DNA of 36,496 nucleotides from Anaeromyxobacter soli (lineage in GTDB: Bacteria; Myxococcota; Myxococcia; Myxococcales; Anaeromyxobacteraceae), in NCBI RefSeq assembly GCF_022808855.1, contig NZ_JAKZLF010000042.1:1-36496 (forward strand), in the 5' to 3' direction. This document shows positions 1-36,496 of this stretch, one piece after another. The notes under the pieces were generated by a model that searched no databases, was not told where the DNA came from, and saw nothing but the letters and a program-made list of their open reading frames with translations. The translations under genes and the position numbers were made by a program. Numbering within the stretch: the stretch's first letter is position 1; each line of letters opens with the position of its first letter.

Positions 1-1065
1 GCCTCGCTCGACGAGGTGGACGCGCGGGGGGCGCCGGTGGCGCCCTGGCGCGGGATCCCGTTCTGGGCCGGGGCAGGCGCCGGCGCCGCGCTCGCGATCG
101 GCGGCGCCGCCGCGGCGGCGGCCGGGTCGGAGCTCCGCCACGCGGCGCTCCTCGCGGTGCCAGCCTTCGGCACCGCGGCGTGGGTGGCGTGGGAGTGGGT
201 CGGCCGCCTCGAGGCGTGGGAGCGCGTCTCTCGCCGCAGGCGCGTCGTCGACGACTGGGAGCGGAAGCTCCAGGGGGCGTTCGAGCGCGACGCGCAGGAG
301 GTTCGCGCGGCGCTCAAGACGGCCGGCGTGCAGGGCGTGCCGGAGCTCCGCGAGCTGCTCTCGCGGGTCGAGGACGCGGACGCGGTCGTCGCGGAGTGGC
401 GCCGCCGGGTCGCGGAGTGGCAGGCCGCGCCCGAGGCGCAGCGCCTGGCCGCGGAGCGGGCGCAGGTGGAGGGAGAGCTGCGGGCGGCGGAGGCGACCTT
501 CTCCGAGCAGGCCGGCGGCTTCGTGCGCGATCCTGCGTCGATCGAGGGCGAGCTCCGGCGGCTCCAGGCGGAGGCGGCGGTCGCGATCCGGCAGGAGGCG
601 CCCGCGCCGCCGCCGCGTGCGACGCCCGCTCCCGGCGGCGATGCGCTGCGCCTCCTCGTCGAGCGCGCCGCCGCGGAAGGCGGCGCGAGCCCGGCCGCGG
701 TCGTCCGCGGCCTCGCCGCCAAGGCCTCCCAGACGCTCTCCGGTCTCTCCTTCCAGCGGCTCCAGGCGCTCGGCGCCGACGAGCGCGGGAACCTCTCCGT
801 CCAGGTGAGCGGCCGGGTCGTGGCTGCCGCGACGCTGCCGCCCGCGGATCGCGATCTCGTGTTCCTCGCGATCAAGCTGGCGCTCCTCGAGCAGGCGCTC
901 GCCGGCGGCAAGGGCGTCGCCATCGTCGAGGACGCGTTCGCGGGGCTCTCGGACGGCGCGCGGCGCTTCGCGGCGCGGCTCCTGAAGCAGCTCGCCCGCC
1001 CGGGACAGCTCCTCCACGCCACGGCCGATCCGGCCTTCCGGGAGGCGGCCGATCACGCCGCGTGA
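1..1065 (+). CDS. SMC/YhaN-like ATPase, C-terminal part (5' end outside window)
   Basis: The frame is open from base 1, so the first in-window GTG (16) is probably internal and the protein starts upstream. What remains has two hydrophobic stretches (about residues 15-35 and 42-62 from base 16), a charged Arg/Glu/Ala-rich coiled-coil region, and a C-terminal block that looks like the second half of an SMC/Rad50-type ATPase: LPPADRDLVFLAIKLALLE where the signature helix sits, VAIVEDAFAGL as a Walker B-like strand, then a degenerate H-loop (LLHATADP). Membrane segments within a coiled-coil ATPase occur in the YhaN family, which works with the nuclease YhaM/SbcD-like partner. The canonical LSGG signature is not recognisable. 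Four bases separate it from yraN, suggesting one transcript. Family call is inference from motif order. Confidence 0.6.
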   Translation, partial: ASLDEVDARGAPVAPWRGIPFWAGAGAGAALAIGGAAAAAAGSELRHAALLAVPAFGTAAWVAWEWVGRLEAWERVSRRRRVVDDWERKLQGAFERDAQEVRAALKTAGVQGVPELRELLSRVEDADAVVAEWRRRVAEWQAAPEAQRLAAERAQVEGELRAAEATFSEQAGGFVRDPASIEGELRRLQAEAAVAIRQEAPAPPPRATPAPGGDALRLLVERAAAEGGASPAAVVRGLAAKASQTLSGLSFQRLQALGADERGNLSVQVSGRVVAAATLPPADRDLVFLAIKLALLEQALAGGKGVAIVEDAFAGLSDGARRFAARLLKQLARPGQLLHATADPAFREAADHAA

Positions 1066-1069
1066 GGGC

Positions 1070-1471
1070 ATGACGGGCGGCGAGGCGCAGCAGGGCGACC
1101 GGCGCGCCCGCGGGCGGGAGGCGGAGGCGATCGCCGCCGAGTTCCTCGTCCGGGAGGGCTTCGAGATCCTCGATCGCAACCACGGCACTCCGCGCGGTGA
1201 GGTGGACCTCGTCTGCCGCGAGGGCGGGATCGTGTGCTTCGTCGAGGTGCGGAGCCGCTCCTCGGACGCGCAGGGCGGACCGGAGGAGACGGTCGGTCGG
1301 GGCAAGGCGCGCCGCGTGGTGGCCGCCGCGACCGACTGGGCGCTCCGGAACGGCGGCCTCGAGCAGGAGCTGCGCTTCGACGTGGTCGCGGTCACGTTCG
1401 AGGAGGCGGGGCCGCGGGTGGAGCTCTACCGTGGGGCGTTCGACGGCGAGGGGAAGCCGGGACTGTGGTGA
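1070..1471 (+). CDS. yraN: YraN family (UPF0102) protein
   Basis: 133 residues, the normal length for UPF0102. The predicted fold is that of a restriction-endonuclease-like/Holliday-junction-resolvase-like domain. Visible family motifs are the N-terminal GREAEAIAAEFLVREGF helix, the GEVDLVCREG strand with the conserved acidic residue, and VCFVEVRSRS with the Glu-x-Arg/Lys active-site-like pair. Its biological role is not firmly established; in many bacteria it sits beside rsmI, exactly as here. The ATG at 1070 follows GAGGG closely. The stop overlaps the rsmI start (GTGA), so the two are translationally coupled. Confidence 0.93.
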   Translation: MTGGEAQQGDRRARGREAEAIAAEFLVREGFEILDRNHGTPRGEVDLVCREGGIVCFVEVRSRSSDAQGGPEETVGRGKARRVVAAATDWALRNGGLEQELRFDVVAVTFEEAGPRVELYRGAFDGEGKPGLW

Positions 1472-2349
1472 CCGAGGCGAACGAGCGGAATGAGGGCCGG
1501 CGCGGCACGCTGTACGTGGTCGCGACGCCGATCGGGAACCTCGGCGACCTCTCGCCGCGCGCCGCCGAGGTGCTCCGCAGCGTCCGGGCGGTCGCGGCCG
1601 AGGACACGCGCAGGACCCTGAAGCTCTACGCGCACCTCGGCGCGCCCGCGCCCGCGCTCCTGTCGCTCCCGGCCTTCGACGAGCGCGGCCGCGTCGCGGC
1701 GATCGTCGAGCGGCTCGTCGCGGGCGAGTCCGTCGCGCTCTGCACGGACGCCGGCACGCCCGGCGTCTCGGATCCGGGCGCGGCGCTCGTCGCCGCCGCC
1801 TGGGCGGCGGGCGCGACGGTCGTGCCGATCCCCGGCCCGAGCGCCGCGCTCGCCGCGCTCGCCGCGTCGGGCTTCCCCGCCGACCGGTTCCTCTTCACCG
1901 GGTTCCTGCCGCGCAAGGGCGCGGGACGCGCCGAGGCCCTCGCGCTCCTCGCCGCCACGCCGGCGACGCTCGTGCTCTACGAGGCGGGGAACCGGACGCG
2001 CGAGACGCTCGGCGATCTGGCCGAGGCGCTCGGCGACCGGGAGGCGCTCGTCGCGCGCGAGCTGACGAAGCTCCACGAGGAGCTCCTGCGCGGGCGCCTC
2101 CGCGAGCTCGCCGCCCGGCTCGCCGACGAGGTCCGCGGCGAGGTGACGCTCGTCGTCTCGAGCGAGGGGGCCGCGCCACCCGCGCGCCCGGCGCCGGAGG
2201 TGCCGCTCGCGGACGAGCTCGCGCGCAGGCTCGCGGCGGGCGAGCCTCCGTCGGCGATCGCGCGCGAGGTCGCCCGCGCCCGCGGGCTGAAGCGCGCCGA
2301 CGTCTACGCGGCCCTCGAGCGGCTGAAGCACGGCGCGAAGCCGGAGTAG
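1468..2349 (+). CDS. rsmI: 16S rRNA (cytidine(1402)-2'-O)-methyltransferase RsmI
   Basis: 293 residues starting at GTG 1468, which overlaps the yraN stop by four bases; this start removes an unrelated upstream extension. RsmI uses S-adenosylmethionine to 2'-O-methylate C1402 of 16S rRNA near the decoding site. The tetrapyrrole-methylase fold is clear: LYVVATPIGNLGDLSPRA at the N terminus, AAEDTRRT, LCTDAGTPGVSDPG (SAM-binding loop), PIPGPSAALAALAASGFP and FLFTGFLPRKG. The C-terminal region (about residues 225-290) is Ala/Arg rich and ends with a short helix-turn-helix-like segment (IAREVARARGLKRADVYAAL), also seen in other family members. Length and motif order are as expected. Confidence 0.96.
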   Translation: MTEANERNEGRRGTLYVVATPIGNLGDLSPRAAEVLRSVRAVAAEDTRRTLKLYAHLGAPAPALLSLPAFDERGRVAAIVERLVAGESVALCTDAGTPGVSDPGAALVAAAWAAGATVVPIPGPSAALAALAASGFPADRFLFTGFLPRKGAGRAEALALLAATPATLVLYEAGNRTRETLGDLAEALGDREALVARELTKLHEELLRGRLRELAARLADEVRGEVTLVVSSEGAAPPARPAPEVPLADELARRLAAGEPPSAIAREVARARGLKRADVYAALERLKHGAKPE

Positions 2350-2389
2350 GAAGGGGCTTCGAGCGGCGCCGGGATGGCGCGCTGCCAAT

Positions 2390-3493
2390 CTAGAGGCCGC
2401 GATCGTCGCTCGAGGGCGCCTCGCGGCGCGCTCCTTCCAGGCCGGCGGCGCGGTCGAGCACCATGTCCGAGGAGCCGGGGAAGCGCGGGGGCGTGGCCGC
2501 CACGTCCACGAAGCCGTACCGCGCGTAGAGCCCCTGCGCGTCGCGCGTGGCGAGGCAGACGAAGCGCGTCCGCCGCACGGCGGGGTGGTCGAGGAGCAGC
2601 GTCATCACCCGCTTGCCGAGGCCCTGTCCGCGCCAGGACCGCGCGACCACCACGTCGTAGATCCAGGCGCGCCGCCCGTCCGACACCGCGCGCGCGGAGG
2701 CGACGAGCGCGCCGTCCGGCGACCGCGCGCCCACCCAGGCCGTCGCCCCGAGGTGCGCGGGCCCGATGAGCTCCCGCGCGACCCCCTCCCACCAGTACTC
2801 GCCGCCGAGGAGCGTCTCCACGGCCGGGAGGTCCTCGGGTCCGAGGGCGGCGTGCAGCCGGACCCCCTCCGCGGCGAGGAAGGGAGGCGTGGGCGCGGCG
2901 GGGTTCGCCTCGCGGATCGCCTCGATCGCCAGGGGGTCGCCGGGCGCGCCACGCTCCCACAGGCCGAGGAGGATGCGCTCGATCTCCTCGGGCGTCCGGT
3001 TCTGCAGGAGCTTCCACTTTCCGTCGATCCGCTCGAAGGGCACGAAGAAGACCCGCACGCCCTCGAGCTCGCCGCGGTAGAGCGGATCGCCGGCGTCGAT
3101 GGGCCGGTACCGCCCCTCGGGCTGCCAGCGGCGCATGAGGGCCTCGAGGGCCCGGGCCTTCGTGGCGGGATCCTCCACCGCCGTGAGCGTCCCGTGCACC
3201 TGCACGCTCCGGAAGAGGGTGGTGGCGGGGCAGGCGCGCACCGGGTCCACCATCCAGCTCGGGACGTGCGCCACCACCTCCTCGGCGGACACCACCGCCG
3301 GTCGGCCGAGGCAGGTCGCCTTCTCGCCGGCGTGGGCGCCGTGGAAGAAGACGCCGTCCTCGAGCACCGCTGCGTCGAGCGCGCGCAGCACGGGCGCGCC
3401 CGCGGGGGTGGTGGTGGCGAGGTGCACGACCGGCGCGCGGGCGAGGAGCGCCAGCGCGCGGGCCGGGTCGGCGCGGAAGATCTCTCGTCTCAT
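2390..3493 (-). CDS. Pyridoxamine 5'-phosphate oxidase-like domain fused to GNAT acetyltransferase
   Basis: 367 residues from ATG 3493. Residues about 1-190 form an FMN-binding split barrel of the pyridoxamine-phosphate-oxidase-like type (VVHLATTTPAGAPVLRALDAAV, then GVFFHGAHAGEKATCL, and a later FFVPFERIDGKWKLLQNRT segment). Residues about 225-345 form a GNAT N-acetyltransferase with the acetyl-CoA loop VVVARSWRGQGLGKRVM and the typical end LYARYGFVDV. The pair of catalytic domains on one chain suggests modification of an amine that the split barrel binds or oxidises; the substrate is unknown. The gene is divergent from a MocR/PdxR regulator 64 bases away, a common arrangement for PLP-related genes, so regulation by that protein is likely. 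No good Shine-Dalgarno is seen before the ATG. Confidence 0.87.
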   Translation of the reverse strand: MRREIFRADPARALALLARAPVVHLATTTPAGAPVLRALDAAVLEDGVFFHGAHAGEKATCLGRPAVVSAEEVVAHVPSWMVDPVRACPATTLFRSVQVHGTLTAVEDPATKARALEALMRRWQPEGRYRPIDAGDPLYRGELEGVRVFFVPFERIDGKWKLLQNRTPEEIERILLGLWERGAPGDPLAIEAIREANPAAPTPPFLAAEGVRLHAALGPEDLPAVETLLGGEYWWEGVARELIGPAHLGATAWVGARSPDGALVASARAVSDGRRAWIYDVVVARSWRGQGLGKRVMTLLLDHPAVRRTRFVCLATRDAQGLYARYGFVDVAATPPRFPGSSDMVLDRAAGLEGARREAPSSDDRGL

Positions 3494-3511
3494 GCCGGGA
3501 GCGTGGCCCGG

Positions 3512-3558
3512 CGCTGGTCCTGCGAAAAGGTCCAGTCCTGATAAACTCGATGGACCAG
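3512..3558. promoter_or_regulatory. Candidate MocR operator: three CTGGWCC half-sites
   Basis: The 64-base divergent spacer holds CTGGTCC at 3514-3520, GGTCCAG at 3529-3535 (CTGGACC on the minus strand) and GGACCAG at 3552-3558 (CTGGTCC on the minus strand). The outer two form a perfect inverted repeat. The last overlaps the regulator's own GTG, which would suit autoregulation. MocR/TauR/PdxR proteins are known to bind repeated short half-sites of similar sequence; that this array is the operator is inference. Confidence 0.55.
3542..3547 (+). promoter_or_regulatory. -10-like TAAACT box before the MocR gene
   Basis: TAAACT ends 10 bases before the GTG at 3558 and no Shine-Dalgarno precedes that codon. 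The position fits a transcript starting at or just before the start codon. No clear -35 is visible. The box lies between two operator half-sites, so bound regulator would cover it. Confidence 0.4.
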
Positions 3559-5093
3559 TGCGCACCTGGACCCTCGCCCTCGCCCTCGATCGCGACGACC
3601 CCGCGCCGCTCGCGGTGCAGATCGCCCGCGGCCTCGCCGCGCGCATGCGCTCGGGCGCGCTCGAGCCCGGGGCGGCGCTCCCCTCGAGCCGCGAGCTCGC
3701 CCGCGCGCTGGCGGTGCACCGCAACACGGTCCTCGCCGCGTACGGCGAGCTCGCCGCCGAGGGCTGGATCGAGGCCGCCCGGGCGCGAGGCACGTTCGTG
3801 TCGCGCGAGCTGCCCGCCCGTCCGCCGCGGCGCTTCGCGCCCCCGCCCGCGGGGCGCGCCGAGCGAGCCGGGTTCGACCTGCCGGCCGCGCCGGTGCCCG
3901 CCGTCGCGCCGCCGCCGCCCGGGGCGCTGCAGCTCCTCGGCGGCGTGCCCGACCCGCGCCTCGTGCCGGTGGCGGCCCTGGCCCGCGCCTACCGCCGCGC
4001 GCTGAGCAGGCGCGAGCACCTCGGCTACGGCGACGCGCGGGGGCACCCCCGGCTACGCGCGGCGCTCGCGCGGATGCTGGGCGAGGCGCGAGGGCTGGCG
4101 GTACGACCCGAGGGCGTGCTCGTCACCCGGGGCGCACAGATGGCGCTCGCCGTGGCCGCCCGCGGGCTGCTCCGCCCCGGCGACGCCGTCGCGGTGGAGG
4201 ACCTCGGCTACCGCCCGGCCTGGGAGGCGCTGCGGCTCGCCGGCCTGAGGCTCGTGCCCCTGAAGCTCGACGCCCGGGGCCTCGACGTGGAGGCGCTCGC
4301 GGCGCGAGCGGGGCCGGAGCGGATCCGCGCGGTGTACCTCACCCCGCACCACCAGTACCCGACGCTCGTCACCCTCTCGCCGGCGCGGCGGCTCTCGCTG
4401 CTCGACCTCGCGCGCAGGGCGCGGCTGGTCGTGCTCGAGGACGACTACGACAACGAGTTCCACTACGAGGGCCGCCCGGTGCAGCCGCTCGCGAGCGCCG
4501 ACGCGGCGGGCGTGGTCGTGTACGTCGGCTCGCTCTCCAAGGTGCTCGCGCCGGCCCTCCGCATCGGCTTCCTGGCGGGGCCGGAGGACGCCATCGCCCG
4601 CCTCACCGCGCACCGGCACTACCTCGACCGCCAGGGCGATCTCGCGGTGGAGGCGGCCGTGGCCGAGCTGCTCGAGGAGGGGGAGGCGCAGCGCCACGTG
4701 TGGCGCACGCGGAGGATCTACGCCGCGCGGCGCGAGGCGCTCGCGGACGCGCTGCGCGCCGAGCTCGCGGGCGCGCTCACCTTCGAGCAGCCACCCGGCG
4801 GGATGGCCTACTGGTGCCGCGTCGCGCCCGGCCTCGACGCCGAGGCGTGGGCCGACCGCGCCCTCGCGGCGGGGGTGGCGGTGCAGGCGGGCCGGCTCTT
4901 CGCCTTCGACGGCGGCTCCCCCCCGAACCTGCGGCTCGGCTTCGGCCGGCTCGACGAGCGCGAGCTCCGCGAGGCGGTCCGGCGCCTCGCGGGGGCGCTG
5001 GGGAGAGCGAGCGTGGCGGGCGGCGCGGCCGCCCGTCCCCTCAGAACTGCAGCACGCCCGCGACGGACAGGCCGAACACGCTCGTCTCGCTGA
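3558..5093 (+). CDS. MocR/PdxR family regulator (GntR HTH + class I aminotransferase domain)
   Basis: 511 residues from GTG 3558; longer upstream extensions run antisense through the neighbouring gene and are rejected. Residues about 15-80 are a GntR winged helix (LPSSRELARALAVHRNTVLAAYGELAAEGWI ends in the RGTFV wing; only the core is listed in parts: SSRELARALAVHRNTV). Residues about 110-490 are a fold-type I PLP aminotransferase domain used as a ligand sensor: VTRGAQMALAVAARGL, EDDYDNEFHY with the PLP-ring Asp, and SLSKVLAPALRIGF with the Schiff-base Lys near residue 328. Such proteins usually sense PLP or an amino compound and control vitamin B6 or amine metabolism; the divergent pyridoxamine-oxidase-like gene is the obvious target. 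The last 18 codons overlap the 3' end of the convergent gene at 5041. Confidence 0.92.
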   Translation: MRTWTLALALDRDDPAPLAVQIARGLAARMRSGALEPGAALPSSRELARALAVHRNTVLAAYGELAAEGWIEAARARGTFVSRELPARPPRRFAPPPAGRAERAGFDLPAAPVPAVAPPPPGALQLLGGVPDPRLVPVAALARAYRRALSRREHLGYGDARGHPRLRAALARMLGEARGLAVRPEGVLVTRGAQMALAVAARGLLRPGDAVAVEDLGYRPAWEALRLAGLRLVPLKLDARGLDVEALAARAGPERIRAVYLTPHHQYPTLVTLSPARRLSLLDLARRARLVVLEDDYDNEFHYEGRPVQPLASADAAGVVVYVGSLSKVLAPALRIGFLAGPEDAIARLTAHRHYLDRQGDLAVEAAVAELLEEGEAQRHVWRTRRIYAARREALADALRAELAGALTFEQPPGGMAYWCRVAPGLDAEAWADRALAAGVAVQAGRLFAFDGGSPPNLRLGFGRLDERELREAVRRLAGALGRASVAGGAAARPLRTAARPRRTGRTRSSR

Positions 5094-6390
5094 AGCGGAA
5101 CCGCCGGCCCGGCGCGTCGTAGCGCCAGTCGTAGTTCGGGTTCAGGTCCGGGTTCGCGGTGACGCCCGTGATGTCCTTGCCCGCGTCGGCGACGCCGCCG
5201 CGGCCGAGCGACTCGCCGGAGAGGAAGTGCGCGGTCTGGGTCGCGAGCGAGGCGCTCGCGTGGAGCGACACGAAGCGCGACGCGCGGAGGTACAGGCCGA
5301 ACAGGCCGCCCATCGTGAGGTAGGGCTCCGTCGCGTGGAGCTTGCCGCTCATGTCGGTGAGCGGGTTGTAGAAGCGCTGCGACGAGGTGTAGTCCGCGAA
5401 CGCCCGGACGTCGACGGACACCTTCTGGTCCTCCGAGGGGTTCTCGTACGGCACGAGCTCGGCGCCGAAGGTGAGGCCCCCGATCCACGGGAGGCGGGCG
5501 CGCGCGTCGTCTCCCCAGCTCGAGCAGTTGGCGGCGCCCGCGAGCGTCGCCTCGGCGGGCGCGCGGCGCGCGAGCTCCGCGGCGTGCTCGCAGTTGGAGT
5601 ACGTGCCGCTCGAGCGCTGCATCCCGGTCACGTGCGCCTTGAAGTACGGGTCGATGGGGCCGAGGCGGCGGGAGAGCACCGTGTAGAGGTCGTACTTCCA
5701 GACCTTCTCGCCGAACGCGCCGGGGTTGCCCGACGAGACGTGCGGCGACGCCCAGCTCGCGCTGCGGCCGGCGGCCGGATCGTAGGCGCTGGCGGTGGGG
5801 AAGGTGAGGTCGGCGCCCACGAGCCAGAACGGCTTCGTGTCGTCGCGGGCGTCGCTGAAGATGCCCCACGCGACGCCGGCCTTCACGTCGCCGGCGCGGC
5901 CGCCGTGATAGACGGTCGTGTTCGACCCGACCGGGAAGAGCGGGCACGTCGCGCCGCCCGGATCGCACGGCTGGTTCATCGCGTCGATGGTGTTGTTCGT
6001 GATGGTGGAGACCGCCTCCACGGGCAGCCCGTTCACCAGGGCGAAGCGCCAGGAGTGGTCGTCCGCGAGCACGTAGGGCAGCTCGACGTGGACCTCGAGA
6101 TCGCGGTGGAGGCCGACCGCGAAGCGCGGCACGAGCGCGTTCGTGATGCGCGTGTAGCGCAGCTCGTCGACGTCGACGTTCGCGCCGAACGGCGGGTTCG
6201 CCGCCGGGTCTCCCTGCTCGCGGGTGAGCTTCCCGCGCAGCTGGGTGCGATCCCAGCGCAGCGACACGTGGAAGTCGAACAGGTTGCCGGTCTCGCTCGT
6301 GGCGACGCGGGTGATCTCGGCGGCCCCGGCGGGGGCGGCGAGCGCGACGAGGGTGCAGATCGTGAGGGCGCGCAGGCGAAGCCGCCGCAT
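5041..6390 (-). CDS. Putative outer-membrane beta-barrel protein
   Basis: 449 residues with a cleavable signal peptide (MRRLRLRALTICTLVALAAP then AGAAE). The mature part has alternating hydrophobic/polar strands separated by Asn/Gly/Ser-rich turns and ends in GVLQF; a terminal Phe is the usual signal for outer-membrane insertion. Two Cys pairs (CDPGGATC and the two in the CEHA...ANCSSW region) could be disulfides in external loops. I do not recognise a family with a known substrate; a porin-like or transporter role (phenol-degradation MetA/FadL-like barrels look similar) is possible. The start is decided by an excellent GGAGGAG five bases before the ATG, and a sigma-70-like promoter lies upstream. 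Confidence 0.75.
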   Translation of the reverse strand: MRRLRLRALTICTLVALAAPAGAAEITRVATSETGNLFDFHVSLRWDRTQLRGKLTREQGDPAANPPFGANVDVDELRYTRITNALVPRFAVGLHRDLEVHVELPYVLADDHSWRFALVNGLPVEAVSTITNNTIDAMNQPCDPGGATCPLFPVGSNTTVYHGGRAGDVKAGVAWGIFSDARDDTKPFWLVGADLTFPTASAYDPAAGRSASWASPHVSSGNPGAFGEKVWKYDLYTVLSRRLGPIDPYFKAHVTGMQRSSGTYSNCEHAAELARRAPAEATLAGAANCSSWGDDARARLPWIGGLTFGAELVPYENPSEDQKVSVDVRAFADYTSSQRFYNPLTDMSGKLHATEPYLTMGGLFGLYLRASRFVSLHASASLATQTAHFLSGESLGRGGVADAGKDITGVTANPDLNPNYDWRYDAPGRRFRFSETSVFGLSVAGVLQF

Positions 6391-6444
6391 GTCTCCTCCG
6401 TGGACTGGAGCGAACGCCGCGGAAAGCGCAGCAAAACCGCGCCG

Positions 6445-6473
6445 ACGCTAGCAGTGGCCCCCGGAGCGGTCAA
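6445..6473 (-). promoter_or_regulatory. Sigma-70-like promoter of the outer-membrane protein gene
   Basis: On the minus strand TTGACC (6473-6468) is followed after 17 bases by TAGCGT (6450-6445). It gives an untranslated leader of about 50 bases that contains a GGAGGAG ribosome site, so this gene is of the leadered type. Spacing is ideal; the -10 matches consensus at three of six positions. Confidence 0.45.
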
Positions 6474-6527
6474 GTTGACGAGCCCCCGCCTGGTGTGTGC
6501 TTCGGCGCACGATGCAGGAACGGGCCG

Positions 6528-7940
<1,413 letters not shown>

Positions 7941-8084
7941 GGGGGTGCGTTACCACAGTCGACCGGTCTCCGCACGCGCGGCGCGCCTCGGGCCCGGTGC
8001 AGGGCTCTCGCCCGGCATTGCGCGGCGGAGGGTCGAGGGATCCCGTGCCGCCGGCGCCCGAGGCCGGGGCGCCCCGGGCCGGGC

Positions 8085-10340
8085 TCACGCCTGCTGCTTC
8101 TTGCGACGCTTCCGCCGGCGGCGGAGCCGCGCCGCGGCCTTGGCGCGCCGCCGCTCGCGGGCGCGGCGCTTCTCCTCCTCGTCGACGGGCGGCTTCGGCG
8201 ACTCGGGCGGCCGCTCTTCCCGGAGCCCCGGCAGCGAGATGAGGAACTCCGCGCCCTCGCCGGGCGACGAGCGGACCTGGATCGTGCCCTGGTGCGCCTT
8301 CACGAGGCGCTGGCAGATGGCGAGCCCGAGCCCGGTGCCCTTCTCCTTCGTCGTGTAGAAGGGCACGAAGATGCGCTCGCGGGCCTCGTCGGGGATGCCC
8401 GGGCCGCTGTCGCGGAACCGCACCTCGACGAGGTCGGCCTTGCGCATCCCCTCCCGCCAGAAGGCGAGCTCGTCGCGCGCGAGGCGCGTCGAGACGACGA
8501 GCTTGCCGCCGGCGGGCATCGCCTGGAACGCGTTCAGCGCGAGGTTCAGGAACACCTGCTTGAGCTGCTCGGCGTCGGCGTTCACGGGGGGGAGCCACTC
8601 CGCGAGCGCGAGCTCCACCGAGATCGTGGGCGGGACCTCCGCCTGGAGCAGCTTGAACGTCCGCGCGAGGACGTCGTTCACGTCGGTCGGCGCGAGGGCG
8701 GGCTTGAGCGGGCGCGAGTAGTCGAGGAACTGGGTGACCACGCCGTTCAGGCGGTTCACCTCCTCGATCACGATCTCGAGGAACTCGCGGTCCTCGCCGG
8801 GGAGCTTCGCGGGATCGAGGAACTGGACCGCGCCCTTGATGGCGGCGAGCGGGTTGCGGATCTCGTGGGCGAGGCCGGCCGACATCTCGCCGAGCGCGGC
8901 GAGGCGGTCGCGCTCCTTCATCTGCTGGTACAGCTTGGAGTTCTCGATGACGAGGGCGCACCGATCGGCGATCTCGATGAGGGCGGCGATCTCGTCGGAC
9001 GCGAAGGCCTCGGGGACGCGCTCGTCCCAGCAGGCGAGGAACCCGACCACGCGGTCGCCCGCGAGGAGCGGCATGCAGATCCCCGCGCGCATGGAGCACA
9101 TCACGGCGCGCGCGTCGCTGAGCCGCTTCAGCTCCTCGGCGACGGCCGCGGGCGCTCCCCGACCGCTGCGGCTCTCGTGCTCCGCAGGCCCGGGCGGGAG
9201 CATCGCCCGGAGCTCCGCCACCCGGCGGTCGATGTTCTCGAGCAGGATGGCCTTCTGGGTCGAGGAGGCCGCGGCGAGGAGGGCGCGCGCGGTCGCGGGC
9301 TCGAGGAACGGGACCGGGGGCGGGCCGCGGAAGTCGAGGAGCCGGTAGCCGGGGCGATCGTCCGCCACGAGCCAGAGGGAGGTGTGCGTCGCCCGGCGCG
9401 TCTCCACGAGGCCGTCGAGCACCACCTCGGCGAGGCCGGCGGGCTCGATGACCTTGCCCGTCCGCTGGCGGAGGGCCTCGAGGCGCCGCACGAGCTCGTA
9501 GCGCTCGCGGAACAGCGTCGCGACCACCCACTCCTCGACCCGCTCCCGCATCGGCTCGAACAGGGACAGGATCACGAACGACGCGACGATGGTGTTGAAG
9601 TAGAAGAGCTCGGGCCGGTCACCCACCCACGACACGAGCCCGCCGTAGATCGCGACGAGCACGAGCCCGAGCGCGGTCACCACGACGATCTTCCCGAGGA
9701 ACTCGTGCAGATCGAGCAGCCGGTGGCGCTGCAGCGTCTGCGACAGGAAGAACATGAAGATGGTGAGGGTGATCGAGCCGAGCCCCTCGGGCGGATAGGG
9801 GAGGCCGAGCAGCGGGAGCATGTCGAGCGTCGACAGGAGCACCGCGACGACCGCGCCGAGGAAGAGGTACTGGAGGCGCGCGCGCTCGACCCGCGTCTGC
9901 GAGGCGTGCATCTTGCCCCAAAGCACGGAGACCACCACCGCGAGCCCGCCGACCACGTAGGTCGCGACGAGGAGCTTCGCGGCCTTGAGCTGCACGAGCG
10001 GGGTGACGGCGACCACGATCCCGGAGAGGGACCCCGCGAGCATGGCGTTCCGGGCCCGGCGCGCCGGCCGGCGCGCGACGCCCAGGAACTCCAGGAAGAA
10101 GGCGAGCGCCGCGGCGGGGATGAGGCCGCCCGACGCCACCGCGAGCCGCTCCCACCAGGGGACCCCGAACGCCTCGGACCAGCGCAGGAAGAAGCTCGCG
10201 AGGGAGAAGAGGCACAGATCCGCGGCGAAGAGCGCGAACAGGGTGAACACCCGCGAGCGGTTCTCGCGCAGGAGCGCGGCCGCCGAGAGCGCGAGCGTCA
10301 CGATCGCGGCGAGCAGCGCCGCCTGGGTCCGGATGTCCAC
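8085..10340 (-). CDS. Membrane sensor histidine kinase with GAF domain and basic tail
   Basis: 751 residues from GTG 10340. The first ~265 residues contain seven or eight hydrophobic helices, resembling the multi-TM N-terminal sensor regions of histidine kinases. A GAF-like domain follows (about 300-475; contains GICMPLLAGDRVVGFLACWD). HisKA has the phospho-His at 492 (LAHEIRNPLAAIKGA). HATPase motifs are NLALNAFQAM (N box), DSGPGIP (G1), FVPFYTTKEKGTGLGL (F and G2). The last ~30 residues are almost entirely Lys/Arg/Ala, an unusual ending. It phosphorylates the NtrC-type regulator encoded next. A TAGGAT box nine bases before the GTG, with no Shine-Dalgarno, suggests a leaderless message. Confidence 0.93.
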   Translation of the reverse strand: MDIRTQAALLAAIVTLALSAAALLRENRSRVFTLFALFAADLCLFSLASFFLRWSEAFGVPWWERLAVASGGLIPAAALAFFLEFLGVARRPARRARNAMLAGSLSGIVVAVTPLVQLKAAKLLVATYVVGGLAVVVSVLWGKMHASQTRVERARLQYLFLGAVVAVLLSTLDMLPLLGLPYPPEGLGSITLTIFMFFLSQTLQRHRLLDLHEFLGKIVVVTALGLVLVAIYGGLVSWVGDRPELFYFNTIVASFVILSLFEPMRERVEEWVVATLFRERYELVRRLEALRQRTGKVIEPAGLAEVVLDGLVETRRATHTSLWLVADDRPGYRLLDFRGPPPVPFLEPATARALLAAASSTQKAILLENIDRRVAELRAMLPPGPAEHESRSGRGAPAAVAEELKRLSDARAVMCSMRAGICMPLLAGDRVVGFLACWDERVPEAFASDEIAALIEIADRCALVIENSKLYQQMKERDRLAALGEMSAGLAHEIRNPLAAIKGAVQFLDPAKLPGEDREFLEIVIEEVNRLNGVVTQFLDYSRPLKPALAPTDVNDVLARTFKLLQAEVPPTISVELALAEWLPPVNADAEQLKQVFLNLALNAFQAMPAGGKLVVSTRLARDELAFWREGMRKADLVEVRFRDSGPGIPDEARERIFVPFYTTKEKGTGLGLAICQRLVKAHQGTIQVRSSPGEGAEFLISLPGLREERPPESPKPPVDEEEKRRARERRRAKAAARLRRRRKRRKKQQA

Positions 10341-10349
10341 GCAGGGGCG

Positions 10350-10355
10350 ATCCTA
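10350..10355 (-). promoter_or_regulatory. -10-like TAGGAT box before the histidine kinase gene
   Basis: On the minus strand TAGGAT is followed by nine bases and the GTG start at 10340. No Shine-Dalgarno is present in between. A transcript from this box would start within a base or two of the start codon. No consensus -35 is obvious. Confidence 0.4.
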
Positions 10356-10470
10356 GACGTTTTCCGCGCCGGTTGCCCGCCCCGGAATCGCCCGCCCGCC
10401 TCGACGATCCCGAGCGGCGGGAGGCGCGGCCGGACGGCGCAGCCGGGCGGGCCCTTGACGCGACCCCTCC

Positions 10471-12750
10471 GTGATCCGCACTCTGCACCTGCCCCCGATG
10501 ATCACCGCAGCGCTCGCCGCCGTCCTCCTCGCGTCGGTCACCCCGTCCGACGCCGTCCTCGATCTCACCCCCGCGTTCCAGGCCGGCCCGGCCGCCCAGG
10601 CGAAGGCCGCGTTCGACGCCGGCCGCCACGCCGAGGCCGCCGCGAAGCTCGCGCACGTGGCGACCCCGGAGGCGCGGCTCCTCCGCGCCATGGCGCTCGC
10701 CGAGGCGGGTCGGGCGGCTGAGGCGCTCGCGCCGCTCGAAGGGCTCGAGGCGCGCCTCCCGGACGCGGCCGACCGGATCTCCCTGCTGCGCGGCCGCGCG
10801 CTCGAGGCCACGGGGCGCGGGCGCGAGGCGCTCGTCGCGCTCGCAGCGGTGCCGGACGCGTCGCTCGTCGCGGGAGAGGCGCGGCTCGCGCGCGCGCGGC
10901 TCGCCCGGCGCTTCGGCGATCGCGCCCAGGCGCTCGAGGCGCTCGCGCCGCTCGTCTCCGTCCCCGCGCCGAGGGACCCCGGCGCCTCCGACGCCGGGGC
11001 GACCGCGCTGCTCCTCGCCGGCCGCGTCCACGCGGAGGGCGAGGGCGCGGACCCCGCCGCCGCGCGGCGGGCGTTCGCGGCGTGCTGGGCGGACCACCCG
11101 ATCGCGCCGGAGGCCGGCGAGTGCCTCGCCGCGCTGCGCGCGCTGCCCGCGCCTCTGGGCGGCGAGCCGGGCGTCGAGGAGCAGGTGCGGCGCGCCGAGG
11201 CGCTCCTCGAGGCGGGCCTCGCCGACGCGGCGGTGGACCTCCTGCGCAAGGCGGTGCCGGATCTCGCCGCCGCAGCGCCGGGCGAGGAGCTCGCCTGCCG
11301 CGCCCGCGCCGCGCTCGGGCGCGCGCACCGCAAGGCGCGCAGCTACGCGGACGCGATGGAGGCGCTCCGCCCGGTCGTCGAGGGCTGCGACGACCCCGCG
11401 GTGCGCGTCAAGGCGCTGTTCCTGCTCGCCGGCGCGACCTCGAACACGGGGGACAAGGACGGCGCGATCGCGCTCTACCGGCGGCTCGCGCGCGACTACC
11501 CCCGCAACGCGCTCGCGGACGACGCCCTCTTCTCCGCCGCGGATCTGCTCCTGCGCGCCGGGCGGGACGCAGAGGCGCGCGAAGCGCTCGCGGGCATCGT
11601 CCGGGACCACGCGGGCGGCGACTACTGGGACGAGGCGCGGTTCCGCCTGGCCTGGCTCGCGCGCCGCGCGGGTGACCTCGACGGCGCCATCGCGCAGCTC
11701 CTCGCCATCGAGGAGGGCGAGCGCGACCTCGATCCCTACGAGCACGCGCGGGCGGCGTACTGGCGGGCGCGGATCCTCGCCGGGCGCGGCGACGGCGGCG
11801 CCCGGGCGGCGGAGGCGATCTGGACGGACCTCGCCACCCGCTTCCCGGCCGACTACTACGGCCTGCTCGCCCGGGCGCGGCTGGCGGGCGGCGCCGGGGG
11901 CGAGGAGGGCGCTGCCCGGGCGCTGCCGGCCGCGGCGCACGCCTCGACGGCCGCCGCGCTCGCCCCGCCCAGGTGGCGGCCCGGTCCGCTCGCCGCCGAT
12001 CCGCACTTCCGCGCCGGCGTCCTCCTCCTGCGCATGGGGCTCACGCGCGACGCCGCCGCCGAGCTCACGGCCGTCGATCCCGAGCGCCTCACGGATCCCG
12101 ACGCGCCGGACGCGGCGCTCATCGTGGCGGATCTCCTCGACCGCGCCGGCGACCACCGCAACGCCCACCAGCTCCTCCGCACCCGGGCGCGCGTCGCGCT
12201 CCGCCGGGCGCCCGCCGCCGAGAACCTCCGCGTCTGGCACATCGCCTACCCGCCGGCGTTCCGCGGCGACGTGCAGCGCTGGGCGCCGCCGGCCGGCGTC
12301 CCGGTCGATCTCCTCCAGGCGCTCATGCGGGAGGAGAGCGCGCTCGACCCCCACGCCGTCTCCCCGGTGGGCGCGATCGGGCTCACGCAGCTCATGCTCC
12401 CCACGGCGCGCGAGGTCGCGCGCCAGCTCAAGATCCGGCGGCCGTCCCGGGCCGACCTCATGAACGGCGCGCTGAACATCCGCATCGGCGCCCGCTACCT
12501 CGGCCAGCTGCTGCGCCGCTTCGACGGCCGCGTCGCGCTGGCGGTGGCCGCGTACAACGCGGGCGGCGCCGCGGTGAGCCGCTGGCTGGAGGCGCGCGGG
12601 GATCTCGAGCTCGACGAGTTCGTCGAGGAGATCCCGTTCGAGGAGACGCGCGGCTACGTGAAGCGCGTGCTGCGCTCGTACGCGGCCTACCGGCTGCTCT
12701 ACGGCGGCGGCGGCCCCGCCGGCGGCCTGTTCCGTCTCGCCGGGCGCTGA
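10471..12750 (+). CDS. Soluble lytic murein transglycosylase with TPR-like repeats
   Basis: 759 residues from GTG 10471; ATG 10498 is a possible alternative (750 residues). An N-terminal signal peptide (LAAVLLASVTPSDA) targets the periplasm. Residues about 30-560 are Ala-rich helical hairpins of the TPR/superhelical type found in Slt70 and in the AglT-like proteins of myxobacteria. The SLT catalytic domain is at about 608-745: LLQALMREESALDP with catalytic Glu near 622, then GAIGLTQLMLPTA, NIRIGARYLGQLL and VAAYNAGGAAVSRW, all standard family motifs. It should cleave the beta-1,4 MurNAc-GlcNAc bond with 1,6-anhydro product formation. A TTGACG sits at 10455-10460, placed better for the ATG start than for the GTG. 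It diverges from the histidine kinase. Confidence 0.92.
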   Translation: MIRTLHLPPMITAALAAVLLASVTPSDAVLDLTPAFQAGPAAQAKAAFDAGRHAEAAAKLAHVATPEARLLRAMALAEAGRAAEALAPLEGLEARLPDAADRISLLRGRALEATGRGREALVALAAVPDASLVAGEARLARARLARRFGDRAQALEALAPLVSVPAPRDPGASDAGATALLLAGRVHAEGEGADPAAARRAFAACWADHPIAPEAGECLAALRALPAPLGGEPGVEEQVRRAEALLEAGLADAAVDLLRKAVPDLAAAAPGEELACRARAALGRAHRKARSYADAMEALRPVVEGCDDPAVRVKALFLLAGATSNTGDKDGAIALYRRLARDYPRNALADDALFSAADLLLRAGRDAEAREALAGIVRDHAGGDYWDEARFRLAWLARRAGDLDGAIAQLLAIEEGERDLDPYEHARAAYWRARILAGRGDGGARAAEAIWTDLATRFPADYYGLLARARLAGGAGGEEGAARALPAAAHASTAAALAPPRWRPGPLAADPHFRAGVLLLRMGLTRDAAAELTAVDPERLTDPDAPDAALIVADLLDRAGDHRNAHQLLRTRARVALRRAPAAENLRVWHIAYPPAFRGDVQRWAPPAGVPVDLLQALMREESALDPHAVSPVGAIGLTQLMLPTAREVARQLKIRRPSRADLMNGALNIRIGARYLGQLLRRFDGRVALAVAAYNAGGAAVSRWLEARGDLELDEFVEEIPFEETRGYVKRVLRSYAAYRLLYGGGGPAGGLFRLAGR

Positions 12751-12815
12751 CGGGCACCCGGAGCGCCTTGCCGGACGGGTCCGGCTACGCCGAGCCGGGG
12801 CGGCAGCCCCGTCAG
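12747..12815 (+). terminator. Nested inverted repeats after the transglycosylase gene
   Basis: CTGACGGG (12747-12754, containing the stop codon) pairs perfectly with CCCGTCAG (12808-12815). Inside, CGGGGC-GGCA-GCCCCG (12796-12811) forms its own tight hairpin, which competes with the outer arm. There is no U tract. It could be an intrinsic-type or processing structure for the upstream gene. Confidence 0.4.
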
Positions 12816-12866
12816 GCTGGCGGACAGGCGAGCGCCGGCGGACGTGCGGAGGTGGAGGCCGGGCGC

Positions 12867-12872
12867 TACTTT
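12867..12872 (+). promoter_or_regulatory. -10-like TACTTT box before the HNH gene
   Basis: TACTTT is followed by seven bases and the ATG at 12880. This A/T-rich patch stands out in a GC-rich context. The nearest purine-rich sequence (GGTGGAGG) is about 22 bases upstream of the ATG, too far for a normal ribosome site, so a leaderless start is likely. Confidence 0.45.
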
Positions 12873-12879
12873 AAGCAGG

Positions 12880-13473
12880 ATGCTCGACACCGGCGTGCTC
12901 GTCCTCAACCGGGTCTATCAGCCGGTCCACGTGACCTCGGTGCGGCGCGCCTTCACGCTCCTCTACCAGGGCGTGGCGAAGGCGATCGACGAGGAGTTCC
13001 AGCTCTTCGACTTCCCGAGCTGGAGCGCGCTCGCGGCGGCGCAGCACGACTCCATCGGGACGGTGAGCCGGCGCATCCGCGTGCCGCGGGTGATCGTGCT
13101 CCTCGCCTACGACCACCTGCCGAAGACCCGCGTCCGCTTCTCGCGCTTCAACATCTACGCGCGGGACGACAACACGTGCCAGTACTGCGGGCGGCGGTAC
13201 CGCCGCGCGGAGCTGAACCTCGACCACGTCGTCCCCCGCTCCCGGGGCGGCTCGACGACGTGGGAGAACGTCGTCTGCTCGTGCGTCGCGTGCAACCTGC
13301 GCAAGGGCGGCCGCACGCCGGAGGAGGCCCGCATGCGCCTGCTCCACGCACCTACACGGCCGCGCTGGACCCCGGTCTTCCGCTCCGCCGCGCGGCGGGC
13401 GCTCTACCGTGAGTGGCGTCCGTTCCTCTCGCTCGCCGACGCAGCCTACTGGAACGCCGAGCTTTTGGAGTAG
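12880..13473 (+). CDS. HNH endonuclease family protein
   Basis: 197 residues from ATG 12880, preferred over an upstream GTG (12844) because family members begin at the LVLNRVYQPVHVTSVRRAF segment. The HNH domain is at about 95-145: two CxxC-type zinc pairs (CQYCGRRY and CSCVACN) flank LDHVVPRSRGG, the His-Asn metal-finger region. Single-stranded HNH proteins of this type are widespread on chromosomes of Deltaproteobacteria-like and other bacteria; function is undetermined, with no companion methylase here to suggest a restriction system. The N-terminal ~90 residues are a conserved domain without assigned role. 29 bases separate it from the MinD-like gene, so cotranscription is plausible. Confidence 0.88.
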   Translation: MLDTGVLVLNRVYQPVHVTSVRRAFTLLYQGVAKAIDEEFQLFDFPSWSALAAAQHDSIGTVSRRIRVPRVIVLLAYDHLPKTRVRFSRFNIYARDDNTCQYCGRRYRRAELNLDHVVPRSRGGSTTWENVVCSCVACNLRKGGRTPEEARMRLLHAPTRPRWTPVFRSAARRALYREWRPFLSLADAAYWNAELLE

Positions 13474-13493
13474 CGGGGCGCTTCGGCTAGGAT
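13465..13493 (+). promoter_or_regulatory. Candidate promoter of the MinD-like gene
   Basis: TTGGAG (13465-13470), a 17-base spacer, then TAGGAT (13488-13493), nine bases before ATG 13503. The -35 lies across the end of the HNH gene. If used, the message is leaderless or nearly so. The AGGA inside the -10 could alternatively act as a weak ribosome site. Confidence 0.45.
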
Positions 13494-13502
13494 GTGCCCG
13501 CG

Positions 13503-14489
13503 ATGGGCGACGCCCCGACGCTCAAGCTGGTGAAGACCGTCCCGGAGCCGCGCCGCCACCCAGCGCCGGCCCCCGTTCGCGCGCGCCGTATCATCTCGGT
13601 GGGCGGCGGGAAGGGCGGCATCGGCAAGAGCCTCATCTCCGCGAACCTCGGCATCGCGCTCGCGCGGCGCGGCAAGAAGGTCGTGCTCGTGGACGCCGAT
13701 CTCGGCGGCGCGAACCTGCACACCACGCTCGGCCTCGACGTGCCGAAGCGCACGCTCTCCGACTTCATCGACCGCAAGGTGGAGCGGATCGAGGACGTCA
13801 TCACGCCGAGCGGCATCGAGAACCTCGGCCTCGTGTCCGGGGCGCTCGACGATCTCGACGTGGCGAACCCGCGCCACGCCCAGAAGATGCGGCTCCTGCG
13901 GCACGTGCAGCAGCTCGACGTGGACTACGCGATCCTCGACCTCGGCGCGGGGACGCACACGAACGTGCTCGACTTCTTCCTCGTGTCGGACCACGGCGTG
14001 CTGGTGCTCGTCCCCGAGCCTACCGCGGTGGAGAACGCGTACCGCTTCGTGAAGGCGGCGTTCTGGCGGCGGATGCGGACCGTCGCGCAGGTGTTCGGGT
14101 ACGACGGGCTCCTGCGCTCGGTGATGGGCACGGGCACGTTCAAGAGCCCGGTGGAGCTCGTCGCCACGCTGGCGCAGCGCGATCCCGAGGCGGGGAGGAA
14201 CCTGGCGCGGCAGCTCGCGGCGTTCCGCCCGCGGCTCGTGGTGAACCAGGCGCGCACCGCGCAGGACGCCGACGTCGGCAAGGCCGTGGTCGCGGCCTGG
14301 CGCAAGTACTTCGGGCTCGAGATGGACTACCTCGGGTTCATCCACTACGACGACGAGATGTGGCGCGCCGTCCGCGCGCGCCGGCCGCTCCTCGTCGAGC
14401 GGCCGGACGTACCGGCGGCACGGGCGTTCGCGGGGATCGCCGAGGGCCTCATCGCGCTCGACGTGGCGCGCCCCGGGGGCACGAAGTGA
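13503..14489 (+). CDS. MinD/FlhG-like P-loop ATPase
   Basis: 328 residues from ATG 13503 (a GTG at 13494 is in frame but lies inside the likely leader). Deviant Walker A GGGKGGIGKS with the signature Lys, switch I VLVDADLGGANLHTTLG and switch II-like AILDLGAGTHTNVLDFF place it in the MinD/ParA family, closest in pattern to FlhG/FleN-type proteins. Such ATPases dimerise on ATP and position proteins on membranes or at poles. No amphipathic C-terminal membrane helix like that of MinD is obvious, and no flagellar genes are near. An insert around residues 170-235 (FWRRMRTVAQVFGYDG onward) is larger than in MinD. Its stop overlaps the next start (GTGA), so the J-like/HTH protein is very probably made in step and is a candidate partner. 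Confidence 0.9.
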   Translation: MGDAPTLKLVKTVPEPRRHPAPAPVRARRIISVGGGKGGIGKSLISANLGIALARRGKKVVLVDADLGGANLHTTLGLDVPKRTLSDFIDRKVERIEDVITPSGIENLGLVSGALDDLDVANPRHAQKMRLLRHVQQLDVDYAILDLGAGTHTNVLDFFLVSDHGVLVLVPEPTAVENAYRFVKAAFWRRMRTVAQVFGYDGLLRSVMGTGTFKSPVELVATLAQRDPEAGRNLARQLAAFRPRLVVNQARTAQDADVGKAVVAAWRKYFGLEMDYLGFIHYDDEMWRAVRARRPLLVERPDVPAARAFAGIAEGLIALDVARPGGTK

Positions 14490-15313
14490 AGCCGCTCGCG
14501 CAGCAGACGCTCTACGAGATCCTGGAGGTCCCGGCCGACTCCACGCCGGGCGAGATCGAGGCCGCGTACGCCCGCGCGCGCGAGCTGTACGCGCCGGGAT
14601 CGATCGTCACCTACTCGCTCATGGCGCCCGAGGACGCGGAGCTCCTCTCGGCGCGCCTCGACGAGGCGCGGGCGACGCTCCTCGATCCCGCGGCGCGCGC
14701 CCGCTACGACGTCCGCATCGGCGCGCCCACGGACCCGATCCCGAGCCCGTGGCCGCCCGCGATCCCCCCCGTCATCCCCGCGCTCACGCTCGCGCCGGCC
14801 GCGCGCGACCGGGATGACGATGAGGACGAGGCCGACGCCGCACCGCCCGCCGCCGTCCCCGCCGAGCCTTCGCGGCCGGCCGCCTGGGCCACCGCGGAGG
14901 CGCCGCGTCCGGCGCCCATCCGGCTCGACCGCGAGGTGGCGCCCACGCGCACACCTCCGCCCGTGCGCGCCCCGCTGCCCGCCCTCACGCCCGCTCCCGG
15001 CGCGCCGCCTCCGCCCGCGCGCGAGGCCGGGATCCCGGATGCCACCGCCTGGACGGGAGAGGTGCTCCGCCAGATCCGGGAGGCGCGCGGGATCTCCCTC
15101 CAGCTCATCTCCGAGCGGACCAAGGTCACGCGGCACCACATCGAGAACATCGAGGCGGACCGCTACTCGCTCTTGCCCGCGGCCGTCTACCTGCGCGGCA
15201 TCCTGCTCGGCATCGCGCGTGAGCTCAGGCTCGACGGGCAGAAGGTCGCGCGGTCGTACCTGGAGCGGATGGCCGCAGCGGCCGGGACGAGCGGGCCGGC
15301 GCCGCGGCGGTAG
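14486..15313 (+). CDS. J-like domain + RodZ-type helix-turn-helix protein
   Basis: 275 residues from GTG 14486. Residues about 1-75 resemble a DnaJ domain (LYEILEVPADSTPGEIEAAY at the start, LLDPAARARYD at the end), but the loop carries YAPGS where HPD is expected, so Hsp70 stimulation is unlikely. Residues 75-185 are a Pro/Ala-rich linker with an acidic patch (DRDDDEDEAD). Residues about 187-260 are an HTH_25/RodZ-type HTH: LRQIREARGISLQLISERTK, then IENIEADRYSLLPAAVYLRG. In RodZ this domain binds MreB and is followed by a membrane helix; none is present here. Coupled by a four-base overlap to the MinD-like ATPase. The domain mix suggests a cell-organisation or signalling adaptor rather than a chaperone. 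Confidence 0.85.
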   Translation: MKPLAQQTLYEILEVPADSTPGEIEAAYARARELYAPGSIVTYSLMAPEDAELLSARLDEARATLLDPAARARYDVRIGAPTDPIPSPWPPAIPPVIPALTLAPAARDRDDDEDEADAAPPAAVPAEPSRPAAWATAEAPRPAPIRLDREVAPTRTPPPVRAPLPALTPAPGAPPPPAREAGIPDATAWTGEVLRQIREARGISLQLISERTKVTRHHIENIEADRYSLLPAAVYLRGILLGIARELRLDGQKVARSYLERMAAAAGTSGPAPRR

Positions 15314-15337
15314 CGTCCCCGCGCGCGGGTCCGTTCG

Positions 15338-15366
15338 TTGACCGACACCTGCGCGTCACGTACGAT
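15338..15366 (+). promoter_or_regulatory. Strong sigma-70-type promoter of the 88-residue protein gene
   Basis: TTGACC (15338-15343), exactly 17 bases, TACGAT (15361-15366). The expected transcription start is within about two bases of the ATG at 15375, and there is no Shine-Dalgarno. This is the clearest leaderless-type promoter in the window. Confidence 0.75.
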
Positions 15367-15374
15367 CTGCGCCC

Positions 15375-15641
15375 ATGCCGCTCATCGACTCCGCCGAGGC
15401 CGCGATGCGCCTGGCCCGGGCCATCTGCTCGGACGTGTCGCTCTACAACGAGGAGAAGATCGTCCGCGGGATCGAGCAGGATCGCTTCTTCGACGTGCTC
15501 GAGGACGAGCTGGAGGAGGGGCGTGAGCTCTACCGCTCCCGCGTCTCGCCCGACCTGTACGCGCGCACGAACTTCTACGACCGCGCGATCGTGGACGTGA
15601 TCCTGCGCTCGAAGGGCCACGTGAAGTCGCGGATCTGGTAG
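15375..15641 (+). CDS. Small acidic protein, unknown function
   Basis: 88 residues, no signal peptide or membrane segment. Sequence is mainly amphipathic helix: MPLIDSAEAAMRLARAIC, then a highly acidic middle (DVLEDELEEGRELYRSR) and a basic end (SKGHVKSRIW). Codon usage matches the neighbours and its own near-consensus promoter supports it being real. I do not recognise the family. It is followed, in the same frame and 15 bases after its stop, by the pseudouridine synthase coding region, so its message probably continues into that gene. Confidence 0.75.
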   Translation: MPLIDSAEAAMRLARAICSDVSLYNEEKIVRGIEQDRFFDVLEDELEEGRELYRSRVSPDLYARTNFYDRAIVDVILRSKGHVKSRIW

Positions 15642-15656
15642 CCCGGGAGCCCGCGC

Positions 15657-16664
15657 ATCGATCGCCGGATCGTCCTCGTCCCCGCCGAGCTCGCCGGCAC
15701 GCGCCTCGACGTCGCCCTCGCGCGACTGCTGCCGGAGCTCTCCCGCGCTCGCGTGCAGCGCCTCGTCGAGGACGGCCGCGTCCGGATGGGCGAGCGGGCC
15801 GCCAAGGCGGCGGCGCGGCTCCGCGGCGGCGAGACCCTCGAGGTGGAGGTGCCGCCCCCGGAGCCCTCGCACCTCGTCGCCCAGGACCTGCCGCTCGCCG
15901 TGCTGTACGAGGACCGGGATCTCCTCGTGATCGACAAGGCCGCCGGCATGGTGGTCCACCCGGCCCGCGGCACGCCGCACTCCACGGTCGTGAACGCGCT
16001 GCTGCACCGCCTCGCCCGCGAGCCTCGGCCCGCGGCCGGCGAGGCGGGCTCCGCGAGCGGGCTCGACGAGGCGCGGCTCGGCCTCGTCCACCGGCTCGAC
16101 AAGGACACCTCGGGCTGCCTCGTCGTCGCGAAGACCGCGGCCGCCCTCGCCGCGCTGCAGGCGCAGTTCAAGGGGAGGACCGTCGAGAAGCGCTACCTCG
16201 CGCTGTGCCACGGGGCGCTCGCCCCGGAGGGACGGCTCGACACGCCCTACGGACGGCACCCGCGCGATCGCACCCGCTACACGGGCCGGGGGGCTGGCGC
16301 GCGGCGCGCGGTCACCGAGTGGCGCGTCCGCGAGGCGTTCGCGTCGGGCGCGACGCTCGCCGAGGTGACGCTCCACACCGGCCGGACGCATCAGATCCGC
16401 GTGCACCTCGCCGAGGCGGGGCACCCGCTGCTCGCGGACGCAGCCTACGGAGGGACGCGGCGCGAGGCGCGGCTCCCGCCGGAGCACCCGGTGCGCCTCG
16501 CCGCGGAGGCGATCGGGCGCCAGGCGCTCCACGCCGAGCACCTCGCGTTCGAGCATCCGCGCACCGGGCGGCGCCTCGCGATCGAGGCGCCCCTCCCGCA
16601 GGACCTCGCGCGCGCGCTCGCGGTGCTCCGCGCCGCCCCCGCTGCGCCGCCCCGGCGGCGCTGA
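15657..16664 (+). CDS. RluD-type 23S rRNA pseudouridine synthase with non-canonical start
   Basis: The RluA/RluD fold is clear: an S4 RNA-binding domain (VPAELAGTRLDVALARLLPE, then RVQRLVEDGRVRMG), followed by the synthase domain with LGLVHRLDKDTSGCLVVAK (catalytic Asp), KRYLALCHG and HTGRTHQIRVHL. The first in-frame ATG/GTG/TTG is GTG 15753, inside the S4 domain, which would delete half of it. Upstream the frame is open only to the TAG at 15639. The best candidate is ATC 15657, seven bases after GGGAG (15645-15649), giving 335 residues, close to the usual length. Target uridines cannot be told from sequence; the RluD subgroup modifies helix 69 of 23S rRNA. Its stop is one base from the convergent gene's stop. 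Confidence 0.85.
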   Translation: MDRRIVLVPAELAGTRLDVALARLLPELSRARVQRLVEDGRVRMGERAAKAAARLRGGETLEVEVPPPEPSHLVAQDLPLAVLYEDRDLLVIDKAAGMVVHPARGTPHSTVVNALLHRLAREPRPAAGEAGSASGLDEARLGLVHRLDKDTSGCLVVAKTAAALAALQAQFKGRTVEKRYLALCHGALAPEGRLDTPYGRHPRDRTRYTGRGAGARRAVTEWRVREAFASGATLAEVTLHTGRTHQIRVHLAEAGHPLLADAAYGGTRREARLPPEHPVRLAAEAIGRQALHAEHLAFEHPRTGRRLAIEAPLPQDLARALAVLRAAPAAPPRRR

Positions 16665-16665
16665 G

Positions 16666-18264
16666 TCACGGCCCCGCCGCCGTCGGCGGAGCGCCCGAGG
16701 CGACGCGGCACTGCTGGGCGTAGGCGTCGAGCTTCCCAGCGAGCGCACGCCGCGCGAGCGCGGGCGCGCGCTCGGGGAGCGCGTCGATCGCGCGCTGCTG
16801 GACCGGCATCGCCGACGCGCACTGGCCGAGGTCGGAGAGCACGGCCGCGTAGCCGGCCAGGATCGGCGGGCTCCAGGGGGCGAGCTGGACGGCGCGCCGC
16901 GCCACCGGGAGCGCCTCGCCGGACCGCCCCTGCGCGAGCAGCTCGGCGGCGAGGTTGTGCAGCGCCGCCGCGTTCGCGGGGGCGAGCTCGGAGGCGCGCC
17001 GGAAGGCGTCCTCCCGCTCGGCGGCGGCCGCTGGACCGGCGAGCGAGATGGCGAGGAAGGTCCAGGCGCGCGGATCGAGCGGGTGCGCCTCCACCGCCGA
17101 CCGTGCGAGCCGGACCGGGTCCTCGCGCCAGAGCGCCGCGCGGTACTGGAGCGCGATGGGGTGAGCGGGGTCCTCGGTGAGCGTCTCCTCGACCTCGGCG
17201 CGCAGGGCGTCCAGCCGCTTCGCGGGACCGTGCTGCCACAGCGCGAGGCGGATAGCGTGCACCTCCGGTGAGGGGATGCGCTGCTCGAAGTAGCCGATCG
17301 CGACGGGCACGGCGAGCTCGCGGGTCTGCGCCTCGAGGCGCCCCCGCGCGTGCGCGGCGAGCGCCGCGTCGAGCGCCTCGAGCCCGCCGGGCCGCGCCGG
17401 ATCGTGCTCGGGGAACGCCGCGCGCCAGGCCGCGTCGGGGGGCTCGCCCGCGGCGAGCCGCCGCTGGAGCTCGGTGAACGCGTCGGGCCGGGCGGAGGCG
17501 AGGTAGTGGACGAGGAGCCAGCTCGCCGCGTACCAGTCGAGCACGTCCCGCTCGCCCGCGGTCCCATCCCAGGCGAGGAGCGACCGCGCCGGCACCGGAG
17601 CGCGCCTCGCCCGCGCCAGCCGCGCCGCGGGAGGAGCGCCGAGCTCCAGGACGCCGCCGGGGACGTCCACGCCGAGCGACTCCATCGAGACCGCGATGCC
17701 CTCGGCGAACCAGCGCGGCTGGCGCAGGAACGCGCCCGAGAGGAAGTGGTGCGCGATCTCGTGCGCGAGGAGGGCGCGCTGGTCGGGGCGGAGCTCGCCG
17801 GAGAGCACGATCCGCGGCGGCCCGCCCTCGCTGCGCAGGTAGTAGCCCTCGGCGCCGTCCGGCGCGAAGGCAGCGTACTCGGCCGCGGGGGGGGGGGCGG
17901 GGGCCGCCCCGGCGCCCCGCCCGCGCCGCGCCGCGCGGCGCGCCGCGCCGCGGGCGGGGCCGGGGGCGTCGGCGCGCGCGGCGCCCCCCGCCCCCCCCCC
18001 GCCCCCCCCCCCCCCCCCCCCCCCCCCCCCGCCCCCGGGCCGTGCCGCGGGGAGCGCCGCGGCGACCGCCGCGCGCATCCGCTCGAACCGTTCGACGAGG
18101 AGCGCCGCCCGGCCGGCGTCGAGATCGGTGCGCAGGACGAAGTGATCGCTCGCGAGCTCGCGCCACTCGGCGCCGCCGCGATCGGGGCAGCGGAACGGTC
18201 GAGCTCCGCCCATGCACGCGCCGAGGAGCGAGCCGAGGACGACGAGCGCGCCGAGGCGCAGCAC
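16666..18264 (-). CDS. HExxH metallopeptidase-like lipoprotein with TPR region
   Basis: 532 residues as read from GTG 18264. A lipoprotein signal (LVVLGSLLGAC, Cys 17) suggests membrane anchoring. A gluzincin-like motif HEIAHHF (H168, E169, H172 in this numbering) with the downstream WFAEGIAVSMES resembles the MA-clan peptidase/DUF1570 group, which has a second acidic ligand in the EG helix. The C-terminal part (about 330-525) contains TPR-like helical pairs (AALHNLAAELLAQGRSGEAL). Residues about 78-125 are encoded by an almost pure G/C tract giving a long Gly run then Arg/Ala; this looks aberrant and may be an assembly error (see findings). Cleavage activity is predicted, not shown. A TACGAT lies six bases before the start. 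Confidence 0.75.
   Translation of the reverse strand: MLRLGALVVLGSLLGACMGGARPFRCPDRGGAEWRELASDHFVLRTDLDAGRAALLVERFERMRAAVAAALPAARPGGGGGGGGGGGGGGGAGGAARADAPGPARGAARRAARRGRGAGAAPAPPPAAEYAAFAPDGAEGYYLRSEGGPPRIVLSGELRPDQRALLAHEIAHHFLSGAFLRQPRWFAEGIAVSMESLGVDVPGGVLELGAPPAARLARARRAPVPARSLLAWDGTAGERDVLDWYAASWLLVHYLASARPDAFTELQRRLAAGEPPDAAWRAAFPEHDPARPGGLEALDAALAAHARGRLEAQTRELAVPVAIGYFEQRIPSPEVHAIRLALWQHGPAKRLDALRAEVEETLTEDPAHPIALQYRAALWREDPVRLARSAVEAHPLDPRAWTFLAISLAGPAAAAEREDAFRRASELAPANAAALHNLAAELLAQGRSGEALPVARRAVQLAPWSPPILAGYAAVLSDLGQCASAMPVQQRAIDALPERAPALARRALAGKLDAYAQQCRVASGAPPTAAGP
17885..18038. repeat. Extreme G/C low-complexity tract with homopolymers
   Basis: Contains G11 at 17887-17897, C10 at 17991-18000, C29 at 18002-18030, and GC-only sequence between with a single T and no A. 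Its ends are complementary (G run at one side, C run at the other), and the centre holds an imperfect inverted repeat of CCCCGCCCGCG type, so the strand could fold on itself. It lies inside the metallopeptidase-like gene. Nothing else in the window is like it. Confidence 0.9.
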
Positions 18265-18270
18265 GGGCGG

Positions 18271-18276
18271 ATCGTA
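18271..18276 (-). promoter_or_regulatory. -10-like TACGAT box before the metallopeptidase-like gene
   Basis: On the minus strand TACGAT is followed by six bases and GTG 18264, with no Shine-Dalgarno. It is identical to the -10 of the promoter at 15361. A TTGCGG lies 19 bases upstream, a poor -35. Confidence 0.4.
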
Positions 18277-18363
18277 ACGCCGTGTTGGGGGGCCGCCGCA
18301 AGGAGGGGCGGGCGGGCGCCATCCGCCTCGAAGGAGCCGAGCCCCGGGCGAGCCCTCCGGGCC

Positions 18364-19617
18364 TCAGCCCGGCACGCGCGCGCCGGGGGGCAATTCGGGC
18401 GGGGGATCCGCGGGCTCGAGCGGCTCGGGCGCGCGCCGCATGCCCTGCCCGCGCGGAGCGTCCCAGCCGCGGAACTGCACCTCCAGCCGCAGCATCAAGG
18501 CGTACTCCCGCTCGCGGCCCCGCTCGGGTGTCCACGGCCAGGACACCTCGGGCTCGACCTCGAAGAACAGCCAGCGGCGGTAGACGTCGGTGCGGAAGCG
18601 GGTGCTCGCGCTGTAGCGGTCCACGCTCGGACGACCTCGGGTCGTCCCCTCCATCCCCACGCCGATCGACATGGCGACGGTGGGCGAGAAGGCTCGCAGC
18701 GCGGCGAGCCCGCTCGACCACTCCACGCCGCGGCTGCGCTGGGTGAGCCGCCCCGAGCCCGAGAGCCGCAGCAGCGCGTAGCGCCGGATGCCGCGCTCCA
18801 GTGCCGCGTCGAGCGAGGTCCCGAGGTGCGTGTCGGTCCGCCAGAAGCCGCTCGTCGCGACGCGCGTCAGGAACAGCGGACCCACTGGGATGGCCCAGCG
18901 GAGCCGCGCGCGGACGAACCCGCCCGGCGGCAGCTGGAGCAGGAATCCGGCGCCGAGGTCGCCGTGCGCGAGGAGCCCCTCCCAGACCCGCACCCGCAGC
19001 TCCGCGCCTCCCGTCCCGACCGCGTCGGTGGGCTCCTCGCCCTCGGAGGGGAGGAGCGCGGAGATGGCGTCGCGCGTCTGCCCCTCGACGACGAAGCGAA
19101 GCCGGTCGAGCACGCGGTTCATGCCCGGCAGGCGCAGATCGGCCCGCAGCCCCACCGTGTAGCTCGGCGGATGGCCCCGCCGGAGCTTGAGCTCGTTGCG
19201 CCAGCGAACGAACGACAGCGATCGCTCGGCCTCGAGCTCGGTCTCGTCCGAGAAGAAGCGGTCGAAGACGATGACGGGCGCGAGCATGCGCTCCGCGATG
19301 AAGGCATGGCTCGCGTCGAGCCAGTTGTCCCCGCCGGCGGGCCGCTCACCGGGGGCGCCGGGGCCCTCGTCGGGCTGCGGGGGAGGCGCCCCCGGAGCCT
19401 CGGGAGCCTCCTTCGGCGGCAGCCTCGGCATGAACCAGGCGTTCGGGGCCGCGGGCTGGACCTGCGGGAGCGGAGACTCGAGCGCGGCGGGCGGCGGCAC
19501 GGCGGGCACGAGCGGCGCCGCCCGAGCGGGCTGCTGCCGTCCCGGGCGGGCGCTCGCCCCGACGGGCGCGAGCGCGAGCGACGCAAGGGCGAGGAGGGGG
19601 CGCAGGCGGCGCAGCAC
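18364..19617 (-). CDS. Exported protein, probable outer-membrane beta-structure
   Basis: 417 residues from GTG 19617. GTG codons at 19629 and 19665 are also in frame; 19617 is chosen because it gives a compact signal peptide (VLRRLRPLLALASLALAP then VGASA) and is preceded at ten bases by TAACGT. A Pro/Ala-rich segment (about 25-90) is followed by alternating beta-type sequence with aromatic girdles (FVRWRNELKLRRG, YTVGLRADLRLPG, WLFFEVEPEVSWPW), typical of an outer-membrane barrel of unknown substrate, then a Pro-rich tail. No family recognised. 98 bases separate it from the metallopeptidase-like lipoprotein downstream on the same strand. Confidence 0.65.
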   Translation of the reverse strand: MLRRLRPLLALASLALAPVGASARPGRQQPARAAPLVPAVPPPAALESPLPQVQPAAPNAWFMPRLPPKEAPEAPGAPPPQPDEGPGAPGERPAGGDNWLDASHAFIAERMLAPVIVFDRFFSDETELEAERSLSFVRWRNELKLRRGHPPSYTVGLRADLRLPGMNRVLDRLRFVVEGQTRDAISALLPSEGEEPTDAVGTGGAELRVRVWEGLLAHGDLGAGFLLQLPPGGFVRARLRWAIPVGPLFLTRVATSGFWRTDTHLGTSLDAALERGIRRYALLRLSGSGRLTQRSRGVEWSSGLAALRAFSPTVAMSIGVGMEGTTRGRPSVDRYSASTRFRTDVYRRWLFFEVEPEVSWPWTPERGREREYALMLRLEVQFRGWDAPRGQGMRRAPEPLEPADPPPELPPGARVPG

Positions 19618-19627
19618 GGTCGCCTGC

Positions 19628-19633
19628 ACGTTA
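19628..19633 (-). promoter_or_regulatory. -10-like TAACGT box before the exported protein gene
   Basis: On the minus strand TAACGT is followed by ten bases and GTG 19617. If it is the -10, the GTG at 19629 lies inside the promoter and cannot be the start. A weak AGG at about six to eight bases before the GTG could also serve as a ribosome site. Confidence 0.35.
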
Positions 19634-19725
19634 ACCCGCGCGGGCGCCGTCGGACAGTGGAACACCCGCGCGTCACCCGCTGCCGGCGCCGCGCCGTGCG
19701 CCGCCGGCAGCAGGGACCGACCGTC

Positions 19726-20625
19726 CTACAGGAACAGGCGCGCGTACACCGAGACGAAGCGCTCGTCGCCGCGGCTGCGGTTCTCGGTGAGGACGTCGCG
19801 GGCGCGAGGGAACCGGTCGAGCGCGAGGTACCCGGACGCGGTCGCGTTGTCCTCGCCGACGAGGTTCGAGAACATCACGTCGGCTCCGACGGTGATGTTG
19901 TGCACCGGGGTGAGCTCGACCCCGGCGTTCACCGGCCCCGCGACCTTCCGGTCGAAGCTGGACTGCTCGTTCAGCGGGTAGTCCAGGCCGATGTTCCCGA
20001 AGGCCGCGAGCCCCGGGAAGAGCTGGAGCTGGAGCCCGAGCGCGCCAGCGATGGCGTCCTTGAACGCCACGTCGCTGCGCTTGTTGAGGAACGACGTCCA
20101 ATCGGCGGCCGCGAGCAGCGCGAGGTTCGGGCCGAGGGTGGTCTTGTACTGGAGCCCCACCGCGCCCGTCCAGACGACGTCGCTGAACTCGAACGCCTGC
20201 ACGCGGGCCTCGACCGCGGCCTGGTTGGAGGCGCCCGCCCGCAGCAGCCCGAGCCGGATGCGGCCTCCGACGTCGTCGTAGACCTTCCGGCAGTCGTTGC
20301 CGCTCTCGCCGAAGCACAGGCCGGTGGAGTGGAAGACGCCGACCTGGAGATCATCGGTCACGCCGAAGTCGAGGCTGGCGGGGATGCTCCAGTCCGGAAC
20401 CCTGCCGTCGTTCGTGTTCGAGATCTCGATGCGGACCGGGACGCCGAGCTCGATGAGCCCGCGGGAGAGGGTGAGCGGCTGACGCACGAGCTCCTGCGTC
20501 GGATAGGAGTCCTTCGCGTACCGGGTGCCCGCTCCCTCGTCGAGCTGCGCGCGCGCGGGCGAGGCGGCGGCGAGCAGTACGACGACCCAGGCGACGACGA
20601 GGCGGAGAATCGCGTTCGGCTTCAC
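19726..20625 (-). CDS. Putative outer-membrane beta-barrel protein
   Basis: 299 residues from GTG 20625; AAGGGAG about eight bases upstream decides the start over the much longer frame that runs back through the next gene. Signal peptide: KPNAILRLVVAWVVVLLA then ASPARAQ. The mature protein has regularly spaced amphipathic strands (LIELGVPVRIEISN, VGGRIRLGLLRAG, AVGLQYKTTLGPNLALLAAA, FVSVYARLFL at the end), fitting a monomeric barrel of about 12-14 strands. One Cys pair (CFGESGNDC) probably forms a loop disulfide. Substrate unknown; no TonB plug or lipobox. Confidence 0.72.
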   Translation of the reverse strand: MKPNAILRLVVAWVVVLLAAASPARAQLDEGAGTRYAKDSYPTQELVRQPLTLSRGLIELGVPVRIEISNTNDGRVPDWSIPASLDFGVTDDLQVGVFHSTGLCFGESGNDCRKVYDDVGGRIRLGLLRAGASNQAAVEARVQAFEFSDVVWTGAVGLQYKTTLGPNLALLAAADWTSFLNKRSDVAFKDAIAGALGLQLQLFPGLAAFGNIGLDYPLNEQSSFDRKVAGPVNAGVELTPVHNITVGADVMFSNLVGEDNATASGYLALDRFPRARDVLTENRSRGDERFVSVYARLFL

Positions 20626-20733
20626 GGCGTGCTCCCTTCTCCAAGGGTGACTGTCGACGGCCGTTCTATGAGGCGGCGGCGGCCGCGCTCGCAACGCCAT
20701 CGAGTCGCACCCCGGCGGGCCCCGTCGAGCTGC

Positions 20734-20750
20734 CGTCACGGATCGTGACG
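20734..20750 (-). terminator. Palindrome over the methyltransferase stop codon
   Basis: CGTCACG-GAT-CGTGACG is a perfect 7-base inverted repeat with a 3-base loop, covering the stop codon of the minus-strand methyltransferase. It may be an attenuating or terminating hairpin, or a protein site; there is no U tract. Confidence 0.3.
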
Positions 20751-21356
20751 CCCCGGCGGAGCCGATCGGAGCGAGCCCCCGCGCGGCTGCGCCTCGAGTC
20801 GGCGCATGACGCCCCGAGCTCGCAGAGAGCTCGCGTCGAGCTCGAAGCCCGCCTCTCGGAGCGCACGCTCCGTCTCCCGGTTCGGATGGCAGCCGCCCGT
20901 GATCACCGTCCATGCGGGCTGCACGCGATCCTGGATCGCGCCGATGAGGTGACCGCCGCGGACGTGCTCGATGGCGCGCAGCGTCCCTCCCGGCGCGAGC
21001 ACGCGGCGCGCCTCGCCGAGCGCCAGGGGGACGTCGCGGACGCTGCACAGCACGAGGCCGGAGAGCACGGTGTCGAACACCCCGTCGCGGAACGGCAGCG
21101 CCTCGGCGCGGGCGAGCACGAGCGGCACGTGCGGCGCTCTGCTGCGGGCCCGGGCGAGGTTCGCGCGGTGGGGATCGACCGCGACGGCGGCGCCGCGAGG
21201 CAGGAGGGGCAGGTTCCGGCCGGTGCCGGTGCCGAGATCGAGCGTCCGGCCGCGGGCGCCGCCGGCGAGCCACTCGCGCCACCGGCCGAGCCGGCCGCGC
21301 TCGAGGAGGGCGAGGCCGAGATCGTACAGCCAGGGGATCTGCTCGAGGCCTCGCAT
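20736..21356 (-). CDS. Class I SAM-dependent methyltransferase (METTL7/UbiE-like)
   Basis: 206 residues. ATG 21356 is preferred to the adjacent ATG 21359 because AAGGAG then lies five bases upstream rather than two. SAM-binding motif I is TLDLGTGTGRNLPLLP, followed by AVAVDPHRANLARARSR (acidic residue for the ribose), the ALPFRDGVFDTVLS segment and VLCSVRDVPLALGEARRVL with APGGTLRAIEHVRG. GGCHPNRETERALREAGF at the C-terminal side is a hallmark of the METTL7-like group of small-molecule or lipid methyltransferases. Substrate not determined. It lies 28 bases downstream of the ABC exporter gene, on the same strand, suggesting an operon in which exporter and methyltransferase act on one product. 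Confidence 0.87.
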   Translation of the reverse strand: MRGLEQIPWLYDLGLALLERGRLGRWREWLAGGARGRTLDLGTGTGRNLPLLPRGAAVAVDPHRANLARARSRAPHVPLVLARAEALPFRDGVFDTVLSGLVLCSVRDVPLALGEARRVLAPGGTLRAIEHVRGGHLIGAIQDRVQPAWTVITGGCHPNRETERALREAGFELDASSLRARGVMRRLEAQPRGGSLRSAPPGRHDP

Positions 21357-21384
21357 CATGGCTCCTTCGCGCCGCGTGGCGGCG

Positions 21385-23265
21385 TCAGTCGAGGTAGCCC
21401 TGCGCCTGGAGCCGGAAGAGCTGGGCATAGCGGCCGCCGCGCGCCACGAGCTCACGGTGCGTGCCGAGCTCCTCGAGCCGTCCGCCGTGGAGCACGGCGA
21501 TCCGGTCCGCGATGCGGACCGTGGAGAACCGGTGCGAGATGACGATGGCGGTCCGGTCCGCCGAGAGCTCCTTGAAGCGCTGGAACAGCTCGTGCTCGGC
21601 CTCGGCGTCGATGGCGGCGGTCGGCTCGTCGAGCACGAGGACCTCGGCGTCCTCGCGCATGAAGGCGCGGGACACCGCGAGCTTCTGCCACTGGCCGGAG
21701 GAGATCTCGTGGCCGGACTCGAACCAGCCGCCGAGGACGGTGTCGTAGCCGTCCGGCAGCGCCTCCACCAGCGCCGCGGCGCCGCCCCGCCGGGCCGCCT
21801 CGGAGACCCGGGCGCGGTCCCCGACGAAGGCGGGGTTGCCGAGGCCGATGTTCTCCGCGGCGGTGAACTGATAGCGCACGAAGTCCTGGAACACGGCGCC
21901 GATCCGCTGGCGCAGATCGGCGGGGTCCATGTCGCGCAGGTCCACCCCGCCGTAGCGGATCTCGCCCTCGGTCGGATCGTAGAGCCGGAGGAGCAGCTTC
22001 ACGAGCGTGCTCTTGCCCGCTCCGTTCTCGCCCACGAGCCCGAGCTTCTCGCCCGGCGCGAGCGTGAGGGAGAGATCGCGGAGCGCCCACCCCGCCTTCC
22101 CCGGATAGCGGAACGAGACGCCGCGGAGCTCGATCTCGGCCGGACGCCCGCGGGGCGGGCTGCGGGGCGGGCGGGTGCGCGGCTCCTCGCCGCCGGTGGG
22201 GATGTCGAGGTAGCCGAACAGGTTCGACATGAAGAGCGCGTCCTCGTACATGCCGCCCACGCCGGAGAGGACCGCCTGCACGGCCCCCTGGCCCTGCCGG
22301 AACACCGCGATGTAGAGCGTGAGGTCGCCGAGGGAGATGTCGCCGCGCGCCGCGCGCCCGGCCATGAGGGCGTACATCGCGTAGAACGCGAGGAGCGAGA
22401 GGAGGCCGAAGACCATCCCCGCGCGGAGCCGGCGGACCGCCAGCAGGCGGTCCTCGTCGAAGAACTTCCGGAACAGCGCGCGGTAGCGGCCCAGCACGAG
22501 CGGCCCGAGGCCGTAGAGCTTCACCTCCTTCACGTGGCTGTCGCGGGTGAGGATCCACTCCAGGTAGTTGAGCCGGCGGCCCTCCGGCGCGCGCCAGGTC
22601 CAGAGCCGGAAGGACTCCCCCGAGAGGCGCGCCTCCGCCAGGAAGGCCGGCACCGAGGCGGCGACGATGACGAGGACGCTCGCGGGGGAGAGGCGCAGGA
22701 GGAGGCCGGAGAGCGCGACGAGGGTGACCGTGTTCTGCCCGATCGCGAACGCCTGCATCACGAGCGAGAGGGGCCTTGAGGAGGCCTCGCGCCGGGCGTT
22801 CTGCATCCGGTCGTAGACGTCGGCGTCCTCGAAGTGCCTGAGCTCGAGCTCGAGCGCCTTCTCGAGGATCCGCTCGTTGATCCGGTTGCCGAGCGCGCCG
22901 CGCAGGAGCTCGCGCCGAAGGGCGAGGAGGCGGCCGGCCGCCATTTGCACCGACATGAGCCCGAGCTCGAGGGCGACGAGCCACAGCACCCGCTCCCGGT
23001 CCTGCGCGAGGCCGCCGCGGGCGGCGGCGACGACGCCGTCGACGATGAGCTTCCCGATCCAGGCGATGCCCGCGGGCAAGAGCGCCAGCACCACGGTGAG
23101 CGCGGCCACGAGCAGCGCGCCGCGGCGGTCGGCCTCCCACACGAGCCGCATCGTCCCAGGCACCTGCCGGAACACGACGCGCATTCCCTGCAGCCGCTCG
23201 CGGAGCGCCTCGCCGGCGCCGCGCGGAGGCTGCGGGGGCAGGGGGTGGGAACGGGCGGCGGGCAC
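21385..23265 (-). CDS. ABC exporter, fused permease/ATPase (NisT-like)
   Basis: 626 residues from GTG 23265; the upstream extension overlaps the likely promoter. Residues about 1-330 hold six membrane helices (GALLVAALTVVLALLPAGIA, LVMQAFAIGQNTVTLVALSG and others). The C-terminal ATPase has Walker A GENGAGKST, Q-loop AVFQDFVRYQ, a variant signature ISSGQWQKLAVSRAFMR, Walker B VLVLDEPTAAID and H-loop ISHRF. The signature with QWQK(L)A and the HFEDADVYDRMQNARREA segment match the peptide-exporter subgroup typified by NisT/McjD without a peptidase domain. No precursor peptide gene was found beside it. A methyltransferase gene follows. A TATAGC box sits seven bases before the GTG. Confidence 0.88.
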   Translation of the reverse strand: MPAARSHPLPPQPPRGAGEALRERLQGMRVVFRQVPGTMRLVWEADRRGALLVAALTVVLALLPAGIAWIGKLIVDGVVAAARGGLAQDRERVLWLVALELGLMSVQMAAGRLLALRRELLRGALGNRINERILEKALELELRHFEDADVYDRMQNARREASSRPLSLVMQAFAIGQNTVTLVALSGLLLRLSPASVLVIVAASVPAFLAEARLSGESFRLWTWRAPEGRRLNYLEWILTRDSHVKEVKLYGLGPLVLGRYRALFRKFFDEDRLLAVRRLRAGMVFGLLSLLAFYAMYALMAGRAARGDISLGDLTLYIAVFRQGQGAVQAVLSGVGGMYEDALFMSNLFGYLDIPTGGEEPRTRPPRSPPRGRPAEIELRGVSFRYPGKAGWALRDLSLTLAPGEKLGLVGENGAGKSTLVKLLLRLYDPTEGEIRYGGVDLRDMDPADLRQRIGAVFQDFVRYQFTAAENIGLGNPAFVGDRARVSEAARRGGAAALVEALPDGYDTVLGGWFESGHEISSGQWQKLAVSRAFMREDAEVLVLDEPTAAIDAEAEHELFQRFKELSADRTAIVISHRFSTVRIADRIAVLHGGRLEELGTHRELVARGGRYAQLFRLQAQGYLD

Positions 23266-23272
23266 GGCGCCC

Positions 23273-23278
23273 GCTATA
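23273..23278 (-). promoter_or_regulatory. -10-like TATAGC box before the ABC exporter gene
   Basis: On the minus strand TATAGC is followed by seven bases and GTG 23265. It matches TATAAT at four positions but breaks the TANNNT pattern at the last base. The 85-base divergent spacer to speA contains it; GTGACA further upstream is too far (23 bases) for a standard -35. Confidence 0.35.
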
Positions 23279-23350
23279 ACGCACGCGGCGCTCCAGATCG
23301 ATGTCACACGCGCTCGATTTCTCGGGCGCGCTGTCGTAGATCAGCGGGCG

Positions 23351-25330
<1,980 letters not shown>

Positions 25331-25388
25331 TCCCGGTCCCCGCGGCAGGCGGTTGCGGAGCGCCGGCGGCCGCCGTTATCGAAGGGGA

Positions 25389-25814
25389 GTGGCCGAGCGT
25401 CCTCGCAAGCCCGGAGAGACCTTCGAGTCCTACGCCGAGCGGCTCATCCGCGAGGCCCAGGAGGAGGGCGCCTTCGAGCGGCTCTCCGGGGCGGGCAAGC
25501 CCCTGCCGCTCAGCGGCGGCGCGCTCCCGGAGGCGTGGTGGATCAAGGAGAAGCTCCGGCGCGAGAAGCTGTCGAGCCTCCCGGACTCGATCGCCATCCG
25601 CCACGAGGCCGAGGCGGTGCTCGCCGCCGTCGCGCGCGATCGTGACGAGCACGCCGCCCGCGAGCGGCTCGAGGCGCTGAACGCCAAGATCCGCCGCCTC
25701 AACGCGACCTTCGTCGGCTGGCCGCCGACGACCCTCGCGCCGCTCGACGTCGAGGAGGTGCTGCGGCGCTGGCGCGAGGGGCGGCTCGCCCCGTACGGCA
25801 CCGCAGCGCCGTGA
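25389..25814 (+). CDS. DUF1992 (DnaJ-homologue subfamily C member 28-like) protein
   Basis: 141 residues from GTG 25389; a TTG at 25353 would add a low-complexity Arg-rich extension. The conserved DUF1992 core is visible: ERLIREAQEEGAFERLSGAGKPLPL, split here as REAQEEGAFERL and GAGKPLPL, then EAWWIKEKLRREK and the helical RLEALNAKIRRLNATF. This domain is found in DnaJC28-like proteins; the biochemical role is not known. No J domain is present. It lies 58 bases after speA and may be cotranscribed. GAAGGGGA lies directly before the start, closer than usual for a ribosome site. Confidence 0.85.
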   Translation: MAERPRKPGETFESYAERLIREAQEEGAFERLSGAGKPLPLSGGALPEAWWIKEKLRREKLSSLPDSIAIRHEAEAVLAAVARDRDEHAARERLEALNAKIRRLNATFVGWPPTTLAPLDVEEVLRRWREGRLAPYGTAAP

Positions 25815-25928
25815 CCTCCGGTGTGGTCTTCCCCCACTGGGCCGCGCTCGAGGCGAGGGCCGGGGCCATGGTTCCGGCACCACTCACCCGAGGCGGCGCC
25901 CGCGCCGCCCTCCGCCGAGGAGCCGCGC

Positions 25929-26132
25929 ATGTCCGGGGTCTACAAGAAGATCGAGATCGTCGGCACGTCCCCCACGAGCTTCGCCGAGGCGACGCGCGCG
26001 GCGATCGAGGAGGCCTCGAAGTCCATCCGGCACATGGCGTGGTTCGAGGTCGTCGAGCAGCGCGGCGCCATCAAGGACGGCAAGGTCTCGGAGTTCCAGG
26101 TCACGCTGCGGGTCGGGTTCAAGCTGGAGTAG
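25929..26132 (+). CDS. Dodecin family flavin-binding protein
   Basis: 67 residues, the normal size. Dodecins form hollow 12-mers that bind flavins and similar ligands and buffer them in the cytosol. VYKKIEIVGTSPTSFAEA, the helix AIEEASKSIRH, then MAWFEVVEQRGAIKDG (Trp that stacks on the flavin) and FQVTLRVGFKLE are family signatures. The ATG at 25929 has AGGAG about seven bases upstream; the longer open frame is rejected. The 114-base gap before it has no other gene. Confidence 0.95.
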   Translation: MSGVYKKIEIVGTSPTSFAEATRAAIEEASKSIRHMAWFEVVEQRGAIKDGKVSEFQVTLRVGFKLE

Positions 26133-26134
26133 CG

Positions 26135-26160
26135 GCGGGCGGCGGGGCCGTCCCGCCCGC
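26135..26160. terminator. Hairpin between convergent dodecin and lipoprotein genes
   Basis: GCGGGCGG (26135-26142) and CCGCCCGC (26153-26160) form a perfect 8-base stem with a 10-base loop. It lies between two convergent stop codons, a position suited to a bidirectional terminator. No U tract on either side. Confidence 0.45.
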
Positions 26161-26162
26161 GC

Positions 26163-26909
26163 TCATCGCTCGCCGAGCCCTGCGCCCGGGATCGCGGGCA
26201 CGACTCGCGTCGCCGAGAACACGAGCGCGACGCCGACGAACCTGCCTTCCGTGACGTCGCCGGCCTGCGCCGCCGTCGCGCGGTCGTAATGGAGCACCGA
26301 CACGGCGAGCCCGACGCGGCGCATCCCGCCGGGCAGCGGCCCGTAGTGGAGCTGCCCCGTGGCGCCCCACAGCTCCGGCTGCGCGAGCGCCGGTCGGAGG
26401 CTCCAGCTGCACTGCGGGGCCACGTCGAGCTCCAGGCCGTAGAGGAGCGGCACCCCGGCGATGAGCGCGACCCGCGCCCGCGTGGTGGGCTCGAGCTCCG
26501 GCCGTCCCGTGAGCTCGGCGATGCCCGTCGCGGCGAGCGACAGGTCGAGGTGCCGCGTCCGGACGGCCTGAGCCTTGACGCCGAGCTGCGCCGACAGCAC
26601 CGACAGGCGCCCGTCGACCTCGAGGCGGGGCGCGATCCCGCGCGCCGCCCAGAGCTCGACGGGCACGACCGGCACCAGGGGCAGGACCACGCCGCCCGTG
26701 GGGGGCTCCTGCGGGACCTTGCGCTCGTGCCCGTAGCCCGAGAACCCGATCGCGGCGCCCAGGTCCCACTCGCCGGCGTCGAGCGTCCGGGCGCGCCCGA
26801 GCTCCATCTCCGCGGTGCAGCCTGAGAGGGCGACGGCGGCGGCGACGAGGGCGGCGGCGCGCGGGCAGGGCAGCAGGACGTTCACCTCGGGGCGATACGG
26901 CCGCGCCAT
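26163..26909 (-). CDS. Lipoprotein, envelope protein of unknown function
   Basis: 248 residues from ATG 26909. Lipobox VAAAVALSGC gives Cys near residue 31 after a rather long N-region; a GTG at 26885 (VNVLLPCPRAAALV) would give a shorter, more usual signal. The mature part has beta-type repeats (LEVDGRLSVLSAQLGVKAQA, HLDLSLAATGIAEL, RVALIAGVPLLYGLELDVAP), like a small outer-membrane barrel or lipocalin-like protein. No recognised family. GGAG is only one base before the ATG, so the start is uncertain. Confidence 0.65.
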   Translation of the reverse strand: MARPYRPEVNVLLPCPRAAALVAAAVALSGCTAEMELGRARTLDAGEWDLGAAIGFSGYGHERKVPQEPPTGGVVLPLVPVVPVELWAARGIAPRLEVDGRLSVLSAQLGVKAQAVRTRHLDLSLAATGIAELTGRPELEPTTRARVALIAGVPLLYGLELDVAPQCSWSLRPALAQPELWGATGQLHYGPLPGGMRRVGLAVSVLHYDRATAAQAGDVTEGRFVGVALVFSATRVVPAIPGAGLGER

Positions 26910-26987
26910 TCTCCACGAGTGGAGGGCGGACGTCACGTCCCGGGTGATGGGGACCGGACGCCCATCTCGGCGTCCAGCCGGCGCGGC

Positions 26988-27425
26988 TCACTGCGCGTTC
27001 CGTTCACCCTCGGGCTCGGCGGACGGGGCGTCGGCGCTACGGGCCGCGGGCTTCTCGACCTCTGTCGGCGCGGGCTTCTCGACGTCGGTCGGCGCGGTCG
27101 CTCCCTTGTCGAGGATCTCGATGCGGTAGCCCTCCGTCTGTCCCTTCGACTCGTCGAGCGCCGCGCGCACCCGCTGCCCTTCCTTCAGGTCCTCGAACGT
27201 CGCCTTGAAGTCGTCCACCTTGATCTCGGCCTCCGGTGCGACGAGGACCTCGCGACGCTTGTCGCCCACCCGCAGCGTGACGGTCCCGTCGTCGCGGCCC
27301 ACCTCCTCGACCCGGCCCTCCACGGTGCGGCCGGCGTTCCCACTGCTCGCCCGCGTGCCCTGGGCGGTCCGGCAGCCTGCGGCGGCGAGGGCGAGCCCCA
27401 GGGCGATCGAGAGGTGCGTGCGCAT
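26988..27425 (-). CDS. Small lipoprotein, OB-fold-like (DUF5666-type guess)
   Basis: 145 residues from ATG 27425, with AAAGGA six bases upstream. Lipobox LALAAAGC (Cys 18). The middle (VEGRVEEVGRDDGTVTLRVG, then VLVAPEAEIKVDDFKATFED, LKEGQRVRAALD) has the short strands of a secreted OB-fold-type domain that often sits in periplasmic lipoproteins; the DUF5666 comparison is only by pattern. The tail is low-complexity Pro/Glu/Ala and contains a duplicated 24-base unit. It lies 143 bases downstream of the DUF4177-like gene on the same strand. Confidence 0.75.
   Translation of the reverse strand: MRTHLSIALGLALAAAGCRTAQGTRASSGNAGRTVEGRVEEVGRDDGTVTLRVGDKRREVLVAPEAEIKVDDFKATFEDLKEGQRVRAALDESKGQTEGYRIEILDKGATAPTDVEKPAPTEVEKPAARSADAPSAEPEGERNAQ
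27048..27095 (-). repeat. Two 24-base tandem units in the lipoprotein tail
   Basis: 27048-27071 and 27072-27095 differ at three positions and encode two copies of an APT(D/E)VEKP segment. In-frame unit length means copy number can change without frameshift. Confidence 0.8.
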
Positions 27426-27568
27426 GGCGGGTCCTTTCGAGGAAAGTGTGGTCCTCGTCCGCCGTGGATGGGAGCGCGCGGGCCCGCCGCGCGTCGCTTT
27501 CGCCTCGCACCGAGGGAGCGTCGGCTGCGCGAGCGGCTGGGCGTCCGCCCGCTCGCAGCGCGCGGTCG

Positions 27569-27802
27569 TCAGTCCTTCTGGCGCTTGAAGTAGAAGTGCG
27601 CGGTGCTGCCGTGGGCGAGCACTGCGACGAGCTCCCACCCGTTTGCGCCGAGCGCGTTCAGCTCGGCCTCGTCGAGCGTCGCCTCCTCGGCGAGGTCGCG
27701 TACCACGTGCTTGTAGCCCCACTTCGGCTCGACGTAGACGACGGGGGGCGCGACGTGTGCGCCGGGCGGTCGCGGGGGGTCTCGAGGAGAGGAGGGGGCC
27801 AT
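27569..27802 (-). CDS. DUF4177-like small protein
   Basis: 77 residues from ATG 27802 with GGAG about eight bases upstream. After a Pro-rich start (APSSPRDPPRPPG), the domain WGYKHVVRDLAEEATLDEAE, then LNALGANGWELVAVLAHG and AHFYFKRQ matches the small DUF4177-type fold, in which the WELV core is diagnostic. No known activity. No signal peptide. Confidence 0.8.
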   Translation of the reverse strand: MAPSSPRDPPRPPGAHVAPPVVYVEPKWGYKHVVRDLAEEATLDEAELNALGANGWELVAVLAHGSTAHFYFKRQKD

Positions 27803-28124
27803 CGCGTCACTCCGGCGGCAAAGGCCCGCGGATCCTCGTTGCAGGCCGAGAAGTCCTCACTCTTTCATCATTTTGCGCCCAGCGGCGCGTAGGGGCCCAA
27901 GAGGACGGGAGGCCAGCCTGCGCGCTCTCAGGACCGTTTCGCGGCGGGGGCAGGGTATCGCGCGTGCGGCGCCCGCGAGGTGCGAGGCGCCTACACTCGC
28001 GGGCGCAGGTGGGCGGGTGTCCTTCCACGGGGCCGAAGGATTGCTTCCCTGGCGTCCCTGACCGTCGGAGAATGCGCACCCGAAGTCATTGAACCGCAGG
28101 TGTATTGCGGGAGGGGCGCGACAC
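27803..28124. promoter_or_regulatory. 322-base divergent intergenic region with an 11-base inverted repeat
   Basis: No convincing gene on either strand. It has an A/T-richer patch at about 27857-27880 and a perfect inverted repeat GCGCCCGCGAG (27969-27979) / CTCGCGGGCGC (27996-28006) with a 16-base spacer. Since the flanking genes point away from each other, this is more likely a protein site or a leader structure than a terminator. No consensus -35/-10 pair stands out. Confidence 0.45.
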
Positions 28125-30671
28125 ATGTCGAGACGGACGGGTGGCGTGACGGCGCTGGTCATCCTGGCGTTGCTCGCGGCGGCATGCAGCGGCGGCGGCG
28201 GCGGCGGCGCGGGGCCCGGCGGAGGCGTGACCGTCACCCTCGACACAGACCACTTCACGATGCGGGGTGACGAGGGCACGTCGCTCTCGGCCACCGTGAC
28301 CGCGAGCGTCTCCGGGCAGACGAGCGCCAGCATCCGCGTGAGCGCCGTGGACCAGGGCGAGGCGATCGCCGGCGCGCAGGTCGAGGTGATGGAGACGCAG
28401 GCGCGTCTCTGGATCTCCTCGAAGTCCTCCCTCGCGCCCGGGACCTACGCGGGCACGCTGGCGGTGAACGTTTGCTACGACGCAGGGTGCAGCTCTCCGG
28501 TGCGGGGGTCGCCGTTCCGGCTGCAGTACACGGTCGAGGTCCTGCCCATCCTGAAGGTCGCGCCCGACCAGGTGGCGCTGTCCGCCGTGAGCGGCTCGCC
28601 GGCCAGCGCCTCCATCGCCGTGCAGCTACCGTACGGCGCTACCAGCTTCCGCGTGTCGGGCCTTCCTTCCTGGCTGCACGTCGCTGACGAGACCGCGTCG
28701 GGCTTCACGCTCGCCGCCGCCAGCGTTCCGGCGGGCGCCTACGACGCCTATCTCTACGTCGCGGCCGGAGGCTCGCAGCGCTCGCTCCGGGTGACCTACA
28801 CGGTCACGGAGGCGCCCGGGGGAAGGCACGATCTGTCCCTGGACACGAGCTCGCTGGCGCTCACCACGACGGAGGGCGCCGACGCGTCCGCGCGCGTGGG
28901 CGTCACGCCCCCGAGCTGGAACCCGCCGCTGACGACGAGCGTGAGCTACGGCTCCGGCGCGAGCGGATGGCTCGGCGTGACCCCCACGGACGGGGGCCTC
29001 GACCTCCGCGCCGACGCCGGCGCCCTGTCCCAGGGGAGCTACACGGCCTGGCTTTACGTCAGGGGCGACGGCTTCACCACCGGCCGGTCGGTCACCGTGA
29101 CGCTCACCGTCGGACCGGGCCTGCTGAAGCCGCAGGATCAGGCGCTGACCCTCACAGCGACCTCGGTCCCCGCGGACCTGCTGGGCAGCGTGCCCGTGAC
29201 GATGGCCGGCGGCCCCGCTCGCGCCTGGACCGCCGCGACCGACGCCGCCTGGCTCACGCTCGATGCCGGCACCGGCTGGACGGGGACGCCGCTCGGCTTC
29301 CGCGTCACGCCCGAGGCACTGCAGTCCGTCGAGAACGGCAGCACGCAGGTGGCGACGGTCCGCGTGGCCGCCGATCCCCCGAGCATCACCCCCGTCCAGT
29401 TCAAGGTCACCCTCAGCAAGCGGCTCCCGGAGGTGCGCTCGCTCGGGCCCGGGGTCATCCTCGCCGGCCGGGCGCATCGCGTCCTCGCGCGCGGCGTGGG
29501 GTTCGACGGGCTCGCCGACGTCGCGGCGGGGATCACGGTGGAGGGACTCACCGGCGTGGGTGTCACGCGCGTCAGCGACACCGAGGTGGCGCTCGACGTG
29601 CCCGCCGCGCCGGCCGGCGAATACGCGATCAGCGCGTCGAACGCCCTCGGATCGCCCACGGCGGCGGCGGCGCTGCACGTCGTCGATGCGCCCACGCTGG
29701 CCTACGCGCGGGTGCAGACCTCGGGCCGCAAGCGTCAGCTCATCTACGATCCGCGGCATCAGGCGCTGTGGGCCTCGATGCCGGGCGTGGCGGTGCGCGT
29801 CGGTTACGCGGGGGGCGCGTGGACGGCGGCGAGTCAGGCGATCGCCGACCTGCGCGACCTGGCGCTCACTCCCGATGCTGGCGCGGTGATCGCCGTCTCC
29901 TGGTCGGGCAAGCTCCGCTTGCTCGATCCGGTCACGCTGACGGAGCAGGCGACCTACGACCGCGGCGGCGCACTCGGTCCGGCCTCCCTGCGCCCGGACG
30001 GCGTCGCGGTGACGAACGACGGCCGCGTCTGGCTGCCGTTCGGTGACACGGGCATCGACGACCTCGGGTTCTTCGACCTGGCGCGCCGGACGTTCTCGAA
30101 CACGGGCCTGAATTTCTACGAAGGGCCATGGCTCGCGGTGAGCGGCAACGGCGAGCGCCTCATGGTCGACGGTCGAACCGGCCGCATGCACCTCGACGGC
30201 GCCGACGGCACGCTGAAGGACGGCGGCTTCTACTTCGAGGGAAACTTCGGCATCGACGAGGTAGGCAGCCGATTCGTGACCGTCAGCTACAGCGAGGCCG
30301 CGCTCTGGGACGCCTCCTTCGCCTTTGTGGGGCGACTCTGGCTGCCGGATTCCTACACGAAGTACACGGGAGGCACGACCATCGCCGCCACCGTGTCGCC
30401 GGACGGAAGCCGCGCGTACGTGCTGAGCTACAGCATCGGGAGCCTCGACCTGCCGAGGGTCTGGGTGTTCGACTCGACCGCGGCCGTGAGCGGCGACCCG
30501 CCGCTGCTGGGGTACTTCCAGCTCCCCGAGTACCCGACGGTGCGGAGCGGCTTCACCATTCAGAGCCGCGAGGCCGTGATGGCGATGACCCCGGACGCGA
30601 CCACGCTCTTCATCGCGGGTGACGACGCGGTCATGGTCGTCCCGGTGCCGTCGACGCTGACCGCTCCGTGA
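28125..30671 (+). CDS. Large surface lipoprotein with Ig/BACON-like repeats, IPT/TIG-like domain and propeller-like C terminus
   Basis: 848 residues from ATG 28125 with GGAGGGG about nine bases upstream. Lipobox LALLAAACS (Cys 22) followed by a Gly-rich linker. Residues about 35-430 look like four beta-sandwich modules, each with a WL(X)V core and a closing GxYxAxLYV strand, as in BACON-type domains (ASGWLGVTPTDGGLDLRA; GSYTAWLYVRG). An IPT/TIG-like module (about 435-515; LGPGVILAGRAHRVLARGVG) is followed by a region with repeated short strands (about 520-840; WASMPGVAVRVGYAGG, FGIDEVGSRFVTVSY) resembling a beta-propeller. Function unknown; probably a cell-surface binding protein. GC and codon use are slightly less extreme than upstream. 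Confidence 0.75.
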   Translation: MSRRTGGVTALVILALLAAACSGGGGGGAGPGGGVTVTLDTDHFTMRGDEGTSLSATVTASVSGQTSASIRVSAVDQGEAIAGAQVEVMETQARLWISSKSSLAPGTYAGTLAVNVCYDAGCSSPVRGSPFRLQYTVEVLPILKVAPDQVALSAVSGSPASASIAVQLPYGATSFRVSGLPSWLHVADETASGFTLAAASVPAGAYDAYLYVAAGGSQRSLRVTYTVTEAPGGRHDLSLDTSSLALTTTEGADASARVGVTPPSWNPPLTTSVSYGSGASGWLGVTPTDGGLDLRADAGALSQGSYTAWLYVRGDGFTTGRSVTVTLTVGPGLLKPQDQALTLTATSVPADLLGSVPVTMAGGPARAWTAATDAAWLTLDAGTGWTGTPLGFRVTPEALQSVENGSTQVATVRVAADPPSITPVQFKVTLSKRLPEVRSLGPGVILAGRAHRVLARGVGFDGLADVAAGITVEGLTGVGVTRVSDTEVALDVPAAPAGEYAISASNALGSPTAAAALHVVDAPTLAYARVQTSGRKRQLIYDPRHQALWASMPGVAVRVGYAGGAWTAASQAIADLRDLALTPDAGAVIAVSWSGKLRLLDPVTLTEQATYDRGGALGPASLRPDGVAVTNDGRVWLPFGDTGIDDLGFFDLARRTFSNTGLNFYEGPWLAVSGNGERLMVDGRTGRMHLDGADGTLKDGGFYFEGNFGIDEVGSRFVTVSYSEAALWDASFAFVGRLWLPDSYTKYTGGTTIAATVSPDGSRAYVLSYSIGSLDLPRVWVFDSTAAVSGDPPLLGYFQLPEYPTVRSGFTIQSREAVMAMTPDATTLFIAGDDAVMVVPVPSTLTAP

Positions 30672-30762
30672 CGGGCGCGTCCGCGCCGCCGGGTGCTCAT
30701 TTGTGACGCCGCGCGCTGCGGCCGCGCAGGCCGAAACCGTGGGGCGTCCCGCGGCGGGGCAC

Positions 30763-30768
30763 TAGGGT
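30763..30768 (+). promoter_or_regulatory. -10-like TAGGGT box before the FAD oxidase gene
   Basis: TAGGGT is followed by six bases and ATG 30775. AAGG touches the ATG directly, too near to be a normal ribosome site. No clear -35. Confidence 0.35.
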
Positions 30769-30774
30769 CCAAGG

Positions 30775-32315
30775 ATGAGCGCTCGAACAGAAGCGGGCTC
30801 GCCGCGGACCGATCCGGCCGCCGCCGGCCGGATCGGCCCGGACGACCCGCGCTACGCCGACCTGGCCCACCGCGGATTCAACAGGCGCTTCCGCGGGAAT
30901 CCCGACTACGTGCGGCTGGTCGGCTCGACCGAGCAGGTGGTCCAGGCGGTTCAGGAGGCGGTGCGGGAGGACCTGCGGGTGGCGGTCCGCAGCGGAGGCC
31001 ACTGCCTGGAGGGGCTCGTCGCCGATCCGGCCGTGCGGGTGCTCATCGACACCTCCCTCATGACCGGCGTCGCCTACGACCCGGAGATGTCCGCCCTCGT
31101 GGTGGAGGCGGGGACCACGCTGGGCGAGCTGTACCGGAAGCTGTTCCTCGGCTGGGGAGTGACCGTCCCCGCCGGCGAGAGCCCGGACATCGGCGTGGGC
31201 GGCACGTGCTGGGAGGCGCCTTCGGCTTCCTGTGCAGGGAGCATGGCCTCGCGGCGGACCACCTGTACGCGGTCGAGGTCGTGACGGTGGACGAGGCCGG
31301 TACCGCCCGCAGCGTGGTGGCGTCGCGGGAACCCTCCGATCCCAACCGCGAGCTCTGGTGGGCGCACACCGGCGGCGGGGGCGGCAACTTCGGCATCGTC
31401 ACGCGCTACTGGTTCAGGTCGCCGGGCGCTCGCGGGACCGACCCTGCCTCGCTGTTGCCGCCTGCTCCGGCGTCGATCCTGACGTTCCGGGTGGGGTGGA
31501 GCTGGGACGAGCTCGACGAGCGGGCGTTCGCGAGGCTCCTGCGCAATCACGGTGAGTGGTGCGAGCGCAACGCGGGCGCGGACGCTCCCGGCGCCAAGCT
31601 GTTCAGCATCCTCTTCCTCAACCGTCGCCAGGCCGGCAAGGTCGAGCTGCGCGGGCTCTCCACCGCCGGTCCCGACGCCGAACGGCTCTGTCACGAGCAC
31701 CTCGATGCCCTGAACCAGGGAGTGGGCGCGGCCTGCACCCGGCAGCTCGAGACGAGCACCTGGCTGCGCTTCGCCCTGAACCCTTTCCCCGAGCTGTTCC
31801 GCGCGCCGGGCGCCGAGAACGCCAGCTTCAAGATGAAGGACGCCTTCCTGCGCAGGCGCTTCACGGATCGGCAGATCGAGGTCGCCCACCACTTCCTCAC
31901 CCGGACCGACGTGGACGTGCCCGGCGGCATGCTCGGCCTCGCGACCTACGGCGGGAAGGTCAACACCGTGGCGCCCGACGCGACCGCCTCGGCGCAGCGC
32001 GACTCGATCCTCACCACCTCCTGCAACGCGGGCTGGATGGATCCGAGCGAGGCGGAGCGCAACCTGGGCTGGGTTCGCGCGCTCTACCGGGAGCTCTTCG
32101 CCGACACCGGCGGCGTGCCCGCGCCCGGCGAGGCGAGCGACGGCGCGTTCATCAACCATCCGGACGCGGACCTCGCCGATCCGCGGTGGAACACCTCCGG
32201 CGTCCCGTGGCACACGCTCTACTACAAGGACAACTACCCGCGGCTGCAGCGCGTCAAGGCGCGCTGGGATCCTCGCGACGTGTTCCGGCACGCGCTGTCG
32301 GTCCGGCTGCCGTGA
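30775..32315 (+). pseudogene. FAD-linked oxidase (BBE-type), frameshifted
   Basis: Two open frames make one protein: residues from 30775 to about 31203, then a second frame to 32315. The first gives the FAD-binding domain (RVAVRSGGHCLEGLV, with the His that covalently carries FAD; VEAGTTLGELYRKLF; PAGESPDIGVGG). The second continues directly (HVLGGAFGFLCREHGLAADH; TGGGGGNFGIVTRYWF) and ends with the BBE domain (YYKDNYPRLQRVKARWDPRD). One extra C after 31203 restores the chain. The Cys used for bicovalent FAD attachment in BBE is not present, so a His-only type is expected. As read, the product stops at 31284 (169 residues). Either a recent pseudogene or a base-call error. Confidence 0.85.
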
Positions 32316-32319
32316 TGCG

Positions 32320-32861
32320 TCACGCCTGCTTCGCGGACTCGGCCACCGCCCCGAGCAGCGTGGCACGGGCACGTCGTCGCCGACGCTCCGTCCAACGTGC
32401 GCCAGGACGATCCGCCCCGTTCGATCGAGCACGAAGTCGGCGGGCATCTGGGTCTCACGGCCCTCGAACCGGCGGTGGCGCTTTCCGGCTCGCGTGGCCC
32501 GAACCAGCGCGAGCATGGAACGCGGGTGGAGGTACCCGCTCAGGCTCGCGCCCACGCCGAACGCGTCGTAAAGGACGGCGCCGGGGTCGGCCACGGCCAG
32601 GAACCCCGGCCGCCATTCGGCCATGGCAGCCTGGAGCCGCGCCGGCGCGGATTGAAACACCATCCAGACCGCACATGAGAGCGCCTCGAATTCAGGCATT
32701 GCCGCCGCGATGCGGCCGACGTGGAGCTGACACACCGGGCAGCCCGCATGACGCGTGAACGACACCACGACAGGGCCACGGGGCACCTGGCACTGCAGCC
32801 TCGACCCGTCCAGCGCCTCCAGCACCACCGCCGGCGCACGGTCTCCGACGCGAAGCTTCAC
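32320..32861 (-). pseudogene. Peroxiredoxin-like (AhpC/TSA, PRXL2-type) protein, frameshifted near the end
   Basis: About 180 residues after correction, from GTG 32861 with GGAGGG seven bases upstream. Thioredoxin-fold motif FTRHAGCPVCQLHVG gives a CPxC active site; GAVLYDAFGVG and FEGRETQMPADFVLDRTGRI fit the PRXL2/AhpC-like group. As read, the frame passes its natural stop and runs antisense through the oxidase gene to 31074. Adding one C on the plus strand at about 32364 turns the end into VAESAKQA and a stop at 32320-32322, only four bases from the convergent oxidase stop. That tidy fit strongly supports a one-base loss. Probable role: thiol-dependent redox protein. Confidence 0.8.
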
Positions 32862-33109
32862 GGCCGGACCCTCCGAATGGGAGACGACACTACGAGAAAA
32901 GTAGCAGGTCCGCATCGAGAGGGCGGGCCACTCGCTCACGGAGGCGCGCCGGCACGGCCTGCGCTGCGCGGGCTCGGCTCAGGAGGGATGCGGCAAGTGA
33001 TCTGACGCGCGTGGCGTCACCCCCGGACGACTGCGCGCCTTCGCCGCGGTCGTACCCGGAGGACCATCGGGGGAGGCGAAGAAACGTGTCGGACTCCGGG
33101 TGAACGCAG

Positions 33110-33115
33110 TACGGT
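33110..33115 (+). promoter_or_regulatory. -10-like TACGGT box before the membrane protein gene
   Basis: TACGGT is followed by ten bases and ATG 33126; no Shine-Dalgarno lies between. The -35 region is not consensus. Confidence 0.35.
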
Positions 33116-33125
33116 TGCCGACGCC

Positions 33126-33878
33126 ATGGAATCCACGAGAGCGGAGCCCGCACGACCAGGAGGCCTCGGTCCGAGCGTGGCCGTGCCCCCGCACCTACCG
33201 CTGGTGCTGTTCGTCATCTTTGCGCTCGAGTGCTTCATCGTGCTTCACACGATCGCGCCGGTGACCGCGCCGTGGGCAACGCTCGTCCTCGGGGGGTTGG
33301 CGACCAGCGCGATCGCCGTCCTCAACCCGCTCGCGGTGAAGACTCCGAAGCCGTGGGTACTCGCATGGTCCGTGGCCGAGGTGGCCGGCGTGGTGGTCGG
33401 TGAGGCGATCGCTTACTTCATGGCCGTTCCGTGGGAGCTGAGCTGGATCTGCTTCACGCGAAGCCAGCACCACGTCGAAGCCACGATGGTCCTGCGTCTC
33501 GTCGCCATCGGGCTCGCGACAGCCGCGTGGCGCATGACCCGACGCTCCGAGGGCGCATGGGGCACGACGTCACGCGGGCGGACTCCGTACGCAGGTGGCC
33601 TGGCGCTGGGTCTCATGGCCGCGCTCCTGGTCGCGATCGTACCCGCCGTCTTCCCGGTCATCACGGGGCATCGTCCATCGCTCGAGGTCGAGGCCGAATC
33701 GCGGGCGGCAGCGCAGCTCGGACCGGATTACGCGGGCTACCGTTATCTCGTGCGCCGCCTCGACCAGGTCTTCCGCCGGAACGTGAGCGTCACCATCGAG
33801 GCGTCGGTGATCGCGTACGACGCCGGGCTCGGCGACCTGCACGACGTGACGGTGACCTGGAAGGAGCCCTGGGACTGA
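33126..33878 (+). CDS. Multi-pass membrane protein, unknown
   Basis: 250 residues. About five hydrophobic helices (LPLVLFVIFALECFIVLHTI, ATLVLGGLATSAIAVLN, VAEVAGVVVGEAIAYFMA, MVLRLVAIGLATAAWRM, LALGLMAALLVAIVPAVFPV) followed by a soluble C-terminal domain of about 65 residues with Asp/Tyr-rich sequence (AAQLGPDYAGYRYLVRRLDQ). I do not recognise a family. The Ser/Thr kinase gene follows on the same strand after 145 bases, so they may belong together. The 264-base gap upstream holds no gene that I can support. Confidence 0.7.
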   Translation: MESTRAEPARPGGLGPSVAVPPHLPLVLFVIFALECFIVLHTIAPVTAPWATLVLGGLATSAIAVLNPLAVKTPKPWVLAWSVAEVAGVVVGEAIAYFMAVPWELSWICFTRSQHHVEATMVLRLVAIGLATAAWRMTRRSEGAWGTTSRGRTPYAGGLALGLMAALLVAIVPAVFPVITGHRPSLEVEAESRAAAQLGPDYAGYRYLVRRLDQVFRRNVSVTIEASVIAYDAGLGDLHDVTVTWKEPWD

Positions 33879-33929
33879 GCTCGCTCCCCGGAGCTCTCAG
33901 AACGACTCGAAACGTTCCCCACGTCCGTT

Positions 33930-33941
33930 CGTTCGCGAACG
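33930..33941. promoter_or_regulatory. 12-base palindrome upstream of the kinase gene
   Basis: CGTTCGCGAACG is perfectly palindromic. It lies about 80 bases before the kinase start, a good place for a regulator site. Purpose not known. Confidence 0.35.
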
Positions 33942-34002
33942 TCTCGGCGTGCCGCTCCTCCGCGCCCGTCGCGACGGCGCTCCATGTGCCGGCGGTTCCC
34001 TG

Positions 34003-34020
34003 ACCGCGACCGCTCGCGGT
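34003..34020 (+). promoter_or_regulatory. Hairpin just before the kinase start codon
   Basis: ACCGCGA-CCGC-TCGCGGT is a perfect 7-base stem with a 4-base loop ending three bases before ATG 34024. It would occupy the place of a ribosome site, and no Shine-Dalgarno is visible there. Confidence 0.4.
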
Positions 34021-34023
34021 ACC

Positions 34024-35709
<1,686 letters not shown>

Positions 35710-36016
35710 CGGCTGCGTTTCCTGCAGCGATCCGAGTGGAGCTGCCCGAGGACGAGCCGGGCTGCGCCTCGCCGTGAGCGCGCGTGCGGTGCGGCTCGCT
35801 TAATGAGGCGCGCGCCGACCACGAATCGAGAAAACGGCAGAGCAGGGGAATCGAAGGCGCGAGGGCACTTCCCCTGATCCCGGCTCATCGCCCGCACATC
35901 CCGGTTCTTCCACGCTGATTCCGGCGAGCGGCGCCGAAGCATCCCCGGCCGATGAGGGCGATCCGCCGCCAAGCTGTACCCGTGTACCCGTCGCGCCCGC
36001 TGCTCGCGATGCGGCC
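35710..36016. other. 307-base intergenic region between kinase and replication-like genes
   Basis: No gene supported. It is less GC-rich than its surroundings in the 35800-35880 part (contains GAATCGAGAAAACGG) and holds the inverted repeat described separately. No tRNA or direct-repeat attachment site was seen. Confidence 0.5.
35843..35876. promoter_or_regulatory. Inverted repeat CAGGGGAA / TTCCCCTG
   Basis: Perfect 8-base arms at 35843-35850 and 35869-35876 with an 18-base spacer, about 240 bases before the replication-like gene. The arm spacing (about 26 bases centre to centre) would suit a dimeric repressor or a stem-loop of the kinase gene's 3' end. Confidence 0.4.
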
Positions 36017-36121
36017 ATGCGCCGTGTGCTCCGGGCCTATGCCGATCGTGACGACGACGCCCTCGCCACAGCGCTCCGGGACGCGCTCGGCGCGCTCGAG
36101 GACGCGGAGGAAGCGCCTTGA
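36017..36121 (+). CDS. Possible 34-residue leader or small protein
   Basis: ATG 36017 to TGA 36119-36121: MRRVLRAYADRDDDALATAL followed by an acidic end (RDALGALEDAEEAP). Its stop overlaps the next start (TTGA). The frame is open further upstream but without a better start or a Shine-Dalgarno. The coupling to the next gene is the main support. Unknown function. Confidence 0.35.
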   Translation: MRRVLRAYADRDDDALATALRDALGALEDAEEAP

Positions 36122-36496
36122 GCGCTCCCGGAGGCGAGCGGCGCGGGTTCATCGCGTACCCGCGCGCGTGGCGCGAGTTCTGCCGCGAGCACCTCGAGCC
36201 GGCGCAGCGTGCGCTCGCCGATGACCTCGCCGAGGCCGCCGGATGGGAGGCCGCGACGGTGCGCCTCCATCAGCTCGGGGTCGAGGTGCAGCTCGACGTC
36301 GGCGAGGCGCTCGTCTCGACGAGGGCGCTCGAGAAGACCAGCGGACTGAGCCGCGATCAGGTGCGGCGCGCGCTCGACCGGTTCGAGGCGCTCGGCCTGA
36401 TCGGTCGGCGACCGGCGTTCGAAGCCGCCCCGTCCACCGCCTCGGGGGCCGCCCCATCCCCCGCCCCACGAGCCGCCCCACCCCCGACCGTCGTAA
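36118..36496 (+). CDS. Winged-helix protein, replication-initiator-like, 5' part (cut by window end)
   Basis: TTG 36118 with GGAGGA about seven bases upstream; open to the last base, 126 codons visible. The start (SAPGGERRGFIAYPRAWREF) and the HTH (VSTRALEKTSGLSRDQVRR, followed by ALDRFEALGLIGRR) match the N-terminal pattern of phage and plasmid replication proteins and of DnaD-like initiators, where a GFI-P start and a winged helix before a Pro/Ala linker are usual. The Pro/Ala-rich linker begins near residue 108. Likely the first gene of an accessory element. Not certain: a chromosomal regulator is possible. Confidence 0.65.
   Translation, partial: MSAPGGERRGFIAYPRAWREFCREHLEPAQRALADDLAEAAGWEAATVRLHQLGVEVQLDVGEALVSTRALEKTSGLSRDQVRRALDRFEALGLIGRRPAFEAAPSTASGAAPSPAPRAAPPPTVV

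Follow-up and report, generated by a model that had tools for sequence, protein, structure and literature searches.

Among the regulatory systems described so far, those closest to the locus presented here are the PdxW regulons, which, in the sections of the survey on which we draw, consist mainly of pdxO together with RimI/RimL acetyltransferases (Suvorova and Rodionov, 2016; PMC5320631). The commonest published operator of MocR regulators has the box order "-> -> <-" and accounts for 245 regulons in the published table. On the enzyme side, PaiB has been described as a heme-binding transcriptional regulator without N-N bond-forming activity; it reportedly shares the heme-ligand His61 and the Asn66 of the piperazate synthase SbPZS. 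The signature of the piperazate synthases, as given in the portion of PMC10888640 used here, is KLSQ flanked by Met and Glu. Our literature searches found no study linking MocR with Anaeromyxobacter and, judged by titles and abstract openings, none on a split-barrel/GNAT fusion associated with MocR.

The Gene Pair and Its Regulator

The window, that is, the whole 36,496-nucleotide stretch of Anaeromyxobacter soli DNA that was analysed, contains a fusion gene and a divergent regulator gene separated by a 64-bp spacer, and both genes match the description given in the first-pass annotation. The features of the locus are as follows:

2390..3493, minus strand: fusion gene, 367 aa, with a PaiB-like/Pyridox_ox_2 split-barrel half and a GNAT half (Pfam, structure model)
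2444..2869, minus strand: GNAT half, about residues 209-350 (Pfam, PDB profile match, fold comparison)
2894..3493, minus strand: N-terminal half, a split barrel (about residues 1-200) containing His51, Thr91 and Lys161 (Pfam, alignment, fold comparison)
3514..3520, plus strand: operator box 1, CTGGTCC (motif scan, cross-locus comparison)
3529..3535, minus strand: operator box 2, CTGGACC (motif scan, cross-locus comparison)
3542..3547, plus strand: weak -10-like TAAACT between boxes 2 and 3 (sequence; promoter scan without sigma-70 match)
3552..3558, minus strand: operator box 3, CTGGTCC, which ends, on the plus strand, in the G of the regulator GTG (motif scan, cross-locus comparison)
3558..5093, plus strand: MocR/PdxR-type regulator, 511 aa, predicted GTG start (Pfam, NCBIfam)
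3566..3572, plus strand: fourth CTGGACC, within the MocR coding sequence, containing the invariant Trp4 codon (motif scan, MocR alignment)

The regulator is predicted to be of the MocR/PdxR type, with a GntR winged helix (residues 19-81; Pfam GntR, 53.9 bits) and a fold-type I aminotransferase domain (residues 137-477; Aminotran_1_2, 107.7 bits). The NCBIfam model PLP_TF_PdxR, at 355.5 bits against a cut-off of 320, agrees with this assignment, which the first-pass annotation had also made, and the protein matches GabR. The lysine K328 of its SLSK motif (codon 4539-4541), which we take to be the putative PLP lysine, is kept in 12 of 12 aligned MocRs.

The locus resembles the PdxW regulons, as they appear in the consulted sections of PMC5320631, in combining a MocR that has very few targets with pdxO-type and acetyltransferase functions, in having no transporter, and in its repeated operator boxes; it differs in that a single fused protein carries both target functions. 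The pairing had previously been regarded as impossible to assign to a known pathway, a view that does not survive this likeness: by analogy, the gene pair is best read as a fused variant of a kind of regulon already published.

The Operator and Its Conservation

The three CTGGWCC half-sites claimed for the spacer are indeed present, starting at 3514, 3529 and 3552. Read toward the fusion, they have the order "-> -> <-", and their starts lie 15 and 23 bp apart. The third was said to cover the GTG of the regulator and to flank a -10-like box; the overlap exists, but it is confined to the last base of the box, and TAAACT is indeed present between boxes 2 and 3, but the promoter scan gave no sigma-70-type match. 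A further CTGGWCC box, absent from the first-pass annotation, lies just inside the regulator gene and is probably coding sequence and not an operator box, because the codon of a Trp kept in 12 of 12 aligned MocRs reads through it.

In the window as a whole, CTGGWCC shows no overall enrichment and is mildly above expectation at most, since its 16 matches (11.65 expected) are reached in 13 of 100 shuffles. The cluster itself is unusual: four boxes fall within one 64-bp stretch, against a maximum of three across 300 dinucleotide shuffles, a number reached in only two of them. Across the A. soli genome, the operator pattern has a single perfect copy, at the fusion/MocR pair, and the next-best match has three mismatches, a level at which the reversed control pattern also yields two matches.

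How often the two-domain protein stands beside a MocR, a count suggested in the first-pass annotation, can be given for 41 distinct full-length fusion loci: an adjacent MocR occurs in 34, divergent in 31 and downstream in the same direction in three (L051, L167, and L171). With at most 4 mismatches in 21 positions and the spacing fixed at 15/23, the operator was found, in the same order, at 22 out of a set of 25 MocR-adjacent fusion loci (24 divergent, plus L051 with its downstream MocR), the exceptions being L045, L046, and L047. In the same set, 284 alternative box spacings matched 0.38 loci on average and nine at most, and the reversed pattern matched none. At the same threshold, five of nine later loci have the operator and L164, L169, L171, and L172 do not; it is present at L166. 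With a tolerance of one base in either direction on the spacing, L047 and L054 passed, neither of which does so at fixed spacing. Of five fusion loci in which the search found no MocR, one (L056) has the operator and four lack it. Taken together, adjacency and operator co-occurrence provide good comparative-genomic support for the earlier proposal that the neighbouring MocR would control the fusion.

The half-sites might instead be a chance cluster, or serve autoregulation only, with the fusion as a bystander. The mild excess of CTGGWCC across the window and the overlap of the operator with the regulator start are consistent with such a reading, but the conserved operator geometry and the frequent adjacency of MocR argue against it. 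It is lowered further because loci with a downstream MocR (L051 and L167) keep the operator upstream of the fusion, as do L052, where the MocR lies about 2.2 kb away, and L056. We regard this explanation as most improbable.

A match to the fusion spanning both halves was not listed for any of 398 genomes from the phylum to which the Bordetella genome G198 belongs (E 1e-10, at most five candidates scored per genome). In the phylum of G195, the only full fusion match in 194 genomes was that of G195 itself, accompanied by two distant fused forms in G787 and G801. On plasmids, a search for a fusion-like protein gave no record in which the coverage of either query reached 80%.

The N-Terminal Half: Heme or Flavin

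In the structure model of the fusion (mean pLDDT 93.6), the best match of the N-terminal half is heme-bound PaiB (9vyc; VIA Z 17.6, 192 aligned residues, 3.3 Å), with 17% identity over the structural match. Similarly, hhalign aligned this half to PaiB at 98.7% over 191 columns, and both methods recovered the full-length PaiB fold, including its C-terminal helices. Flavin-type split barrels follow with fewer aligned residues (Z 15.8 for 2fur, 15.5 for 2fg9, and 15.3 for 2hti) and tie with the piperazate synthase and NohD rows (Z 15.7-17.1). When the whole fusion is compared, 2fg9 (Z 15.7) and PaiB (15.6) tie, and PaiB (1.2e-8) and the flavin-nucleotide-binding protein BH0577 (3.4e-8) come out level in a profile search. 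In Pfam, Pyridox_ox_2 is the best family for 26 of 26 N-terminal halves (85-87 bits for the window fusion, residues 10-159); FMN_bind_2, the PaiB family, also passes its cut-off of 22.4 on the fusion (25.7 bits; 27.6 on the N-terminal half) and is found at E 0.01 or better in 24 of the 26. In the N-terminal half, the resemblance to a heme-protein fold seems no weaker than that to a vitamin B6 oxidase.

His51, conserved in 43 of 43 rows, aligns with the His of the PaiB motif H-x-A-R-x-N in a profile alignment whose register was set by eye; His61 and Asn66 of SbPZS are five residues apart, as in this motif. Lys161 is kept in 40 of 43 rows, and at position 91, 40 rows have Thr and three have Ser (two of the 43 rows are duplicates). 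In piperazate synthase an Asn touches a heme propionate; the fusion has Gly56 at this position, and its His51 sits within a NimA-like HGAxxGEK motif. The KLSQN motif of 11 aligned PaiB proteins reads KLLQN in the window fusion and KLGQN in the consensus of its relatives; Lys, Gln, and mostly Asn are kept and Ser is not, and for this reason we call the half PaiB-like and not PaiB.

The likeness to PaiB (9vyc; 2ol5) thus comprises the whole-domain fold, the His position, and a KLxQN motif, whereas the half here is joined to a GNAT and stands beside a MocR, a neighbour found at none of 25 Myxococcota loci with plain PaiB genes. With the piperazate synthases (KtzT, PipS, LnzB, and SbPZS) and the N-hydroxylamine dehydratase NohD, a name absent from the papers that our literature search listed, the half shares the fold and the positions of the ligand His, the Thr, and the Lys. 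However, it lacks the piperazate synthase signature, with WKLLQN in the fusion and AKLGQN in the relatives' consensus, its Gly takes the place of Asn66, and the Z scores tie with those of flavin-binding proteins.

If the half coupled to the GNAT were instead a NimA-like, flavin-dependent enzyme that reduces or detoxifies a nitro compound or an N-oxidised one, this would account for the Pfam ranking, for the HGAxxGEK motif with its invariant His, and for the position of flavin-binding split barrels and NimA just behind PaiB (Z 14.9-15.8), tied with the piperazate synthase and NohD rows. In addition, more distant fusions near MocR (L088, L175, L176, and L179) outscore the window fusion for Pyridox_ox_2. 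However, the NCBIfam model NimABCDEF gives only 19.1 bits on the fusion against a cut-off of 260, the alignment to NimA covers 151 residues against 192 for PaiB (VIA), and the additional helices at the C-terminus find their counterpart in PaiB; a literature search for NimA His71 found no structural paper. This reading is rather unlikely in our judgement.

It is improbable, in turn, that the split barrel has no catalytic role and instead senses heme or flavin and thereby regulates the GNAT half. The description of PaiB as a regulator suggests it; the general retention of Thr91 and Lys161, equivalents of residues implicated in piperazate synthase catalysis, speaks against it, if weakly, since PaiB keeps both.

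The Vitamin B6 Question

The first-pass annotation proposed oxidation or binding of a B6-like amine by the fusion. Worked out, this reading has an FMN-dependent half of the PNP-oxidase type that would oxidise pyridoxamine or PMP and a GNAT that would act on a B6-like amine, the whole forming a PdxW-type B6 salvage regulon. The PdxR assignment of the regulator, the Pyridox_ox_2 score of the fusion, and the pdxO and RimI/RimL content of PdxW regulons, in the sections of PMC5320631 cited above, fit this proposal. In addition, four genomes (G006, G009, G010, and G015) have the fusion without a PF10590 match, and in these the fusion might, in principle, take the place of pdxH. However, the fusion does not show the PNPOx_N plus PNP_phzG_C pair of a PNP oxidase (PdxH): PNPOx_N reaches 27.3 bits, below its cut-off of 28.1, and PNP_phzG_C was not listed at E up to 1 (Pfam). 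The nearest fold is that of heme-bound PaiB, and the fusion is the only Pyridox_ox_2 protein of the window's genome and is therefore no backup of a second copy. A role in the B6 pathway through a missing pdxH was rejected for this genome, which has a separate pdxH-type (PF10590) gene elsewhere. We therefore find the B6 claim weak, although the scores of flavin-binding split barrels, close behind PaiB, lend it some probability, and consider B6 salvage unlikely.

The GNAT Half

The C-terminal half matches Pfam Acetyltransf at residues 251-328 (37.9 bits, cut-off 20.7) and GNAT structures with Z up to 17.4 (VIA). Its best PDB sequence match is the GNAT XCC2953 (2ozh; 76.5 bits with the fusion profile), which is standalone whereas the domain here is fused. 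The proposal that this domain acetylates an amine is thus upheld as regards the fold; the amine substrate is a guess. It was also asked in the first-pass annotation whether related genomes carry the domains as separate, unrelated genes. It is so where the GNAT half has standalone relatives: these have no MocR or split-barrel profile match within 1.5-kb flanks at any of 30 loci, nor at any of 12 loci of the G195 phylum with the GNAT alone. It is not so for the fusion.

Proposed Mechanism

We lean, by a little, toward a two-gene unit made up of a PLP-dependent, autoregulating MocR and a bifunctional fusion that handles an amine or N-hydroxylamine, with a heme (or flavin) N-terminal half and a GNAT C-terminal half. 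The PLP-binding MocR would bind the three-box operator, repress its own promoter, and switch the divergent fusion gene once an amine-type ligand has reacted with the PLP of MocR. The PaiB-like split barrel would probably bind heme (or flavin) near His51 and act on an amine or N-hydroxylamine, and the GNAT half would acetylate the same or a related amine. The genes, their domains, the conserved operator, and its co-occurrence with MocR are observed; PLP binding, autoregulation, and the use of acetyl-CoA are expected from what is known of these families, whereas the cofactor and substrate of the fusion and the direction of regulation are a guess.

A more speculative version, which we hold to be very improbable, is that the unit protects PLP: the PLP of MocR would be bait on which reactive nitrogen nucleophiles capable of trapping PLP (hydroxylamines, hydrazines, or stray amines) are caught, and their capture would turn on the fusion, whose heme half would dehydrate the N-hydroxyl while the acetyltransferase caps the amine.

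Significance

The locus represents a compact MocR regulon distinct from the usual ones for PLP synthesis, GABA, and taurine, and its fusion physically unites two activities hitherto connected through common regulation. If the heme reading is true, some of the "pyridoxamine phosphate oxidase" proteins of MocR regulons may be PaiB-like heme proteins, and the predicted ligand of the regulators of such proteins would change.

The fusion gene and the divergent MocR gene

The two genes lie divergently on either side of a 64-bp spacer:

2390-3493, minus strand, fusion gene, 367 aa (Pyridox_ox_2 at residues 10-159, GNAT at residues 251-328)
3558-5093, plus strand, MocR regulator gene, 511 aa (GntR head and aminotransferase-like body)

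The regulator is assigned to PdxR by NCBIfam with a score over the family cut-off, matches GabR structures, and carries an SLSK lysine (K328) found in 12 of 12 aligned proteins, its own sequence among them. For the fusion, the AlphaFold model of the whole protein has a mean pLDDT of 93.6. Judged by eye, the neighbors at 1070-2349 are presumably a YraN/RsmI pair, and those at 6528-10340 a sigma-54-type response regulator with its sensor kinase.

Elsewhere in the same genome, a second MocR (locus L080, 4154-5734, contig C26) is 60% identical to that of the window over residues 1-415; it may change frame close to its end, and the sequence upstream of it differs. On contig C1 (locus L081, 5129-6751), a pdxH-type gene matching PF10590 stands beside a divergent GNAT-like gene, a weak relative of the GNAT half of the fusion. 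In another genome placed in the same genus (G003, contig C55), matches to GNAT and to PF10590 lie ~1.1 kb apart.

Association of the fusion with MocR

The first-pass annotation proposed counting genomes in which the same two-domain protein stands next to MocR. Among 43 full-length single-frame fusion proteins, locus L162 duplicates L038 and L165 duplicates L045, which leaves 41 distinct loci; they cannot be counted as wholly independent of one another (L005, L006, and L008 share 94-95% identity, and L041/L043 90.5%). MocR adjoins the fusion in 34 of the 41. The first set contributes 25 such loci, 24 divergent and one (L051) with MocR downstream in the same direction, and the later set nine of nine, seven divergent and two (L167, L171) downstream. 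MocR is more distant at L052 (~2.2 kb downstream) and L054 (~1.8 kb away, divergent), and was not found at L004, L010, L011, L039 (a contig of only 4.7 kb), and L056.

Against its own reading, the first-pass annotation had set the case of the two domains occurring as separate, unrelated genes. This holds for standalone relatives of the GNAT half, which have no MocR in the flanks examined (0/30 and 0/12 loci), but not for the fusion itself. Plain PaiB loci of the same phylum likewise have no MocR nearby (0/25), and MocR therefore belongs with the fusion unit. Two split-barrel-only genes (L012, L025) adjoin MocR, with operators carrying 2 and 4 mismatches, respectively, and have no GNAT profile match within ~12.5 kb. 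In the reverse case, L087, MocR, a GNAT gene, and an operator (by eye) occur with no recognized split barrel. Thus, the split barrel alone is kept in two MocR loci, versus one without it.

The predicted operator and its conservation

As first claimed, three exact CTGGWCC boxes occupy the spacer, at 3514, 3529, and 3552. A fourth, at 3566, was left out of the operator, as it takes in the codon for a Trp present in 12/12 aligned MocRs. The window total is ordinary (16 versus 11.65 expected), but four boxes fall within one 64-bp stretch, versus at most three in 300 shuffles. Two further claims held in part: box 3 touches the regulator GTG but shares only one base with it, and a -10-like TAAACT is present at 3542-3547, but the promoter scan found no sigma-70-type promoter, so its role as a -10 is weakly indicated. 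Taking TAAACT as the sole pointer, we infer that the regulator mRNA may be leaderless. Genome-wide, the window site is the sole perfect operator match; two others have 3 mismatches each, and a reversed control pattern likewise gives two.

An operator was scored as present at the fixed spacing (box starts 15 and 23 bp apart) with at most 4 mismatches in 21. By this measure, 22 of the 25 first-set loci have one, versus a mean of 0.38 loci for 284 control spacings (maximum 9, perhaps through register overlap of partly self-complementary boxes) and none of the 25 for the reversed pattern. The three without it, L045, L046, and L047, gave p = 0.046, 0.132, and 0.007 with one base of spacing slack. 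In the later set, five of nine have the operator (L163, L166, L167, L168, L170) and L164, L169, L171, and L172 do not. Where MocR is more distant, L052 has an operator with 1 mismatch, and the match at L054 has 6 mismatches at fixed spacing and 1 with a base of slack. Four of the five fusion loci where MocR was not found lack the operator, while L056 retains it (2 mismatches); nor was it found at MocR-less L014, L044, L062, and L063, with partial, broken, or split-barrel-only genes.

Fold and possible cofactor of the N-half

With the fusion model as query, Foldseek ranks the piperazate synthases LnzB and KtzT first, followed by 4ybn (an FAD/heme protein), PaiB, and NimA. In VIA-align, the N-half alone matches PaiB best (Z 17.6, 192 residues, 3.3 A), then LnzB (17.1), PipS (16.7), KtzT (16.6), and NohD (15.7-16.4); the flavin-type structures 2fur, 2fg9, and 2hti reach 15.8 (153 residues), 15.5 (145), and 15.3 (123), and NimA 14.9 (151). 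Values within 1 Z are tied, and by this rule no structure except PaiB and LnzB is separated from the flavin-type ones; the better argument is the coverage of the C-terminal helices by the PaiB group. With the whole fusion, 2fg9 (15.7) and PaiB (15.6) tie, and sequence profiles score PaiB (1.2e-8) much like BH0577 (3.4e-8), which binds flavin nucleotides.

Against 11 Myxococcota PaiB proteins, the fusion profile reaches 98.7% over 191 columns. In this alignment, whose register was read by eye, His51 faces the PaiB His, Thr91 the Thr of PTWNY, and Lys161 the Lys of KLSQN. Across 43 fusion rows, His51 is invariant, Thr91 occurs in 40 (Ser in 3), and Lys161 in 40. According to one study, heme in SbPZS is held by His61, with Thr102 and Lys173 implicated in catalysis, and PaiB has the same three residues and binds heme (PMC13274692). 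Our preferred guess from sequence and models is that the N-half would bind heme too. Two features count against this: Gly56 replaces the propionate-contacting Asn66, and HGAxxGEK resembles the motif of NimA. The fusion lacks the signature described for piperazate synthases (PMC10888640).

Distribution and relation to PdxW regulons

Matches at E 1e-25 occur in 28 of the 195 genomes searched from the phylum of the window, and in 21 of these a single frame spans both halves; in the phylum of genome G197 (188 genomes, with the Myxococcales record of L038), 12 matches cover both. At L053 (1501 onwards), the region that tblastn aligns with the fusion continues beyond its stop codon into the following sequence. 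Remoter fused forms adjoin MocR at L088, L175, L176, and L179. Those at L176 and L179, from the phylum of a MAG labeled Cyanobacteria, join Pyridox_ox_2 to GNAT, diverge from a MocR-like gene, and lack the 15/23 operator.

No paper on the fusion was found among open-licence literature. The first-pass annotation could not assign the pairing to a known pathway, but it resembles published PdxW regulons: these comprise pdxO and RimI/RimL acetyltransferases, and the "-> -> <-" arrangement, which the window operator has towards the fusion, is the commonest MocR operator (Suvorova and Rodionov, PMC5320631). Compared with these regulons, the window unit is a fused version of the pdxO and RimI/RimL pairing.
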